Shown in pieces: positions 1-64,000 of a stretch of DNA of 64,000 nucleotides. A program made the position numbers and the translations under genes. The DNA comes from Chakrabartia godavariana (GTDB taxonomy: Bacteria; Pseudomonadota; Alphaproteobacteria; Sphingomonadales; Sphingomonadaceae). The notes under the pieces were generated by a model. It saw nothing but the letters and a program-made list of their open reading frames with translations, was not told where the DNA came from and did not search any database. Every line of letters begins with the position of its first letter. Positions within the stretch are counted from its first letter, which is position 1. Where the stretch lies: positions 850,452 through 914,451 of the forward strand of contig RKSN01000002.1 of assembly GCA_005518185.1 (NCBI GenBank). Reading direction: 5' to 3'.

Positions 1-585
1 ACGATCCTGCCGTCGCTTGTCCTCATGATGACGAGCTTCACGCGGATCATCATTGTCCTGTCGATCCTGCGACAGGCGCTCGGCCTGCAGAACACGCCGC
101 CCAACCAGGTGCTGGTGGGACTGTCGCTGTTCCTGTCCATATTCGTGATGCAGCCGCAGCTGAGCGAGATCAACAAGACCGCCTTCCAGCCCTATATGGC
201 AAACCAGATGCCGATCGATCAGGGCATCGTCCGTTCGGGCGAGGTGCTGCACGGCTTCATGATGCAGCAGACGCGCAAGACCGACCTGCTGCTCTTTGCC
301 GATCTGGCCAAGGCCCCCAAGTTCAAATCGCCAAAGGACGTGCCCTTTGCGATCCTGCTCCCCGCTTATGTGACGAGCGAGCTCAAGACCGCGTTCCAGA
401 TCGGCTTCCTGATCTTCCTGCCGTTCCTCATCATCGACCTCATCGTTTCCTCAGCGCTGATGTCGCTGGGCATGATGATGCTGTCACCGGCGGTGGTCGC
501 GATGCCGTTCAAGCTGCTGCTGTTCGTCCTCATCGACGGCTGGGCGCTGACGATGGGCTCGCTCGCCGCCTCGTTCGGGACGTGA
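1..585 (+). CDS. fliP: Flagellar export gate protein FliP (5' end missing)
   Basis: FliP forms the core of the flagellar type III export gate in the inner membrane together with FliQ and FliR. The reading frame is open from base 1, so the gene begins upstream of the window. The first residues read [20 protein letters not shown], the conserved FliP segment, followed by LRQALG and [10 protein letters not shown]-like sequence. Membrane segments near the end ([20 protein letters not shown]) match the C-terminal hairpin. fliQ starts 4 bases after the stop, so the genes form one operon. What is missing is the N-terminal signal and first membrane segments. Confidence 0.95.
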
Positions 586-589
586 CACG

Positions 590-859
590 ATGGAGTCGAT
601 GGAATTCCTTGCAGTCGCGCAGCAGGCGCTGTGGATCCTCGCTTTGGCCTCCGCGCCGATCCTGATCCCGGCGCTGTTGACGGGCGTGCTGCTCGGCATG
701 GTGCAGGCGGCGACCTCGATCAACGAACAGACGCTCACCTTCGTGCCAAAGCTCGTCGTGACGGCGGCCTGCCTTGCCATCTTCGGCGGCAGCATCCTCG
801 CCTTGCTCGTCGATTTCACGCAGGATCTGTTCGCGATGATCCCGGACATGGTCCGATGA
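590..859 (+). CDS. fliQ: Flagellar export gate protein FliQ
   Basis: Eighty-nine residues, the usual FliQ length, with two hydrophobic helices (about residues 12-38 and 50-78). The segment ATSINEQTLTFVPKL is the conserved FliQ loop between them. FliQ joins FliP and FliR in the helical export gate. The gene starts 4 bases after fliP, and its stop codon overlaps the fliR start (ATGA at 856-859), which indicates translational coupling of the gate subunits. Confidence 0.95.
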   Translation: MESMEFLAVAQQALWILALASAPILIPALLTGVLLGMVQAATSINEQTLTFVPKLVVTAACLAIFGGSILALLVDFTQDLFAMIPDMVR

Positions 860-1635
860 TCCCATCCGGCCTCATCCAGTTTGAGGCATCGCTCTGGCTC
901 TGGATTTTCGCAGCGATCCGGCCCGGTGCGGCATTCCTTGTCGCCCCCCTGTTCGGCGCGCCGGGCGTGCCGATGCAGTTGCGGCTGGTCGTCGCCATGG
1001 CGCTGGGCATGCCCGCGCTTGCAGCGGGCCATGTCGCCCTGCCGCCCGATGGGCTGATGTCACTGACCGGGGTGCTGGCCATCGCGGGCGAAGTGACCGC
1101 CGGGCTCGCCCTTGGTCTTGCCACGCAGATCGGCTTTGCCGCAGCCATTGCAGCCGGGGAAACGATCAGCAACGCCATGGGCCTCGGCTTTGCCGCGATG
1201 GCCGATCCGCTGAGCGGTGCGCCCAATCCCGCCATCGGGCAGTTTCTGTCGATGGTTGCGCTCTTCCTGTTTCTGGGGACGGGCGGCCATCTCGCGCTCG
1301 CCGCCATCATTGCGGAAAGCTATGCCGCGCTCCCGGCGGGGCAGGCATGGCTTGGCCATGATGCCGTCGGCAGCCTCGTAGAGTTTGGAGGCGTCATTCT
1401 GGCCGCCGGCGTGGTGATCGCCATGCCGGTCGCCTTTGCGCTGGTCCTTGTGCAGATCGGCATGGGCGTGCTCACCCGCTCGGCCCCGGCACTCAATCTC
1501 TTTGCAGTCGGGATGCCGGCGGCATCGCTTGCCGGGATCATCCTTCTCGCCCTTGCTCTTCCCGCCATGACCGGATCGATCAGCCTCGCGCTGCGCGACG
1601 GGCTGGACATGGCGCGCACGCTCGCGGGGCGCTGA
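856..1635 (+). CDS. fliR: Flagellar export gate protein FliR
   Basis: The product has 259 residues and several membrane helices. Recognisable FliR features are the N-terminal RPGAAFLVAPLFGAPGVPMQ and the central GLALGLATQIGFAAAIAAGE followed by GLGFAAMADP. I chose the ATG at 856 because it overlaps the fliQ stop and begins the conserved N-terminus; a longer in-frame reading from 631 lies inside fliQ. FliR completes the FliP-FliQ-FliR gate, and flhB follows 3 bases later. Confidence 0.94.
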   Translation: MIPSGLIQFEASLWLWIFAAIRPGAAFLVAPLFGAPGVPMQLRLVVAMALGMPALAAGHVALPPDGLMSLTGVLAIAGEVTAGLALGLATQIGFAAAIAAGETISNAMGLGFAAMADPLSGAPNPAIGQFLSMVALFLFLGTGGHLALAAIIAESYAALPAGQAWLGHDAVGSLVEFGGVILAAGVVIAMPVAFALVLVQIGMGVLTRSAPALNLFAVGMPAASLAGIILLALALPAMTGSISLALRDGLDMARTLAGR

Positions 1636-1638
1636 TCC

Positions 1639-2775
1639 ATGGCCGACGTCGATCGCGACCAGAAGACCGAAGAAGCGACCGCCAAGCGCAAGCGCGAGTC
1701 GGCGGAAAAGGGCGATGTTCTCGCCTCCCGCGAACTGGCGACCGCGCTTGCGATGGCCTTCGGAACCGGCTGGATCGCGCTGGCCGGAGGCTGGGCCGTC
1801 TCCACCTGGGGGCGGATGCTGAAGGCCGGACTGTCGCTCGAACCCGGCGTGACGCGGGACTTTGATGTGGGGCACAAGGTTACGGAGATGATCGGCCTTG
1901 CCGCGCTGCCGCTGCTTGGCCTGTTCGGCGCGATGCTGCTCGCCGCCCTTGCGGGGCCCGCGCTCCTGGGCTCGCTCGGCTTTCGGGGGGGGGCGATGGC
2001 GCCCAAGGCGTCCAAGCTGAGCCCGGCAGCCGGGCTGCGACGCATGTTCGGCACCCAGGGCGCGGCCGAACTCGGCAAGTCGATCGTCAAGGTGGCGTTC
2101 CTTGGCGGCGTTGGCTGGTGGTCCCTTTCGGGCGATATCGACCGCCTCAACGGCCTTGCCGCCAATGATGCCCATGCAGCGGCGGCGACTTTGGGGTCGA
2201 TGCTCGTGCATCTGCTGCTGTCGCTGACCATCGCGCTCGCCGCGATTGCCGCCATCGACGTGCCGATCCAGATCCGCCAGCGCAACGCGCGGCTGCGCAT
2301 GTCGAAGCAGGAAGTGCGCGACGAGCACAAGGAGACCGATGGACGGCCCGAAGTGAAGGCCGCGATCCGGCAGCGGCAGCACGCCCTGCTCAGCGGATCG
2401 GCGCGCAAGGCCGTGACCGAAGCCGCCGTCATCCTGACCAACCCGACGCACTTCTCGGTCGCGCTGCGTTACCGCCCGGGCATCGATGCTGCGCCCTTCG
2501 TCGTCGCGCGCGGACGCGGAGAAACCGCGCTTGCCATCCGTGAACTGGCGAAGGAAGCGGACGTCCCCATGCTCGAATATCCGCAGCTCACCCGCGCCAT
2601 CTACTTCACCACGCGCGCGGGACAGCCGGTCTCGCACGACCTCTATATCGCGGTCGCCACGGTGCTGGCATTCGTCTTCAACCTTGAGGCCGCGCTCGCC
2701 ACCGGGGCACAGCAACCTGATATCGACGTGCCCGACAATCTGCGCTTTGACGCGTCCGGACGTCCCGAGACCTAA
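1639..2775 (+). CDS. flhB: Flagellar export switch protein FlhB
   Basis: A 378-residue protein starting with the basic DRDQKTEEATAKRKRESAEKG segment that is diagnostic of FlhB/YscU. Four membrane segments lie before about residue 210, followed by a cytoplasmic domain. The autocleavage motif NPTH is intact at residues 268-271, so the protein can switch export specificity from rod/hook to filament substrates. It closes the fliPQR-flhB block; the late genes fliD and fliS follow on the same strand after a 48-base gap that holds a good ribosome site for fliD. Confidence 0.95.
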   Translation: MADVDRDQKTEEATAKRKRESAEKGDVLASRELATALAMAFGTGWIALAGGWAVSTWGRMLKAGLSLEPGVTRDFDVGHKVTEMIGLAALPLLGLFGAMLLAALAGPALLGSLGFRGGAMAPKASKLSPAAGLRRMFGTQGAAELGKSIVKVAFLGGVGWWSLSGDIDRLNGLAANDAHAAAATLGSMLVHLLLSLTIALAAIAAIDVPIQIRQRNARLRMSKQEVRDEHKETDGRPEVKAAIRQRQHALLSGSARKAVTEAAVILTNPTHFSVALRYRPGIDAAPFVVARGRGETALAIRELAKEADVPMLEYPQLTRAIYFTTRAGQPVSHDLYIAVATVLAFVFNLEAALATGAQQPDIDVPDNLRFDASGRPET

Positions 2776-2823
2776 AGTCCGCGCTCCATCCGCCGTTCCC
2801 ATTGGCGAGGAAGGACGCGACAC

Positions 2824-4173
2824 ATGGTCAGTTCGATTGCATCAACATTGGGGGTAGGCTCCGGGATCGACGTCACCCAGCTGGTGAACGATCTGGCCGA
2901 AGCCTCGCGCGCCCCGAAGGTCGAGCGCCTCAACAAGCGGCAGAGCGACGTCAAGGCGCAGATCAGCGCCCTGGCGCAGGCGCGCTCCGACCTTGAATCG
3001 TTCACCGACACGCTCGGCAAGGTCATTACCGAAGGGTCGCTCAAATCAAAGCCGACCGTCAGCAACGACGCCGTGCTCGGCGCGGCCGCCAACGATCAGG
3101 CACAGGCGGGCGCGATCGCCGCAGATATCGAAATCACCCAGCTCGCCCGCGCGCAGACGCTCGTGTCGGCAAATTTCAGCGCGGCGACCGACCCTGTCGG
3201 GCAGGGCACGATGACACTCAGCATCGGCGGCGTGGATCATGCCATCGTGATCGATGCAACCAATGACAGCCTGAACGGCGTTGCCGCCGCGATCAATGGC
3301 GCCAATGCGGGCGTGACGGCGAGCGTCCAGTCCGAAAATGGCGGTGTCCGTCTCGTCCTCAAGGGGCCTTCGGGCGCCGCAAACGCCTTTACGCTCAGCG
3401 GGAGCGCCGCGTTCGACTTTCCGTCTGCGACCTCCGGCATGACCCGCGCGCAAACCGCGCAGGACGCACTTCTGAAGGTTGACGGCGTGCCCTATCAGCG
3501 GCCCACCAACACGGTCAGCGACATCGTGACCGGCCTGACGTTGACGCTCAAAAAGGCGGCGCCCGGCGAGACGGTGTCGCTCACCGCCAGCCGCCCGATT
3601 GATGCCCTCCGATCGACGATGACCGACTTTGTGAGCGTCTTCAACGACATGAAGTCCAACATCTCCAAGGCACGCAGCAGCACGAACAGCCGGTCGCTGT
3701 TCGAGCTGGAGCGCAAGCTGAGCGCGGTCCTTTCCAAATCGCTGACCAGCACGGCGGTCGGTCCGCGCAGCATGGCGGACCTTGGCGTCACCACCAATCG
3801 CGACGGATCGGTCACGCTCGACAGCAAGAAGCTGGACGTCGCGCTCAAGGCCTATCCCGATGCTGTCGAAGCCATCTTCGCCCCACTGCGTGACGCCACC
3901 CACACCGAGGTGACCGACCCAGGCATTGGCGGGGCGATGGCGGCGCTGAAGTCGAGCGAGACCGACAGCGGCGGCGGCCTTGCTGCGCTGAAACTCCGGC
4001 TGGAACGCGAACAGAAGGATATCGACAGCGACCGCACCCGCATCGACGCGCGCGAGGCCGCCTACAAGGCCCGGCTGCTCAAGAATCTGAGCGGCATGGA
4101 CAGCCGCGTCGCCAACATCAGGGCCACCCAGTCCTATCTCCAGCAGCAAATTGACCAGTGGAACAAGGCGTAA
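2824..4173 (+). CDS. fliD: Flagellar filament cap protein FliD
   Basis: A 449-residue filament cap protein (HAP2), which caps the growing filament and helps flagellin fold in. The N-terminus (SSIASTLGVGSGIDVTQLV) is the FliD signature, and the C-terminal heptad-rich stretch (about residues 380-448, ending in RATQSYLQQQIDQWNKA) is the usual coiled coil. A ribosome site (AGGAAGG) sits at about 2810. The stop TAA overlaps the fliS ATG (TAATG, 4171-4175), so cap and filament chaperone are translationally coupled. No flagellin gene lies in the window. Confidence 0.93.
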   Translation: MVSSIASTLGVGSGIDVTQLVNDLAEASRAPKVERLNKRQSDVKAQISALAQARSDLESFTDTLGKVITEGSLKSKPTVSNDAVLGAAANDQAQAGAIAADIEITQLARAQTLVSANFSAATDPVGQGTMTLSIGGVDHAIVIDATNDSLNGVAAAINGANAGVTASVQSENGGVRLVLKGPSGAANAFTLSGSAAFDFPSATSGMTRAQTAQDALLKVDGVPYQRPTNTVSDIVTGLTLTLKKAAPGETVSLTASRPIDALRSTMTDFVSVFNDMKSNISKARSSTNSRSLFELERKLSAVLSKSLTSTAVGPRSMADLGVTTNRDGSVTLDSKKLDVALKAYPDAVEAIFAPLRDATHTEVTDPGIGGAMAALKSSETDSGGGLAALKLRLEREQKDIDSDRTRIDAREAAYKARLLKNLSGMDSRVANIRATQSYLQQQIDQWNKA

Positions 4174-4565
4174 TGACCGTTGCCCATCACCCCGGCCAGG
4201 CGCGCATGCATTATGAAGCCATGGCCTATTCAAGCCGCATCGAAGGCGCGTCCCCGCATGAGCTGGTGTCGATCCTCTATGATGAGCTCATTCTCGCGCT
4301 GACGCTCCTGTCCTTCTCCATGCAGGCCGGGGATTCGGTGAAGATGAATGCGCAGTTCGGCCGCGCGTCGGGGATCATCCACGCGCTGGAGGCGGGACTT
4401 GACCATGACCTTGGCGGGCCGCTCGCCGAGAGTCTTGCCGGTATTTATCGCAGTGCGCGCACGGAGATGATGATGGCGCGCGAAACCCGAAACGCGGAGC
4501 GGGTGGACCGGCTGGCGCAGGCCTTTTCCGACATGAGCGACAGCTGGAAAAAGATCGCCGCCTGA
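4173..4565 (+). CDS. fliS: Flagellin-specific export chaperone FliS
   Basis: A 130-residue helical protein. The segments IEGASPHELVSILYDELILAL and the later GRASGIIHALEAGLDHDLGG match FliS, which binds the flagellin C-terminus and prevents premature polymerisation. The start at 4173 is chosen because it overlaps the fliD stop; a 5-residue longer in-frame start at 4158 lies inside fliD. A short stem (AGCCG/CGGCT, 4591-4606) lies downstream and may mark the end of the flagellar operon. Confidence 0.9.
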   Translation: MTVAHHPGQARMHYEAMAYSSRIEGASPHELVSILYDELILALTLLSFSMQAGDSVKMNAQFGRASGIIHALEAGLDHDLGGPLAESLAGIYRSARTEMMMARETRNAERVDRLAQAFSDMSDSWKKIAA

Positions 4566-4633
4566 CATTCGTCGATCAAACGTTGTCATAAGCCGGCAAA
4601 TCGGCTCTCCTTCCGGCACGGGAGGAGAGACCA

Positions 4634-5902
4634 ATGACGTTCAGGACTATCGCGCGCTGTCTCGCGCTCATCGCAGTTGTGGCACCCTTATCCGCTTTTG
4701 CGGCAGCACAGGGCTTTGATCCGGATGCTGCCACACAGGCCTATCTCGCCACGCTGAAGGGCGCGGCGCGGGCAAAATCCGATGCCTATTTCGAAGGTGG
4801 TTACTGGCTGATCCTATGGGGCACGCTGGTTGCCATCCTGAGCGAACTTGTCGTTCTCCGCACCGGCCTGTCCGCGCGCTTCCGGGACTGGGCCGAGCGC
4901 GTGTCCGGGCGCAAATTCCTCCAGTACATGCTCTATGCCCTGCCCTATGGCATCTTCGGCACGGTCATCACGCTGCCCTGGACGATCTACACTGGCTTCT
5001 TCCGCGAACGCCAATATGACCTGATGAACCAGAGCTTCGGCGCCTGGCTGGGCGAGCAGGGCATTTCGTTCCTCATTTCGACCGTCATCGGCGCCATCGT
5101 CATCGCGCTGGTCATGTGGGGCATCTCGCGCAGCCCGAAGCGCTGGTGGATGTGGGGATCCGGCGTCACTGCCGCATTCCTCGCGCTCATCATTCTCGTG
5201 TCGCCGGTCTTCATCAGCCCGCTCTTCAACACCTATACCGAAATGCCCAAGGGGCCGCTGCGCGACCGCATCGTCGCCATGGCCGCCTCGCAGAATGTCC
5301 CGGCCGAGCACATCTATGTCTTCGACCAGTCAAAGCAGCACAAGCGCATCTCCGCCAATGTGTCCGGCCTTGGCCCGACGATCCGCATCTCGCTCAACGA
5401 CAATCTGCTCGAACGCTCGACACCGGACGAAGTGGCAGCCGTCATGGGTCATGAGCTGGGGCACTATGTCCTTGGCCATGTCTGGAAGCTGGTCCTGTCC
5501 TTCACGCTTATCTTCACGCTCGCCTTCTGGATTGCCTCGCGCGTCGTGCCCGCAATCCTCGCGCGCTATGGTGACAGATGGAAGCTGCGCGGCGTCGCAG
5601 ATGTTGCGGCGATCCCCGTCTATTCGATGGTGCTGGCGGCTTTCATGCTGGTCACGACACCGATCACCAAATCGGTGGTGCGCATGACGGAAAGTGAAGC
5701 GGACGCCTTTGGGCTGGATGTTGCGCGTGCGCCGGATGGCTTTGCGTCGGCCGCGATGAAGCTGTCCGAATATCGCAAGATCGAGCCGACCGCGCTGGAG
5801 GAAATCCTCTTCTACGACCATCCGTCGGGCAAGACGCGTGTCTCCATGTCGATGCAGTGGAAGGCAAAGCACCTCGCAGAGGTTGAAGCGCAGGCAAAGT
5901 AA
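4634..5902 (+). CDS. M48 family integral membrane metalloprotease (Ste24-like)
   Basis: A 422-residue zinc protease of the M48/Ste24 type. The metal site HELGH is at residues 273-277, with the third ligand in the ESEADAFG segment, and the downstream YDHPSGKTRV block is also conserved in this family. An N-terminal signal-like stretch and about six hydrophobic segments place it in the inner membrane. A strong ribosome site (GGGAGGAGAG) precedes the ATG. Bacterial Ste24 homologues take part in membrane protein quality control; the natural substrate cannot be told from sequence. The gene follows fliS but is separated by a possible terminator, so it is probably not part of the flagellar operon. 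Confidence 0.88.
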   Translation: MTFRTIARCLALIAVVAPLSAFAAAQGFDPDAATQAYLATLKGAARAKSDAYFEGGYWLILWGTLVAILSELVVLRTGLSARFRDWAERVSGRKFLQYMLYALPYGIFGTVITLPWTIYTGFFRERQYDLMNQSFGAWLGEQGISFLISTVIGAIVIALVMWGISRSPKRWWMWGSGVTAAFLALIILVSPVFISPLFNTYTEMPKGPLRDRIVAMAASQNVPAEHIYVFDQSKQHKRISANVSGLGPTIRISLNDNLLERSTPDEVAAVMGHELGHYVLGHVWKLVLSFTLIFTLAFWIASRVVPAILARYGDRWKLRGVADVAAIPVYSMVLAAFMLVTTPITKSVVRMTESEADAFGLDVARAPDGFASAAMKLSEYRKIEPTALEEILFYDHPSGKTRVSMSMQWKAKHLAEVEAQAK

Positions 5903-5919
5903 GGGCATCGCACCGGGCG

Positions 5920-6729
5920 ATGCCAACACTGCTCATCTTCGGGCTCGGCTATACGGCCAGCCATCTCGCGACTGCGCTGCGTCAGCAGGGGTGGGACGTG
6001 CTCGCCACCGGGTCGGCCGGAACGATGGCGTTTGATGACGCCGCCTCTGTCCGGCTGGCGCTTGGTGCTGCAACACATGTGCTGTCGTCGGTCCCGCCGG
6101 TCGCTGACGGTGATCCGGTGCTCAACACCTATGGGGCCGAGCTGACGGCGCGGCGTGACCTATGGCTTGGCTATCTGTCCTCGACCGGCGTCTATGGCGA
6201 CACAAACGGGGCCTGGGTGGACGAAAGCGCGCCCATCAAGGGCCGACGCGGCAGCCGCAATGAGGCGGACGCCTTGTGGCTGGCGCGGGGGGCCCGCGTC
6301 TTCCGCCTGCCGGGCATCTATGGCCCCGGTCGGTCGGCGCTGGAGCGCGTGCGCGAGGGCAAGGCCCATCGGATCGATCTGCCCGATCAGGTCTTCAGCC
6401 GGGTCCATGTCGAGGATATCGTCTCGGGCGTGGTCGCGGCCTTCGCCGGGCCGCCCGGCGCCTATAATCTGGCCGATGACCTGCCCTGTTCTCAAAACGC
6501 GGTCATCGAACATGCCTGCCGTCTGATGGGCGCCGAAATGCCCCCGGTGCAGAGCATGGACGAAGCCGGCCTGTCGCCGATGGCGCGGGCCTTTTACGCG
6601 GAAAACCGGCGCGTCGCGAATGGCAAGGCAAAGCGGTTGCTCGGCTGGACGCCGCGCTATCCGGACTATCGAGCGGGTCTCGCCGCCTGCCTTGGCGCAG
6701 GCGGCCCCGACCTCACTTCTTCGGCTTGA
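5920..6729 (+). CDS. NAD(P)-dependent epimerase/dehydratase-like protein (YeeZ-like)
   Basis: A 269-residue Rossmann protein. The N-terminus LLIFGLGYTASHLATAL has the GxGYxxxxLA dinucleotide-binding pattern, and LGYLSSTGVYGD and FRLPGIYGPGRS match the active-site region and substrate loop of extended SDR proteins. The Tyr is present in STGVYG, but the usual YxxxK spacing is not obvious, as in the YeeZ group. The reaction is unknown. The gene starts 17 bases after the protease gene on the same strand. Its 3' end overlaps the convergent phasin gene by 17 bases. Confidence 0.75.
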   Translation: MPTLLIFGLGYTASHLATALRQQGWDVLATGSAGTMAFDDAASVRLALGAATHVLSSVPPVADGDPVLNTYGAELTARRDLWLGYLSSTGVYGDTNGAWVDESAPIKGRRGSRNEADALWLARGARVFRLPGIYGPGRSALERVREGKAHRIDLPDQVFSRVHVEDIVSGVVAAFAGPPGAYNLADDLPCSQNAVIEHACRLMGAEMPPVQSMDEAGLSPMARAFYAENRRVANGKAKRLLGWTPRYPDYRAGLAACLGAGGPDLTSSA

Positions 6730-7123
6730 GCCCGTCGAGTGCGTTCCGGCCGAAAGAGGCGATCATCTCACCGACTTCCTTGACCTGTGCGACCGACCGG
6801 GCGCTCTGCTCCTTCACAAAGCTCGCCTGAACGCGGACAATGTCCTTCACATCCTTTGACTGCGCGATCTTGCGCATCGCCGCAAAGGCTTCCTTCGCGT
6901 TCTCTTCGGCATGGTCGATGACGCGCGCATTCAGCTTCGCGGCATTGCCCATCGCCCGCTCCGCCGACTGACGGATCTTCTTGCCCGCCTTCTGCGCAGC
7001 ATTGCCCGCGTCCTCGACGGCCTCTTCAACGACATGTTCGACCTTCTTGCGCGCCTTGGCTGCAGCCTTGGCGGCGGTCTGCGCCCTTTTCTTGATCTCC
7101 GCGCCGGTTGTCTTCTTGGCCAT
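6713..7123 (-). CDS. Phasin family protein
   Basis: A 136-residue, Lys- and Ala-rich, fully helical protein. Its second half (HAEENAKEAFAAMRKIAQ, then VQASFVKEQSARS) is the phasin signature. Phasins coat polyhydroxyalkanoate granules and control their size. The ATG at 7123 is chosen over a longer in-frame reading because a GAGGAGA ribosome site lies just upstream and the family starts with a short basic segment. No PHA synthase gene is in the window. Some sphingomonad phasin-like proteins act in other roles, so granule binding is an inference from family. Confidence 0.82.
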   Translation of the reverse strand: MAKKTTGAEIKKRAQTAAKAAAKARKKVEHVVEEAVEDAGNAAQKAGKKIRQSAERAMGNAAKLNARVIDHAEENAKEAFAAMRKIAQSKDVKDIVRVQASFVKEQSARSVAQVKEVGEMIASFGRNALDGLKPKK

Positions 7124-7184
7124 GCCCGTCTCCTCTCCATAGGGGGTCCAGTGGAGCGCCGAAGCTAAACCAAAGCGCGCGCGC

Positions 7185-8108
7185 TTACGAGTCCGCTGTT
7201 CGCTTGGGCGCGCTGAGGGCGATGACCATGCCAATGAGGACGATGACGCCGCCCATTCCGGCCATCAGCGACCAGCGATAGCCTTCGAAAGCGGTCGAAA
7301 TCGCCATGGCGACAACAGGAATGAGGACGTTCGAAAATCCGGCCTTGCCCGGGCCGATGACGCGGATCAGCCCGAAATAGAGCGTGAAGGTGACCGCACT
7401 CGCCGCAATCGAGAGATAGGCGAGACCCAGATAGAAGGCGCCGTTCGTCGGGATGACCGGCGGGCCGAGCGTCGCCCATGACCACAGTCCGTTGAGCGTC
7501 GTCCCGATCAGCATGGCCCAGCCGATGAGGCTCATCATCGGCAGGCGGCGCGCCGGGCCGGAGGCCTGCAGGACATTGGCGACCGACGCGGTCATGACGG
7601 CGGCGAGCGTCAGGCCGACGCCCAGCAGCGTTTCCTCCGCGCTGCCCGGATCATCTCGCACCTCATGGATGAAGAGCAGCGCGACGCCGACCATCGCCAG
7701 CGCAGAGCCACCGATAAAGCGCGGCGAAACGCGGTCGCCCAGAAAGATGCTGCCCAAAATGGCATTGGGGACGACCAGCAAGGCAAAGATGACCGCGACC
7801 AGCCCCGACGTCACATGATGCTCCGCCTCATAGACGAGGTTGAAGTTGGCGGTGAACTGAAGCGCGCCCACAAGGATGACAAAGGCAAACTCGCGCGGGG
7901 TGAACCAAAGGCGTTCCCGTTTGAAGGCCGCAAGCGCGAGCATCGCGATCCCGCCGAAGAGGAAACGGTAGGTGACCGACCAGCTGGGCGGCACTTCCGC
8001 GATCTGGCCCCGGATGACAAACCAGGTCGAGCCCCAGATCAGCGTGATCGTGGCAAACGGGATGAGGATCCGCGGGTTCAGGAAGGATGTGGAGGCCGGA
8101 CCGCTCAC
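7185..8108 (-). CDS. DMT superfamily transporter (EamA family)
   Basis: A 307-residue protein with ten hydrophobic helices in two repeats. The N-terminal TLIWGSTWFVIRGQ motif is the EamA hallmark. Such proteins export amino acids or other metabolites from the inner membrane; the substrate is not readable from sequence. The start ATG overlaps the end of the threonine aldolase gene (8105-8108), so the two are coupled. Export of threonine, glycine or a related amino acid would fit the neighbour but is speculation. Confidence 0.85.
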   Translation of the reverse strand: MSGPASTSFLNPRILIPFATITLIWGSTWFVIRGQIAEVPPSWSVTYRFLFGGIAMLALAAFKRERLWFTPREFAFVILVGALQFTANFNLVYEAEHHVTSGLVAVIFALLVVPNAILGSIFLGDRVSPRFIGGSALAMVGVALLFIHEVRDDPGSAEETLLGVGLTLAAVMTASVANVLQASGPARRLPMMSLIGWAMLIGTTLNGLWSWATLGPPVIPTNGAFYLGLAYLSIAASAVTFTLYFGLIRVIGPGKAGFSNVLIPVVAMAISTAFEGYRWSLMAGMGGVIVLIGMVIALSAPKRTADS

Positions 8109-9106
8109 AGTGCGGCAATCGCAGCGGCGAAGGCCTCAATCTCGGCTGCGGGCTGATCCCAGCTGACGACGAAGCGGACCTCGCCCTCGGCCCAGTCGTA
8201 AAAGTCGAAGCCCTGCGCGCGCAGTCGGGCGGCCTCGTCCGGCGTCATGCGGGCAAAGACCTCATTGGCCTCGACCGGCTGGAACAGCCGCGCGCCGCAG
8301 GCCGCACCCAGCTTTTGCGCGCCGGCATTGGCCGCGCGCGCATTGTCCAGCCAGACATCGTCCTGCAGGAGCGCGACGATCTGCGCCGCCATGTAGCGGC
8401 CCTTGGAGAGCAGATGCCCGGCGCGCTTGCGGCGCTCCGCCACGCCTTTCGCCTTGTCGCGGTCAAAATGGACAAGGCACTCGGCCGACATGCCGCCATT
8501 CTTCGTAAAGCCGAAGGAGAGAACGTCGATGCCCGCCCGCCAGGTCACATCGGCCGGCGCACAACCAAGCGTCACGATGGCATTGGCAAAGCGCGCGCCA
8601 TCCATGTGAAAGCCAAGGCCCTGCGCCTTTGCGATCTCGCCCAGCGCGGCCACCTCGTCCGGCGCATAGATGCGCCCATATTCAGTCGCATTGGTGATCG
8701 ACAGCGCGTGCGGCTGTGCCCAGTGGACGCCACCCGGCGTCGCTGCGAGCTTCGCCTTGAGCGCATCCGCCGTCACCTTTGCGCCATCACCGTCGATGAG
8801 CGCGAGCTTGGCCCCGTGCGTGTAGAATTCGGGCGCGCCGCATTCGTCATTCTGAATGTGCGCGTCGCGGTGGCACAGGACACTGCCATAAGGCGGGCAC
8901 AGGCTGGCGAGCGCGAGCGAATTGGCCGCCGTGCCGGTCGCGACCCAGAGGGCGGTCACGTCCGTCTCGAACAGGTCGGACATCACCGTGTCGAGCGATT
9001 TGCTGATGGCATCGCCATCATAAGCAGTGTCGACGCGGTTGCAGGCGGACATCGCCTCCAGCACGGCGGGATGAACACTGGCGGCATTGTCGGAAAAGAA
9101 GCGCAT
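8105..9106 (-). CDS. Low-specificity L-threonine aldolase (PLP enzyme)
   Basis: A 333-residue fold-type I PLP enzyme that cleaves L-threonine or L-allo-threonine to glycine and acetaldehyde. The N-terminus RFFSDNAASVHPAVLEAM is the family's DNxxxxxP region, FHMDGARFANA carries the cofactor-binding Asp, and FTKNGG holds the Schiff-base lysine. The start at 9106 begins the conserved N-terminus; the longer in-frame reading runs into tRNA-Thr and is rejected. A tRNA-Thr gene lies 51 bases upstream on the same strand. Confidence 0.88.
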   Translation of the reverse strand: MRFFSDNAASVHPAVLEAMSACNRVDTAYDGDAISKSLDTVMSDLFETDVTALWVATGTAANSLALASLCPPYGSVLCHRDAHIQNDECGAPEFYTHGAKLALIDGDGAKVTADALKAKLAATPGGVHWAQPHALSITNATEYGRIYAPDEVAALGEIAKAQGLGFHMDGARFANAIVTLGCAPADVTWRAGIDVLSFGFTKNGGMSAECLVHFDRDKAKGVAERRKRAGHLLSKGRYMAAQIVALLQDDVWLDNARAANAGAQKLGAACGARLFQPVEANEVFARMTPDEAARLRAQGFDFYDWAEGEVRFVVSWDQPAAEIEAFAAAIAAL

Positions 9107-9157
9107 GGCCAGACCCTTGAAAGGGCGGCTGCCGTTCGTCAACTGGCGAGAAGGGAA

Positions 9158-9232
<75 letters not shown>

Positions 9233-9331
9233 AAGACCATGGAGCGCGGGAGCGGAGCCCCGTCGCGATGCCGCGCGCCTATGGACAAAAGCTATGGACG
9301 GGTCAAGCACATCGCGTCAAATGGTCGGGAA

Positions 9332-9451
9332 ATGACCAAGAAAGACCCCGAAAAGGAACGCCGTCTGGCCGAGGCGCTCCGCGCCAATCTGCGGAAGCGC
9401 AAGATGCCGCAACCGACGCCCGATGAGTCGCGCAAGGACGAAACGCGATGA
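9332..9451 (+). CDS. Small basic conserved protein (39 aa)
   Basis: A 39-residue highly charged peptide (MTKKDPEKERRLAEALRANL then RKRK and an acidic tail). The pattern AEALRANLRKRK resembles short hypothetical proteins seen often in sphingomonads, from memory of the family. Its stop overlaps the start of the following alpha/beta hydrolase (ATGA, 9448-9451), which supports it being translated. The function is unknown. A much longer in-frame reading upstream crosses the tRNA-Thr and is not real. Confidence 0.6.
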   Translation: MTKKDPEKERRLAEALRANLRKRKMPQPTPDESRKDETR

Positions 9452-10296
9452 GCACCGTGCTCCATTTTGCGGGGCATGACGGCCTTGATCTGCGCGCCGA
9501 AGCGAGCGGGCCTGTTGACGGCGCGCCCGTCCTTCTCGTCCATGGCGGCGGACAGACGCGCCGGGCCTGGCGGCGGGCGGCCGAGGCCATTGCGGCGCAC
9601 GGCTATCGCGCGATTGCGCTCGACCTGCGCGGGCATGGCGAAAGCGCCTGGTGCGACAATGGCCATTACGCGCTGACGCACTTCGCCGAAGACATCGTTG
9701 CCGTTACCCGGCAGCTGGCGCAGCGCCCCCATTATGTCGGCGCATCGCTGGGCGGGCTGTCGGGCCTGCTGGCGGAAGGCGACATCAATCCGGGCGGCTT
9801 TGCGAGCCTGACGCTGGTCGACATCACACCCAACATGTCGCCCGATGGTGTCGCGCGGATCACCGGCTTCATGGCCCGGCACATGGAAGAGGGGTTCGCT
9901 TCCCCCGAGGAAGCCGCCGAGGCAATTGCCGCCTATACGCCCCACCGCGAAAAGCGGGGGCCGAGCGACAGTTTGAAGCACTATCTGCGGCTCGACGCAG
10001 ACGGGCGCTATCGCTGGCATTGGGACCCCGCCTTCATCACCGGCATCGACGCGGATACCGGTGGCGCCACCCAGCGGCTCGAGAACGCCGCCCGCGCGTT
10101 GCGCCTGCCCGTCCATCTGGTGCGCGGGCAGTCGAGCGATCTCGTCACCGAAGCGGCAGCGCAGGACTTCCTGAAGCTCGTGCCGCACGCCCGCTATGAT
10201 GACATTGCAGGCACCGGCCATATGGTCGTCGGTGACCGGAACGACGTCTTCTGCGACGTCATCCTCGGGTTCTTGAGAGAGCTGACGCCCGCTTAG
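9448..10296 (+). CDS. Alpha/beta hydrolase
   Basis: A 282-residue alpha/beta-hydrolase-fold protein. The oxyanion HG motif (LLVHGGGQTRRAW), the ALDLRGHGES strand-loop, the nucleophile elbow GASLGG and the C-terminal GTGHMVVGDRND with the catalytic His are all present in order, and no signal peptide is visible. The substrate is unknown; the family includes esterases, peroxidase-like enzymes and C-C hydrolases. It overlaps the preceding 39-aa ORF by 4 bases and the convergent aminopeptidase gene by 4 bases. Confidence 0.85.
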   Translation: MSTVLHFAGHDGLDLRAEASGPVDGAPVLLVHGGGQTRRAWRRAAEAIAAHGYRAIALDLRGHGESAWCDNGHYALTHFAEDIVAVTRQLAQRPHYVGASLGGLSGLLAEGDINPGGFASLTLVDITPNMSPDGVARITGFMARHMEEGFASPEEAAEAIAAYTPHREKRGPSDSLKHYLRLDADGRYRWHWDPAFITGIDADTGGATQRLENAARALRLPVHLVRGQSSDLVTEAAAQDFLKLVPHARYDDIAGTGHMVVGDRNDVFCDVILGFLRELTPA

Positions 10297-12095
10297 CCCA
10301 GCGAGCGGCAGCAGTCCTCCAGCCACGCCTTGGCGTCGCCGTCCAGCTGCGGGCCGACAATGGCCAGCACCTTGGCGTGATAGTCATCCCACCAGCGCAG
10401 TTCATCGCGGGTGAGGAGGCTGGTTTCGACAAGCGCGCGATCGATCGGCGCGTAGGTCAGCGTTTCAAAGCCGAAATAGCGGCCTTCCGCGCCCGCAATC
10501 TCGCGTTCCTCAACGAGCACGAGATTTTCGGTGCGGATGCCGAAATGGCCGACCTTGTAATAGCCCGGCTCGTTCGAGAGGAACATGCCGGGGACCAGAG
10601 GTTCTTCGGTACCGGCCTGCCCGCCCGTGCCCTTGGCGATGCGCTGCGGGCCTTCATGGACCGACAGGAACGCGCCGACGCCATGGCCTGTGCCATGCGC
10701 ATAATCGACGCCCGCTTCCCACAGGGGGAGCCGCGCCAGCGTGTCGAGCTGGCTGCCCCGCGTCCCTTCCGGGAAGACTGCGCGGGCAAGCGCGATATGA
10801 CCCTTCAGGACGCGCGTGTAGCGGTCCTTCATTTCCGCCGTCGGCTCACCCGGACCGATCCAGACGGTGCGCGTCACATCGGTGGTGCCATCCAGATACT
10901 GCCCACCGGAATCGACAAGGTAGATGCTGCCCGGCGCAATCTCCAGATTGCTGCCTTCATCGACGCGGTAGTGCGGCAGCGCGGCGTGCGGGCCCGCCGC
11001 CGAGATCGTGTCGAACGACAGATCGCGCAGCAGCCCGGTCGCGGCACGGAAGTCCTGCAGCTTGGCGGCGGCCGACAATTCGGTCTGGCCGCCCTTGGGC
11101 GCTTCAACCGACAGCCAGTGGAGGAAGCGCGTGAGTGCAGCCCCATCGCGCTTTTGCGCGGCACGATGTCCGGCTTGCTCAACGGGGTTCTTGATCGCGC
11201 GCGGCAGCACCGTCGGGTCGCGCGTTTCAACGAGCGTCGCGCCGCCCGCCTTCAGGCGTGAGAAGATCGCCGACACGGCCCGCTCCGGGTCCACCGCGAC
11301 ACGCTTGCCGGCCATCGCCGCAAGCGCGGGCGTGAACGCTGCGCGGTCGTGCACGCGCACCGCATTGCCAAGATGCTGGCGCACGGCATCATCGATCTTG
11401 GCGGGATCGACATAGAGGTCCGCCGTTCCATCGGCATTGAGGATGGCAAAGGAGAGCGCAACCGGCGTGCGCTCCACATCGCTGCCGCGCACGTTGAACA
11501 GCCATGCGACACTGTCGAGCGCGCTGATGATCGCGGCGTCGAGATTGTCCCTGGCGAGCCATTCGGCCACTTCCTGCCGCTTTTCGGCAGAGCTGCGGCC
11601 GGTATACTGATCCTCGAGCACGATCAGCTTCGCTGCCGAAGGTGCGGGCTGATTCTCCCACACGGCATCGACCGGATTGCGATCCACCGCGACGAGTTCG
11701 GCACCTTTTTCCGCCAGCGCCTTGGTCGCTGCCTCGACCCAGGTCTTGGTGTGGACCCAAGGGTCATAGCCGATCCGCGCACCCTGCGGCGCGTGCTCGG
11801 CCAGCCACGCCGACATCGTCGTTTCCGGCACCGACTGGTACGACCAGTGCTTGCCATCGACCTGTTCCCGCACCTGAATGGTGTAGCGCCCGTCGACGAA
11901 GATCGCCGCTTCCTCCGACAGCACCGCCGCAGACCCCGCCGACCCGCCAAAGCCCGTCAGCCACGCCAGCCGCTGCGCATAGGCCCCGACATATTCGGAC
12001 ATATGCTCATCGCAGATCGGGACGACGAAGCCGTCGAGACGGTCTTCCTTCAACTGCGCGCGGAGGGCGGCAAGGCGGTCTTCATAGCTGGACAT
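10293..12095 (-). CDS. pepP: Xaa-Pro aminopeptidase (M24B, APP1-type)
   Basis: A 600-residue metallopeptidase that removes an N-terminal residue preceding proline. Two creatinase-N-like domains precede the catalytic pita-bread domain, giving the long three-domain (APP1/XPNPEP1-like) layout. Metal ligands are visible in LVDSGGQYLDGTTDVTRT (two Asp), YAHGTGHGVGAFL (His) and FLSNEPGYY and later Glu residues. The start at 12095 (MSSYEDRLAALRAQLKEDRL) is where homology begins; upstream in-frame sequence runs toward a palindromic repeat. It is probably cytoplasmic, as no signal is seen. Confidence 0.9.
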   Translation of the reverse strand: MSSYEDRLAALRAQLKEDRLDGFVVPICDEHMSEYVGAYAQRLAWLTGFGGSAGSAAVLSEEAAIFVDGRYTIQVREQVDGKHWSYQSVPETTMSAWLAEHAPQGARIGYDPWVHTKTWVEAATKALAEKGAELVAVDRNPVDAVWENQPAPSAAKLIVLEDQYTGRSSAEKRQEVAEWLARDNLDAAIISALDSVAWLFNVRGSDVERTPVALSFAILNADGTADLYVDPAKIDDAVRQHLGNAVRVHDRAAFTPALAAMAGKRVAVDPERAVSAIFSRLKAGGATLVETRDPTVLPRAIKNPVEQAGHRAAQKRDGAALTRFLHWLSVEAPKGGQTELSAAAKLQDFRAATGLLRDLSFDTISAAGPHAALPHYRVDEGSNLEIAPGSIYLVDSGGQYLDGTTDVTRTVWIGPGEPTAEMKDRYTRVLKGHIALARAVFPEGTRGSQLDTLARLPLWEAGVDYAHGTGHGVGAFLSVHEGPQRIAKGTGGQAGTEEPLVPGMFLSNEPGYYKVGHFGIRTENLVLVEEREIAGAEGRYFGFETLTYAPIDRALVETSLLTRDELRWWDDYHAKVLAIVGPQLDGDAKAWLEDCCRSLG

Positions 12096-12160
12096 AAGAT
12101 GCAGGCTTCCGGTGTTCGAATGGGTGTTGAGAACGGATATAGGGAACTCCCGCCGCATCG

Positions 12161-12253
12161 TCATCCCGAACTTGTTTCGGGATAACAGGCGGCGGGTCGC
12201 CGATCAGCTTTCGGGCACCCAAACCGGTTATGCTGAAACAAGTTCAGCATGAC
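12161..12253. repeat. Paired palindromic repeat, family A
   Basis: Two palindromes in inverted orientation. The left one (12161-12184) has the core CCCGAACTTGTTTCGGG and the right one (about 12229-12253) ATGCTGAAACAAGTTCAGCAT. The left half has diverged from the usual CTGAAC...GTTTCAG form. The same arrangement recurs at 14814, 18055 and 49993. It lies upstream of the aminopeptidase gene. Confidence 0.8.
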
Positions 12254-12276
12254 GAGTTTGATCTAGCGCCCCCTCG

Positions 12277-12354
12277 CGCTCAGGCTGAGCTTGTCGAAGC
12301 CTGCTTGCCGGGAAGCAGGGCGAACGCACCCTTCGACAGGCTCAGGGTGAGCGC
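12277..12354. repeat. Paired palindromic repeat, family B
   Basis: Left arm CTCAGGCTGAGCTTGTCGAA, right arm TTCGACAGGCTCAGGGTGAG, separated by about 30 bases. The two arms are complementary and could form a long stem. Other copies in the window are at 24444, 48597 and 50998. This copy sits in the 277-base gap between aminopeptidase and the nitronate monooxygenase-like gene, directly beside a family A copy. Confidence 0.8.
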
Positions 12355-12372
12355 GGCTGAGGGTTTGCCCCC

Positions 12373-13512
12373 CTACCCCACCGACGCGTTGAGCGTCTCC
12401 ACGGCCTCGGCATAGTCCGCCATGAAGTCCTGCACCACCGATCGCGCCGACGTGATGTCGCTCACCAGGCCCACGCCCTGCCCGACGAAATAGGTGACGA
12501 GCGGAACGGCCGCGGCATTGCCGCCTTCGGCCGACTTGGTCGCCTTGTGGATGGCGGGTTCGGCGATGAGCGACTGCATCGGCATGGGGAGCGCGCCGGG
12601 GCTGTCCGGGCCTTCCCAGGCATTTGTCCACGCCGAGACGAGCTGGCGCGAATATTTGCCGGTGCGGCCCTTGGAGCGGACGGTGTCGCGCGAGCGGGCA
12701 GCGACCATCTTTTCGCGGAAGATCTGCGAGCATTCGCTTTCGGTCGTGGCGAGCCAGACCGAGCCGGTCCAGGCCCCCGCCGCGCCCATCGCCATACACG
12801 CGGCCATCTGCGCGCCGGTCATGATGCCGCCTGCCGCCAGCACGGGCACGTCATGCCCGGCCGCCTTCAGCGCGCGGACGACTTCGGGGATGAGGACCAG
12901 TGTTGACACTTCGCCGCAATGGCCGCCGGCCTCACCGCCCTGCGCCACGATCACGTCGCAGCCAGCTTCGGCGAGACGCAAGGCATGCTCCTTTGCGCCC
13001 GCCAGTGCGCCCACCGGCACATTGTGTGCGCGGCCCATGTCGATCATCTCCTGCGGCGGCTTGCCGAGCGCGTTCACGATCATCTTGATCGGGTGGTTGA
13101 AGGCGACGCGGAGCAGCTCCATCGCCTCTTCGGGCCAGAAGGGTGGCGGCGCATCCTCGCTGCGCGCGCGCGCATGTTCGCCCGCGCCTTCGACGCCGTG
13201 CTGCTTCAGCAGATCATCGACGAACGCACGGTGCTGCGGCGGGATGCGCTCGGCCAGCTTCTTGGAGGTGAGGCCCGTCTCATTCTTCACGCTCAGATTT
13301 TCGGGGATGAGAACGTCGATACCATAGGGCTTGCCGTCGACATGCGCGTCGATCCATTGCAGCTCGACCTCAAGCTCTTCCGGGTTGAACGCGGTGGCCC
13401 CAAGCACGCCAAAGCCACCCGCCTTGGACACGGCGGCGACCACGTCGCGGCAATGGCTGAAGGCGAAGAGCGGAAACTCGATCCCGAGCCGTTCGCACAA
13501 TTTGTTCGTCAT
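12373..13512 (-). CDS. Nitronate monooxygenase-like flavoprotein (2-nitropropane dioxygenase family)
   Basis: A 379-residue FMN-dependent TIM-barrel protein. DVIVAQGGEAGGHCG is the family signature around the catalytic/FMN-binding segment, VPVLAAGGIMTGAQMAA is the phosphate-binding strand, and the N-terminus places the protein at the barrel entrance without a signal. Family members oxidise alkyl nitronates or act as enoyl-reductase-like enzymes; many acyl-degradation clusters also carry one. The exact substrate here is unknown. The next gene, a symporter, is divergent with a 53-base gap. Confidence 0.82.
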   Translation of the reverse strand: MTNKLCERLGIEFPLFAFSHCRDVVAAVSKAGGFGVLGATAFNPEELEVELQWIDAHVDGKPYGIDVLIPENLSVKNETGLTSKKLAERIPPQHRAFVDDLLKQHGVEGAGEHARARSEDAPPPFWPEEAMELLRVAFNHPIKMIVNALGKPPQEMIDMGRAHNVPVGALAGAKEHALRLAEAGCDVIVAQGGEAGGHCGEVSTLVLIPEVVRALKAAGHDVPVLAAGGIMTGAQMAACMAMGAAGAWTGSVWLATTESECSQIFREKMVAARSRDTVRSKGRTGKYSRQLVSAWTNAWEGPDSPGALPMPMQSLIAEPAIHKATKSAEGGNAAAVPLVTYFVGQGVGLVSDITSARSVVQDFMADYAEAVETLNASVG

Positions 13513-13565
13513 GATTTGCCTCTCCTTATGTGCCGTGTATCACGAAGCCTCCCAAGGAATTCAAC

Positions 13566-14804
13566 ATGTCAAAAGCAACAGTCATTCTCGCCGCCCTCCT
13601 GATGGGTCTTGCGCTCGGCGTCGTGTTCGATGCGGGCCATGAAGGCCTGACCGAGGCCGCCGATGTCATCGGGACGCTCTGGCTGAACGGCCTCAGGATG
13701 ACGGTCGTGCCTCTGGTGGTCGCGCTTCTTGTCACGGGCATCGCGCAGACGGCGGCCGCCGCGCGCGCGGGCAAGCTGGCCTTCCGCGCGGTGCTGACGA
13801 TGATTACGATCCTGTGGTGCTCGGCAACGATGGCCGCGTTCGTGACGCCTGCGCTGCTCAGTGCCTTCCCCATGCCCGTCGAGGCCGGTGCCGCACTCAA
13901 GCAGGCGCTGTCCTCCGCACCCAGCACAGGCGAGGTCAAACCGTTTTCCGAATTCCTGCGCGCCATCGTGCCGACCAATCCCTTTGCGGCGGCGGCGAGC
14001 GATGCGATCCTCCCGCTCATCATCTTCACCATGGCCTTTTCCTTCGCGGTGCTGCGTCTGCCGGACACCAAGCGCACGCTCATCACCGGCTTTTTCGAGG
14101 CGCTTGGCGATACGATGCTGATCGTCATCAACTGGGTGCTGGCCATCGCCCCCATCGGCGTCTTCGCGCTGGCCTATGTCGTCGGGGCCAAGGCAGGCAC
14201 GGCCGCGCTCGGTGCGCTGGCGCACTATGTCGCGATCGTGACCGCCACCGGCACCGTGGTCTGGCTCGCCAGCTTCCTGCTCGCCTGGGTTGGCGCGCGG
14301 CGCAATCCGTTCACCTTCTTCCGCGCGGCGATCCCCGCACAGGCGGTGGCGATCTCAACCCAGTCCTCGCTGGTCTCGCTGCCGGCGATGCTGAAGGGCG
14401 TGAATGCGCTTGGCGTGCCGCCCGCGACCGCTGATCTTGTGATGCCGGTCGCGGTCGCCATCTTCCGCGCGACCGGTCCCTCGATGAACCTCGCCGTCGC
14501 GATCTATGTCGCGCACTGGATGGGGATTGAGCTGACCCCCTGGGCGCTCGCGGCCGGTGTTGCTGCCGCCGCCACGACCACCATCGGCGCGGTCAGCCTC
14601 CCGGGGACGGTCAGCTTCGTGACGTCCATCGCGCCCATTTCCATTGCCATGGGCGTCCCTGTCGAGCCGCTGGCGCTCCTGATCGCGGTGGAAACCTTCC
14701 CCGACATCATGCGCACACTTGGCAATGTGACGATGGACATGGCGGTCACCGCCACCATCTCTGAACGTGGCGGTGATGTGCACGGCGAAGAGGTGAAGCT
14801 TTAG
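13566..14804 (+). CDS. Dicarboxylate/amino acid:cation symporter (DAACS family)
   Basis: A 412-residue membrane protein of the GltP/DctA type. Family marks are the early GLRMTVVPLVVALLVTGIAQ, the re-entrant serine-rich loop ISTQSSLVSLPAML, and FRATGPSMNLAVAIYVA in the second half. It should import C4-dicarboxylates, glutamate/aspartate or neutral amino acids with Na+ or H+. The start at 13566 follows an AAGGA ribosome site; an upstream in-frame extension is not conserved. Confidence 0.88.
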   Translation: MSKATVILAALLMGLALGVVFDAGHEGLTEAADVIGTLWLNGLRMTVVPLVVALLVTGIAQTAAAARAGKLAFRAVLTMITILWCSATMAAFVTPALLSAFPMPVEAGAALKQALSSAPSTGEVKPFSEFLRAIVPTNPFAAAASDAILPLIIFTMAFSFAVLRLPDTKRTLITGFFEALGDTMLIVINWVLAIAPIGVFALAYVVGAKAGTAALGALAHYVAIVTATGTVVWLASFLLAWVGARRNPFTFFRAAIPAQAVAISTQSSLVSLPAMLKGVNALGVPPATADLVMPVAVAIFRATGPSMNLAVAIYVAHWMGIELTPWALAAGVAAAATTTIGAVSLPGTVSFVTSIAPISIAMGVPVEPLALLIAVETFPDIMRTLGNVTMDMAVTATISERGGDVHGEEVKL

Positions 14805-14813
14805 CTCTCACCC

Positions 14814-14909
14814 GTCATGCTGAACTTGTTTCAGCATCCATGAAAACTGCCTCAGCCCATCCTGCCCCGACAGTTGCGAATGGACCCTGAAACGAGTTCA
14901 GGGTGACGG
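14814..14909. repeat. Paired palindromic repeat, family A
   Basis: Left palindrome (14814-14841) with ATGCTGAACTTGTTTCAGCAT, right palindrome (14882-14909) with CCCTGAAACGAGTTCAGGG. The pair fills the gap between two convergent genes and could serve as a bidirectional terminator through its hairpins. Confidence 0.8.
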
Positions 14910-14918
14910 ATGTTTGGG

Positions 14919-15611
14919 TCACCCCAGCACCCGCCAGATCCCGACCACCGGCGCGCCGAGCATCGGGTGGACGTAGGTCGCGCCGAGCCAGATGACGATG
15001 CCGCCAAGGACCGGCGTCAGACCGGGCCAGATGGTCTTGAGCGGGGCCTTACCGGTCAGCTGCCGGGCAAAGGGCACAAAGCTGGTACGTGCCGTCCAGT
15101 CGCCCCACGCGTCGCCCATCAGCTTGGCTTTCTTCGCGTCCTGCCCGGCCGAGCCGCCAATGGCGAGCAGGAACAGGCCGCCGGTCAGCACGAAGCTTGC
15201 CGTATAGGGCGCAACGAGCGCGTGGACGATGGCCCACAGGCCAAAGCCCCACATCATGGGATGGCGGGTGATGTGGAACACGCCGTGGACCGGCTTTGCC
15301 GCATCGGTCCGGGCCGTGGGAGACGGCAGCGCCGGGTTGCCGACGAACGACCCGGCAAGCAGGATCGCCCCGATCAGCATCAGCACAGAGCCAATGGTCC
15401 AGTGGGCATCGCTGACCATCCAGCGGTCGGCCCCGCGTGGCGTCGCCCGGAAGGCGACATAAACCCAATAGAAAGTCGCCAGCGAGACGACCGAATAAAA
15501 ACCCTGAAACCCCTTGTCGCCGAGCTTCGCCACAAGCGGCGCGCGCAGCGGATGCGACATCAGAAAATGCGTGCCGACAAATGCGGCCATGGCCAGAATG
15601 AGCTGGTTCAT
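14919..15611 (-). CDS. NnrU family membrane protein
   Basis: A 230-residue protein with about six hydrophobic helices. The N-terminus GTHFLMSHPLRAPLVAKLG followed by FQGFYSVVSLATFYWVY is the NnrU signature, and HITRHPMMWGFGLWAIVH resembles the isoprenylcysteine methyltransferase-like core of the family. NnrU was named from nitric-oxide-related gene clusters, but homologues such as this one in non-denitrifying settings have no proven function. No nitrogen-oxide genes are in the window. Confidence 0.85.
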   Translation of the reverse strand: MNQLILAMAAFVGTHFLMSHPLRAPLVAKLGDKGFQGFYSVVSLATFYWVYVAFRATPRGADRWMVSDAHWTIGSVLMLIGAILLAGSFVGNPALPSPTARTDAAKPVHGVFHITRHPMMWGFGLWAIVHALVAPYTASFVLTGGLFLLAIGGSAGQDAKKAKLMGDAWGDWTARTSFVPFARQLTGKAPLKTIWPGLTPVLGGIVIWLGATYVHPMLGAPVVGIWRVLG

Positions 15612-15669
15612 GCCGTCCCTCCTCTTCCCCGTTTAGGGTGCGGAGTTTCGTCGATTTGCCGCCCGCTGG

Positions 15670-17994
15670 CTAGAAAATTTTGCGCAGCGAAATTTCGAAG
15701 GTGCGCCCGACCGGGTCGAGATATCCGGGCTGATAGCGCAGCGGCGCAAGGCCGGTCGCGTCGCGCACGTCCTGAATGTCATCGAACAGATTGTCGACGC
15801 GCAGCGCGATCCGCGTTCCTTTCAGGATCGGCATCTTTTCAACGAGCGCCTTGCGCTGATCGAAATTGACGAAGAGCCGCAGATTGAGCGTCGTCAGGTC
15901 CGAAAAGCGGAGCGGCGAGCCGCCGGCATTGACCTGTGTCGCCGTCTGGTGCGCGCCGTTCACGCGCAGGCCGATGCCGCGATAGAACCAGCCGCCTTCC
16001 AGTTCGAAGGCGTGGCGCGGCGTGCCGCCCGACTGGCCGGTCGCATCGCCGCCGAGCAGGTCGAGCGTCGGGATGCCCGGCGCGATGTCCACCTCATCGA
16101 CGAACTTGATCGTGTGATAGGCGGACAGCGACCAGCGCCCCCCATTGCCGCCAAAGGGTCCAAAGCCCCGCCCGCCGCCGCCGGGCCTTGGGCCAGCACC
16201 CGCAGCACCCGGGGGCGGTCCGCCCATGCCCGCGCGCGCGCCGCCCGGGCCGCCGCCGGTCTGCCCGAAGGACTTCTGGAAGCTCACGCCCCAGCGCAGC
16301 TGTTCGCTACGCGCGGCAAGGAAGTTGATCGACCTCTGATCAACCGCAATCAGCCGCCCGCCCGCGTCCCGCGTGAAGCGGTTCGGATAGGCTGCCTGCA
16401 CCGCTGCCGTCAGCGCCGGAAAGCTCGCCAGCGGATCCGTGCTGCGATTGCGGAAATAATTGGCCGTCAGCGTCAGCCCGTCGAGCCATTTGGGCAGATA
16501 GGTCAGGCCAAGCTTCACGTCGCGGCGTTCCTCGGCGCGCAGGAAGGGGTTGCCACCGCTGGTCAGCGCGACGAGCGCGGTTTCCCCGCGCACATAGTCG
16601 AACACGAGCGCGTTGGGTGTCACCAAGGCGGGATCGCCCAGCTGGCTCGAACTGGGGGCCGCCTCATCGACCGAGACGCTGGCGAGCAGCGTCACGCCCT
16701 GCACGGGCGACCAGTTGAGGCCATAGCCATAGGCAGTGATCGCCCCGAAGTCGGAGAGCTTGCGATACCCGCCATTGAGGTTGATCGACAGATCGCCCAG
16801 CGCATCGGCGACAGCCCGTCTGCGGCTGGCGAGCGGAATATCGATGTTGCCGCGCACATTGGCCTCATCGCGGCTGATCGATGCCGAGCGGGAAACCCCC
16901 GCGCGGTCGGAAAAACTGTCGATGGCGCGCGCCTCAAACCCGGTGCGCACATTGGTGGTGACAGGTCCGGCGGGCAGTTCAAGCAGCGGCCCCGTGATCG
17001 ACCAGGATGCATTGCCGACGCTGACCTGCGAACGCGCCAGATCGCGGCCCGACGGCTGTGCCACATTCTGATCGGTCAGCGTGCGCGTCGTCGTGCGTTC
17101 GCCATTGGCGGTGGCGGTCCAATTGAACCGGTCCAGCCGCCCGTCGAGCGTCAGTCCTGCCGACCAGGCCCGCGTCCGCGCGTTGCGGACCAGGGGGTCA
17201 ACCGCGCCCACCGACGCCGGGGAAATGCCGAAGAAGGATTCGGTATCGGCCCGGTCATGCTGAAGGCTCAGCGTCGCACTGACGTCGGTCGCGATGGTGC
17301 GGTTGAGCACCGAATTGATCTTGAACGCCTCGTTCGACGGCGACAGTGAGCGGTAGGCCGTCTCATCCGGGCCATCGGGGATGATGCCGCGTTCGCGTTC
17401 CAGGATCTTGCCCGCGCGCGTATATTCGGCATCGATATTGAGCCGCCCCTTCTTGCCGATGCGGACAAGGCCGGCTTCGGCTTCATAGGACGTCCGCCCG
17501 CCCGCTGTCGGGGCCCCGATGTCCCCCTCCCCGGTGCTGGCGGCAAAATTGTCCTTGAGGATGAAGTTCACGACGCGCTGCTCGGCGGTAAAGCCATAGC
17601 GCAGGGCCACATCCTCAGGCAGCACCTCGACCCGCTGGATCGCTTCGGAGGGGAGGTCGCGGATTTCGCGGAACCCGGACACGCGCTTGCCATTGACGAG
17701 CACAACCGGCGGGCCGTCGCTGCGGCCGCGCCCGGAGCGGGTCTGCGCCGACAAAGCGGACAGTAGGTCGGTGACGCTTGATGCGCCATAGCTCTGGATC
17801 GCCGCCTCATCGAGGACGACGTCGGCCGGAATATCGACATCGACCGAGCCTGCAAGCTTGGGCGCGGTGATGACGATTTCGGGTTCGACATCGTCAGCCG
17901 GCGGCACTGCCTGCTGCGCATGGGCCGACTGGACGGACAAAAAGAGGGCAAGCGCGCCCGAACCGGCGCAAAGGGAGGGGAGGTTTTTCATCAT
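15670..17994 (-). CDS. TonB-dependent outer membrane receptor with Gly/Pro-rich insert
   Basis: A 774-residue receptor starting at the MMKNLPS signal peptide (cleavage near AHA-QQA). The plug domain includes VVLVNGKRVSGFREIRDLPS and IQRVEVLPEDVALRYGF; a beta barrel follows and ends in a C-terminal Phe (ISLRKIF), as outer membrane barrels do. Near residues 578-620 there is a Gly/Pro/Arg-rich stretch (encoded about 16136-16263), unusual inside a barrel and probably a long loop. No STN domain is seen. The longer in-frame reading upstream begins in a palindromic repeat (peptide MLKQVQHD) and is not used. The substrate is unknown. Confidence 0.85.
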   Translation of the reverse strand: MMKNLPSLCAGSGALALFLSVQSAHAQQAVPPADDVEPEIVITAPKLAGSVDVDIPADVVLDEAAIQSYGASSVTDLLSALSAQTRSGRGRSDGPPVVLVNGKRVSGFREIRDLPSEAIQRVEVLPEDVALRYGFTAEQRVVNFILKDNFAASTGEGDIGAPTAGGRTSYEAEAGLVRIGKKGRLNIDAEYTRAGKILERERGIIPDGPDETAYRSLSPSNEAFKINSVLNRTIATDVSATLSLQHDRADTESFFGISPASVGAVDPLVRNARTRAWSAGLTLDGRLDRFNWTATANGERTTTRTLTDQNVAQPSGRDLARSQVSVGNASWSITGPLLELPAGPVTTNVRTGFEARAIDSFSDRAGVSRSASISRDEANVRGNIDIPLASRRRAVADALGDLSINLNGGYRKLSDFGAITAYGYGLNWSPVQGVTLLASVSVDEAAPSSSQLGDPALVTPNALVFDYVRGETALVALTSGGNPFLRAEERRDVKLGLTYLPKWLDGLTLTANYFRNRSTDPLASFPALTAAVQAAYPNRFTRDAGGRLIAVDQRSINFLAARSEQLRWGVSFQKSFGQTGGGPGGARAGMGGPPPGAAGAGPRPGGGGRGFGPFGGNGGRWSLSAYHTIKFVDEVDIAPGIPTLDLLGGDATGQSGGTPRHAFELEGGWFYRGIGLRVNGAHQTATQVNAGGSPLRFSDLTTLNLRLFVNFDQRKALVEKMPILKGTRIALRVDNLFDDIQDVRDATGLAPLRYQPGYLDPVGRTFEISLRKIF

Positions 17995-18054
17995 TATGCT
18001 TCGCTGTTTAATGAAGGTGGCTGACAGTCGGATGAATGGAACCATCCCTTCCCC

Positions 18055-18173
18055 GTCATGCTGAACTTGTTTCAGCATCATGAACTCTTAGTTCGCCAGA
18101 ATAGGGCGCCGGGTGTGGGGTCACGCCTTGCGTCATTGATGCCAATGGATGCTGAAACAAGTTCAGCATGACG
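18055..18173. repeat. Paired palindromic repeat, family A
   Basis: Left palindrome at 18055-18081 (ATGCTGAACTTGTTTCAGCAT) and right palindrome at 18146-18173 (ATGCTGAAACAAGTTCAGCAT), separated by about 65 bases. This is the best-preserved copy of the family and lies between the amidohydrolase operon and the TonB receptor gene. Confidence 0.85.
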
Positions 18174-18221
18174 ATTTGTGGGCGGGGTCCGCCAGCATGA
18201 GCCAGCGGACCTCAACGCCAA

Positions 18222-19505
18222 CTACCGGTCGTAAGCGTTCGGCAGCGCGCCTTCGGTTGGGGTCATGTAACGGTCGCGCAGGCGGGTCTGGCGGCTGACG
18301 AGCGACTGCTTCACGCCGTCGATCCATACCGCCTGAACGCCGGAGGTGAGTTCCAGCGGATCACCGTCCCAGATCACGACATCGCCACGACGGCCTGCGC
18401 GCAGCGAACCGATATCGGCGCCGACACCCGCGATTTCGGCGGGCGCGGAGGTGATCGTGGCAAAGGCCTGATCCCAGCTGAGGCCGGTTGCACCCGGCAC
18501 CTTGTTCAGCGCAACGAGGTTGCCCGCATATTGCATGGACAGCTGCGCCTGACGCGCCTCATTGTCGTTGATCATGCCGATCGCAACCTGCACGCCGGCC
18601 TTCTTCATCCGGCCGATGTTCGATTGCGTGGCCGCCAGCTGTTCAAAGCTTTCGGGCAGATCATTGAGCGCCGATGCCAGCACGCCGACCTTGGCCGCCG
18701 CGATCTGCGGCGCGACGCGCCAGCCTTCGGTGGCGCCGACAAGCACGAGGTTGAGCGCCGGGAAGTCCTTCTTGAGCGACAGCACCGTCAGGATGTCCGG
18801 CGCGCCTTCAACGTGGACGAACAGCTTCATCGTGCCATTGACGACCGGAACGAGCGCCAGCGCATCGCCACGCTTCAGCAGCGATTCTTCGCGAAAGATG
18901 CCCTTGGCCGCGTCCGACGCTTCGCCAAGTGCAGTCTTGAACGCCGCGATGAGCGCCGGGCGCGACCCGCCCGCGAGCCGGGCCCCGGCTTCGCCGAACT
19001 CGACGAACTGGAACGCCTTGGCCTTGGTGACCGGGCTCATGTCGGCACCCGTGTCGATGACCGCACCCTGACCGCCGAAGATCACATTGCCCGCATCCGG
19101 CGACACGATGGCGCGCGTGACGCCTGCGGCCCGGTTGACAGCCATGGCGGCGACATCGGGGTTGATGGCGGGCGCCATGTCGAGCGACGCATTGAACGGC
19201 GAGTTGCGGGCGCCCGCGTCATTGCTGGGGTCGACAGCGTCCACCCCGACAAGGCCCATGCGCGTAAACCCGGCAACGATGCCCGGCGTCACCCATTTGC
19301 CGGTCGCGTCGATGCGTTCGGCCCCGGCGGGAACGGCGACACCGGCGCCAGCAGCCACAACGCGGCCATTGGTGATGACGACCGTGCCGTTGTCGATCGG
19401 TGCCGAACCGTCACCAATGACGACCTTGCCGCCCGTGATGGCCACCGTCTGCGCGGAGACGGGCGCGGCGATCAGGGCCGCGCAGCCCAGAAGAAAGCGC
19501 TTCAT
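18222..19505 (-). CDS. Amidohydrolase-like secreted protein lacking the HxH metal motif
   Basis: A 427-residue protein with a clear signal peptide (MKRFLLGCAALIAAPVSAQ). It has the amidohydrolase N-terminal beta-sandwich (AITGGKVVIGDGSAPIDNGT) and C-terminal GRRGDVVIWDGDPLELTS. Where active enzymes read PGxxDxHxH, this one reads VTPGIVAGFTRMGLVG, so the first two metal ligands are gone; only part of the later pattern (FVHVEGAPD) is kept. It is coupled by an ATGA overlap to the intact paralogue upstream. It may be a non-catalytic partner or a diverged enzyme. Confidence 0.82.
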   Translation of the reverse strand: MKRFLLGCAALIAAPVSAQTVAITGGKVVIGDGSAPIDNGTVVITNGRVVAAGAGVAVPAGAERIDATGKWVTPGIVAGFTRMGLVGVDAVDPSNDAGARNSPFNASLDMAPAINPDVAAMAVNRAAGVTRAIVSPDAGNVIFGGQGAVIDTGADMSPVTKAKAFQFVEFGEAGARLAGGSRPALIAAFKTALGEASDAAKGIFREESLLKRGDALALVPVVNGTMKLFVHVEGAPDILTVLSLKKDFPALNLVLVGATEGWRVAPQIAAAKVGVLASALNDLPESFEQLAATQSNIGRMKKAGVQVAIGMINDNEARQAQLSMQYAGNLVALNKVPGATGLSWDQAFATITSAPAEIAGVGADIGSLRAGRRGDVVIWDGDPLELTSGVQAVWIDGVKQSLVSRQTRLRDRYMTPTEGALPNAYDR

Positions 19506-20896
19506 TTCGTGTCTCCTTCACCGGGCTGGCCCAGCTCGAAGTCGCTGACAGGCCGCATCTTGGGGTTGGCCGCATCATACATCAGCGCCCCGTCGATCCA
19601 GACCTTGTCAGGCCGCGTATAGACCGAGAGCGGATTGCCGTTCCAAAGGACGATGTCGGCCATCTTGCCGGGCTTCAGGCTGCCGGTCTTGTCGGCAATG
19701 CCCAGCGCCTTGGCCGGATTGTAGCTGAGCCAGGTCCACGCCACTTCGTCGGGAATGTCGATGCCGATGCGCCGACCGTCGCCGAGCGCCTTGGCGGCTT
19801 CCTGGTTGAGGCGCTGAATCCCGTTCGCGTCGTCGGAATGGACGATCGCGCAGGCCCCGGCCTTGTGGACAAGCGGGATGTTCTCATTGATGGCGTCATA
19901 GGACTCCATCTTGAAGCCCCACCAGTCCGCCCACATGGCCGAACAGATGCCTTCCTTCGCCAGAAGGTCCGCGATTTTGTAGCTTTCCACCGCATGGTGG
20001 AAGGTCGAGACCTTGTAGCCGAACTCCTTCGCCATATCGATGACGAGGCTCATCTCATCGGCGCGGTAGCAGTGGTTGTGGACGAGGATTTCGCCCGACA
20101 GCACGCCGGCCAGCGTTTCCATGCCAAGGTCACGCGCGACAGTCTCGCCCTTGTCGAGCTTGCGCTTATATTCGACCGCGCGGGCCCAGGTCTGACGGTT
20201 GACCGCCATATTGCCCATGCGGGTGGAGGGCATCTGCCCCTTGCTGCCATAGACGCGCTTCGGGTTTTCGCCGCAGGCCATCTTGAGGCCATAAGGCGCG
20301 CCGGGGAACTTCATCCCCTGCACATTGCGGGCATAGACGTTCTTGATGGTGACCGAGCGGCCACCGAACAGATTGGCCGAGCCGGGCAGGATCTGCAGCG
20401 CGGTCACGCCGCCATTGGCAAGCGCGCGCGAAAAGCCCGGGTCCTGCGGCCAGACGCTGTGTTCCGCCCAGACTTCGGGGCGGGCCGCACCCGTTGCTTC
20501 ATTGCCGTCCGAATGCGCATCGACCGAGGGCGTCGGATAGTCGCCAAGGTGCGAGTGCACGTCGATGATGCCGGGTGTCACCCATTTGCCCGTCCCGTCG
20601 ACGACGGTGTAGCCATCCTTGACCGCGCCGCCGGTCTCAATGCCTTCGACCTTACCGTCACGGAAATAGACCGTGGCATTCTGGAACTTGGCGCCTTCCC
20701 CGTCATAGACGGTGACGTTGGTCACCGCCGTCGGCACGCCCGCATAGGGGTGGTAGGTGGACGGATAGGGGTCCTTGTTGAACGTCGCCTTGGCTTCGGT
20801 CTTGGCCTCTTCCTTGTCCTTCTTCCGGGCGGTGGCCGGGGCGGTGACCGCCGCCAGCACAACCGCCGTTCCGACCAGGAACTTCGTCAATCGCAT
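19502..20896 (-). CDS. Secreted metal-dependent amidohydrolase
   Basis: A 464-residue amidohydrolase with a signal peptide (MRLTKFLVGTAVVLAAVTAPATA) followed by a Lys/Glu-rich linker. The metal site is intact: WVTPGIIDVHSHLGDY (HxH), ILVHNHCYRADEM, STFHHAVESYK and AIVHSDDANG (Asp). The family includes imidazolonepropionase-like and prolidase-like hydrolases of dipeptides or cyclic amides. The ATG overlaps the stop of the peptide transporter gene by one base (TGATG). Together with that transporter, a periplasmic role in peptide or amide breakdown is likely. Confidence 0.86.
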   Translation of the reverse strand: MRLTKFLVGTAVVLAAVTAPATARKKDKEEAKTEAKATFNKDPYPSTYHPYAGVPTAVTNVTVYDGEGAKFQNATVYFRDGKVEGIETGGAVKDGYTVVDGTGKWVTPGIIDVHSHLGDYPTPSVDAHSDGNEATGAARPEVWAEHSVWPQDPGFSRALANGGVTALQILPGSANLFGGRSVTIKNVYARNVQGMKFPGAPYGLKMACGENPKRVYGSKGQMPSTRMGNMAVNRQTWARAVEYKRKLDKGETVARDLGMETLAGVLSGEILVHNHCYRADEMSLVIDMAKEFGYKVSTFHHAVESYKIADLLAKEGICSAMWADWWGFKMESYDAINENIPLVHKAGACAIVHSDDANGIQRLNQEAAKALGDGRRIGIDIPDEVAWTWLSYNPAKALGIADKTGSLKPGKMADIVLWNGNPLSVYTRPDKVWIDGALMYDAANPKMRPVSDFELGQPGEGDTK

Positions 20897-22695
20897 CAGT
20901 TTACTCCGTGCATGAGTTTCTTGAGCGGGATCGCAATCATCAGCAGAACTGCGCCCGCGATCACCGAAAACCAGCCGATTTTGTCGAACATGGCGACATA
21001 CGTATCGAGGCTGACTTTCAGGTTCGTCACCTGACCCGCTACCGTTTCGACACTTGCCTTTCCGGCAACAAGACCGGCTACATATTGTGCGACAGCGATC
21101 GACAGGAACCACACGCCCATCATCAGGCCGACGATGCGCGCGATGGAAAGCTTGGTGATCATCGAGAGGCCGACCGGCGAGATACAAAGCTCGGCTGCCG
21201 AATGAATGAAGTACAGGCCCGCGAGCCACCACAGCGCGACCTTGAAGTCGGATCCGGCAAATTGCGATCCCCAGACAAGGAACAAGAAGCCTGCCCCGAC
21301 ACCAATCAACGCAACGGCGAACTTCACCGGAATTGATGGTTCGGCATTTCGGCGGGCTAGCGCGTTCCACATCATCGAAAACAGCGGCGCGAGCACTACA
21401 ATGAACAATGCATTGAAGAACTGCGTCTGCCCGGCGGTGATGCTGAATAGGCCGAACACGCTCATGTCGGTGTTTCGGTCCGCAAACAGCGTGAGACTCG
21501 ACCCTGCTTGTTCAAAAAGCGACCAAAACACAGTGTTGAACGAGATGAGAACCATTGCCGCAAGCATCATCTCAAATTCTCGGCGGTCACCCGCCATCCA
21601 AGCCCAAATCAAGATCGCTGGAACACTCACCAAAAAGCTTCCGAACATGATCTTGCCCATGATTGGCAACGAAGCGAGGTAACCAATGAAGCCGCTCGCC
21701 TCCGGCGGTGTTACGTAGCTCATGAGATTAGAGAAGAGCAGATAAACGACGGGGATGACCAGCACCGACCCGATATAGACGAGCATGTCCTTGTTTGCCG
21801 GCGCGTCCACCGGGCGATCGCCATAGCCGTCAAGCTTGCCGCCATCGAACTGGAACAGCAGCCAGGAGACCGCCATGCCGGCGGCGGCAAGGCCGAAGCC
21901 CGCCCACCAGCCGAGCCCGCCCCAGCTGCCCATGCCGACCGCAAGCAGCGGACAGAGGATCTGCGAGAAGAGCGAGCCGAGGTTGATGCCCATGTAGAAG
22001 ATCGTGAAGCCCGCATCGCGGCGGCGGTCCCCATCGGCATAAAGCGTGCCGACGATGGTCGAGATGTTGGGCTTGAAGAAGCCGTTGCCGACCACGACGA
22101 GCGCGAGACCGGTGATCAGCAGGAAGGTGTGGAAGGGTGAGCGTTCGCCGCCCGGTTTGAACCCGCCGGCTGCGATCTTGCGGCCTTCGGTGCCATCCGC
22201 GCGGAGCAGCGAGACCGACTTGTCGTCATTGCCCTTGATGCGCAGCTGCTCACCCTTGTCGATGACGAACTGCTGGCGCGCTTCGCCGCTGCCGGTTTCG
22301 GTCACTTCGTACCGCTGGCCGTCGATGATCGCGAAGGGCTTGGCGGACGGCCCGGTGCTGCTGAAGCACAGGACGAGATAGCCAAGCGACATGAGGATCG
22401 CGCCGAATTTGACCGAACGCTTCGACCCCAGAATGCGGTCCGCCAAGAGGCCGCCGATCAACGGCGTCAGATAGACGAGCGCCGTGAACCCGCCATAAAG
22501 GCCGGTCGTTGTCGTATCGTCGAACAGAAAATGCTGGGCGAGGTACAGCGTGAGGAGGGCACGCATGCCGTAATAGCCAAAGCGTTCCATCGCTTCGGTC
22601 GTGAACAGCCGCGCGAGCTGGCGCGGGTGGCCAAACCATTCATCCCCCTTGGCGGCCGCGGCGCCCGGCCCGGCCTCATTGGCGATATTCACCAT
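20896..22695 (-). CDS. POT/PTR2 family proton-coupled peptide transporter
   Basis: A 599-residue MFS protein of the POT family, which imports di- and tripeptides with protons. The ExxERFxYY motif is seen as EAMERFGYYGMRALLTLYL, and the second signature as GNGFFKPNISTIVG. About 12-14 helices are predicted, with a hydrophilic insert around residues 115-185. The first half has the normal high GC of the window; the C-terminal half (about 20900-21780) is visibly lower in GC, suggesting a recombination junction. It leads a three-gene operon with two amidohydrolases, joined by a TGATG overlap. Confidence 0.9.
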   Translation of the reverse strand: MVNIANEAGPGAAAAKGDEWFGHPRQLARLFTTEAMERFGYYGMRALLTLYLAQHFLFDDTTTTGLYGGFTALVYLTPLIGGLLADRILGSKRSVKFGAILMSLGYLVLCFSSTGPSAKPFAIIDGQRYEVTETGSGEARQQFVIDKGEQLRIKGNDDKSVSLLRADGTEGRKIAAGGFKPGGERSPFHTFLLITGLALVVVGNGFFKPNISTIVGTLYADGDRRRDAGFTIFYMGINLGSLFSQILCPLLAVGMGSWGGLGWWAGFGLAAAGMAVSWLLFQFDGGKLDGYGDRPVDAPANKDMLVYIGSVLVIPVVYLLFSNLMSYVTPPEASGFIGYLASLPIMGKIMFGSFLVSVPAILIWAWMAGDRREFEMMLAAMVLISFNTVFWSLFEQAGSSLTLFADRNTDMSVFGLFSITAGQTQFFNALFIVVLAPLFSMMWNALARRNAEPSIPVKFAVALIGVGAGFLFLVWGSQFAGSDFKVALWWLAGLYFIHSAAELCISPVGLSMITKLSIARIVGLMMGVWFLSIAVAQYVAGLVAGKASVETVAGQVTNLKVSLDTYVAMFDKIGWFSVIAGAVLLMIAIPLKKLMHGVN

Positions 22696-22865
22696 ATGAT
22701 TGTCTTTCCCTGATCTGCATGGGGCGGCAGCGCCCCGTCATGACCGGCGAGACTAACGCACAAATTGCGCGTGTGAAGAAGAATGTTGCGCAGGTGTTTC
22801 AGCATGTCCCTGATGCGCCGATGCCGCCTCAGACCGGCATGCGACACGGGCCGCGCGACGAACGG

Positions 22866-23828
22866 TCAATTCCGTTCGACGAGCGTCGGAACGAGGGGCT
22901 GACCGGCCGCCTGCTTCGCACGGATCTCCGCAATGGTCCGGCGGGCAAGCGCGATCCGGTCTTTCTTGCCGGGATGCGTGCCATCATTGAACGGGCCAAG
23001 ATCGGTCTTTGCGCCATAGCGCCGCCAGAAATCGATCGCGGCATCAAGATCATAGCCTGCCCGCGCGAGCATATAGGCGGCAAAATAGTCCGCCTCCTCC
23101 TCGGTCGCGCGGATCGCAGCCCGGTTCCTGCCGAGCGGGGCCAGCAGGCCGCGCTTCACGCCCTGCGCATCGAGCCTCTGCGGATGCCGAAGGATGTTGT
23201 GCGCCATTTCATGCGCAATCGGCACAGCGACGGCATCATCGCTGCCCGCAAAGGTCGCAAGCGCGGTTGAGACATGGACGGTCCTGCCATCGGCACTGGC
23301 CGACAGCTTCCGGCCGGGCACAAGCTCGACATTGGCGGGACAGGCCTTCTCCCCCGACAGATCGATGCTCAGCCGCTGGTTCCGCCGTTCCAGCGACAGC
23401 CGCGCCGTGCCATCGGCCAAAGCCGTCTCGAGCAACGCCAGCGTGCCCTGCACGACGGCATATGTGGCCGGCCCCTCCCCGCTGCGCGGCGTCGCGGTGC
23501 CGTCCATCGCCAGCACATGGTCTCCCGCCAGAAGACCGGCGCGTGCGGCCGCACTGCCCGGCACGACGACCGTCACGGTCGGCACCTCTGACAGGCCGAG
23601 GTCGGCGCGGGCCTCCGCCCGCCATTCGGGCGCATATTGCCCAACATCCTGTAGCAACAGACCCGGCAGAGGCGCAGTCGCGGGGCAGATCGCGGTGTTC
23701 GCCGTCGCCAGCCTGTAGACGATGGCCGCAATCCGCGCGTCCATGTCGCGCAGCTCGGCGAGTTCCCCGGCCTGAGCCGCAGCAGGCGTCAGCCAAAGGC
23801 CAAGAAGCAGGAGGATCAGACGACGCAT
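22866..23828 (-). CDS. Secreted M48-type metalloprotease with PDZ domain
   Basis: A 320-residue protein with a signal peptide ([20 protein letters not shown]). A PDZ-like domain follows (about residues 85-135; [20 protein letters not shown]), then the zinc site HEMAH (in [18 protein letters not shown]) and a downstream [18 protein letters not shown] with the third ligand. It should act in the periplasm or at the membrane surface. It is divergent from hslV with only 57 bases between the starts, so two protein-quality genes share one promoter region. The start at 23828 gives the signal peptide; the longer frame upstream reads through hslV and is rejected. Confidence 0.85.
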
Positions 23829-23848
23829 GGCCCCCAGATAGGGCGGCC

Positions 23849-23878
23849 CTTGAAAAGCGGCAACTGCCCGCCCCATAT
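23849..23878 (+). promoter_or_regulatory. Sigma-32 (RpoH) type heat-shock promoter for hslVU
   Basis: CTTGAAA at 23849-23855 and CCCCATAT at 23871-23878, 16 bases between the CTTGAA and CCCCAT elements, match the classic heat-shock consensus. It lies directly in front of hslV. The expected transcription start falls at about 23884-23886, that is, on or next to the hslV ATG at 23886. Confidence 0.75.
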
Positions 23879-23885
23879 CCCGGCG

Positions 23886-24437
23886 ATGAGTGATGCAATC
23901 AAATGGCACGGCACGACCATCGTTTCCGTGCGCAAATCCGGCAAGGTCGTCATCGCAGGCGACGGGCAGGTCTCCATGGGCCAGACCGTCATGAAGCCCA
24001 ATGCCAAGAAAGTGCGCCCGCTTGGCGACGGCAAGGTCATTGCCGGCTTTGCCGGGGCAACGGCGGACGCCTTCACGCTGTTCGAAAGGCTCGAACGCAA
24101 GCTGGAGCAATATAATGGCCAGCTGCTGCGCGCCGCGGTTGAGCTGGCCAAGGACTGGCGGACCGACAAGTATCTTCGCAATCTGGAAGCGATGATGATC
24201 GTCGCCGACAAACAGGTGACGCTGATTCTGACCGGCAATGGCGACGTGCTCGAACCCGTGGACGGCATCGCTGCCATCGGTTCCGGCGGCAACTTCGCGC
24301 TCGCCGCCGCGCGGGCGCTCAAGGATTATGAGGCCGATGCCGAAACGCTCGCCCGCAAGGCGATGGCCGTCGCCGCCGAAATCTGCGTCTACACCAACGA
24401 CCAGCTGACCGTGGAGACGCTGGAGAGCGCCACCTGA
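23886..24437 (+). CDS. hslV: ATP-dependent protease peptidase subunit HslV
   Basis: A 183-residue threonine peptidase that forms the double-hexamer core of the HslUV protease. After a short pro-segment (MSDAIKWHG) the catalytic N-terminal Thr is in [38 protein letters not shown] and the later [14 protein letters not shown] are family blocks. hslU follows on the same strand, separated by a 118-base gap that holds a palindromic repeat. Its promoter is of heat-shock type and abuts the start codon, so the message may be leaderless. Confidence 0.96.
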
Positions 24438-24443
24438 GTTGAT

Positions 24444-24530
24444 CCGTTCGGGCTGAGCCTGTCGAAGCCCTGTCCTTCCGCTTTGCTGCAAAGATAAAGG
24501 ACGGCCCTTCGACAAGCTCAGGGCAAACGG
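24444..24530. repeat. Paired palindromic repeat, family B
   Basis: Left arm GGGCTGAGCCTGTCGAAGCCC, right arm GGCCCTTCGACAAGCTCAGG (each arm given in shortened form). The copy lies between hslV and hslU, two genes that are usually cotranscribed, so a stem here could affect processing or relative expression of the two subunits. Confidence 0.8.
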
Positions 24531-24555
24531 AATTACTTCACAACACGAAGAGCAT

Positions 24556-25854
24556 ATGAACACCACCCTCACCCCCAAGGCCATCGTCGCCGCACTTGAC
24601 GAACACATTATCGGCCAGTCCGACGCCAAGCGCGCGGTGGCCGTGGCGCTGCGCAACCGCTGGCGGCGCCAGCAGCTCTCGCCCGAATTGCGCGAGGAGG
24701 TCACGCCGAAGAACATCCTGATGATCGGCCCCACCGGCTGCGGCAAGACCGAGATCAGCCGCCGTCTGGCAAAGCTCGCCGACGCGCCGTTCGTAAAGGT
24801 GGAAGCGACCAAGTTCACCGAAGTCGGCTATGTCGGCCGCGACGTGGAGCAGATCGCCCGCGATCTCGTTGAGGAAGCGATCCGGCTGGAAAAGGAGCGC
24901 CGGCGTGCGGCGGTAAAGGACAAGGCCGAGGACGCGGCGATGAACCGTCTGCTCGACGCCCTGACCGGCAAGGACGCCTCCACCGCGACGCGCGACGCCT
25001 TCCGCCTGCGGTTCCAGGAAGGCCATCTCGATACGACCGAAATCGAGATCGAGGTCGAGAATGCGCCATCAATGCCGTTCGAAATCCCCGGCGCACCCAA
25101 TGTCGGGATGATCAATCTGTCCGACATGATGGGCAAGGCCTTTGGCAGCGCGCCCAAGAAGCGGCGCAAGATGACCGTGCCCGCCGCATGGGCCAAGCTG
25201 GTCGAGGAAGAGGCCGATGCCCGGCTCGATCAGGATGATGTCGCCCGCGTCGCGCTCAACGATGCCGAGGCCAATGGCATCGTCTTCCTCGATGAGATCG
25301 ACAAGATCGCCGTGTCCGACGTGCGGGGCGGTTCGGTCAGCCGTGAAGGCGTGCAGCGCGACCTGCTGCCGCTGATCGAAGGCACGACCGTTGCGACCAA
25401 ATACGGCCCGATGAAGACCGACCATATCCTCTTCATCGCGAGCGGCGCATTCCATGTGGCAAAGCCCAGCGATCTCCTGCCCGAACTGCAGGGGCGCCTG
25501 CCGATCCGCGTGGAGCTGAAGGCTCTGACCGAAAGCGATTTCGTCAACATCCTGTCCGACACCCGCGCAAGCCTGACGACGCAATATGCGGCGCTGCTGG
25601 ATACCGAAGGCGTGAAGGTCGACTTCACCGATGACGGCATCCGCGCCATCGCCCGCATCGCGGCAGAGGTGAACGAGTCCGTCGAGAATATCGGCGCGCG
25701 CCGCCTGTCGACCGTGCTTGAAAAGCTGCTGGAGGAAGTGAGCTTCGATGCCGAGGACCGCGCGGGCACGACCGTCGTCATCGACGCGGCCTATGTAAAC
25801 GCCCAGTTGTCCGACGTCGCCAAGAATGTGGACCTGAGCAAATACGTTCTTTGA
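24556..25854 (+). CDS. hslU: HslU, ATPase subunit of the HslUV protease
   Basis: A 432-residue AAA+ unfoldase that feeds substrates to HslV. Walker A is GPTGCGKTE, the pore segment is GYVGRDVEQ, Walker B is [10 protein letters not shown], and sensor and arginine-finger regions follow in order. The intermediate I-domain lies around residues 110-230. The C-terminus (NVDLSKYVL) is the HslV-docking tail. Length and order agree with the family. Confidence 0.96.
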
Positions 25855-25868
25855 CCTGAGCCGCCCTT

Positions 25869-27419
25869 GTGCAAAGAGGGCGCGCTTTGACAGACCAGAC
25901 CGAAATCCAGGCCGAGGCGATCACCAGCCGCGATGTCGCCAAGGGGGCGGGAACGACGTTGCTGGCCCGTCTTGGCGGCGTCATCGAAGTGGTGGCCCAA
26001 CCGCTCTACGTCTGGCTGTTCGGGCTCGCCGGCTATGGCATCTACACCGCGCTCTGGGCGGCGGTGACGCTCACCGAGAACATCGCGGATCTGGGCATGA
26101 CCGCCGCCCTGCAGCGCACCGTGCCGCAGGCGCGCAGCGAACGCGAAGCCGCAGCCGCCCTGCGCGCCGCCTTCCTGACCGGCCTCACTCCGTGCCTCGG
26201 CATCGCCCTTGCCGCTTCCCTCATGGCAGACACCGTCGCGCTGCTGTTCAACGCTGCCCCGGCGGATGCCGAACGGCTGGCGCACATCATCGCGATCTTT
26301 GCCTGGTCGCTCCCGCTCTGGGCCTTTGTCGAAATCTCGACATCGGCGCTGCGCGCGCGCCGCGTGTTTGGCGCGGAAATCCGCCTGCGCCTCTTTTGGG
26401 AACAGGTCGTCCGCCTGATCGTCGCCAGCGGTTTCTGGGCCGCCGGCTATGGGACGATGTCGCTCTTTTATGCACATCTGGTATCGCTGATCGTCATCTG
26501 CGGGCTGTGCATCCGCCTGCTCGCCCGCAACTATGACCTTTCGCTGCTGGCGACCGGACCCAATCACCGGCCGATCTGGCGGCAGACCCTGTTTGCAGGA
26601 CTGTCGGTCATGCCGACCAATCTGGTTGCCCGCGTGTTCAGCGATGTGCCGACGCTGGCGCTCAACGCCCTGCTGCCCGGTGCTCAGGGCGCCATCGCCG
26701 GGGGGCAGTTTGCGCTCGCCCGCAAGGTCTCATCGATCGTCCAGATGATCCGCATCGCCTTTGCCTATGTGCTGTCGCCGCTCGCCTCGGCGGCCTCCAC
26801 GGGGGGCAAGGCTGCGGTCGACCAGATTTACGGCTTTGCCACGCGCGTCTCGCTGACGGTCGCCATGCCGGTCAGCCTGATCCTGATCGCCGGTGGCCCC
26901 AGTGTCCTGAAGGCCATTGGTGCAGGCATGGAAGCCGCCACGGCCGCCCTGTCGCTGCTGCTCATCGCGCGCCTGTCCGAAGCCGTGACCGGTGCCGCCG
27001 CGCCCATCCAGCAAGTCCTGTCCCGCTTTTCGAGCCAGTTTGTCGGCAGCCTCATCGGCGTGGCGCTGGCGACCGGTCTCGCGCTTGTCCTGCTGCCGCA
27101 AGGCGGGCTGACGGCCATGGCCTTTGCCGTTGCCTGCGGGCTCATCGCGACATCGGCGATCCCGGTCTGGCAGTTGCACCGGCTGGAAGATCTGCATCCC
27201 TTTGCCCGGCCCTTTGGTCGCGTGGCGATGCGCGCCGGAATTGTGTCGCTGGGTGGCTTTGCGCTGGCAGCCGCCGCCAACCGGCTGCCCGTCGCGATGG
27301 CGATCCCGCTGCTTGTCGTGCTGCTGCTTGGGACGCTCTGGCTGGCCTGCCGCCTTGCCCTGCCCGCCGAAGACCGGGCCTCGCTCGGCTCACTTGGTCG
27401 GCGGCTTCGGCTCGTCTGA
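25869..27419 (+). CDS. Lipopolysaccharide/oligosaccharide flippase (Wzx/MATE-like)
   Basis: About 510 residues with some 12-14 membrane helices and the pattern of polysaccharide flippases (TLLARLGGVIEVVAQPLYVW, then GYGIYTALWAAVTLTENIADLGM). It would move lipid-linked glycans across the inner membrane. The listed start is a GTG; a TTG at 25887 has a better-placed AGAGGG ribosome site and would remove six residues. It lies 14 bases after hslU, so it may be read from the heat-shock operon. Its 3' end overlaps the convergent nucleotidyltransferase by 30 bases. Confidence 0.8.
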   Translation: MQRGRALTDQTEIQAEAITSRDVAKGAGTTLLARLGGVIEVVAQPLYVWLFGLAGYGIYTALWAAVTLTENIADLGMTAALQRTVPQARSEREAAAALRAAFLTGLTPCLGIALAASLMADTVALLFNAAPADAERLAHIIAIFAWSLPLWAFVEISTSALRARRVFGAEIRLRLFWEQVVRLIVASGFWAAGYGTMSLFYAHLVSLIVICGLCIRLLARNYDLSLLATGPNHRPIWRQTLFAGLSVMPTNLVARVFSDVPTLALNALLPGAQGAIAGGQFALARKVSSIVQMIRIAFAYVLSPLASAASTGGKAAVDQIYGFATRVSLTVAMPVSLILIAGGPSVLKAIGAGMEAATAALSLLLIARLSEAVTGAAAPIQQVLSRFSSQFVGSLIGVALATGLALVLLPQGGLTAMAFAVACGLIATSAIPVWQLHRLEDLHPFARPFGRVAMRAGIVSLGGFALAAAANRLPVAMAIPLLVVLLLGTLWLACRLALPAEDRASLGSLGRRLRLV

Positions 27420-28199
27420 ACGACGCGCGAGAATGGCCTCGGCAAGCAGGTGATCGCTGGGCTTGTCCACGTCGATGGCGGCTTCGGCCATGTCCAGCGG
27501 CACGAGCCGCGCCTCCAGTCCCAGCCGCGCACCCGTGCGGCGGAGCGCCTGCGCCAGTCCGATCGTCCGGGTGATCGCGCGCAGGGCCAGCCATGGCCCG
27601 AAATGCAGGAACAGGCGCCACGCCTTCTTCCGGTCCTGCTCCGCCTCAGCCCAAAGCGTCAGCGCGCCGCGCGCCTGCGCGGTCCGCAGCGCGAACAGGT
27701 TGGCGCCCGACCAATGCCCGTCGGCAAAGCGCAGCCAGGTCCGCTGGTTGTCGGGGTAGGCCGCCAGCATCGTTGCGCGTTCCACCATGCCGATCGCCAC
27801 ATCGCATGGCTGCGTCTGCGCGCCCGCCAGAAAAGCGGTCACCATGTCGGGCGTGAGGAGCGGATGATCCGCCGTAGTGACGAGAATGGGCCAGGGCGCA
27901 TCCGCCGTCCCGGCATGGGCCAGAATGCTGGCTGAAATGCCCGCGCCGCTTGGCAGGATTGTCGCCACGCCGCCGGCTTCGGCCGCCCGGGTGAGCGCAT
28001 CCGGGTCCTGCGCCAGCACAAGGATGCGTCCGATGTCGGGCACGTGTGTCAGGGTCCGGATGACGCGCGTGACCATCGGTTCGCCGCCCACTGGAACCAG
28101 CGCCTTCCATGCAGCGCCGAAATGGGTCGCCAACGGGTCCGGGCCGGGACGCTGGCCAGCCAGCACGATTGCGGTCCAGGCACTTGGGCTTGATGTCAC
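27390..28199 (-). CDS. Nucleotidyltransferase family protein (MobA-like NTP transferase)
   Basis: A 269-residue protein of the NTP_transf_3 family. AIVLAGQRPGPDPL is a modified LAGGxxxRxG nucleotide-binding loop, KALVPVGGEPMV follows with the conserved Lys, and VTTADHPLLTPDMV has the metal-binding Asp. MobA relatives transfer NMP to molybdopterin, sugar phosphates or polyol phosphates. Neighbouring flippase, HAD phosphatase and CDP-glycerol-type transferase favour a CDP- or other nucleotide-activated surface precursor over molybdenum cofactor. The start is GTG with a GAGG site upstream. Confidence 0.75.
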   Translation of the reverse strand: MTSSPSAWTAIVLAGQRPGPDPLATHFGAAWKALVPVGGEPMVTRVIRTLTHVPDIGRILVLAQDPDALTRAAEAGGVATILPSGAGISASILAHAGTADAPWPILVTTADHPLLTPDMVTAFLAGAQTQPCDVAIGMVERATMLAAYPDNQRTWLRFADGHWSGANLFALRTAQARGALTLWAEAEQDRKKAWRLFLHFGPWLALRAITRTIGLAQALRRTGARLGLEARLVPLDMAEAAIDVDKPSDHLLAEAILARRSDEPKPPTK

Positions 28200-28232
28200 G
28201 TTTTTGCCTCAAAGCGAACATAGGGGGCGCCG

Positions 28233-28901
28233 ATGGATGTAGCGATCTTCGATCTCGACCGCACACTGACGCGGTATTCGACCTACACGCCATTTCTGAT
28301 TTTTGCAGCTTTTCATCGCGCGCCGCTGCGTCTGCTGCTGCTGCCTGTCTGGGTCGTCGCCATGCTGGGCTATGTGTTCGGCGCCTTCAGCCGGAAACGC
28401 CTGAAAGAAATCGGATTTTTCCTGATGATCGGGGGCCGCACGCGCACGACCGAGCTGGACCGGCTGGCGGACCGCTTTGCCGCGCGCACGATCGCGCGCA
28501 ATTTGATGCCGGCCGCCCTTGAGCGTGTCCGGGCGGAACATGCGCAGGGCGCGTTCCTGATGCTGGCGACGGCATCGCCCAGCCTTTACGCCGACCGGAT
28601 CGGCGCGGAGCTCGGCTTCGACCTCGTCGTGGCCACCCGCCAGCAGGCGGCGCCTCCCGACCAGATCAGCCACCGCATCGACGGCGACAATTGTTACGGC
28701 GCCGAAAAGCTCCGCATGATCGAAGCCGCCTGCGCGGCAGACCCGCGCCTCAGCGATGTCGGCGAGTATCGATTTTACAGCGACAGCGCATCCGACGCGC
28801 CGACGCTGGCCTGGGCGGGTGGCGCCTATGCCGTCAATCCGGACCGTGCACTGCGCCGCCTTGCCGCGCGCAACGGCTGGTCCGTGCTCGATTTTGCATG
28901 A
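28233..28901 (+). CDS. HAD-IB family phosphatase
   Basis: A 222-residue HAD hydrolase. Motif I is FDLDRTLT (nucleophile and acid Asp), motif II is ATASPS, motif III the Lys in YGAEKLRMIEA, and motif IV is YSDSASDAPTL. A hydrophobic cap segment lies between motifs I and II (about residues 20-55), as in the SerB/IB subfamily. It is divergent from the nucleotidyltransferase gene and overlaps the next gene by ATGA. Its likely substrate is a phosphorylated polyol or sugar of the same pathway, by context only. Confidence 0.8.
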   Translation: MDVAIFDLDRTLTRYSTYTPFLIFAAFHRAPLRLLLLPVWVVAMLGYVFGAFSRKRLKEIGFFLMIGGRTRTTELDRLADRFAARTIARNLMPAALERVRAEHAQGAFLMLATASPSLYADRIGAELGFDLVVATRQQAAPPDQISHRIDGDNCYGAEKLRMIEAACAADPRLSDVGEYRFYSDSASDAPTLAWAGGAYAVNPDRALRRLAARNGWSVLDFA

Positions 28902-30064
28902 CGCGCACCGTCTGCTTTCTCTTCAATCATGAAGATGTGCACCAAGTCGCGCATACGCTGCCGGTTGCGCGGCAGTTGGCGCAGCTGGCACCGGACGTGC
29001 GCGTCGACATCGCCGTCTCGACCGAAGCGCAGGCGGAGGCCGTCCGGCGGCTCCTCAATGGCGATCCGGCGGCCTTCGGGCTGAACCTGCGGCGGCTTGA
29101 TCTCAACCCTGCGCTCGATCTGGCCACGTCGCTGCTCAGCCGGATCGTGCCCGCCCGCCGCGTCGCCATCTTGCGCGCGCATCTGGATTATCTGCGCGCC
29201 GTCGATGTGCTGGTCGTGCCGGAATTCACATCGACGCTGCTGCGCTCCCGCTGGGGGCTAAAGACGCCCCTGCTGGTCTGCATTCCCCACGGCAGCGGGG
29301 ACCGCTCGGTCGGCTTTTCGGATGAGCTGCGCCTGTTCGACCGCGTCCTCGTCGCCGGGGAGAAGACGCGGATGCGGATGCTGGAACGCCATCCGATGAT
29401 GGCGGACCGGATCGAGGTCTGCGGCTATCCGAAATTTGATGCGCTCGATCTCGACCGCCGCCCGCGCCTGTTCGACAATGACCGGCCGGTCGTTGTCTAC
29501 AATCCGCACTTCGACCCGCAACTCTCCTCCTGGTACCGGTTCGGGCATCAGGTGCTCGACTATTTCGCGACGCAGGACCGGTATAATTTCGTGTTTGCGC
29601 CGCACGTCATGCTGTTCCGCAAATGGATCCACGGCTCGCTCGAGCATCGCAATCTCGCCTGGCGCAAGACCGTCCCGCAGCGGTACCGCGATCTGCCGCA
29701 CATGCGCATCGATCTGGGCAGCGCGCAGTCGGTCGACATGACCTATACCCTTGCCGGCGACATCTATCTGGGCGACGCGAGCAGCCAGATCTATGAATGG
29801 ATCATCCGGCCGCGCCCCGCGATCTTCCTCAATTCCCATGACGCCGCATGGCGCGACAACCCCAATTATGCGCACTGGACCCTTGGGCCGGTGCTGGACG
29901 ATCCCGCACAGCTTGGGGCCACGCTTGAGGCCATTGAGCGCGCGCCCGACGCGTATCGCGATGTCCAGACCAAGGCGCGCGACCTGACCTTTTCCTTCGC
30001 TGACACACCGGCCTCCGTCCGCTGTGCCGACAGCATCCTCAGGCTGCTCAACGCCCCCGCCTGA
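28898..30064 (+). CDS. CDP-glycerol glycerophosphotransferase-like protein
   Basis: A 388-residue GT-B-like transferase. VCIPHGSGDRSVGF and VVVYNPHFDP are nucleotide-binding-type loops, and GDASSQIYEWIIRPRPAIFLN corresponds to the TagB/TagF motif that binds the CDP moiety. Such enzymes transfer phospho-glycerol or phospho-ribitol to glycans. I chose the ATG at 28898 (ATGA overlap with the HAD gene); an upstream frame is inside that gene. With the neighbouring nucleotidyltransferase and phosphatase it suggests phospho-polyol decoration of a surface glycan. Confidence 0.7.
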   Translation: MTRTVCFLFNHEDVHQVAHTLPVARQLAQLAPDVRVDIAVSTEAQAEAVRRLLNGDPAAFGLNLRRLDLNPALDLATSLLSRIVPARRVAILRAHLDYLRAVDVLVVPEFTSTLLRSRWGLKTPLLVCIPHGSGDRSVGFSDELRLFDRVLVAGEKTRMRMLERHPMMADRIEVCGYPKFDALDLDRRPRLFDNDRPVVVYNPHFDPQLSSWYRFGHQVLDYFATQDRYNFVFAPHVMLFRKWIHGSLEHRNLAWRKTVPQRYRDLPHMRIDLGSAQSVDMTYTLAGDIYLGDASSQIYEWIIRPRPAIFLNSHDAAWRDNPNYAHWTLGPVLDDPAQLGATLEAIERAPDAYRDVQTKARDLTFSFADTPASVRCADSILRLLNAPA

Positions 30065-30156
30065 TCCGGGGCAGCCACATCCAGGCTATCGACAAGCCGC
30101 TTGGCGCCTCACGATTTTCCGCCGATAGTCCGTCTCCCCAGCGGAGTTGGCAGATC

Positions 30157-30699
30157 ATGATACGGCGCTTTTCGGTATTGCTCGTCCTAACCTCCCCGGC
30201 GGCAGCGCAGGGCGTCGGGCAACCGGCGCCGACGGTCGAGGATGTCATCACGCGACCGCTGGCCGATGTAAACCTGAAGCGCCGGGAGATGCCGCCCGAA
30301 CTGATCGCGATCCGCGACCATCCCTATGCCGCTGAAGCGCTGACCAGCTGTGCGGCCATCGGCGCCGAGATTGAAAAGCTCAACACCGCTCTCGGCCCGG
30401 ACTTTGATGAGGTCGAGGTTGATGAGGCCTCCCGCAAGCGCAAGGAGGACGTCGCCAATGCCGCCGGCGGGCTGGTGTCCAGCCTCATCCCCTTCCGTTC
30501 GCTGGTCCGGGAGATTTCAGGCGCCGGGCGGGCCGACCGCGATTACCGCGAAGCCCTCTATGCAGGGGTCGTCCGGCGCGGCTATCTGAAGGGACTGGGT
30601 CAGGCACGAAACTGTCCGGCCCCTGCGCGACCGCTCCACCCGCTGGAGGGGGCGGCCGGGGCGGCAGGACAGGCAATCAGGGGCGGGGATGACAAATGA
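30157..30699 (+). CDS. Secreted hypothetical protein
   Basis: A 180-residue protein with a short signal peptide (MIRRFSVLLVLTSPAAAQG). The mature part is charged and helical (SCAAIGAEIEKLNTALGPDF, then DEVEVDEASRKRKED), with a Gly-rich C-terminal tail. Two Cys residues (in LTSCAAIG and ARNCPAP) could pair. I do not recognise a domain. It has a fair ribosome site and overlaps the next gene by 11 bases on the same strand. Confidence 0.6.
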   Translation: MIRRFSVLLVLTSPAAAQGVGQPAPTVEDVITRPLADVNLKRREMPPELIAIRDHPYAAEALTSCAAIGAEIEKLNTALGPDFDEVEVDEASRKRKEDVANAAGGLVSSLIPFRSLVREISGAGRADRDYREALYAGVVRRGYLKGLGQARNCPAPARPLHPLEGAAGAAGQAIRGGDDK

Positions 30700-31879
30700 A
30701 GCGTCGCGGCTGGCAGCCGCAAAATGGCGGTTGAAGCTTGAGGACTGCAACAACACGGGCGACTTCCGGGAACTGGCGCGCAGGCGCCTGCCGGGGCCGG
30801 TATTTCACTATATCGACGGCGCCGCCGATGACGAGGTGACGCGCAGGCGCAATACCGAGAGCTTTGAGGCGTGTGACCTTGTGCCCAACGTGCTTGCCGG
30901 GGTCGCCGACATTGACATGCGCACGACCGTGATGGGCCGCGAGATTGCGATGCCTCTGTTCCTCTCCCCCACGGCGCTGCAGCGGGTGTTTCACTGGCAG
31001 GGGGAACGCGCCGTTGCCCGGGCCGCGGAAAAGTTCGGCACCTATTTCGGCATCTCCAGCCTTGCGACCGTCAGCATTGAGGAGATTGGCCGCACCATTT
31101 CCACCCCAAAGCTGTTCCAGCTCTACATCCACAAGGACAAGGGGCTGAACCATGCGATGGTGGAGGCGTGCAAGGCGGCGAAGTTCGATGCCATCGCGCT
31201 GACCGTCGACACGATCGTCAGCGGCAATCGTGAACGATGCATGCAGACGGGCTTCACCTCGCCACCCAGGCTGACCGTTGCGTCGGCCTTTGACTTCGCC
31301 CTCCACCCGCGCTGGACGCTCAATTACCTGCTGCGCGAAAAATTTGAGCTGTCGAACCTCAAGGACCATGTCGTCGAGGGCTCCAAACAGGCGATTTCGA
31401 TCCAGGACTATTTCAACACGATGCTCGACACGTCGATGGACTGGTCGACGGCAGAAAAGGTGCGCGCGGACTGGGGCGGCGAGTTCTGCCTCAAAGGCAT
31501 CATGTCGGTCGAGGATGCCCGGCGCGCGGTCGATATTGGCGCGACGGCCATCATGGTCTCCAACCATGGTGGGCGCCAGCTTGATGGCGGTCGTGCCCCG
31601 TTCGACCAGCTGGCGGAGATTGTCGATGCCGTCGGCGACAAGATCGACGTCATTTGCGACGGTGGCATCACGCGCGGCAGCCATGTTCTGAAGGCGCTGT
31701 CGGTCGGCGCCAAGGCCTGTTCGGGCGGGCGGCTCTATCTTTACGCGCTTGCCGCTGCCGGTCAGCCGGGGGTCGAGCGCGCGATCGGCAAGCTCCATGC
31801 GGAAATCGAACGCGGGATGCGGCTGATGGGCGCCCGGTCAGTGCGCGATCTCAGCCGGGAAAATCTGCGTTTCCGGTAA
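30689..31879 (+). CDS. FMN-dependent alpha-hydroxy acid dehydrogenase (LldD family)
   Basis: A 396-residue TIM-barrel flavoprotein that oxidises L-2-hydroxy acids such as L-lactate to keto acids. The family signature SNHGGRQLDGG holds the catalytic His and Arg; YIDGAADDE contains the substrate-binding Tyr, and SPTALQRVFHWQGE and the IDVICDGGITRG phosphate-binding strand are intact. It is probably a membrane-associated dehydrogenase that reduces quinones, as in LldD, but substrate choice among 2-hydroxy acids is uncertain. It is coupled to the upstream secreted protein. Confidence 0.87.
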   Translation: MTNEASRLAAAKWRLKLEDCNNTGDFRELARRRLPGPVFHYIDGAADDEVTRRRNTESFEACDLVPNVLAGVADIDMRTTVMGREIAMPLFLSPTALQRVFHWQGERAVARAAEKFGTYFGISSLATVSIEEIGRTISTPKLFQLYIHKDKGLNHAMVEACKAAKFDAIALTVDTIVSGNRERCMQTGFTSPPRLTVASAFDFALHPRWTLNYLLREKFELSNLKDHVVEGSKQAISIQDYFNTMLDTSMDWSTAEKVRADWGGEFCLKGIMSVEDARRAVDIGATAIMVSNHGGRQLDGGRAPFDQLAEIVDAVGDKIDVICDGGITRGSHVLKALSVGAKACSGGRLYLYALAAAGQPGVERAIGKLHAEIERGMRLMGARSVRDLSRENLRFR

Positions 31880-31950
31880 AGGCGCTTGGCGATCGGGCAG
31901 TGCCGTGCAAATGACCATTGCATCCAGTTGGGTGGAATGTGGGGTGGCGC

Positions 31951-33549
31951 ATGACAGAGCGGGCAGCCGGGGCAACCGCACGCTACAAGGCGTTCATCAG
32001 CTATAGCCACAGGGACCTGACAGCAGCGGTGCGGCTGCATCGACGGCTGGAGGGATACCGCCTGCCCGCGCGTCTGGTCGGCACCGTCACCGCGCGCGGC
32101 GCGGTTCCGGCGCGCCTTACGCCTATCTTCCGCGACATTGACGAACTGCCCGCCGCCGATGACCTCAGCACCGAAATCAAGAGCGCGCTGGCGGACTCGG
32201 CCGCCCTCATCGTCCTGTGTTCGCCCGAAGCGCGGGCCTCACGCTGGGTCAACCGCGAGATCGAACTGTTCCGCGAATTGCATCCGGACCGGCCGATTTT
32301 ACCAGCGTTGGTGCGCGGCGACCCCGAGGAAGCCTTCCCGCCCGCGCTGTTCACCCCCGGCCCCGACGGGACACCGCGTGAGCCCGTCGCCTCCGACCTG
32401 CGCGGCGAGCAGGAAAGGCTCGGCCGGATCAAGCTGATCGCCGGGCTGACCGGCATTGGCGTCGATGATCTGGTGCAGCGTGATGCGCAGCGGCGGTTAC
32501 GCCGCGTGATGGCCGTCACAGCCTCTGCCATCATTGCCATTGTAATCCTGTCCGGCCTGCTGGTCGCGGCCCTGCGCGCTCGCGCCGAGGCCGAGCGGCA
32601 ACAGGCAGAGGCGGAAGGGTTGATCGAGTTCATGCTGACCGATTTGCGGGGACGCCTGAAAGGCGTGGGACGGCTGGACGTCATGAACGCGGTCAATGAA
32701 CGCGCCATGGGCTATTATGGCGAACAGGCGCTCGACACCCTGCCAGACCAGAGCCTCGAACGCCGCGCCCGCATCCTCCACGCCATGGGCGAAGATGATG
32801 AGGCACGCGGCGACCGGAAGGCCGCGCTCGCCAAGTTTACCGAAGCGCATCGCACCACATCCGCCATCGCCGCACGCAAGCCGAATGATGCGGAGACGCT
32901 CTTCGCCCATGCGCAGAGCGAATATTGGGTCGGCTATATGGCGTATCGGCAGAAGGATTTTGGAACAGCCCGCGCGCGGTTCCAGGGCTATTCCAAACTG
33001 GCGGACCGCATGGCGACGCTCAGCCCCGGCACGCTGCGCTATGTGCGCGAACAGGGCTATGCCCGCAGCAATCTGTGCGCACTCGCCCTGACCGCCGACG
33101 TGAAGGACCCCAGGCTGGCGGGCGACGCCTGCGCAGCCGCCGTACAGGCCAAAGTGCAGGTGGTCGCCCTTTCTCCCAAGGATGGGTCGGCGTTTTCCGA
33201 CCTTGCCAACAGCTATGGCTGGCTGGGCGATGCGTACAAGGCATCCGGGGATCGGCAGCGCGCGCGCCAGGCCTATCTCGCGGCGGCGGGTGCGATCGAC
33301 AAGGCCGTGAAACAGGACCCGCGCAATCTCGATTATCGTGACGTGTGGGTCACCCGTCAGTTCTCGCTGGCGGAAATGGAGCGCGAAGATGGCCGGTCCA
33401 CGGCCGCCCGCCAGAGGCTGGAAAATGCCCGCTCCATCGTGGCCGACATGATTGCGCGCGATCCGGCCAACCAGCTGTGGCGGGAACGCCTCGCCCAGCT
33501 GGAGCGCCGCCTTGCGACCCTGATGAAAAAAGAGAAGGAGAAAGCGTAA
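31951..33549 (+). CDS. TIR domain / transmembrane / TPR protein
   Basis: A 532-residue protein. Residues 12-135 form a bacterial TIR domain (KAFISYSHRDLTAAVRLH, then FRDIDELP, then VLCSPEARASRWVNREIELF). The Glu at 103, in the WVNRE motif, matches the catalytic Glu of TIR NADases. A membrane helix (about 187-209) is followed by the segment EGLIEFMLTDLRGRL, common to TIR-TPR proteins, and helical repeats of TPR type up to the Lys-rich C-terminus. The ATG at 31951 is preferred over an upstream TTG. The stop overlaps the next ORF (TAATG). NAD cleavage or cyclic-ADP-ribose signalling is possible but unproved. Confidence 0.85.
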   Translation: MTERAAGATARYKAFISYSHRDLTAAVRLHRRLEGYRLPARLVGTVTARGAVPARLTPIFRDIDELPAADDLSTEIKSALADSAALIVLCSPEARASRWVNREIELFRELHPDRPILPALVRGDPEEAFPPALFTPGPDGTPREPVASDLRGEQERLGRIKLIAGLTGIGVDDLVQRDAQRRLRRVMAVTASAIIAIVILSGLLVAALRARAEAERQQAEAEGLIEFMLTDLRGRLKGVGRLDVMNAVNERAMGYYGEQALDTLPDQSLERRARILHAMGEDDEARGDRKAALAKFTEAHRTTSAIAARKPNDAETLFAHAQSEYWVGYMAYRQKDFGTARARFQGYSKLADRMATLSPGTLRYVREQGYARSNLCALALTADVKDPRLAGDACAAAVQAKVQVVALSPKDGSAFSDLANSYGWLGDAYKASGDRQRARQAYLAAAGAIDKAVKQDPRNLDYRDVWVTRQFSLAEMEREDGRSTAARQRLENARSIVADMIARDPANQLWRERLAQLERRLATLMKKEKEKA

Positions 33550-34091
33550 TGACAGGTGCGACAGCCAAAACCATCATCCGCGAAATCGAAGCGTCCATCA
33601 CCGGCAACAAGTTCCGGCTTGGCTACAAGAACCCGCAAAAGCCCATTGACCTGCCGATGGATGCGGCGATCCAGCATGTCGTAAAGGGCCGCTATGCCCC
33701 GACCGAAGCCCAATGCGATGTCGAGGTGGAACCGCTGAGCCTCAATTGTGCGGCGCCGTCGAACATCATCTTCCTGTTGTCCGCCAAGGACAATTTCCAG
33801 TTCGCGACCGATGCCGACCCGATCCAGTTCAAGGAGGGCGCTGACCCGTCGCGCTATGCGAACTTCTGCCGCGTGGCGCCGGATGGCACCGCCTATCCGT
33901 TCGACAAGCCTTATGGCAGCGCCGAACCGTGCAAGATGGTGACGTTCGAAGCCGTTGCGCCGGCGGCCAATTATGTCGACCGTTTCAACTTCGTGGTCGA
34001 CGTCATTCACGAGAACAAGCCGGGCAAGAAGTCGCCGCTGCGGCTGCTCATCGATCCGGACATCCGCAATCCGGGCGGAAGCGGCGGTTGA
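33549..34091 (+). CDS. Unrecognised 180-aa protein between TIR and SLOG genes
   Basis: I do not recognise this family. The protein has no signal or membrane helix. It starts helical (AKTIIREIEASITGNKFRLG) and then looks beta-rich with four Cys residues (QCDVEVE, LNCAAPS, NFCRVAP, EPCKMVT). FVVDVIHENKPGKKSP and LLIDPDIRN are near the end. The start overlaps the TIR stop (TAATG), and the next gene begins 8 bases after its stop, so it belongs to the same three-gene unit. It may be a linker, sensor or substrate of the two flanking signalling proteins. Confidence 0.75.
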   Translation: MTGATAKTIIREIEASITGNKFRLGYKNPQKPIDLPMDAAIQHVVKGRYAPTEAQCDVEVEPLSLNCAAPSNIIFLLSAKDNFQFATDADPIQFKEGADPSRYANFCRVAPDGTAYPFDKPYGSAEPCKMVTFEAVAPAANYVDRFNFVVDVIHENKPGKKSPLRLLIDPDIRNPGGSGG

Positions 34092-34099
34092 TCGGCTGA

Positions 34100-35728
34100 A
34101 TGGACACACGTCGGGCATCCACGCGCAATCTGACGACAATCCTGGCCGCCGCGCGGTCAGGGGCGCTCGACCATGCCTGGCGCGAATTTACAGCGGCGGG
34201 CTTCGGACCGGAAGATCCGGACCCCGCCGTTCACACGCTCAACGGTCGTCTCCTGAAGGACCGGGCGCTGCGCGCGTCCGCCCCGGCCGACAGGCGTGCG
34301 TTCTTTGCGGCCGCCGCCGATGCCTATGCCCGCGCCGATGCGCTCTCGCCCGCGCCCTATCACCTGATCAACGTCGCAACGATGCGCTTCCTTGCCGGGG
34401 ATCAGGATGTCGCCGCGACGATTGCGGGCGACGTCCTGACGCGGATCGACACCGGTCAGGACATTGCCGAAACACCCTATTTTCTGGAGGCGACCCGCGC
34501 CGAGGCGCTGCTGCTCCGCCGCGATATCGACGCCGCCACACGCTCCATGCGCCGCGCGATCACTTTGGGGTCGAACTGGGAAGACCATGCCGTCACGCTG
34601 CGTCAGCTGAACCTCATCTGCGAAGCCAGCGACCTGCCATGTGACTGGCTGGATGCCTTTCGCCCGCCTGCCAGCCTGCATTTTGCGGGGCATCTGGGCG
34701 TCGCCGCAGACGATGGCGCCAATGCCGAACTGGTCGCCCGGATCGATGCCGTGCTGGAGGCCCATCGCGTCGGCTTCGGCTATGGCGCGCTGGCCGCCGG
34801 GTCTGACATCCTGATCGCCGAGCGACTGCTCGCGCGCGGGGCGGAGCTGCACGTGCTGCTGCCGATGTCGCGCGAGGCGTTTCGTGCGGCCTCGGTCGAA
34901 CCCTGGGCCGAAAACTGGGCCGCACGGTTCGAGGCCTGTGTCGATGCCGCGACGAGCGTGCGCGCCGTCAGCGACATCACCGGCCGCTATGACCCGATTG
35001 CCAACACGCTGGCGAGCGAGCTGTCGATGGGCGCCGCCGCGCTCAACGCCCGGCTCGTGGAAAGCCGCGCGGTCCAGCTGCTGATCGCCGATGAGGCGGG
35101 CGGCTCCTACGGATCCGGCCACGAAACCGCGCGCGACGGGGAGACATGGGCCGCCGCCGGTCGCGCGCAGGACATCATCCGCTGGCCGCGTCAGGTGGCC
35201 ACGCCGCCGGGCGGGGAAGGCGTGCACGACCATCCGGGCCGTCGCGTGGCCGCCATGCTCTTCGTCGGCTTTGCAGGGATCGAACAGATTGGCGATGCCG
35301 CCGCTGAAGCCTTCTACACCCAGACGCTCGCGCCGATCGAGGCGACGCTTGGCACGCTTGCGTCCCCGCCGTTCCTTCTGACGCGGCAGAGCGCGGGGTA
35401 TGCGCTTGCCTTCGACACGCCCGAACAGGCCGCGCGCGCTGCACTTGCGCTGCGCGATGCGGGCCATTCCGACGGGGCGGTCACACTGCGGATCAGCGGG
35501 CATTACGGCATCATCCTGCTGCGCGACGGCGCGGTGCTCGGCAATGCGGCCGCCCTTCCCGAATGGATCGACCCGGTCACGCAGCCCGGCGCGATCTTCG
35601 TGACAGCGGACTTTGCGACGGCGCTGTTCGGGCGGGTCACGTCGGGCTTTCGAACCGAATATGCGGGCGAGCACCTGCCCTTGCGCGGCAACATTGCCGT
35701 GGAACTCTACGCCCTGATGGAGGGCTGA
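34100..35728 (+). CDS. TPR-like / SLOG-like / degenerate nucleotidyl-cyclase fusion protein
   Basis: A 542-residue soluble protein in three parts. Residues 10-180 are helical repeats of TPR/TRAFs-binding type (LINVATMRFLAG, MRRAITLGSNWEDH). Residues 190-330 resemble a SLOG (LOG/DprA-like) nucleotide-binding domain: LHFAGHLGV, then GYGALAAGSDILIAERLLAR and LHVLLPMSREAFRAAS. Residues 382-540 align with class III cyclases, but the first metal Asp site reads FVGFAG (usually FADI) and the second SAGYALAF (usually GDG), so cyclase activity is unlikely. It ends the TIR-unknown-SLOG unit. The domain assignments are from pattern reading only. Confidence 0.7.
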   Translation: MDTRRASTRNLTTILAAARSGALDHAWREFTAAGFGPEDPDPAVHTLNGRLLKDRALRASAPADRRAFFAAAADAYARADALSPAPYHLINVATMRFLAGDQDVAATIAGDVLTRIDTGQDIAETPYFLEATRAEALLLRRDIDAATRSMRRAITLGSNWEDHAVTLRQLNLICEASDLPCDWLDAFRPPASLHFAGHLGVAADDGANAELVARIDAVLEAHRVGFGYGALAAGSDILIAERLLARGAELHVLLPMSREAFRAASVEPWAENWAARFEACVDAATSVRAVSDITGRYDPIANTLASELSMGAAALNARLVESRAVQLLIADEAGGSYGSGHETARDGETWAAAGRAQDIIRWPRQVATPPGGEGVHDHPGRRVAAMLFVGFAGIEQIGDAAAEAFYTQTLAPIEATLGTLASPPFLLTRQSAGYALAFDTPEQAARAALALRDAGHSDGAVTLRISGHYGIILLRDGAVLGNAAALPEWIDPVTQPGAIFVTADFATALFGRVTSGFRTEYAGEHLPLRGNIAVELYALMEG

Positions 35729-35732
35729 GGCC

Positions 35733-36389
35733 CTACGCCGCGAAGCGGGCGACGCGGTCTCCGGCGGGGACGTGGATGGCGACGATGCCGCCTATGGAGC
35801 GGATGATTTCGGGGTGTGTGGCGGCCATGCCGCCGGTCAGGGCGCCGAAGGACGGCAGGATGAGCTTGCGCGCGCCTTCCACGAAACAGGGCCGTGTCAC
35901 ACGCCGGCCGCGCGCGGCGCTGCTGTGTTTGGGGTGGAAATGTCCTGACAGTTCAGGGCGTTGATCCGCCGGATCGGCGTGGTGGCGCAACATCAGGCCG
36001 TCGACCTCAGCCTCCGCAATCACACGCCCCCCCACGGTCTCGGGCAGCGCTTCGTCATGATTGCCGGTGATCCAGACCCAGTCGAGCGCACCCGTCAGTC
36101 GCACGAGCGTGGCCCGGGCGTCGCCCGAGAGTCGCGCCGCGCCTGCGCTGTCATGGAAGTTGTCGCCCAGACACCAGACCTCCCGCGCGCCGGTTTCGGT
36201 GACGATCGCCGCGAGCGCGGAGAGCGTGGCGAGGCTGTCATGGGGCGGGAGCATCTGCCCGCGCGCGGCGAACCAGCTCGCCTTTTCAAGATGGAGGTCG
36301 GCGACGATCAGCGCGGCGCGCAGCGGCCAGAACAAAGCCTTGCCGCCCGCGACGCGAAAGTCATGTCCGGCAAAGTGCAGCGGCGGCAT
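35733..36389 (-). CDS. pdeM: Ligase-associated DNA damage response endonuclease PdeM
   Basis: A 218-residue metallophosphoesterase. The motifs VADLHLEK (DxH), LGDNFHD (GDxxH), TGNHDEAL (GNHD) and SGHFHPKHS (GHxH) are complete. The family usually lies beside an Lhr-like helicase, an ATP-dependent ligase and an exonuclease; here it stands without them. The ATG at 36389 overlaps the stop of the DUF3297 gene (TGATG) and has a GGAGG site; a GTG three bases earlier is possible. Confidence 0.8.
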   Translation of the reverse strand: MPPLHFAGHDFRVAGGKALFWPLRAALIVADLHLEKASWFAARGQMLPPHDSLATLSALAAIVTETGAREVWCLGDNFHDSAGAARLSGDARATLVRLTGALDWVWITGNHDEALPETVGGRVIAEAEVDGLMLRHHADPADQRPELSGHFHPKHSSAARGRRVTRPCFVEGARKLILPSFGALTGGMAATHPEIIRSIGGIVAIHVPAGDRVARFAA

Positions 36390-36652
36390 CACGCCTCCGG
36401 TGCGGACTCCGTGTCCGACGTTTCGTACCAGGCCTCAACCGGGCCGGTGAGCTTCAGCAGCAGGGGCTTGCCGCGCCGGTCCACCGTCTTGCCCGCCTGC
36501 ACGCGGACCCAGCCTTCGGACATGCAATATTCCTCGACATCGTGCCGCTGGATGCCGCGGAACTTGATGCCGACGCCACGGCGCAGCACCTCCACGTCGA
36601 AATGCGGGCTCGAAGGGTCGATCGAAAGGCGGTCAGGCGGCGTATCAGTCAT
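36389..36652 (-). CDS. DUF3297 family protein
   Basis: An 87-residue protein (TDTPPDRLSIDPSSPHFDVE, then GIKFRGIQRHDVEEYCMSEG and KLTGPVEAWY) that matches the DUF3297 pattern seen throughout alphaproteobacteria. The function is unknown. It lies upstream of pdeM on the same strand with a one-base overlap, so the two are probably cotranscribed. Longer in-frame reading upstream crosses the end of the TonB receptor and is rejected. Confidence 0.78.
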   Translation of the reverse strand: MTDTPPDRLSIDPSSPHFDVEVLRRGVGIKFRGIQRHDVEEYCMSEGWVRVQAGKTVDRRGKPLLLKLTGPVEAWYETSDTESAPEA

Positions 36653-36720
36653 GCCCGCGCCTTTGCCGCAAAGCGCCCGCCCGCGCAATGGCGGAAGTGG
36701 CGCGATGCGGGCCCCTTTCC

Positions 36721-38802
36721 CTAGAACTTCACCCGCGCCGAGACACGCACATTGAAGGGCGCGCCGGTGGAGATGTTGTTGTTGTTGTGCGCCTCTGAAA
36801 AATAGGTGCGGTCGAACAGGTTCTCGACATTGAGCTGGAGCTGCAGCGCCTCGCTCGCCTTCAGGTAGAGCGCCGCATCGACGCGCGTATATCCGGGCAG
36901 GCGCGTCGTCGCCGGGCTCGTACGGATTGCGGCGAACTGTGCCGACTGACGGATGATGCCCAGCCCCGCGCCAAAGGCGGACGAGACATTGTACCGGTTC
37001 CACAGCGCGACCTGGTGCCGGGGCACCTGCGCCAGACGGACGAAGCTGTTCCCGCGCAGGTGCGCGTCCTGATAGGTATAGCCGCCGCTGACCTGCCAGG
37101 CGGGCGAGACCCTACCGACCACGCCCAGCTCCACGCCCTTGGTCCGCGTTTCCCCGACATTGATCGAGACGAGCGGATTGGCGGGATCGGGCGTCGTCGC
37201 ATTGGTGCGGTCCAGCCGGAACAGCGCGAGCGTCGCCGACAGATCGGGCCGCACGTCCCACTTCGCGCCGACTTCCAGATTTGTGAACTTTTCAGGCGCC
37301 AGGTTCTGCTGCGTGGTGGACAGCGCGAGGAACTGGTCGCCCGAGCGCGGCAGGAAGGACTGGCTGTAGCTTGTATAGACCGACATGTTTTCCTGCGGCT
37401 TCAGGATGAGGCCGAGGCGCGGGCTGACCTTTTCATCGACGCGGCCAAAGGCGCGGTCGGGATTGGGGATGAAGTCGGTGCCCGCAATGTCGAATCGGTC
37501 ATAGCGCAGGCCGATGACAACATCGACATGCGCGCCAAAGCTCAGCTGGTTCTGCGCATAGGCAGAGAAGAAATCGACGGTGGACTGCCGGTCGTTGGTC
37601 AGCGTGCTGAAGGCGACGACCGGCGTGACCGGATTGGCAAGGCTGATCGACCCCGGGGTCACGACCCCGGTTGTCCGCTGGTTGGCCGATGTCTGGTGCC
37701 CATATTCCAGCCCGAACAGAAGCTTGTGCGCCACCGGGCCGGTCGTCACATCCCAGACGAGATTGGTCTGCGCGATCACGTTTTCGCGTGTGGTCGGATC
37801 GGTATAGGCGGCGAGCGCGACCGTCCCCGTGGGCGATGTCGCCGCGCCGTTCGCATAGACGTTGCGGTAATATTTGTCGTAATGGCCATAGAGCAGAGCC
37901 GTCGACCAGGAGAGATTGTCGGCAAGCTGCCCTTCGAGCAGCCCCTTCACCAGATGCGCCTCCAGCCCCGTGCGGTTGACGCCGCGCACGCCGAAAAAGG
38001 TGTCGCGGTTGCCGGGCAGCGGGCCGGGCGTGCAGGGCTGCGCACAGGCGAGCGACGGGATGCCGCGATCAGTCACGCGGTCATCCTTCACATATTCATA
38101 GGACAGCCCGGCCTTCCACCCCTCGCCCAGCTCCGCCGCGACATAGGGATTGAAGGCATAACGCTCCCCGCCAAAGCCGTCGCGGTGATTGGCGAGCGAT
38201 TCATAAAAGCCGTTGAGCCGCACCGCCGCCCGGTCGCTCAGCGGCGCGTTGAGATCGGCAGCGACATCCCAGTTGCCAAAGCTGTTGAGGCTGCCCGCAA
38301 CGGTGCCGAACGTCTGTTCCGCGCTCGGCGCCTTCTGCACGCGGTTGATGACACCGCCGCCGCCGCCGCGCCCGAAGAGCAGAGCCGTTGCGCCCTTCAG
38401 GATTTCGACGCGTTCGATGTTGTAGAGCGTGCGGTAATATTGAACGTCATCGCGCACGCCATCGACGAAGAAGTCGGCGGTGGTGTTCTGCCCGCGAATG
38501 GTGATCTGGTCCCGATTGCCCTCGCCCTGCCCGACGGTGGTGCCCGGCACATAGCGCAGCACGTCCGCCATGCTGTGCTGCGCCTGATCGTCCAGCTGCT
38601 GGCGCGTGATGACCGAGACGGTCTGCGGCACATCGATGAGCGGGGTATCGGTCTTGAGCGCGCTCACCGAATTGGTCGCGACATAGCCATCGGCCTGCCC
38701 CGTGACGATGATCGTCGGCACCTCATCGCCTGCAGCCTCTTCGGCCAGCGCCGGCGCGCTGATCAGGGCCGTGGACAGGAGCAAAATGGAGCGCATGGTC
38801 AT
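36721..38802 (-). CDS. TonB-dependent siderophore receptor
   Basis: A 693-residue outer membrane receptor with a signal peptide (MTMRSILLLSTALISAPALA). The plug has a TonB box-like VPTIIVTGQ, DVPQTVSVITRQQLDDQ, the VLRYVPGTTVGQGEGNRDQ block, and RGGGGGVINRVQK, all typical of catecholate siderophore receptors (Fiu/FhuE-like). The barrel ends in VSARVKF with a C-terminal Phe. A Fur-like palindrome lies 47 bases upstream of the start, supporting iron control. It may also start at the internal ATG two codons later. Confidence 0.88.
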   Translation of the reverse strand: MTMRSILLLSTALISAPALAEEAAGDEVPTIIVTGQADGYVATNSVSALKTDTPLIDVPQTVSVITRQQLDDQAQHSMADVLRYVPGTTVGQGEGNRDQITIRGQNTTADFFVDGVRDDVQYYRTLYNIERVEILKGATALLFGRGGGGGVINRVQKAPSAEQTFGTVAGSLNSFGNWDVAADLNAPLSDRAAVRLNGFYESLANHRDGFGGERYAFNPYVAAELGEGWKAGLSYEYVKDDRVTDRGIPSLACAQPCTPGPLPGNRDTFFGVRGVNRTGLEAHLVKGLLEGQLADNLSWSTALLYGHYDKYYRNVYANGAATSPTGTVALAAYTDPTTRENVIAQTNLVWDVTTGPVAHKLLFGLEYGHQTSANQRTTGVVTPGSISLANPVTPVVAFSTLTNDRQSTVDFFSAYAQNQLSFGAHVDVVIGLRYDRFDIAGTDFIPNPDRAFGRVDEKVSPRLGLILKPQENMSVYTSYSQSFLPRSGDQFLALSTTQQNLAPEKFTNLEVGAKWDVRPDLSATLALFRLDRTNATTPDPANPLVSINVGETRTKGVELGVVGRVSPAWQVSGGYTYQDAHLRGNSFVRLAQVPRHQVALWNRYNVSSAFGAGLGIIRQSAQFAAIRTSPATTRLPGYTRVDAALYLKASEALQLQLNVENLFDRTYFSEAHNNNNISTGAPFNVRVSARVKF

Positions 38803-38848
38803 TTCTCTTTTCCGGATAGGGAGTCGATCTGGTGGGACCGGCCAATAT

Positions 38849-38875
38849 CGCTATTGCAAACTACTCGCAATAGCG
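38849..38875. promoter_or_regulatory. Fur-box-like palindrome upstream of siderophore receptor
   Basis: A 27-base near-palindrome with perfect 9-base arms, CGCTATTGC and GCAATAGCG, around a core TGCAAACTACTCGCA that resembles the alphaproteobacterial Fur/TonB-receptor operator (TGCNANTNATTNGCA). It is placed 47 bases in front of the receptor gene. Confidence 0.55.
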
Positions 38876-38991
38876 GAAATGAGAGCGATGCGATTTTGTG
38901 CGCGGGGGTGGCGCCGAGGACGGGCGCAAAGGTCTCGATTGGAATACATCGCCAATTCGGTTTGATATTCATTTAGATTGGCAGCATTAAG

Positions 38992-39012
38992 AACACTCCG
39001 ATGGGGAGTGTT
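38992..39012. promoter_or_regulatory. Inverted repeat upstream of the restriction-modification gene
   Basis: Arms AACACTCC (38992-38999) and GGAGTGTT (39005-39012) are perfectly complementary with a 5-base loop. It lies 77 bases before the ATG of the type IIL enzyme, in a 286-base, lower-GC gap shared with the divergent siderophore receptor. It may be an operator for the RM gene or a short hairpin; no T-run follows. Confidence 0.4.
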
Positions 39013-39088
39013 GTGTGCGCCGACAATTAATCGCTGAATATTGGGCATCAGAAACGCGGCGCGTGCACTTGCAGGGGCGGCGTGACTG

Positions 39089-42028
39089 ATGCGGCTCGGC
39101 TGGGATGAAATCCGCAGACGCGCCAAGGCGTTCAGCGAGAGGCACGCGACATCCAGTGACGAACGGGCCGATGCGCAGCTCTTCGTCAACGACTTCTTCC
39201 AGATGTTTGGCCTCTCCTCACGACAGATTGGCCGCTATGAGCGGCGCGTTACCGATGTCCTTCACAAGGAACGCGGCTTCATAGATTTTTTCTGGCCGGG
39301 CCAGATCATTGTCGAAATGAAGTCAGCAGGCAAAAGCCTCGCCGCCGCCGAGAAACAAGCGCTCGATTATATCGATGGGATCAAGAGTGCAGCCGAGAAG
39401 CCTCGCTTCGTGCTGGCCTGCAACTTTCAGCACTGGCGACTGGTTGATCTTGAGGAAAAACGTGATCTGGAATTTGCGCTCGCTGATCTGCCTAAGCACA
39501 TCAATGCGTTCGACTTCATCCACGGCCGAAAGGTCACTTTCGAAAATCAGGCCGATGTCACCATCAAGGCCGCCGAGCTTATGGGCCGCCTGCACGATGC
39601 GCTGGAGGAGTCGGGCTATACCGGGCATGATCTGGAACAGCTGCTCGTCCGGCTGCTCTTCTGTCTGTTTGCCGACGACACCGGCATCTTTCAGCCCAAG
39701 GACATCTTCCTCCAGCTGATCGACAATGACACGAAGGCGGACGGGAGTGACACGGGCAATGTGCTGGCCGAACTGTTCGAGGTGCTGGACACCCCCGAAG
39801 GGCAGCGGCTGAAAGGCACGGCGGCCGAGCTGGATGCCTTTCCCTATATCAACGGCCAGCTGTTCCGGCAGCGGCTGCGCATCCCGAAGTTCGATACGAA
39901 GATGCGCAACCATCTGCTCGATGCCGCCCGGCATGATTGGTCGAGCGTGTCCCCCGCCATTTTCGGGTCGCTGTTCCAATCGGTCATGGATGCCAAGGAA
40001 CGCCGGGCAAAGGGCGCACATTATACGACCGAGGCCAACATCCTGAAGGTCATCGGGCCGTTGTTCCTTGATGATCTGAAGGCCGAACTCGCCGCGATCA
40101 TCCAGCGTCGCACCGGGCGGGACAAGGCACTGGCCGAGTTTCAGAACAAGCTCACCCGGCTGACCTTCTTCGATCCGGCCTGCGGCTGTGGAAACTTTCT
40201 CGTCATCACCTATCGGGAAATCCGGCGGCTGGAGCTGGAGGCGCTGAAGGCGCAATATGGCGATCAGCAGATCGACGCCGCCCTCCTGTCCCGCGTGACC
40301 GTCGATCAGTTCTACGGCATCGAATATGAGGAGTTTCCCGCCCGCATCGCCGAAGTCGCGATGTGGATGATGGACCATATCGCCAACAATGAGATCAATG
40401 AGGCCTTCCGCCTCAACTATGCCCGCATCCCGTTGAGCTATACCGCGCACATCTTCCACGGCGATGCGCTGGAGGTGGAATGGGCTGACCTGCTGCCGCC
40501 GGAAAAATGCAGCTACATCATGGGCAACCCGCCCTTTGTCGGCGCGAAGTTCCAGACCGAACCCCAACGCGCCCAGGTCCGCCGCATCGCAGGCCTCGGC
40601 GGCAGCGGCGGAACGCTCGATTATGTGGCGGCGTGGTTCATCAAGGCCGGACAATATCTGAATGGCTTCTCTTCTCCCCTCCCGCTTGCGGGAGGGGCCG
40701 GGGGAGGGCTCGAGGCGGAGCCCAACGGGCGCGACCTCGCGGTCGCGCACCCTCCCCTAACCCCTCCCGCAAGCGGGAGGGGAAATAAGCGCATCCGCAT
40801 CGCCTTCGTGTCGACCAATTCCATCTGTCAGGGGGAACAGGTGGCCCAGCTCTGGCCGATCCTGTTTGACAGGTGCGGGCTGGAAATCGCCTTTGCCCAC
40901 CGGACCTTCAGCTGGGGCAGCGAGGCGCGCGGCAAGGCCCATGTCCATGTCATCATCGTCGGACTCGCGCACCGCGACCATGAACCCGACGAAAAGCGGC
41001 TGTTCAGCTATCCCGATATCAAGGGCGATCCGGTGGAAAGCCGCCACGGCGCGCTGACCGCCTATCTGTTCGACGCCCGCAGCGTCGCCAACCGGCATCT
41101 GGTGGTGAAGGAAGAGGCACGGCCAATCAATGGGGCTCCAAGACTCATCACAGGCACGCAGCCGATTGATGGCGACCATCTGAAGTTTGACGCAACCGAG
41201 CGGGCCAGATTCTTGGAAGCCGAACCAGCCGCAGCTCAGTATTTGAGACCTTACATTGGCGCACGAGAATTCATTCGGGATGAAGTTAAGTGGATCCTCT
41301 ATCTCAAGGATATTGCCCCTGATGAGCTAAAGCGGCTCCCCGAAACCATGAAACGGGTCGCCGCTGTTCGCCAGTTTCGCATGGACAGCAGTAGAGCAGC
41401 ATCCAATCAGATTGCGGATTACCCAACACAGTTCGGCATCTCGGTCGTCCCGAAATCACCGTTTCTGGTTATCCCGCAGGTCAGCTCTGAACGCCGTGAC
41501 TATGCGCCGTTTGGTTGGCTTGAGCCGCCGATCATACCCAGTGAGAAGCTCCGTCTAATCTACGACGCCAGCGTTTGGGATTTCGGCATCCTCACCAGCA
41601 CCATGCACATGGCTTGGATGAAGGCGATCACAGGCCGGATGAAATCCGATTTCATGTATTCAGTCGGCGTCGTCTACAACACCTTCCCTTGGCCCGACGC
41701 GTCGCCTGCGCAGCGGGAGAAGATTGAGGCGCTGGCGCAGGCGGTGCTCGATGCGCGGGCCAGCCATCCGACTTCCAGCCTTGCCGACCTCTATGATCCG
41801 GACACGATGCCCGCCAATCTCCGCCGCGCGCACGCAGCACTCGATGCGGCGGTGGACCGGCTCTACCGCCCCGCCCCCTTCGCCAGCGACCGCGACCGGG
41901 TGGAGCATCTGTTCGGCCGCTACGAAGCGCTGGTCAATCCGCTCGAACGCCTCGGCGCCGCCAAGAACGCCCGCGTGGCCAAGAAGGCGGCGCGATCCGT
42001 TGATGACAAGGAAAAGGACCCCCGATGA
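39089..42028 (+). CDS. Type IIL (MmeI-like) restriction-modification enzyme
   Basis: A 979-residue single-chain RM protein. The N-terminal nuclease has D66 and E76-x-K78 (GFIDFFWPG...VEMKS), the PD-ExK core. The methyltransferase follows with motif I FFDPACGCGNF (about 360-370) and motif IV NPPF at 480-483, of the adenine-N6 type, and VAFVSTNSICQGEQV as in the family. Residues about 528-565 come from a palindromic repeat inserted in frame. The C-terminal target-recognition region (about 690-870) is lower in GC than the rest. No separate specificity gene is present, as expected for type IIL. It probably cuts at a fixed distance from its site. Function could be affected by the insert. Confidence 0.86.
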   Translation: MRLGWDEIRRRAKAFSERHATSSDERADAQLFVNDFFQMFGLSSRQIGRYERRVTDVLHKERGFIDFFWPGQIIVEMKSAGKSLAAAEKQALDYIDGIKSAAEKPRFVLACNFQHWRLVDLEEKRDLEFALADLPKHINAFDFIHGRKVTFENQADVTIKAAELMGRLHDALEESGYTGHDLEQLLVRLLFCLFADDTGIFQPKDIFLQLIDNDTKADGSDTGNVLAELFEVLDTPEGQRLKGTAAELDAFPYINGQLFRQRLRIPKFDTKMRNHLLDAARHDWSSVSPAIFGSLFQSVMDAKERRAKGAHYTTEANILKVIGPLFLDDLKAELAAIIQRRTGRDKALAEFQNKLTRLTFFDPACGCGNFLVITYREIRRLELEALKAQYGDQQIDAALLSRVTVDQFYGIEYEEFPARIAEVAMWMMDHIANNEINEAFRLNYARIPLSYTAHIFHGDALEVEWADLLPPEKCSYIMGNPPFVGAKFQTEPQRAQVRRIAGLGGSGGTLDYVAAWFIKAGQYLNGFSSPLPLAGGAGGGLEAEPNGRDLAVAHPPLTPPASGRGNKRIRIAFVSTNSICQGEQVAQLWPILFDRCGLEIAFAHRTFSWGSEARGKAHVHVIIVGLAHRDHEPDEKRLFSYPDIKGDPVESRHGALTAYLFDARSVANRHLVVKEEARPINGAPRLITGTQPIDGDHLKFDATERARFLEAEPAAAQYLRPYIGAREFIRDEVKWILYLKDIAPDELKRLPETMKRVAAVRQFRMDSSRAASNQIADYPTQFGISVVPKSPFLVIPQVSSERRDYAPFGWLEPPIIPSEKLRLIYDASVWDFGILTSTMHMAWMKAITGRMKSDFMYSVGVVYNTFPWPDASPAQREKIEALAQAVLDARASHPTSSLADLYDPDTMPANLRRAHAALDAAVDRLYRPAPFASDRDRVEHLFGRYEALVNPLERLGAAKNARVAKKAARSVDDKEKDPR
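40672..40785. repeat. Palindromic repeat inserted in frame in the RM gene
   Basis: An inverted-repeat element of about 114 bases. The left arm (40672-40708) contains CCCCTCCCGCTTGCGGGAGG and the right arm (40750-40785) CCCCTCCCGCAAGCGGGAGG, complementary with small differences. Both arms are themselves palindromic. The element keeps the frame and adds about 38 residues rich in Pro, Gly and Ala (PLAGGAGGG...LTPPASGRG), just after the NPPF domain region of the methyltransferase. Confidence 0.85.
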
Positions 42029-42249
42029 CCGACACCCACACCCATCGCCCGCCGCAGGACGCCGCGCTGGAGAATTCAGAGATCGTCGCCGCCCCCGACA
42101 TGGACGACAGCGCACAGGCGCTGGCCGCGGCAGATGCGGCGATCTGTTACTGGAATGGCGAGGAATATTCGGACGGCGCGACGATCTGCTCTGCGCACCG
42201 CGTCCACAAATGCTGGAACGGGAAATGGGTGGACATCGGCAGCTGCTGA
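42025..42249 (+). CDS. Small Cys-rich protein overlapping the RM gene
   Basis: A 74-residue ORF whose ATG overlaps the RM stop (ATGA, 42025-42028). The N-terminal 35 residues are acidic and Ala-rich; the C-terminal half reads CYWNGEEYSDGATIC, then HKCWNGKWVDIGSC, with four Cys and two WNG repeats that could bind a metal or form disulfides. It resembles small domains such as DUF1496 in pattern, but I am not sure of homology. The overlap suggests a role linked to the RM enzyme. Confidence 0.6.
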   Translation: MTDTHTHRPPQDAALENSEIVAAPDMDDSAQALAAADAAICYWNGEEYSDGATICSAHRVHKCWNGKWVDIGSC

Positions 42250-42250
42250 C

Positions 42251-42361
42251 CCCCCCATTTGTAACTTTCCTACACAGCATCCCCTGTGCCAGCCTCCCCC
42301 GATGGGACGCGCGGCGCGCCCCTTTTGTCGCGGAAGTTATGGCTGTCCTACAGATGGGGGG
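42251..42361. repeat. Imperfect inverted-repeat element downstream of the RM unit
   Basis: Left end CCCCCCATTTGTA (42251-42263) and right end TACAGATGGGGGG (42349-42361) pair in 12 of 13 positions; TAACTTTCC and GGAAGTTA lie further inside. TCCTACA occurs at each end. A related string CTCCTACAGATTTGGG lies at about 45322 in front of the Ca2+/H+ antiporter gene. Confidence 0.5.
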
Positions 42362-42535
42362 ATTTTGAGGGGGGATGTGCCCTCAACTTCCTCCACTTCC
42401 AGACCTTCCGCGCGGGGAGAAGCCCGCGTTTCCGTCGATTCGCGGCGGCGGGCGGAAAGCCTACAAATCCGGGCGCTGCGGCGCGACTAATCGGGAGAAG
42501 CGATCACAGTAAGCCGGGATATTCATTGGCTCTAT

Positions 42536-42559
42536 CAATGGGCGCGCGATAGCCCATTG
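42536..42559. promoter_or_regulatory. Inverted repeat in the katG promoter region
   Basis: CAATGGGC (42536-42543) and GCCCATTG (42552-42559) are perfect inverted arms with an 8-base spacer, 41 bases before the katG ATG. It could be the operator of an oxidative-stress regulator, but it does not fit the OxyR ATAG-N7-CTAT pattern well. Confidence 0.4.
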
Positions 42560-42600
42560 TTCGCTTGGCCAGAACGGCCAGCCCAACAGGAGAGCCCCAC

Positions 42601-44826
<2,226 letters not shown>

Positions 44827-44925
44827 TCCCTGACCGAGATAGCGGGGGGTCGGTGATCCCGGCCTCCCGCGCTTCGGCCGTCTCCGGCCGGCCGATTTTC
44901 CTTCCTCCTGCCGACGGACCCCGCC

Positions 44926-45303
44926 ATGCGCCGCCCGCGCCTTCTCCTCGCCTCCGCCCTCTCCCTCCTCGCTGCGCCGTCAGCGCCGGTTGGGGCACAG
45001 GCAACGCCGCCCCGCCCGGCCCCCGTCTTCGCGCCCTGCGCCGGCTGCCACTCGATCGAACCGGGCAAGACCATGTTCGGCCCAAGCCTGCACCGCGTCG
45101 CGGGCCGCAAAGCGGCGAGCCTCGCCAGCTATCCCTATAGCGCCGCGCTCAAAGCCTCTGGCCTCACCTGGAACGCCGCCACGCTCGACCGCTGGCTGCG
45201 CGGGCCGCAAAAGCTCGTCCCCGGCACGCGCATGCCCTTTGGCGGCATCGCCGATCCAGCGACCCGAAAGGCCGTGGTGGACTATCTGCTGACGGTGAAG
45301 TGA
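44926..45303 (+). CDS. Class I c-type cytochrome
   Basis: A 125-residue secreted protein with a signal peptide (MRRPRLLLASALSLLAAPSA). The haem-binding motif CAGCH is near residue 38, and the axial Met is probably in VPGTRMPFGG; the fold is that of mitochondrial-type cytochrome c (GPSLHRVAGRKAASLASYPY, then LKASGLTWN, DYLL). It should carry electrons in the periplasm. It follows the exported katG on the same strand and could reduce it, which is an inference from location. Confidence 0.85.
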   Translation: MRRPRLLLASALSLLAAPSAPVGAQATPPRPAPVFAPCAGCHSIEPGKTMFGPSLHRVAGRKAASLASYPYSAALKASGLTWNAATLDRWLRGPQKLVPGTRMPFGGIADPATRKAVVDYLLTVK

Positions 45304-45360
45304 GCGTCGGGCGCACGATTTCTCCTACAGATTTGGGCGCACGCACCCTAGATTGGCTGG

Positions 45361-46431
45361 ATGACGATCCTCACCCGCGCCACGTTCGTTGCCCCGGCCC
45401 TCGGGTGGATCCTCCTCCTCGCAGGACACGCGCTGGCGCTGCCGCCACTTTTCACCGGGCTGGTGCTGGTGGGCGTGGTGCTCGCCGCCGTCCACCATGC
45501 CGAAACGGTCGCGCACCGGGTGGGGGAGCCGTTCGGGACGCTGATCCTTGCGGTCGCGGTCACCGTGATTGAACTTGGGCTGATCCTCTCGCTGATGCTC
45601 GCCAACCGGGAAGCCGCGACAACGCTGGCGCGGGACACGGTGTTTGCGGCGTCGATGATCATCCTGAACCTGCTGCTCGGCCTGTGCCTTGTGGCTGGCG
45701 CGCGGCACCAGAAGGAGGCACGCTTCACCCGCACGGGCGCGACCGCCGCGCTTTCCACGCTTGCCACGCTGATGGTGCTGACGCTGATCCTGCCCAATGC
45801 GACGACGAGCGTGCCGGGACCTGTCTTTTCGGCAAGCCAGCTCGCCTTCGTCGCGGCCTTCTCGCTGCTGCTCTATCTGACATTTGTTTTCGTGCAGACG
45901 GTGGGCAACCGGGATTATTTCCTGCCCAAGGGCGATCTGGAAATGGCGCCCGACGCGCATGCCGCGCCGCCGTCCGACCGGGAGGCATGGACCAGCTTCG
46001 CAGCACTCCTCGCCTGTCTGGGTGCCGTCGTCCTGCTGGCGAAGTCGCTCTCAAAGCCGCTGGAGGTCACGATTGCACAGGCGGGCGCCCCGCACGCGCT
46101 GGTCGGCGTTGCAATTGCCGCACTCGTCCTTCTGCCGGAAAGCATCGCTGCGGTGCGCGCGGCCAATGCAAACCGCCTGCAAACGAGCCTCAACCTCGCA
46201 CTCGGCTCCGCGCTGGCGACGATCGGGCTGACCATCCCTGCAGTCGCGGTGGCGTCCATCTGGCTCGATCTGCCATTGGCGCTGGGCCTCGATGCGAAGG
46301 GGACGATCCTGCTGGCGCTCACCCTCTTCGTCGCCGCCCTCTCCCTCGCGCGCGGACGCACGACCGTGCTTCACGGCGCAGTGCACCTGACGATCTTCGC
46401 GGCCTATCTGGTGATGACGGTGCTGCCTTAG
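45361..46431 (+). CDS. chaA: Ca2+/H+ (cation/proton) antiporter, ChaA-like
   Basis: A 356-residue inner membrane exchanger of the CaCA superfamily with about 11 helices. The two inverted-repeat signatures are seen: AVHHAETVAHRVGEPFGTL followed by VIELGLILS, and ALVLLPESIAAVRAANANRL followed by NLALGSALATIGLTIP. It would expel Ca2+ or Na+/K+ for protons. The ATG at 45361 has no strong ribosome site. No regulatory genes flank it. Confidence 0.87.
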   Translation: MTILTRATFVAPALGWILLLAGHALALPPLFTGLVLVGVVLAAVHHAETVAHRVGEPFGTLILAVAVTVIELGLILSLMLANREAATTLARDTVFAASMIILNLLLGLCLVAGARHQKEARFTRTGATAALSTLATLMVLTLILPNATTSVPGPVFSASQLAFVAAFSLLLYLTFVFVQTVGNRDYFLPKGDLEMAPDAHAAPPSDREAWTSFAALLACLGAVVLLAKSLSKPLEVTIAQAGAPHALVGVAIAALVLLPESIAAVRAANANRLQTSLNLALGSALATIGLTIPAVAVASIWLDLPLALGLDAKGTILLALTLFVAALSLARGRTTVLHGAVHLTIFAAYLVMTVLP

Positions 46432-46443
46432 AGCATCCGTTGA

Positions 46444-46529
46444 TGGTGGACAGGGCTGGATTCGAACCAGCGTACGCTTGCGCGGGCAGATTTACAGTCT
46501 GCTGCCTTTAACCACTCGGCCACCTGTCC
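46444..46529 (-). tRNA. tRNA-Tyr (anticodon GTA)
   Basis: The minus strand folds into a type II cloverleaf with a long variable arm: acceptor GGACAGG/CCTGTCC, anticodon stem GCAGA/TCTGC with loop CTGTAAA (anticodon GTA), variable arm around GCGCAAGCG, and T-arm GCTGG-TTCGAAT-CCAGC. The CCA end is encoded (46444-46446). It is convergent with the antiporter gene. Confidence 0.95.
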
Positions 46530-46603
46530 CCAGGCGTCGCACCGCGGCGGGCCGCCAATGCGAGAGGCGGCCTCATGGCGAAGCGACGCGGCGCTGTCAA
46601 TCG

Positions 46604-47275
46604 TCAGTCGTGGATTGTCAGCCATTCTTGTGACGGCGCGCGATTGGCGCGCAGGCTGTTGGCGGGATCATCGGGGTCCTTGTAGCCAATCGACATGCCC
46701 GTCCACAGGATGCGGTTGTCAGGCAGGCCGAGGAAGCTGCCGATGGTCTTCGGGTAGACTGCCCAGCATTCCTGCGGGCAGCTGTCGAGCCCGGCTTCGC
46801 ACAGGAGGAGCATGATCGAATTGAGGAGCGCGCCCGCATCCGCCCATTGCGGCAGGCCCATCTGCCGGTCGAGCGAGATGAACAGGCCCACGGGGGCGCC
46901 AAAGAACTGGAAGTTGCGCGAGAACCACATGGCGCGGCCCATCTTGTCCTCCCGCGGGATGTTGAGCGAGGTGTAGAGCATCTCGCCCACCTCTGCGCGG
47001 CGGCCTTCCCAGGGCTGGGTCAGGCCGGACGGGTAGATGGGATATTCGGGCGTCTCGCTTTCGCGATTGGCGATCTTTTCGGCCATGATTGTCTTGAGCT
47101 TCGCGATCGACTCGCCGTGGACGATATCGACATGCCAGGGCTGAAGATTGCCACCGGACGCCGCGCGCGAGGCGCGCTCGACAATGTCCTTTACCAGAGC
47201 CGGATCCACCGGCTTATCGAGAAAACCGCGCACCGAACGACGATAGTCAACGGCTTCCGAGACGTTCATGGACAT
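46604..47275 (-). CDS. Nitroreductase family FMN protein
   Basis: A 223-residue protein of the nitroreductase fold. YRRSVRGFLDKPVD is the N-terminal FMN-phosphate loop, ASRAASGGNLQPWHVDIV the second FMN contact, and LDSCPQECWAVYPKTI and WTGMSIGYKDPDDP the C-terminal part. Family members reduce nitro groups, quinones or enones with NAD(P)H. AAGGAG precedes the ATG at 47275. It is divergent from the thiolase gene, and the shared gap carries one of the four common palindromes of the acyl-CoA island. Confidence 0.87.
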   Translation of the reverse strand: MSMNVSEAVDYRRSVRGFLDKPVDPALVKDIVERASRAASGGNLQPWHVDIVHGESIAKLKTIMAEKIANRESETPEYPIYPSGLTQPWEGRRAEVGEMLYTSLNIPREDKMGRAMWFSRNFQFFGAPVGLFISLDRQMGLPQWADAGALLNSIMLLLCEAGLDSCPQECWAVYPKTIGSFLGLPDNRILWTGMSIGYKDPDDPANSLRANRAPSQEWLTIHD

Positions 47276-47346
47276 GCTCTCCTTCGCTTGGCCTTCGCTC
47301 GGCCATCCCCCGGCCTGTTACTGCTGTCAGGCCCTGCAACTTTCCC

Positions 47347-47362
47347 TTGCCGTAAACGTCAA
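47347..47362. promoter_or_regulatory. LiuR-like operator 1 (thiolase/nitroreductase)
   Basis: TTGCCGTAAACGTCAA, a near-palindrome with half-sites TTG[C]CGT and ACGTCAA around AA. It lies in the divergent promoter region, 50 bases before the thiolase ATG. Three more copies with the same design lie in front of acyl-CoA genes at 53299, 59047 and 61468. Confidence 0.55.
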
Positions 47363-47411
47363 ACTGCGCAAGTGAATTTGAAAACCACCCCCTTTGGAGA
47401 GGAATCAGGAC

Positions 47412-48584
47412 ATGGCCACTGCCTATATTGTCGATGCCGTCCGCACCGCTGGCGGCCGCCGCAACGGGAAACTTGCCGGATGGCATCCGGTCGACCTTGC
47501 GGCAACCACGCTCGACACGCTCGTCGCCCGCACCGGCATGGACGGCGCGAAGATCGACGACGTCATCATGGGCTGCGTGACGCAGGCGGGCCAGCAGGCG
47601 ATGCAGGTCGGCCGCAATGCCGTGCTTGCCGCCAAGAACATTCCGGACAGCGTCCCCGCCGTCACCATCGACCGCCAGTGCGGCTCGTCGCAGCAGGCGA
47701 TGCAGTTTGCGGCGCAGGCCGTCATGTCGGGCACGATGGACGTCGTCATCGCCTCGGGCGTCGAATCGATGACGCGCGTGCCGATGGGCTCCAACGCGAT
47801 GTTCCACATGAAGGAAGGCCTCGGCCACTATAAGTCGCCGCGCCTTGACGAGAAATATCCCGGCATCATGTTCAGCCAGTTCATGGGCGCCGAAATGATC
47901 GTGAAGAAGCACGGCTTCTCCAAGGACGATCTCGATCAATTTGCGCTGAAGAGCCACCTGAACGCGATTGCCGCGACCAACGCCGGGCTGTTCAACGATG
48001 AGATCGTCGTCGTCGATGTGGAAACGCCCGAAGGCGTCATCCAGCACAATGTCGATGAAGGCATCCGCTTCGATGCGACGCTGGAAAGCATTGCGGGCGT
48101 GAAGCTGCTTCAGGAAGGCGGTTCGCTGACCGCGGCTTCCTCCTCGCAGATCTGCGACGGGTCTTCGGCCGTCATGATCGTGTCGGAACAGGCGCTCAAG
48201 GATTATGGCCTGACGCCGATTGCGCGCATCCACAATCTGACCGTGACCGCGGGTGACCCGGTCATCATGCTCGAAGAACCGCTGTTCGCGACCGATCGCG
48301 CCCTGCAGCGCGCGGGCATGAAGATCAGCGACATCGACGCCTATGAAGTCAACGAAGCCTTCGCCTCGGTCCCGCTCGCCTGGCTCAAGCACACGGGTGC
48401 CGATCCGGAGAAGCTCAACGTCCATGGCGGTGCCATCGCACTCGGCCACCCGCTCGGCGCCTCGGGCACCAAGCTGATGGCGACGCTGCTCGGCGTGCTC
48501 AAGGCCAAGGGCGGCAAATACGGCCTCCAGACGATGTGCGAAGGCGGCGGCGTCGCCAACGTGACGATCGTCGAGCGGCTCTAG
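47412..48584 (+). CDS. Acetyl-CoA C-acyltransferase (thiolase)
   Basis: A 390-residue thiolase that cleaves 3-oxoacyl-CoA with CoA in the last beta-oxidation step. The nucleophile is Cys90 in DRQCGSSQQA. GGAIALGHPLGASG carries the conserved His and CEGGGVANV the second Cys of the C-terminal CxG motif. The start at 47412 (MATAYIVDAVRTAGGRR) follows an AGGA site. The next genes on the strand, a type II 3-hydroxyacyl-CoA dehydrogenase and a thioesterase, fit a degradative operon, although a palindromic repeat lies between. Confidence 0.9.
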   Translation: MATAYIVDAVRTAGGRRNGKLAGWHPVDLAATTLDTLVARTGMDGAKIDDVIMGCVTQAGQQAMQVGRNAVLAAKNIPDSVPAVTIDRQCGSSQQAMQFAAQAVMSGTMDVVIASGVESMTRVPMGSNAMFHMKEGLGHYKSPRLDEKYPGIMFSQFMGAEMIVKKHGFSKDDLDQFALKSHLNAIAATNAGLFNDEIVVVDVETPEGVIQHNVDEGIRFDATLESIAGVKLLQEGGSLTAASSSQICDGSSAVMIVSEQALKDYGLTPIARIHNLTVTAGDPVIMLEEPLFATDRALQRAGMKISDIDAYEVNEAFASVPLAWLKHTGADPEKLNVHGGAIALGHPLGASGTKLMATLLGVLKAKGGKYGLQTMCEGGGVANVTIVERL

Positions 48585-48596
48585 GACCCCATTTCC

Positions 48597-48684
48597 CGCT
48601 CAGGCTGAGCCTGTCGAAGCCCCGTCCTTTCGCTTTGGACCAAAGGTGAAGGACCACCCTTCGACAAGCTCAGGGTGAGCGGCG
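48597..48684. repeat. Paired palindromic repeat, family B
   Basis: Left arm CTCAGGCTGAGCCTGTCGAA and right arm TTCGACAAGCTCAGGGTGAG, with the spacer CTTTCGCTTT...AAAGGTGAAGG also partly inverted. It lies between the thiolase and SDR genes on the same strand. Confidence 0.8.
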
Positions 48685-48712
48685 TTTTTGTTCATCTGAA
48701 AGGACCAGACAT

Positions 48713-49495
48713 ATGAAACTCGATTCCTCCATTTCTGCTGTCATCACCGGCGGTGCCTCGGGCCTTGGTGCCGCCACCGCCCGCGCGCTCGCGGCCAAGG
48801 GTGTGAAGGTCGCCATCTTCGACCTTCAGGCCGAAAAGGGCGAAGCCATCGCCAAGGAACTCGGCGGCGTGTTCTGCGAAGTGAACGTGACCGACGATGC
48901 GTCGGTCGACGCCGGTTTTGAAAAGGCCCGCGCGGCCATCGGGCAGGAGCGCATCTTGGTGAACTGCGCCGGCACCGGCAACGCGATCAAGACCGCCAGC
49001 CGTTCGAAGGAAGATGGCTCGATCAAGCACTTCCCGCTCGATGCGTTCAACTGGATCGTCCAGATCAACCTTGTCGGCACCTTCCGCTGCATCGCCAAGT
49101 CGGCGGCCGGCATGATGACGCTGCCGGTGCTGGAAGACGGCGATCGTGGCGCCATCGTCAACACCGCGTCGGTCGCGGCCGAAGACGGCCAGATGGGTCA
49201 GGCGGCCTATTCGGCCTCGAAGGGCGGCGTTGTGGGCATGACGCTCCCCATTGCGCGTGACCTCGCCAGCGAGAACATCCGCGTCAACACGATCCTGCCG
49301 GGCATCTTCGATACCCCGCTCCTCGCCGGCGCGCCGCAGAACGTCCGCGATGCGCTCGGTGCCTCGGTTCTCAATCCGAAGCGTCTCGGCAATCCGGTCG
49401 AATATGCCCAGCTGGCCATGACGATGATCGAGTGCGGCTATTTCAACGGTGAAGATGTTCGCCTTGACGGCGGCATCCGCATGACGCCGCGTTGA
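48713..49495 (+). CDS. SDR, probable type II 3-hydroxyacyl-CoA dehydrogenase
   Basis: A 260-residue short-chain dehydrogenase. TGGASGLGAATARAL is the nucleotide loop, NCAGTGNAI the NAG motif variant, and S...YSASKGG the catalytic Tyr/Lys. The extra segment RSKEDGSIKHFPLDAFNWIV, long relative to generic SDRs, and LPGIFDTPLLAGAPQNVR match the HSD17B10/type II HADH group that oxidises 3-hydroxyacyl-CoA with NAD+. It follows the thiolase on the same strand and precedes a thioesterase. Confidence 0.87.
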   Translation: MKLDSSISAVITGGASGLGAATARALAAKGVKVAIFDLQAEKGEAIAKELGGVFCEVNVTDDASVDAGFEKARAAIGQERILVNCAGTGNAIKTASRSKEDGSIKHFPLDAFNWIVQINLVGTFRCIAKSAAGMMTLPVLEDGDRGAIVNTASVAAEDGQMGQAAYSASKGGVVGMTLPIARDLASENIRVNTILPGIFDTPLLAGAPQNVRDALGASVLNPKRLGNPVEYAQLAMTMIECGYFNGEDVRLDGGIRMTPR

Positions 49496-49511
49496 TCTGA
49501 CACGAACAGGA

Positions 49512-49543
49512 GCCCCGCCTGCGTCAAGCGGGCGGGGCATTTT
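49512..49543 (+). terminator. Probable rho-independent terminator after SDR gene
   Basis: GCCCCGCC (49512-49519) and GGCGGGGC (49531-49538) form a GC-rich hairpin followed by ATTTT. It ends only one base before the thioesterase ATG at 49545, so the same hairpin could also limit ribosome access to that gene. Confidence 0.55.
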
Positions 49544-49544
49544 C

Positions 49545-49982
49545 ATGCCCAAGCCCACGCCGCAGCGCCTCGATCCGTCGATCTACCCCGTGACCATGAT
49601 CGCGAACACGCGCTTTCAGGACATGGACATTAATGGCCACCTGAACAACGTCGCCTTCGCGTCGCTGTTCGAGAATGCGCGCGTACAGCTCAACCGCAAC
49701 GTCCGCCCTTGGGCCGACCGCCCGGCGAATGAGCGGACCATGGTGGCGGCGGTCGAGATCAACTATCTGCGCGAGGGCAATTTTCCCGACGATGTGACCA
49801 TCTGTTCGGGCATCGGCCGCATCGGCACCTCCAGCTGGACCATCGAACAGGCCATGTTCCAGAACGGCCACTGCATCGCGACGTGTGACACCGTGGTCGT
49901 GTGCCGGACGGACAATGAGGCCAAGCCGCTCCGGGCGGAGATCGTTGAGGGACTAAAGGCGCAGATGGTGCGGGTGGGCTGA
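49545..49982 (+). CDS. Acyl-CoA thioesterase (4HBT/hotdog fold)
   Basis: A 145-residue hotdog protein. NTRFQDMDINGHLNNVAFAS carries the DxDxxGHxNN pattern of 4-hydroxybenzoyl-CoA-type thioesterases, with the Asp-Gly-His core; VEINYLREGNFPDDV is the next strand. It hydrolyses acyl-CoA to the acid and CoA. It lies directly after a hairpin terminator; no good ribosome site is seen, so expression may be weak or controlled. Confidence 0.85.
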   Translation: MPKPTPQRLDPSIYPVTMIANTRFQDMDINGHLNNVAFASLFENARVQLNRNVRPWADRPANERTMVAAVEINYLREGNFPDDVTICSGIGRIGTSSWTIEQAMFQNGHCIATCDTVVVCRTDNEAKPLRAEIVEGLKAQMVRVG

Positions 49983-49992
49983 GCCCGATACT

Positions 49993-50166
49993 GTCATCCT
50001 GAACTTGTTTCAGGATCCATTGGCATCGCAAATCACAAGTTCGCGCAGAGGCGCAGCGGCATCCCGTGCCTGAGACGAGCCCAGCCATTGCTCTGCATGC
50101 TCTGCGCCTCTCAGCGGACCATCTGCTGCCCGTGTTCATGGATGCTGAAACAAGTTCAGCATGACG
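49993..50166. repeat. Paired palindromic repeat, family A
   Basis: Left palindrome at 49993-50020 (ATCCTGAACTTGTTTCAGGAT) and right palindrome at 50138-50166 (ATGCTGAAACAAGTTCAGCAT), about 117 bases apart. The interior (50021-50137) has no gene. The copy lies between convergent thioesterase and crotonase genes. Confidence 0.82.
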
Positions 50167-50172
50167 GGTCGC

Positions 50173-50976
50173 TCACTCCGCGAAGTTCGGTTTCCGCTTT
50201 TGCATTTCCGCCATCACCGCTTCGATCTGGTTGGGGGTGCGGATGACCTTGATCTGCTCATCGCTTTCGGCCTGAAGCAGCTCGGCGTCGGTGGCGTCGC
50301 CCATCAGGTTGCACAGGCGCTTGGCACCGCGCATGGCGTGCGGGTTCTTGTTGGCGATGACGCGGGCCAGCTCCATCGCCTTGGCATGCGGATCATCCGA
50401 GACATGCGTGGCAAAGCCCATCTCCTTGGCTTCCACACCGTTGAACTCCCGGTTGGTGTAGATCATCTCGCGCAGCACATCGTCGCGCACCTGCCCGCGC
50501 CACAGCGGCATTCCGGCGACGTCGGGGACGAGACCCCACTTCATTTCCATGATCGCTATGCGCGTGTCCGGGTGGACGATGCGGATATCGGCGGCGGCCA
50601 TGATCTGGCTGCCCGCACCGAACGCCACGCCATGCACGGCGGCGATCACCGGCACCGGCAGTTCACGCCATCCCCAGGCGGCATATTGCGCGTTGTTGGC
50701 AATGCCGCGCGTCCGGTCCGCGAGCGATCCACCGGCGCTGCTGGCACCCGGATCGCGTTCCGACTGAAGGCTCGACAGATCAAGCCCCGCACAAAAGGCG
50801 CGCCCTTCCCCCGACAGCACGACGACGCGCAGGCCCGGCGTCGCATTGAGCGTGTCGATGGCCTCAACCAGCGCATTCCACTGCGTGCCATCAAGCGCAT
50901 TCATCTTGTCCACGCGCGTCATGCGGACATCGGCGATGCCATCTTCCAGCATGGTGATCGAAATGCGGTCGTTCAT
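50173..50976 (-). CDS. Enoyl-CoA hydratase/isomerase family protein (crotonase)
   Basis: A 267-residue crotonase-fold protein. GEGRAFCAGLDLSSLQ is the first oxyanion strand, VHGVAFGAGSQIMAAADIRI the second, and MEMKWGLVPDVAG the active-site region. The usual Glu pair of hydratases is only partly kept (Glu in MEMKWG, Asp instead of Glu/Gly in VPDVAG), which is closer to crotonase subfamilies with isomerase or unknown activity. It is read in the same direction as the isomerase-like and acyl-CoA synthetase genes upstream. Confidence 0.85.
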   Translation of the reverse strand: MNDRISITMLEDGIADVRMTRVDKMNALDGTQWNALVEAIDTLNATPGLRVVVLSGEGRAFCAGLDLSSLQSERDPGASSAGGSLADRTRGIANNAQYAAWGWRELPVPVIAAVHGVAFGAGSQIMAAADIRIVHPDTRIAIMEMKWGLVPDVAGMPLWRGQVRDDVLREMIYTNREFNGVEAKEMGFATHVSDDPHAKAMELARVIANKNPHAMRGAKRLCNLMGDATDAELLQAESDEQIKVIRTPNQIEAVMAEMQKRKPNFAE

Positions 50977-50997
50977 CGTCCAGTCTCCTCAACAACC

Positions 50998-51083
50998 CGT
51001 TTGGGCTGAGCTTGTCGAAGCCCTGTCCTTCCTGTTCAGGTGCCAAGAAAAGGACAGCCCCTCGACAGGCTCAGGGCAAATGG
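50998..51083. repeat. Paired palindromic repeat, family B
   Basis: Left arm GGGCTGAGCTTGTCGAAGCCC, right arm GCCCCTCGACAGGCTCAGGG (shortened), between the crotonase and isomerase-like genes on the same strand. It could act as a processing stem in the operon. Confidence 0.8.
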
Positions 51084-51104
51084 CTGGTTCTATCCCACAG
51101 TGGT

Positions 51105-51716
51105 TTATCTCGTCAGTGCGGCCTCAACCAAGGGCAGCTGGTCATTGCCGAAATACATGTCGGTCCCGTCCACAAAGATCGTGGGCGAGCCATAGCCGCC
51201 GCGCGCCACCAGTTCATCGGTGTTGCCCCGCAGGCGCAGCTTGTTGGCATCGGTGACCGAGGCCGCGCGGATCGCCGCGCCATCAAGGCCTGCCGATGTT
51301 GCCACAGCCACCAGCACGTCCGGGTCGTCCAGATTTTCCTGACGCCCGAAATAGCTTTCAAACGCCGCCGTCGCAAAGGCCCGGAGCGCCGCCTGATCCT
51401 CCTCCAGCGCGCAGGCCATGCGCATGGCGTTCACGCTCTTGGCGGGATGGTGGACACTTGGAAAGTTCATGGAAACGCCCGCCAGACGCGCCCAGTCGCT
51501 GAGCACCTTCCAGCTGTGCAGCACGCGCCGGTTGTTCGGGTCCTCACGCGAGGCATAGACCGCCGGGTTGACCGCATTGAACACGCCACCGACGAGGATG
51601 GGCCGCAGCACGGCGGCCTCGCCCGTCCGCTCCAGCATCGGCCAGAGATTGGCGAACGCCAGTCGCGTCCACGGACTGGACAGGTCGAAGAAGAACTCGA
51701 CGCGCGCGTCGCTCAC
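51105..51716 (-). CDS. DsbA-family / 2-hydroxychromene-2-carboxylate isomerase-like protein
   Basis: A 203-residue thioredoxin-like protein of the GST-kappa/HCCA isomerase type. The N-terminus VEFFFDLSSPWTRLAFANL has Ser in place of the DsbA Cys, as in isomerases that use glutathione, and VARGGYGSPTIFVDGTDMYFG is the C-terminal cis-Pro region. I chose the GTG at 51716, whose sequence overlaps the stop of the acyl-CoA synthetase gene (GTGA). Homologues isomerise aromatic degradation intermediates; here the substrate is unknown. Confidence 0.82.
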   Translation of the reverse strand: MSDARVEFFFDLSSPWTRLAFANLWPMLERTGEAAVLRPILVGGVFNAVNPAVYASREDPNNRRVLHSWKVLSDWARLAGVSMNFPSVHHPAKSVNAMRMACALEEDQAALRAFATAAFESYFGRQENLDDPDVLVAVATSAGLDGAAIRAASVTDANKLRLRGNTDELVARGGYGSPTIFVDGTDMYFGNDQLPLVEAALTR

Positions 51717-53254
51717 TTCTTCGCCTTTTCCCAATATTGGTCGCGCAGCAGGCGCTTGTAGAGCTTGCCCGTGTCATGCCGCGGCAGCTCGGCAAGGAAA
51801 TCGATCCGGCGCGGGATTTTCACGCCCGACAATTTCTCGCGCGCATAGTCAGTCAGCTCGGCACGGAAGGCGTCGTTGGCGTGCGCCATGTCGATCGGCT
51901 GGATGACCGCGATCACCTCTTCGCCCATTTCCTCATGCGGGCCGCCGATGACGGCGACGTCCTGCACCTTCGGGTGCGTGACGAGGTGGTTTTCGATCTC
52001 CTGCGGGTAGATGTTCACCCCGCCCGAAATGATCATGAAGCTCTTGCGGTCGGTGAGGAAGAGATAGCCGTCCTCATCCATCCAGCCCACATCGCCGAGC
52101 GTTGACCAGCCCTTCGAATTGCGGCTCGACTTCGTCTTCTCGTCATCGCCGTGATATTCAAAGACGCTGTCGCTTTCGAAGAAGACGGTGCCTTCGCTGC
52201 GCGGGGGCAGTTCGGTCTCATTGTCCTCGGCCATGATGTGGGCGATGCCCGTCACCGCCTTGCCGACCGAGCCGGCGCCTTCCTTGTCGGCGAGCCGCAG
52301 CCAGTCGGCCGAGCCAATATAGGTGAAGCCATTGCCTTCGGACCCGGCATAATATTCCTCAAGCACCGGGCCCCACCAGTCGATCATCGCGCGCTTGACC
52401 GGCATCGGGCACGGGGCGGCGGCGTGGATCGCGCAGTTGAGCGTCGAAGTGTCGTATTTGTGGCGCACCTCCTCGGGCAGCTTGAGCATGCGGACGAAAT
52501 GCGTCGGCACCCACTGGCTGCACGTCACCTTGTACTTCTCGATGGCAGCAAGCGCGCCTTCGGCATCGAACTTCTTCATCATGACGACGGTGCCGCCAAT
52601 CTTGTGCACCGTCATCGACCAGCGCAGCGGCGCAGCGTGATAAAGCGGCGCAGGCGAGAGGTAGATGCTGTCCGGCGTGAAGCGGAACAGGCCCATGGCG
52701 AGCGCGACGAGGCTGTTTGACTGATCAATGGCGGGGTCTTCGGGCAGCGGAATGCGCACGCCCTTGGGCCGCCCCGTCGTCCCCGAAGAATAGAGCATGT
52801 CGACGCCCGCGCGCTCATCGGGCACGGGTTCGGCCGGCATCGGGGCGATCGCGTCTTCGAACGAGCCATAGCCGTCGACCGGACCGCCAAGCGAATAGCG
52901 TTCCACCTGCGTGGAGAAGTGCGCGGCCGGCCCCGACAGGCTGCCCGAGATCACGAAAATCTTCGCGCCCGAATTTTCGAGGATGTAATCCGTCTCGTCC
53001 GCCGTCAGCCGTGAGGAGATGCACACATAGCGCAGGCCCGCCCGCTGCGCGCCCCAGGTGAGGTTGTAATAATCGGGTGTGTTTTCCAGCATAAAAGCGA
53101 CCACGTCATCATGCCCGAGCCCGCGCTGGCGGAAGAATTGCGCGACCTTGTTCGACGCATCATCCAGCTGCTTGTAGGTCCGCGTTTCGCCGGTTTCCGC
53201 GACGATGATGGCGGGTTTGTCGGGCGTGCTTTTCGCATGAAAAAATGGGTGCAT
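51713..53254 (-). CDS. Acyl-CoA synthetase (AMP-forming)
   Basis: A 513-residue ANL-superfamily ligase that activates a carboxylic acid to its CoA ester with ATP. The P-loop YSSGTTGRPKGVRIP, the motif GWSTLGDVGWMDEDGYLF (A8 region) and the hinge DRKSFMIISGGVNIYPQEIE are complete, and the catalytic Lys is in ETGKLYKRLL near the end. It opens a minus-strand unit with the HCCA isomerase-like and crotonase genes. A LiuR-like palindrome lies in the divergent promoter. Confidence 0.9.
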   Translation of the reverse strand: MHPFFHAKSTPDKPAIIVAETGETRTYKQLDDASNKVAQFFRQRGLGHDDVVAFMLENTPDYYNLTWGAQRAGLRYVCISSRLTADETDYILENSGAKIFVISGSLSGPAAHFSTQVERYSLGGPVDGYGSFEDAIAPMPAEPVPDERAGVDMLYSSGTTGRPKGVRIPLPEDPAIDQSNSLVALAMGLFRFTPDSIYLSPAPLYHAAPLRWSMTVHKIGGTVVMMKKFDAEGALAAIEKYKVTCSQWVPTHFVRMLKLPEEVRHKYDTSTLNCAIHAAAPCPMPVKRAMIDWWGPVLEEYYAGSEGNGFTYIGSADWLRLADKEGAGSVGKAVTGIAHIMAEDNETELPPRSEGTVFFESDSVFEYHGDDEKTKSSRNSKGWSTLGDVGWMDEDGYLFLTDRKSFMIISGGVNIYPQEIENHLVTHPKVQDVAVIGGPHEEMGEEVIAVIQPIDMAHANDAFRAELTDYAREKLSGVKIPRRIDFLAELPRHDTGKLYKRLLRDQYWEKAKK

Positions 53255-53298
53255 GACGCTGGACAGTCCTCTCTCGAATTTTGTTCGATTCTTTGAGG

Positions 53299-53314
53299 TT
53301 TACGTTTACGTGAG
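53299..53314. promoter_or_regulatory. LiuR-like operator 2 (acyl-CoA synthetase/PaaI)
   Basis: TTTACGTTTACGTGAG on the plus strand, CTCACGTAAACGTAAA on the minus. It lies in the 126-base divergent gap between the acyl-CoA synthetase and the PaaI thioesterase genes and shares the ACGTAAACGT core with operator 4. Confidence 0.6.
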
Positions 53315-53380
53315 GGTTTGAGAAGAATGCAACTGGCGTCCGTCATAGGGGACGGCATCAATCGGAGTTGAGCGCGGCGC

Positions 53381-53815
53381 ATGGAAGAGTTTCCGCCCGA
53401 ATTTGATCCGGCACGTCTGATCAAGATGATGTCAAAAAATGGGCACAACAAGCTGATCGGCACGCAATATCACGCGCACGGTGACAGCTGGTGCGAGCTT
53501 GCCCTGCCCTATAGCGAGACGCTCATCACCGACAGCGACACGCGCATCCTCGCCTCCGGCCCCATCTTCACGCTGATGGACATGGTGACCAGCATGTCGA
53601 TCTGGCTGAAGACCGGCACATTTCAGCCACAGGCCACGCTTGATCTGCGCATCGACTATCTCCGCCCCGCCCGGCCCGGCAATACCGTCATCGGGCGCGG
53701 CGAATGCTATCACGTGACCAAATCCATCGCCTTCATCCGCGGCACCGCGCATGACGGCGATCCCGACAAACCCATCGCCCATGTCGCGGGCACCTATTTC
53801 TTCACGGCAAGCTGA
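53381..53815 (+). CDS. PaaI-type thioesterase
   Basis: A 144-residue hotdog-fold thioesterase of the PaaI group. ASGPIFTLMDMVTSMSIWLK is the catalytic-helix region (Asp in LMDM) and QATLDLRIDYLRPARPGNTV the second family block. It hydrolyses acyl- or aryl-acyl-CoA, probably to rescue CoA. It is divergent from the acyl-CoA synthetase and overlaps the next PaaI paralogue by one base (TGATG). Confidence 0.84.
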   Translation: MEEFPPEFDPARLIKMMSKNGHNKLIGTQYHAHGDSWCELALPYSETLITDSDTRILASGPIFTLMDMVTSMSIWLKTGTFQPQATLDLRIDYLRPARPGNTVIGRGECYHVTKSIAFIRGTAHDGDPDKPIAHVAGTYFFTAS

Positions 53816-54213
53816 TGCGTCTCGAAACCTCTCCCTACGGCCGGACGATGGGCTTCACCGCAGAGCGCGATGCGGACGGTCGCCTCGTCATTGCCATGCC
53901 CTATTCGGACGGTGTGCGCGGCCGCCCCGGCTTCGTCCATGGCGGCGCACTGGCCGGCCTTCTGGAAACGGTCGCTTATGCCACCTTGTCCGAGGCGCTG
54001 GGCGATGATGACCGGCCACACATCAAGCCCGTCAACCTGACCGCGACCTATATGCGCGGCGCAGTGGAAGCGACCACCTATGCCCGCGCGACGATCGAGC
54101 GACTGGGCAAGCGCGTGGCGAATATTGAGGCGGTCGCCTGGCAGGATGATCCGGACAAGCCCGTCGCCATCGCCCAGATCAACGTGATGCTGGACCGGAG
54201 CCGGCGATCCTAG
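53815..54213 (+). CDS. PaaI-type thioesterase (second paralogue)
   Basis: A 132-residue hotdog protein. GRPGFVHGGALAGLLETVAY is the HGG-containing catalytic motif of PaaI thioesterases and HIKPVNLTATYMRGA the neighbouring strand. It starts on the last base of the previous stop codon, so the two paralogues are coupled and may form a heteromer. The two proteins differ clearly in sequence, so this is an old duplication or two different lineages. Confidence 0.84.
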   Translation: MRLETSPYGRTMGFTAERDADGRLVIAMPYSDGVRGRPGFVHGGALAGLLETVAYATLSEALGDDDRPHIKPVNLTATYMRGAVEATTYARATIERLGKRVANIEAVAWQDDPDKPVAIAQINVMLDRSRRS

Positions 54214-54224
54214 GTCGTGACCTC

Positions 54225-54244
54225 ATGCCAGCGCAGGCTGGCAT
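54225..54244. repeat. Short hairpin after the PaaI genes
   Basis: ATGCCAGCGCAGGCTGGCAT forms a stem of about eight base pairs followed by TTCTT on the plus strand. It may terminate the PaaI operon and resembles a further family of dispersed sphingomonad hairpins. Confidence 0.55.
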
Positions 54245-54272
54245 TTCTTAGATCCGACGTCCGTCTCCTCAT

Positions 54273-54358
54273 CGTCGCCCCGGACTTGATCCGGGGCTAG
54301 GCTTGGCGTCAGCGGCTCCAAAGAAAAGCCTGACCCCGTGTCAAGCACGGGGCGACGG
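54273..54358. repeat. Paired palindromic repeat, family C
   Basis: Left palindrome CCCCGGACTTGATCCGGGG (54278-54296), right palindrome CCCCGTGTCAAGCACGGGG (about 54334-54352), in inverted orientation, each flanked by TCGTCG or CGACGG ends. It lies between the convergent PaaI and DUF4345 genes and is built like family A but with a different sequence. Confidence 0.75.
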
Positions 54359-54370
54359 GATAAAGAGTGC

Positions 54371-54760
54371 TCAGGCCTTCTTCCAAACACCCCGCGCCCA
54401 AAGCAGGACGGCAACGCTGACCGCCTCCACGCCCATGGGGAAGGTGCCGCCGGGCGCCGGTCCATCGAGCAGGATCGAGACGACCCGGCCCAGGAGGGCA
54501 ATCCCGAACAGGAGCGCCGCACCGACCGCTGCCGATCCGCACCGCTTCCACGCGGCATAGGCGCAGAGCAGACCCACGGTCAGGAAGAATGACCCGAAGT
54601 CAGCGCGCACGCTGGCGCGGCCGATGAGATTGGCTGCATCCACCGCCGCCTGCAGGCCGAAACCTGCGGCCTGCGTTTCCAGATTGAGCCAGAAGCCGAG
54701 GCCCATCGCACCAAAGAACAGCGCCATCACGCCAACCAGAATCCGTGCTGCCAAAGTCAT
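54371..54760 (-). CDS. DUF4345-like small membrane protein
   Basis: A 129-residue protein with four hydrophobic helices (ARILVGVMALFFGAMGLGFW, then ADFGSFFLTVGLLCAYAAW, VGAALLFGIALLGRVVSILL, and VEAVSVAVLLWARGVW). Conserved RADFG and GRV residues match the DUF4345 pattern. The function is unknown. It is the last gene of the minus-strand unit that contains the serine hydrolase, an SDR and two acyl-CoA dehydrogenases, so it may support the same catabolic route. Confidence 0.7.
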   Translation of the reverse strand: MTLAARILVGVMALFFGAMGLGFWLNLETQAAGFGLQAAVDAANLIGRASVRADFGSFFLTVGLLCAYAAWKRCGSAAVGAALLFGIALLGRVVSILLDGPAPGGTFPMGVEAVSVAVLLWARGVWKKA

Positions 54761-54779
54761 GTCTTCTCCCCCCTTATTG

Positions 54780-55910
54780 TTATGCCGCCATCGCCTGCAT
54801 CACGGCCATCACGAGACCGAAGCCGCGCACGTCGCCTGACGTGGTGCCTTCCATCTTGTTCATGACATAGCTGTAGGTCGCGCGGTTCTGCATATCGATG
54901 ATGATGATCGACCCGCCATAGCCGCCCCAATAGCAGCACAGATCATTGGGCAGCGGCGTCATCCCGCCCGACAGGCCAAAGCCCAGCCCGAAGCGGACGG
55001 GGATGCCGAGGATGAGGTCGGTGCCCTCCACCTGGCATTCGAGCAGCTTGCGGCACCCCGCCTCCGACAGGAAGCGCTTGCCCTTGGCCATGCCACCATT
55101 GGCGAGAATGGTGTGAATCTCCGCCACCGATCGGGCATTGCCCGTGCCCCCGGCGGCCGGAATTTCCGCGCCGCGCCAGTCGCGGGTCCGCGTTTCCAGA
55201 ACGTCGACGCCCGGGTTCATCGCCATGTTCTTGACGAGGTCAGACGTCCCGCTTGATCCGATCGCGGCATTGGGCGGCGGCGGCAAAAGGTCCGCGACGC
55301 GGTGGTCTTCGGACGCGTCGAGCCCGATGTGGAAATCGGCGCCCATCGGTGCCGCAATTTCCTCGCGGAACACGGTGCCGAGCGATTTGCCGGTCACGCG
55401 GCGGACGACTTCGCCCACCAGATAGCCCTGCGTGACCGCATGATAGCCGGGCTGCGTCCCCGGCTCCCAGAACGGCGCTTGAGCCGCGAGCAGGCTGGTG
55501 CACTTGTCCCAGTCGTAGAAATCAGACTTCTGGAGCGGTTCCTTCCAGCCGGACAGACCCGCCGAATGGCTCATCAGATGGGCGACGGAGACGCCCGCCT
55601 TGCCGTTCGCCGCAAATTCGGGCCAGTAATGCACAACGGGCTTGGTGAAGTCGATCTCACCACGATCCGCCAGCAGCAGGGCCGTCAGCGCGGTCATCGT
55701 CTTGGTCGTCGAATAGACGTTGATGATCGTGTCAGCCTGCCACGGCCTGGTCTTTTCGGGGTCGGCATGGCCGCCCCAGATGTCGACGACGGTTTCCCCG
55801 TCAATCGTCGCGCAGAATGAGGCGCCGATATCGGCGCCGCTGGCGAGGTTCGCAGCAAGAACCTCCTTCACAGCAGCGAAGCGGTCTTGCGCGAACCCCT
55901 GCACGCTCAT
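54780..55910 (-). CDS. Serine hydrolase (class C beta-lactamase/esterase EstB type)
   Basis: A 376-residue beta-lactamase-fold hydrolase. The SxxK motif is STTK at residues 67-70, and the catalytic Tyr is probably in PGYHAVTQGYLVGEVV (YxN replaced by YHA). The C-terminal segment FGLGFGLSGGMTPLP and GGYGGSIIIIDMQN is typical of EstB-like esterases in catabolic clusters. No signal peptide is seen, which argues against a role in antibiotic resistance. An ester or lactone hydrolysis step is likely. The ATG overlaps the SDR stop (ATGA). Confidence 0.84.
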   Translation of the reverse strand: MSVQGFAQDRFAAVKEVLAANLASGADIGASFCATIDGETVVDIWGGHADPEKTRPWQADTIINVYSTTKTMTALTALLLADRGEIDFTKPVVHYWPEFAANGKAGVSVAHLMSHSAGLSGWKEPLQKSDFYDWDKCTSLLAAQAPFWEPGTQPGYHAVTQGYLVGEVVRRVTGKSLGTVFREEIAAPMGADFHIGLDASEDHRVADLLPPPPNAAIGSSGTSDLVKNMAMNPGVDVLETRTRDWRGAEIPAAGGTGNARSVAEIHTILANGGMAKGKRFLSEAGCRKLLECQVEGTDLILGIPVRFGLGFGLSGGMTPLPNDLCCYWGGYGGSIIIIDMQNRATYSYVMNKMEGTTSGDVRGFGLVMAVMQAMAA

Positions 55911-56701
55911 GCGTCGATCCCGCCTGATCCGATATTGGCGTGGGCAACGCCACCATCGACGGTGATCGTATCACCGACGACATAATTGCCCGCGTTGCTG
56001 GCAAGATAGATGGCGGCGGCGGCCATATCCTCGGCGATGCCAATCCGCTTGTTCGGGATGTTCTTCGCCACCGCATCGCCATGGTCGCGCGCCGCACGGT
56101 TCATGTCCGACGCAAAGGCGCCCGGCGCGATGGCGGTGACGTTGATCTGGTCCTGCACCAGCCGCGCCGCCATGCGCTTGGTCAGATAAAGGATCGCCGC
56201 CTTGGACGCGTGATAGCTGTAGGTCTCCCACGGGTTGAGGCGGATGCCGTCAATCGACCCGATGTTGATGACCTTGGCCGGCTGCGCCTGCGAGGCGGCG
56301 GCCTTCAGCTGCGGATAGAGCGCCTGCGTCAGGAAGAAGGGGCCCTTCACATTGAGGTCCATGACCTTGTCCCAGCCCACTTCGGGGAACTCCTCGAACG
56401 GCGCGCCCCAGGCGGCGCCCGCATTGTTGACGAGGATGTCGAGCTTTTCCTCCCGCTCCGCGAAGGCGGCGGCGAGCGCCTTGCACCCTTCGACCGAGGA
56501 CACGTCCATCGGAAGCGCGATGCAATTGGGGCCAAGTTCGGCCGCCGTCTCGTTGCACGAGTCCGCCTTGCGCGACGTGATGTAGACCTTTGCCCCTTGC
56601 GCGATGAAGCCTTCGGCGATGTGCTTGCCGAGGTTCTTCGACCCGCCTGTGACGAGCGCGACGCGGCCTTCGAGGCTGAACAGCTTTGCAATATCCATCA
56701 T
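55907..56701 (-). CDS. Short-chain dehydrogenase/reductase
   Basis: A 264-residue SDR. VALVTGGSKNLGKHIAEGFI is the nucleotide loop, NNAGAAWG the structural motif, INIGSIDGIR the Ser strand and YSYHASKAAILYLT the Tyr/Lys site. The start at 56701 overlaps the acyl-CoA dehydrogenase stop (TGATG), so it is coupled to it. By position it oxidises an alcohol or reduces a ketone of the same pathway; the substrate cannot be named. Confidence 0.86.
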   Translation of the reverse strand: MMDIAKLFSLEGRVALVTGGSKNLGKHIAEGFIAQGAKVYITSRKADSCNETAAELGPNCIALPMDVSSVEGCKALAAAFAEREEKLDILVNNAGAAWGAPFEEFPEVGWDKVMDLNVKGPFFLTQALYPQLKAAASQAQPAKVINIGSIDGIRLNPWETYSYHASKAAILYLTKRMAARLVQDQINVTAIAPGAFASDMNRAARDHGDAVAKNIPNKRIGIAEDMAAAAIYLASNAGNYVVGDTITVDGGVAHANIGSGGIDA

Positions 56702-57837
56702 CAATATCCGTTCATCTTGGCGAGCTTGTCGGCGTGAAAATAAAGGTCGCCGAACACTTCGTTCAGCGCGCGGTCGCGCTTCATGTAGAGGCCGATGTCA
56801 TAGGCATCCGTCATGCCCATGCCGCCGTGCATCTGCACGCCCTCACGGACGGCAAGATTGGTCGATTTTGCGGCCTTGGCCTTTGCGGCGGAGACGAACA
56901 TTTCGCCACGCGGATCGCCATTATCGAGCATCTGCTGCGCCTTGAGGACGATCGAACGCGCGCCTTCCATCTCACCGTAGAGATGCGCGGCACGGTGCTG
57001 CAGCGCCTGGAATTCGCCGATCAGCTTGCCGAACTGCTTGCGCTGCTTGAGGTAGGTGAAGGTCATGTCCATCGCGCCGGTGCCGACGCCGACCAGCTCC
57101 GCCGAAGCGCCGAGGCGACCGGCATTGAGGAGCCGCGTCAGCGGTTCCCACCCGGCATCGACTTCCCCGATGACAGCATCGGCGTCCACCTGCACGCCGT
57201 CCAGCGTCACCCGCGCGGACATGGAGGAATCGACCAGACGGTCGGCCTCCGCCGTCAGCCCGGCAGCCTCGCGCGGCACCGCGAACAGCGTGATGCCGGC
57301 CTCTTCCCCCGGCGCGCCGGCCGTGCGGGCAGAAACCAGCAGCATGTCGGCGACATGGCCGTGGACGACAAAGGTCTTGGTGCCGCTCAGCTTGAAGCCA
57401 TTGCCCGAACGTTCCGCCTTGAGCGCGGTCGCCGCCGGGTTGTGCTTCTTGCCTTCTTCGAGCGCGAGGCCGATCACAGCCTCTCCGCTGGCGATCTTCG
57501 GGAACCACTGCCCGCGCAGGTCCGCGCTTGCCGCCTTCAGCGCCTCGACGGCGGCCACTGCCGTCGTCAGGAAGGGCGATGGCGTCAGGTTCTTGCCGAT
57601 TTCCTCCAGCACGATCCCGGCTTCGACATGGCCAAGGCCAAGGCCGCCTTCAGCTTCGGGAATGAGGATGCCATTGAGGCCCATTTCGGCGAATTGCGAC
57701 CAGAGGTCACGCGCGAAACCGACCGGGTCCTTATTGTCCCGCAGCGCGCGCAGATGCTTGACCGAGCCGTTTTCGGCCAGGAACGGGGCGACGCTGTCTT
57801 TCAGCATCGTCTGGTCTTCGGTGTGGTACAGTCCCAT
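56701..57837 (-). CDS. Acyl-CoA dehydrogenase
   Basis: A 378-residue flavin dehydrogenase that inserts a 2,3-double bond into an acyl-CoA. FAEMGLNGILIPEAEGGLG is the N-terminal signature, LSGTKTFVVHGHVADMLLVS the beta-domain FAD region, and QMHGGMGMTDAYDIGLYMKR the C-terminal signature. The position that often carries the catalytic Glu could not be assigned with certainty. Together with the neighbouring ACAD it may form an alpha2beta2 heteromer, as in sterol side-chain degradation. Confidence 0.87.
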   Translation of the reverse strand: MGLYHTEDQTMLKDSVAPFLAENGSVKHLRALRDNKDPVGFARDLWSQFAEMGLNGILIPEAEGGLGLGHVEAGIVLEEIGKNLTPSPFLTTAVAAVEALKAASADLRGQWFPKIASGEAVIGLALEEGKKHNPAATALKAERSGNGFKLSGTKTFVVHGHVADMLLVSARTAGAPGEEAGITLFAVPREAAGLTAEADRLVDSSMSARVTLDGVQVDADAVIGEVDAGWEPLTRLLNAGRLGASAELVGVGTGAMDMTFTYLKQRKQFGKLIGEFQALQHRAAHLYGEMEGARSIVLKAQQMLDNGDPRGEMFVSAAKAKAAKSTNLAVREGVQMHGGMGMTDAYDIGLYMKRDRALNEVFGDLYFHADKLAKMNGY

Positions 57838-57840
57838 GGA

Positions 57841-59001
57841 TCAGGCCCCCGGCATTTCGAGAATGCGTTTCGACACGACGTTGAGCATGACTTCGCTCGT
57901 GCCGCCCTCGATGCTGTTCGCCTTGGTACGCAGCCAGGCGCGCGGGCGGGCGCCGCCATTGGTCCGGGCGCTTTCCCATTCCAGCGCGTCGGAGCCTCCG
58001 GCCGCCATGATGATCTCGTGCCGCTTCTTGTTCAGTTCGGTCCCGACATATTTCATCAGGTTGGAATAGGCCGGGTGCGCGCGCCCCGTCTTCCATTCAT
58101 CCATGAAGCGTTCGGAATGGGCGCGATAGGCCAGGTTTTCGACCTCGAACATCGCCATTTCCGCGCGCAGCACGGGATTGTCCTCCAGCACGTCGGCATA
58201 GAAAGAGCCGAGCGAGGCCATGCCGCCATCGCCGCCCATGCCAGAGATCATTTCGCGCTCATGCGCGAGCAGATATTTGGCAACATCCCAGCCACGGTTC
58301 AGTTCACCGACGATCTGGTGTTTGGGCACCACGACATTGTCGAAGAAGGTCTCGCAGAACGGCGACGCGCCCGAGATCAGCAGGATCGGCTTGGTCGACA
58401 CGCCCGGCGTGGTCATGTCGAACAGGAGGAAGCTGATGCCGTTATATTTGTCTTCCTTGTTGGTGCGGACGAGACAGAAAATCCAGTCCGCCTTGTCGGC
58501 ATAGCTCGTCCAGATCTTCTGGCCGTTGACGACCCAATGGTCGCCCTTGTCTTCGCCAAACGTCTGGAGCGAGACGAGGTCCGACCCCGAACCCGGTTCC
58601 GAATAGCCTTGGCACCAGCGGATTTCGCCGCGTGCGATCTGAGGCAGGTAATGCTTCTTCTGCTCTTCCGTCCCGAACTTCAGGAGTGCAGGGCCAAGCA
58701 TCCAGATGCCGAAGCTGTTGAGCGGGGAACGGCAGCCGAGCTTTGCCATTTCCTGCCGCAGGGCCTTCGTCTCTTCGGGCGACAGACCGCCGCCGCCATA
58801 GGCCTCGGGCCAGTCGGGCACGGTCCAGCCCTTGGCCGCCATCACTTCAAGCCACTGCTTCTGCGCGGGCGACGAAAAGACCCAGTTACGCCCACCCCAG
58901 CAGATGTCGTCATCGCCCTTCACGGGCTGACGCATTTCAGCGGGGCAATTGGCCTCCAGCCAGGCGCGCGTTTCGGTGCGGAAGGTTTCGAGATCAGTCA
59001 T
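57841..59001 (-). CDS. Acyl-CoA dehydrogenase
   Basis: A 386-residue acyl-CoA dehydrogenase. WCQGYSEPGSGSDLVSLQT is the FAD/substrate block, VNGQKIWTSYADKADWIFCL the next conserved strand, and NSIEGGTSEVMLNVVSKRIL the C-terminal motif. Only three bases separate it from the second ACAD gene. The start at 59001 is the first gene of the minus-strand unit, with a palindromic operator 46 bases upstream in the divergent gap. Confidence 0.88.
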   Translation of the reverse strand: MTDLETFRTETRAWLEANCPAEMRQPVKGDDDICWGGRNWVFSSPAQKQWLEVMAAKGWTVPDWPEAYGGGGLSPEETKALRQEMAKLGCRSPLNSFGIWMLGPALLKFGTEEQKKHYLPQIARGEIRWCQGYSEPGSGSDLVSLQTFGEDKGDHWVVNGQKIWTSYADKADWIFCLVRTNKEDKYNGISFLLFDMTTPGVSTKPILLISGASPFCETFFDNVVVPKHQIVGELNRGWDVAKYLLAHEREMISGMGGDGGMASLGSFYADVLEDNPVLRAEMAMFEVENLAYRAHSERFMDEWKTGRAHPAYSNLMKYVGTELNKKRHEIIMAAGGSDALEWESARTNGGARPRAWLRTKANSIEGGTSEVMLNVVSKRILEMPGA

Positions 59002-59046
59002 CGGCGTCTCCTATTTCTGGCCAACTCTGTAAGTCGCGGCGGGCGC

Positions 59047-59062
59047 TTGACGCAAGCGTCAA
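59047..59062. promoter_or_regulatory. LiuR-like operator 3 (ACAD/SDR)
   Basis: TTGACGCAAGCGTCAA, arms TTGACGC and GCGTCAA perfectly inverted around AA. It lies in the 156-base divergent gap between the acyl-CoA dehydrogenase unit and the SDR/GPH unit. The half-site TTGACG matches the ACGTCAA half-site of operator 1. Confidence 0.55.
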
Positions 59063-59157
59063 CTTGGAGCCCGTGCTTTCCGTAAGGGAAGTTCCGAACG
59101 CGTTGACCAAGCCGTTTCCGCCCGACAGGATGAGTCGCAAAGACAAAGGAGAGAGAG

Positions 59158-60003
59158 ATGAGATTCGCGGGAAAAACCGTCGTTATCACGGGTGCGGCCT
59201 CAGGGATTGGCAAGGCGACCTGCCTGCTGTTCGCTTCGGAAGGCGCGACCGTCATTGCGGGCGACATTGACGAAAAGGGCGGCGAGGATCTGGCCGCCAC
59301 GTCCAATGGCAAGATCTTCTTCAAGCGCACCGACGTGTGCAACACGGCCGACATCAAGGCGCTGATGGACTTTGCCGCAGAAAAGACCGGCGGCATCGAC
59401 GTCGTCTTCAACAATGCGGGTGCCGGGGGCGACAAGGCCCCGATCGAAGAGATCGAGCCCGAAGGCTGGGACCGGACGATGGACCTGCTACTGCGCTCCG
59501 TCGCGATGGGCGTGCGCTATGCGGTGCCGCACATGATCGGCCGTGAAGGGGCCGCCATCGTGAACACGGCAAGTGTCGCCGGGCTTGGTGCGGGCTATTC
59601 ACCCACTGCCTATGCGGTCGCCAAATGCGGCGTCATCCACCTGACCAAGGTCGGCGCGACCGACCTTGCCAAGCACAATATCCGCATGAACGCGATCTGC
59701 CCCGGCTTCATCCAGACCAACATCTTCGCATCGTCGATGGAGGTGCCAGAGGAAAAGCGCGATGAGGCGAACAAGATCATCTGGGAAATCGCCAACCACA
59801 CCCAGCCGGTAAAGCGCGGCGGGCGTCCGGAGGACATCGCGAACATGGTCGCCTTCCTCGCGTCGAAGGAAGCGGGATTCATCACCGGCACGCACTTTGT
59901 CGTCGATGGCGGCATCACGACCGGCCAGCCGCACAGCTGGAACCCGGAAGCGCCGGGTCTGTTCGACGCGCTGCAGGCCTATGTCGACGCGCCGCAGGGA
60001 TGA
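59158..60003 (+). CDS. Short-chain dehydrogenase/reductase
   Basis: A 281-residue SDR of classical type. TGAASGIGKATCLLFASEG is the nucleotide loop, NNAGAGGD the NNAG motif, and NTASVAGLGAGYSPTAYAVAK the Ser-Tyr-Lys site; PGFIQTNIF follows. A ribosome site (GGAGAGAGAG) precedes the ATG. A longer C-terminal tail (PHSWNPEAPGLFDALQAYV) distinguishes it from generic SDRs. It is coupled to the GPH symporter by an ATGA overlap and probably acts on the imported compound or a derivative. Confidence 0.86.
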   Translation: MRFAGKTVVITGAASGIGKATCLLFASEGATVIAGDIDEKGGEDLAATSNGKIFFKRTDVCNTADIKALMDFAAEKTGGIDVVFNNAGAGGDKAPIEEIEPEGWDRTMDLLLRSVAMGVRYAVPHMIGREGAAIVNTASVAGLGAGYSPTAYAVAKCGVIHLTKVGATDLAKHNIRMNAICPGFIQTNIFASSMEVPEEKRDEANKIIWEIANHTQPVKRGGRPEDIANMVAFLASKEAGFITGTHFVVDGGITTGQPHSWNPEAPGLFDALQAYVDAPQG

Positions 60004-61436
60004 CGGCGCCCGCTGAGGACCGGCTTCCGCTGCGGCTGAAGCTGGTCCACGGCATGGGCAGCATCGCCTATGGCGTAAAGGACAACGGTTTTTCGACCTT
60101 CCTGCTCCTGTTCTACAATCAGGTGCTGGGTCTGGACGCGCGGCTTGTATCGACCGCGCTTATGCTCGCGCTGTTCATCGACGCGTTCATCGATCCCTTT
60201 GTCGGGCATATGAGCGACCGGACCTATACGCGCTGGGGCAAGCGGCTTCCCTGGCTCTACATCGCGCCCATCCCGCTCGGCTTTGCCTGGCTCCTGCTGT
60301 GGGCGCCGCCCGAAGGGGCGCATGGCCACATCTTCCTTTATCTGCTGACGACGGCGGTGCTGGTGCGCGCGCTTGTGTCCTGCTGCGAAGTGCCCTCGGT
60401 CGCGCTCGTGCCGGAACTGACGCGCGACTATGACGAACGCACCGGCCTGATGCGGTTCCGCTATCTGTTCGCCTGGGCCGGCGGGCTCTTGATGCTGTTC
60501 CTCGCCTATCGCGTCTTCCTGCGGCCCGATGAAGGGCACCATGTCGGGCAGCTCAACCCGGACGGCTATTGGAACTATGGCCTGTTCGGCGGGCTTCTCA
60601 TCGCGCTGACCGTGCTCCTGTCGGCCGCGGGGCAACACCGGCGCGTTGCGGGGTGGCCCGACCAGAAGCCTGTTCCGACAAGCATTGGCCATGCCTTTGA
60701 CGAAATCAGGCAGTCGCTGTCCAATCGGGCCTTCCTGATCTTCGTGGCGGCGGCCGGGCTCGCCGTGGTGGGCCAAGGCACGACCTTTTCGATTTCAAAC
60801 TACCTCTATCTCTATGTCTGGAAGTTCGGCCAGTCCGCGTTCGACCTGTATCCCATCGTCCTGTTTTTGAGCGTGGTCGCCGCCTTCTTTTTGGTGGTCC
60901 CGCTCAACCGGCGCTGGGACAAGCCCCATACCGCAGCCTACGCCACGCTCCTCAGCATGGCGCTGTGGATGACGCCGTTTCTGCTGCGCCTGGCAGACCT
61001 GTGGCCCGAAGTGGGCAGCCCGGCGTCAACAGCGGCCATCTTCGTCTTCTTCTTCCTCGCCAACGCCTTTGGCGTGACCGTGATGATCTCCGCCTCATCG
61101 ATGATTGCCGACATCGTCGAAGACGCGCAGGTGAAGACAGGGCGCCGCACGGAAGGCATCTTCTTCGCCGGCAATTTCTTTGTGCAGAAATGCGCAACGG
61201 GGGTTGGCATCTTCATTTCGGGCATGATCATCAGCTGGGCCGGGCTGTCAGTGCAGACCGCCCCGGATGCCGTCAGCCCCGCCGTCATTGACCGGCTGAC
61301 GGCGGCCTATATTGCCATGGTCGTCGCAATGGCGCTGCTCTCCGCGCGCGTTTTCATCCGCTTTCCGATCCGCCGTCACGACCATGAAGCGCGCGTGCGG
61401 CAGCTTGCCGCAACGGCAAGTCCGAAAGGCGATTGA
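60000..61436 (+). CDS. MFS transporter of the GPH (sugar/organic:cation) family
   Basis: A 478-residue membrane protein with 12 helices. FIDAFIDPFVGHMSDRTYTR is the GPH/MelB signature, followed by WGKRLPWLYIAPIPLGFAW. Family members import sugars or, in sphingomonads and mycobacteria, other organic compounds with Na+ or H+. Its neighbours are acyl-CoA and alcohol-oxidising genes, so an organic substrate is more likely than a sugar. It overlaps the SDR stop by ATGA. Confidence 0.84.
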   Translation: MTAPAEDRLPLRLKLVHGMGSIAYGVKDNGFSTFLLLFYNQVLGLDARLVSTALMLALFIDAFIDPFVGHMSDRTYTRWGKRLPWLYIAPIPLGFAWLLLWAPPEGAHGHIFLYLLTTAVLVRALVSCCEVPSVALVPELTRDYDERTGLMRFRYLFAWAGGLLMLFLAYRVFLRPDEGHHVGQLNPDGYWNYGLFGGLLIALTVLLSAAGQHRRVAGWPDQKPVPTSIGHAFDEIRQSLSNRAFLIFVAAAGLAVVGQGTTFSISNYLYLYVWKFGQSAFDLYPIVLFLSVVAAFFLVVPLNRRWDKPHTAAYATLLSMALWMTPFLLRLADLWPEVGSPASTAAIFVFFFLANAFGVTVMISASSMIADIVEDAQVKTGRRTEGIFFAGNFFVQKCATGVGIFISGMIISWAGLSVQTAPDAVSPAVIDRLTAAYIAMVVAMALLSARVFIRFPIRRHDHEARVRQLAATASPKGD

Positions 61437-61467
61437 AGGGGCTGGAAATGCGCCCCGAAAGCTGACA

Positions 61468-61483
61468 GTGACGTAAACGTAAA
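61468..61483. promoter_or_regulatory. LiuR-like operator 4 (acyl-CoA dehydrogenase)
   Basis: GTGACGTAAACGTAAA lies between a possible -35 (CTGACA, 61462-61467) and -10 (CATAGA, 61484), 36 bases upstream of the acyl-CoA dehydrogenase ATG at 61504. Position between promoter elements is the usual placing for MerR-family operators. Confidence 0.6.
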
Positions 61484-61503
61484 CATAGAAGAGGACGACT
61501 CAG

Positions 61504-62787
61504 ATGGACTTCACCCTCACCGACCGTGAACGTTATTGGCGCGACCGCGTTAAGGCGCATATCGACCAGTATATCCGACCGCGGGTGAAGGATTATTACG
61601 CCGAGCAGGCCACCGGCGACCGCTGGAAAGTCCTTCAGGTCATCGAAGAGGAAAAGAAGCGCGCCAAGGCGGCGGGCATCTGGAACCTGTTCATGCCGCC
61701 CGTCGGCGCCAACCCGCATGTCGACACGACTGTCGAATTTGACGGCCCGATGCTGACCAACGTCGAATATGCCCTGTGCGCTGAGGAAATGGGCCGCGTC
61801 GGCATGTCGTCGGAAATCTTCAACTGCGCCGCGCCCGACACGGGCAATATGGAAGTGCTGAACCGCTATGGCACTGCCGAGCAGAAGAAGCAGTGGCTCA
61901 TTCCGCTGATGAACGGCGAGATCCGCTCCGCCTTCCTGATGACCGAACCGCAGGTCGCTTCGTCCGACGCGACCAACATCGAAACGCGCATCACGCGCGA
62001 TGGCGACCATTATGTCATCAACGGCCGCAAATGGTGGTCCTCAGGTGCTGGCGACCCGCGCTGCAAGATCGCGATCGTCATGGGCAAGACCGACACCGGC
62101 GCCCAGCGCCACCAGCAGCAGTCGCAGATCCTGATGCCGCTCGACGCGCCGGGCGTGAACATCCTGCGCCACCTGCCCGTCTTCGGCTATGACGACGCAC
62201 CGCACGGCCATATGGAAATCGAACTGAAGGACGTCCGTGTCCCGGCCGAGAACATCATCTATGGCGAAGGCCGTGGCTTCGAAATCGCGCAGGGCCGCCT
62301 CGGGCCGGGCCGCATCCACCACTGCATGCGCACCATCGGCGTTGCGGAAGAAGCGCTGGAAAAGATGTGCAAGCGCCTCACCTCCCGCGTCGCCTTCGGC
62401 AAGACGCTTGCCGAACAGACCGTCTGGCATGAGCGCATTGCGCGTGCCCGCATCGATCTGGAAATGACGCGCCTGCTCTGCCTCAAGGCCGCGCAGATGA
62501 TGGACACGGTCGGCAACAAGGCTGCGGCAGCCGAAATCGCCATGATCAAGGTGCAGGCGCCCAACATGGCGCTGAAGATCATCGACGATGCCATTCAGGC
62601 CCATGGCGGCGGCGGCGTGTCGGAAGACTATGGCCTGGCCTCAGCCTGGGCGCATCAGCGTACGCTGCGCCTCGCCGACGGTCCGGATGAAGTCCACAAC
62701 CGCGCCATCGCCCGCCTTGAACTCGGCAAATATGGCGCCGCGCGTCCGAAGGACCTGTCCTCGGGCGATCTGGCGGTGACACGATGA
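61504..62787 (+). CDS. Acyl-CoA dehydrogenase (ACAD10/11-like)
   Basis: A 427-residue acyl-CoA dehydrogenase. [20 protein letters not shown] is the flavin-binding block, [20 protein letters not shown] the next, and [20 protein letters not shown] the C-terminal signature. The gene is followed at once by a Zn-alcohol dehydrogenase and a phosphotransferase-type gene, a combination known for ACAD10/11-like systems that process hydroxyacyl-CoAs by phosphorylation. It overlaps the ADH gene by ATGA. Confidence 0.86.
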
Positions 62788-63872
62788 AAGCCGCCGTTCT
62801 CATCCAGCCGGGTCAGCCGCTCGAAATCGAGGAGCTGACCATCTCCAAGCCGGGTCCGCACGAAGTGCTGATCCGGACGGCGGCCTGCGGCCTGTGCCAT
62901 TCGGATCTGCACTTCATCGACGGCGCCTATCCGCACCCGCTTCCCGCCGTTCCCGGCCATGAGGCGGCGGGCATTGTCGAGGCAGTCGGCAGCGAAGTCC
63001 GCACGGTGAAGCCGGGCGATGCCGTTGTCACCTGCCTGTCCGCGTTCTGCGGGCATTGCGAGTTCTGCGTGACCGGTCGCATGTCACTCTGCCTTGGCGG
63101 CGACACGCGGCGTGGGCCGGGCGAAGCCCCACGCCTGACGCGCGCCGATGGGTCGACCGTCAACCAGATGCTCAACCTGTCGGCCTTTGCCGAACAGATG
63201 CTGGTGCACGAACATGCCTGTGTGAAAATCAACCCGGACATGCCGCTCGACCGTGCCGCCGTCATCGGCTGCGCCGTCACGACGGGTGCAGGCGCGATCT
63301 TCAACGCCTGCAAGCTGACACCGGGCGAGACCGTGACCGTCGTCGGCTGCGGTGGCGTCGGCCTCGCCACGATCAACGCGGCCAAGATCGCAGGCGCCGG
63401 CCGCATCATCGCGGCCGACCCGATCCCCGAAAAACGCGCGCTTGCGCTCAAGCTGGGGGCAACCGACGTGATCGACGCGACCGCCGAAGGCGCAGCCGCG
63501 CAGATCGTGGAGATGACCGGCGGCGGCGTCGACCATGCGATCGAGGCGGTCGGACGTCCGGCCTCCGCCAATCTCGCAGTCAGCGTGCTGCGGCGCGGCG
63601 GCACGGCGACGATCCTCGGCATGATGCCGCTTGCCGAAAAGGTCGGCCTGTCGGCGATGGACCTGCTGTCGGGCAAGAAGCTGCAGGGCGCGATCATGGG
63701 CGGCAACCGCTTCCCCGTCGATATTCCGCGTCTGGTGGACTTCTACATCCGCGGGATGCTCGATCTCGACACCATCATTTCGGAGCGCATTCCGCTGTCC
63801 GGCATCAATGATGGCTTTGAGAAGATGAAGAAGGGCGATTCCGCGCGCAGCGTGATCGTATTCGATCAATGA
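62784..63872 (+). CDS. Zn-dependent alcohol dehydrogenase (class III-like MDR)
   Basis: A 362-residue medium-chain dehydrogenase. The catalytic zinc ligands are Cys in [11 protein letters not shown] and His in PGHEAAG; the four-Cys structural zinc lobe is [20 protein letters not shown]. The coenzyme loop is [12 protein letters not shown]. It oxidises a primary or secondary alcohol with NAD+. It is coupled on both sides by ATGA overlaps to the ACAD and the phosphotransferase gene. Confidence 0.87.
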
Positions 63873-64000
63873 GCCAGGCGATGGACGCACAGACGGCCTT
63901 TTCGGGCGTCACCAAGGCCGAAGGCGCCGACGCCCTCAATGAAGCGAACCTGACGGCCTGGATGACGGAAAACGTCGCCGGGTTTGAAGGGCCGCTGGAG
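63869..64000 (+). CDS. Phosphotransferase family protein (5' part only)
   Basis: Forty-four residues are visible before the window ends; the start ATG overlaps the ADH stop (ATGA, 63869-63872). The sequence ALNEANLTAWMTENVAGFEG fits the N-terminus of acyl-CoA-associated APH/choline-kinase-like phosphotransferases. No catalytic motif is in view, so the assignment rests on this short stretch and on its position after ACAD and ADH genes. Confidence 0.5.
   Translation, partial: MSQAMDAQTAFSGVTKAEGADALNEANLTAWMTENVAGFEGPLE

What the first reader, a model, noticed from the sequence alone, without database searches (positions are those of the whole stretch)
31951..35728. Compact TIR / unknown / TPR-SLOG-pseudocyclase unit, a candidate signalling or defence system
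Seen: three genes with a 1-base overlap and an 8-base gap, encoding a TIR-TM-TPR protein with a Glu in WVNRE, a 180-aa orphan, and a fusion of helical repeats, a LOG/SLOG-like Rossmann segment (ALAAGSDILIAERLLARGAE) and a cyclase-like domain. Established knowledge: SLOG and TIR domains occur in nucleotide-based bacterial conflict systems, and TIR enzymes cleave NAD+. Inference: the SLOG protein senses or binds a nucleotide made or released by the TIR protein at the membrane. I know of no described system with exactly this arrangement.
Basis: partly seen in the sequence, partly recalled or inferred. Interest (0 to 1): 0.8.

Follow-up and report, generated by a model that had tools for sequence, protein, structure and literature searches.

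The report
Bacterial TIR module with swappable sensor

Summary
Genes, overlaps and domains are as described. The "orphan" matches Pfam pNTSase1 and protein 3 begins with Pfam TPR-S, so this belongs to a predicted TIR/TPR-S conflict class (naming paper recalled, not held). AlphaFold gives protein 3 a TPR, a SLOG-type Rossmann and a cyclase fold (pLDDT 92.8); the cyclase's metal Asp pair and Arg are lost. The middle protein is predicted as a beta-sandwich, which does not fit "nucleotide synthetase". The unit is a discrete insert: five congeners have lldD and pdeM adjacent. Among 127 distinct loci chosen by protein-3 homology, 83 have TIR, middle gene and protein 3 together. New here: (1) a Crp-like gene lies beside the unit in 99 of 127; in this genus it is unlinked but present in 4 of 5 module-bearing and 0 of 8 other genomes; (2) cyclase Asp pair and Crp cNMP pocket were lost together, essentially once; (3) in Kordiimonas and Sphingomonas pairs, though not in the window's clade, the TIR protein's TPR half plus the middle gene is replaced as one block. 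Best reading: a polymorphic TIR recognition system. Function untested.

The parts
31951..33549 (+). TIR-TM-TPR protein, 532 aa: TIR domain with Glu103, TM 187-205, weak C-terminal TPR region
   Evidence: Pfam TIR_2 1.2e-11; Glu103 in 96 of 96 homologues that reach it, of 102; hydropathy
32608..33546 (+). TPR half of the TIR protein (about residue 220 onward): the part that in other lineages is exchanged together with the middle gene
   Evidence: in relatives; in the window's own clade synonymous divergence is even and shows no exchange
33549..34091 (+). Middle protein, 180 aa, Pfam pNTSase1; predicted beta-sandwich with C-terminal IDPDIRNPGG tail
   Evidence: 1.2e-6; 31 of 49 family members match PF20301 at E <= 0.01; AF2 pLDDT 80.6, pTM 0.81; Asp169-Pro170 invariant in 49 rows
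34130..34660 (+). TPR-S region of protein 3 (residues 11-187)
   Evidence: Pfam TPR-S 4.6e-8 at residues 14-95, 60 of 61 family members at E <= 0.01; AF2 helices
34670..35182 (+). SLOG-type Rossmann domain of protein 3 (residues 191-361), motif GALAAGSD at 229-236
   Evidence: AF2; DprA-like Foldseek match; weak LOG profile match; G229, A232, G234, D236, P255, F261, S265, W273 identical in 141 of 141 rows
35240..35725 (+). Degenerate class III cyclase domain (residues 381-542): metal Asp pair replaced by Gly and Ala, catalytic Arg by Trp
   Evidence: Foldseek and profile hits to Ma1120 and Rv1264; catalytic columns G/A/W
30689..31879 (+). Flanking gene lldD (L-lactate dehydrogenase; name recalled), left border of the insert
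   Evidence: adjacent to pdeM in 5 module-free members of the genus
35733..36392 (-). Flanking gene pdeM (phosphoesterase; name recalled), right border; it stands where most relatives carry the Crp-like gene

Best explanation
A discrete accessory TIR/pNTSase1/TPR-S module that most likely acts as an NAD-based conflict (immune) system. The variable TPR half of the membrane-anchored TIR protein and the beta-sandwich middle protein form a matched recognition cassette for a foreign or non-self cue. A cue releases the TIR domain, whose Glu103 cleaves NAD+. The ADP-ribose-type product is bound by the TPR-S/SLOG protein. In the ancestral form its cyclase domain then made a cyclic nucleotide read by the convergent Crp-like factor. 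In the window's large clade the cyclase and the Crp pocket are both lost, so here the pseudocyclase probably passes the signal by protein contact, to the unlinked Crp-like factor or back to TIR. Shown: gene structure, conservation, insertion site, co-occurrence, shared loss of cyclase and Crp residues, block exchange in relatives; folds are predictions. Inferred: NADase activity, ligand of SLOG, role of the middle protein, immune function.
For: TIR Glu103 in 96 of 96 homologues that reach it. SLOG-type fold and invariant loop. Unit absent from 5 congeners with lldD-pdeM 14-21 bp apart. TIR + middle + TPR-S in 83 of 127 distinct loci; Crp-like gene within 1.5 kb in 99 of 127. Unlinked Crp orthologue in the window's genome and, at 80-87% identity, in 3 of the 4 other module-bearing genomes of the genus, against 0 of 8 without the module. 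All 82 distinct loci with an eroded cyclase and a Crp lack the pocket Arg; 15 of 17 with both cyclase Asp keep Arg and Glu (87 of 87 and 20 of 22 before removing duplicates). Block exchange in L044/L047: DNA identity 93-99% over the TIR domain, 41-63% over most of the TPR half and the start of the middle gene, 72-75% over its end, 87-99% over protein 3; dS 0.17 in TIR, saturated in TPR half and middle gene, 0.17/0.38/0.27 in TPR-S/SLOG/cyclase. Given the backbone, middle-gene identity follows TIR-TPR identity (partial r 0.30 over all pairs, 0.42-0.50 in the two closest bins), not cyclase identity (0.00-0.11).
Against: No experiment. The shared loss is about one event on the tree (1 change for the Crp pocket, 4 for the cyclase), so the strong 2x2 table is not many independent cases. 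No exchange is seen in the window's own clade, nor in L121/L137 or L147/L155. Module-bearing G676 lacks the Crp orthologue (590 contigs). 33 of 127 distinct loci have no TIR gene of this family upstream (19 none near, 10 downstream, 4 at a contig edge) and 11 more have TIR but no middle ORF. PADLOC does not name the system; neighbour enrichment is weak; 1 of 72,556 plasmid records and 0 of 50,697 phage records carry a relative.
Confidence: 0.45

Rival explanations
1. Toxin with matched immunity protein: the middle protein is a cognate inhibitor that binds the TPR half of the TIR NADase, and TPR-S/SLOG/Crp only control expression. The co-exchanged block is then a toxin-antitoxin interface.
For: Middle gene and TIR TPR half change together; the two genes overlap by one base; small middle protein with a predicted beta-sandwich and hardly any invariant residue.
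Against: The constant TIR catalytic domain is not part of the exchanged block; the best-conserved part is the SLOG/TPR-S protein, which a simple pair does not need. No direct test.
Confidence: 0.25
2. Self/non-self or kin recognition between strains rather than phage defence: the polymorphic cassette is the allele that is compared.
For: Replacement of the cassette between otherwise near-identical operons in Kordiimonas and Sphingomonas.
Against: No surface or secreted partner was seen; the middle proteins were not tested for export; the side of the membrane of the TPR half is undetermined (32 of 72 proteins with more positive charge before the TM; 18 of 90 were skipped by the script).
Confidence: 0.12
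3. Ordinary sensory regulation: a membrane TPR sensor, a cyclase-like protein and a Crp-type factor control metabolism or envelope stress, with no role in conflict.
For: Crp-like gene beside the unit in 99 of 127 distinct loci; the genes read around it in the window look mostly like housekeeping genes (names by eye); 1 plasmid and 0 phage records.
Against: Patchy presence (63 of 296 genomes of the order), clean empty sites and block exchange fit conflict loci better than core regulation.
Confidence: 0.15
4. The middle protein is a nucleotide synthetase, as its Pfam name says, and makes the signal.
For: 31 of 49 middle proteins match PF20301, best 1.1e-66.
Against: Only Asp169-Pro170 is invariant in 49 rows; predicted mostly beta fold with one helix; the best PDB matches by probability are PixA inclusion-body proteins, E from 7.9e-3, TM 0.37-0.46; no nucleotidyltransferase-fold chain recognised among the 50 listed (rank 23 is a 120-residue chain of a FAM46C/nanobody complex, presumably the nanobody).
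Confidence: 0.05

Closest known systems
Predicted TPR-S conflict systems (Burroughs and Aravind 2020, J Bacteriol; recalled, not held)
   Same: Pfam TPR-S (60 of 61 family members) and pNTSase1 (31 of 49) with a TIR gene in one unit
   Different: Whether that paper shows this exact gene order, the Crp-like gene or the exchanged cassette could not be read; the middle protein does not look like a synthetase
Thoeris (ThsB TIR + ThsA SLOG-SIR2)
   Same: TIR protein plus SLOG-type protein; ThsB_TIR Pfam match 7.3e-9. PMC9503650 (passages) says ThsB makes variant cADPR that the SLOG of ThsA recognises
   Different: No SIR2 match in protein 3; PADLOC ThsB models only E 0.015-0.027; SLOG is fused to TPR-S and a cyclase fold
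Pycsar (nucleotide cyclase + cNMP-gated effector; features recalled)
   Same: Class III cyclase fold with a cNMP-binding-type partner in the ancestral form
   Different: The partner is a Crp-type regulator and TIR is a separate gene; PADLOC gives no match for protein 3; cyclase residues lost in the window
ASK1 (MAP3K5) TPR region
   Same: Pfam MAP3K_TRAF_bd in 36 of 61 family members, best 5.8e-12; weak profile hit to 5ulm, E 0.39. [quoted passage not shown]
   Different: No kinase; in the window itself the match is not significant (E 0.24)
PixA inclusion-body proteins (PF12306)
   Same: Nearest solved fold of the middle protein (4lzk, 4pib)
   Different: Weak (TM below 0.5, no match with E <= 0.001); no PixA chain found by profile; PF12306 itself in 1 of 200 genomes of the phylum and not in the window's

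Membership tests
TIR/TPR-S/pNTSase1 predicted conflict system | TPR-S domain (PF20308) over its cut-off | tested here: met
   34 bits against 27.6
TIR/TPR-S/pNTSase1 predicted conflict system | pNTSase1 (PF20301) over its cut-off in a neighbouring gene | tested here: met
   29 bits against 25
TIR/TPR-S/pNTSase1 predicted conflict system | TIR domain gene in the same unit | tested here: met
   TIR_2 1.2e-11
TIR/TPR-S/pNTSase1 predicted conflict system | pNTSase1 is a nucleotide-making enzyme (by its Pfam name) | tested here: inconclusive
   predicted beta-sandwich and a single invariant Asp-Pro speak against it; activity itself not testable here
TIR/TPR-S/pNTSase1 predicted conflict system | anti-invader activity | not testable with these tools
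   none
SLOG superfamily | Rossmann-like fold related to LOG/DprA | tested here: met
   LOG profile weak (E 2.4e-4, probability 43.7), DprA profile no match; no SLOG entry among the 50 PDB matches listed
SLOG superfamily | binds or cleaves a nucleotide | not testable with these tools
   conserved GxLAxGxD loop only
TIR NADase | catalytic Glu at the expected place | tested here: met
   Glu103 in 96 of 96 that reach it, of 102; that this equals the SARM1 catalytic Glu is recalled
TIR NADase | NAD+ cleavage | not testable with these tools
   none
Thoeris | ThsA effector (SIR2 or TM fused to SLOG; recalled) | tested here: not met
   no such family in protein 3
Pycsar | active nucleotide cyclase | tested here: not met
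   both metal Asp and Arg replaced in the window; PADLOC no match
Pycsar | cNMP-binding effector in the operon | tested here: not met
   cNMP-type domain only in a Crp-like regulator, unlinked in this genome
Class III nucleotide cyclase | fold | tested here: met
Class III nucleotide cyclase | metal-binding Asp pair and Arg | tested here: not met
   Gly, Ala, Trp

The most novel reading that the evidence does not exclude
A bacterial innate-immune receptor with a recombining recognition cassette: a constant TIR catalytic domain, an exchangeable block (TPR half + beta-sandwich partner) and a constant SLOG relay, coupled to a cyclase-to-Crp transcriptional branch that has decayed in one large clade into a pseudo-cyclase/pseudo-receptor pair which is nevertheless kept by selection and inherited together even when unlinked.
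Probability: 0.3. Interest if true: 0.82.

Novelty: new variant of a known kind. Interest (0 to 1): 0.6.

Why it matters
If right, it gives an experimentally tractable bacterial TIR receptor in which catalytic and recognition parts are separated by natural recombination breakpoints, so the trigger could be sought by comparing near-identical alleles. It also links TIR signalling to a cyclic-nucleotide and Crp branch, and offers a case where an enzyme and its receptor lost the residues for their small molecule together but stayed partners. It puts in question the Pfam name of the middle family (nucleotide synthetase).

Tried and rejected
First genome-contig scan with the single protein found nothing; the profile A1 then gave 80 loci. 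PHROGs gave no match for proteins 2 and 3 and only weak unnamed ones for protein 1. Phmmer of the middle protein against PDB: none; profile A2: two chance-level hits (E 0.96 and 1.8). PF20301 alone is a poor finder of the family: 4 of 398 genomes. DprA profile against SLOG: no match (after one search had picked wrong ORFs). Independent-pairs test of the shared loss: only 3 pairs, 1 informative, so not significant as repeated evolution. Membrane topology by charge: undecided. Defence-island test: 139 neighbour proteins of 20 loci against 147 proteins of 20 control regions; the test list has a CBASS cyclase, 2TM effector, RtcR-type, SspH, AbiTii, TIR and mad3/mad8 models; the control list has UvrD-type (GajB), IetA, TRIP13 and RTasHel models, which look generic; too few to claim enrichment, and only the first 25 of 38 and of 68 families are shown. 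A per-domain dS table used wrong TIR borders for Sphingomonas rows, so that L127/L130 showed TIR dS 0; recomputed on alignment columns (0.25), the block pattern stands.

Paper searches in the held library found no description of this arrangement: TPR-S or pNTSase as words, SLOG with TIR, nucleotide synthetase and conflict systems, SMODS/SLOG/cyclase/TIR, ASK signalosome, AidA/PixA with TIR, TIR with Crp, cyclase, SLOG and antiphage (0 papers), TRAFs-binding domain, hypervariable TIR, phrases of the 2020 paper. I read listings and, where cited, passages; most subscription journals are missing from the library.

Rows dropped: A2 used 48 of the 52 middle ORFs listed (53; L134 set aside as a short, doubtful ORF; L113, L140, L152, L164 left out by hand) plus the window. 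A3 used 60 of 80 loci plus the window, A1 46 of 60 plus the window. One search used 78 loci after removing duplicates and truncated TIR rows. The 141 loci come from two overlapping sources and contain duplicates; 127 are distinct. In the neighbour test one protein cut by the locus end was dropped to stay under the residue limit.
Full report
Observation. The three ORFs lie at 31951-33549, 33549-34091 and 34100-35728 on the + strand with a 1-base overlap and an 8-base gap. Pfam finds TIR_2 and ThsB_TIR in protein 1, pNTSase1 (PF20301) in protein 2 and TPR-S (PF20308) in protein 3. PADLOC gives only weak TIR-type hits to protein 1 (best 2e-6, a SAVED-TIR model) and none to the others. That both Pfam names come from Burroughs and Aravind 2020 on predicted prokaryotic immune systems is recalled; the paper is not held.

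Protein 3. AlphaFold with 61 sequences gives pLDDT 92.8 and pTM 0.92, with helices to residue 187, a Rossmann domain at 191-361 and a cyclase fold at 381-541. Foldseek against PDB lists only cyclases among its first 50 (Rv1264, Ma1120 first), so it is silent on the Rossmann part. Against viral models a DprA-like phage protein is rank 5 (E 1.6e-3, TM 0.73 by target; the aligned part is not shown). A profile comparison aligns the Rossmann part with LOG proteins at E 2.4e-4 but a probability of only 43.7; DprA gives nothing (E 0.25); controls give 0.31 to 0.57. G229, A232, G234, D236, P255, F261, S265 and W273 are identical in 141 of 141 rows, L231 in 140. I take it as SLOG-type. The cyclase's two metal-binding Asp and its Arg are Gly, Ala and Trp in the window. 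The domain is still under purifying selection (dN 0.23, dS 1.45 against L093).

Middle protein. 31 of 49 family members match pNTSase1 at E <= 0.01. Only Asp169-Pro170 is invariant. The AlphaFold model (pLDDT 80.6, pTM 0.81) is mostly beta with one helix; the nearest PDB entries are PixA inclusion-body proteins, E from 7.9e-3 and TM 0.37-0.46, which is weak. A nucleotide synthetase is therefore unlikely, though activity was not tested. In 71 of 83 distinct loci the protein has a hydrophobic-Asp-Pro motif in its last 60 residues; others end with an HxGIHPP-type tail or something else.

Distribution. 63 of 296 genomes of the order have a protein-3 homologue, in 26 of 79 genera. A profile scan of species genomes gave 272 relatives among 293 candidate stretches, of which the best 80 were fetched; their titles name Alphaproteobacteria, 'Proteobacteria bacterium' or 'uncultured bacterium'. 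Of 127 distinct loci chosen by protein-3 homology, 83 have TIR upstream with a middle ORF, 11 TIR upstream without one, 10 TIR downstream, 19 no TIR of this family nearby, and 4 are cut by a contig end. Plasmids: 1 of 72,556 records (61% of the query, 38% identity); phages: 0 of 50,697.

Insertion. In the window's genus 5 of 13 genomes carry the unit (window's G000, G673, G680, G676, G683; protein 3 at 72-75% identity); G674 has a distant relative (34%) elsewhere and 7 have none. In G000, G673, G680 and G683 the unit lies between lldD and pdeM; in G676 the contig ends inside the TIR gene. In G672, G675, G677, G678 and G679 lldD and pdeM are adjacent with 14-21 bp between the aligned ends. In G681 and G682 the two border genes lie on different contigs.

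Fourth gene. Downstream of protein 3 a Crp-type gene lies within 1.5 kb in 109 of 141 loci, 106 of them on the opposite strand; 99 of 127 distinct. Seven of its members were scanned against Pfam and all show HTH_Crp_2; cNMP_binding is over its cut-off in six and below it in L153. The window's genome has an orthologue about 50 kb upstream of the unit, outside the window, at G000:C2:831215-831886, with 80-87% matches in G673, G680 and G683 (in G683 in two overlapping pieces) and nothing above 27% identity in the 8 genomes without the module; G676 lacks it. So it occurs in 4 of 5 module-bearing and 0 of 8 other genomes; these genomes are related, so this is not a count of independent events.

Shared loss. 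Where the cyclase keeps both Asp, the Crp keeps the Glu and Arg of the cNMP pocket in 20 of 22 loci; where it is eroded, in 0 of 87, the Arg being lost in each and the Glu kept in some (distinct loci 15 of 17 and 0 of 82). That these are the pocket residues is recalled from known Crp proteins. On a quick tree of TPR-S + SLOG columns this is 1 change for the pocket and 4 for the cyclase. It is best read as one shared loss in a large clade that includes the window. It supports a former cyclase-cNMP-Crp branch but is no statistical proof.

Exchangeable cassette. Given the identity of TIR domain, TPR-S and SLOG, middle-gene identity follows the identity of the TIR protein's TPR half (partial r 0.30 over all 3003 pairs of 78 loci, 0.36-0.50 in closer bins) and not that of the cyclase (0.00-0.11). 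Pairs of loci are not independent and no permutation test was run. dS is 0.17 in TIR, saturated in the TPR half and the middle gene, 0.17 in TPR-S, 0.38 in SLOG and 0.27 in cyclase. Sphingomonas pairs show the same block at lower contrast: L120/L127 dS 0.13, 0.68, 1.80, 0.10, 0.16, 0.27 and L127/L130 0.25, 0.68, 1.29, 0.11, 0.35, 0.49 for TIR, TPR half, middle, TPR-S, SLOG, cyclase. High synonymous divergence points to replacement by recombination rather than selection on single codons. The window against L093, L093 against L094, L121/L137 and L147/L155 show no such jump; in L073/L074 only the middle gene jumps. The break in L044 lies roughly 35-85 residues after its TM segment at 196-214.

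Mechanism and novelty. My best reading is a TIR recognition system with a matched, exchangeable sensor pair, a SLOG relay, and a cyclase/Crp output that is now a pseudo-pair in this clade. The strongest rival is a toxin with a cognate inhibitor. The arrangement is a new variant of a predicted kind; the Crp partner, the shared loss and the cassette exchange were not found described in the held papers by the searches. Papers: PMC7159879, PMC7824862, PMC9503650 and PMC8195603, passages only; PMC9060813, abstract and outline, on a Burkholderia protein of dimeric beta-structure proposed as a DNA mimic; its link to PDB entry 4lzk is not established here.

Noticed in passing
window 39089-42028 (+): Type IIG restriction enzyme-methyltransferase (PADLOC E 0) 3.4 kb downstream, with a TonB-type receptor (by eye) between.
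   Followed up: partly
L096, L097, L099 (Croceicoccus): Rearranged order: protein 3, convergent Crp-like gene, then TIR and a 136-137-aa protein that may be another middle protein; the L096 copy has no Pfam match.
   Followed up: partly
L098, L100, L101, L103, L108 and others, several of them Novosphingobium: Loci without upstream TIR in which protein 3 has a small exported-looking protein nearby upstream (UrcA-like, recalled name; 15 loci, five of them with TIR downstream), mostly with the convergent Crp-like gene.
   Followed up: partly
L046 and L146 (same contig by length): TIR gene reduced to about 75 codons and no middle ORF found, while protein 3 and the Crp-like gene are kept: probably a decaying copy.
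   Followed up: no
L069, L082, L085, L087, L090; also L270 (G674): Two-gene relatives: TIR directly overlapping or touching a TPR-S/SLOG/cyclase gene with both metal Asp kept and no Crp-like neighbour; in L270 only the pair itself was seen.
   Followed up: no
L171:3541-5556 (-): Divergently placed TIR-CHASE2 protein beside a protein-3 homologue.
   Followed up: no
middle proteins L058, L059, L065, L072-L074, L091, L164: A second type of C-terminal tail (HxGxHPP or related, some His-rich) in place of the IDP tail.
   Followed up: no
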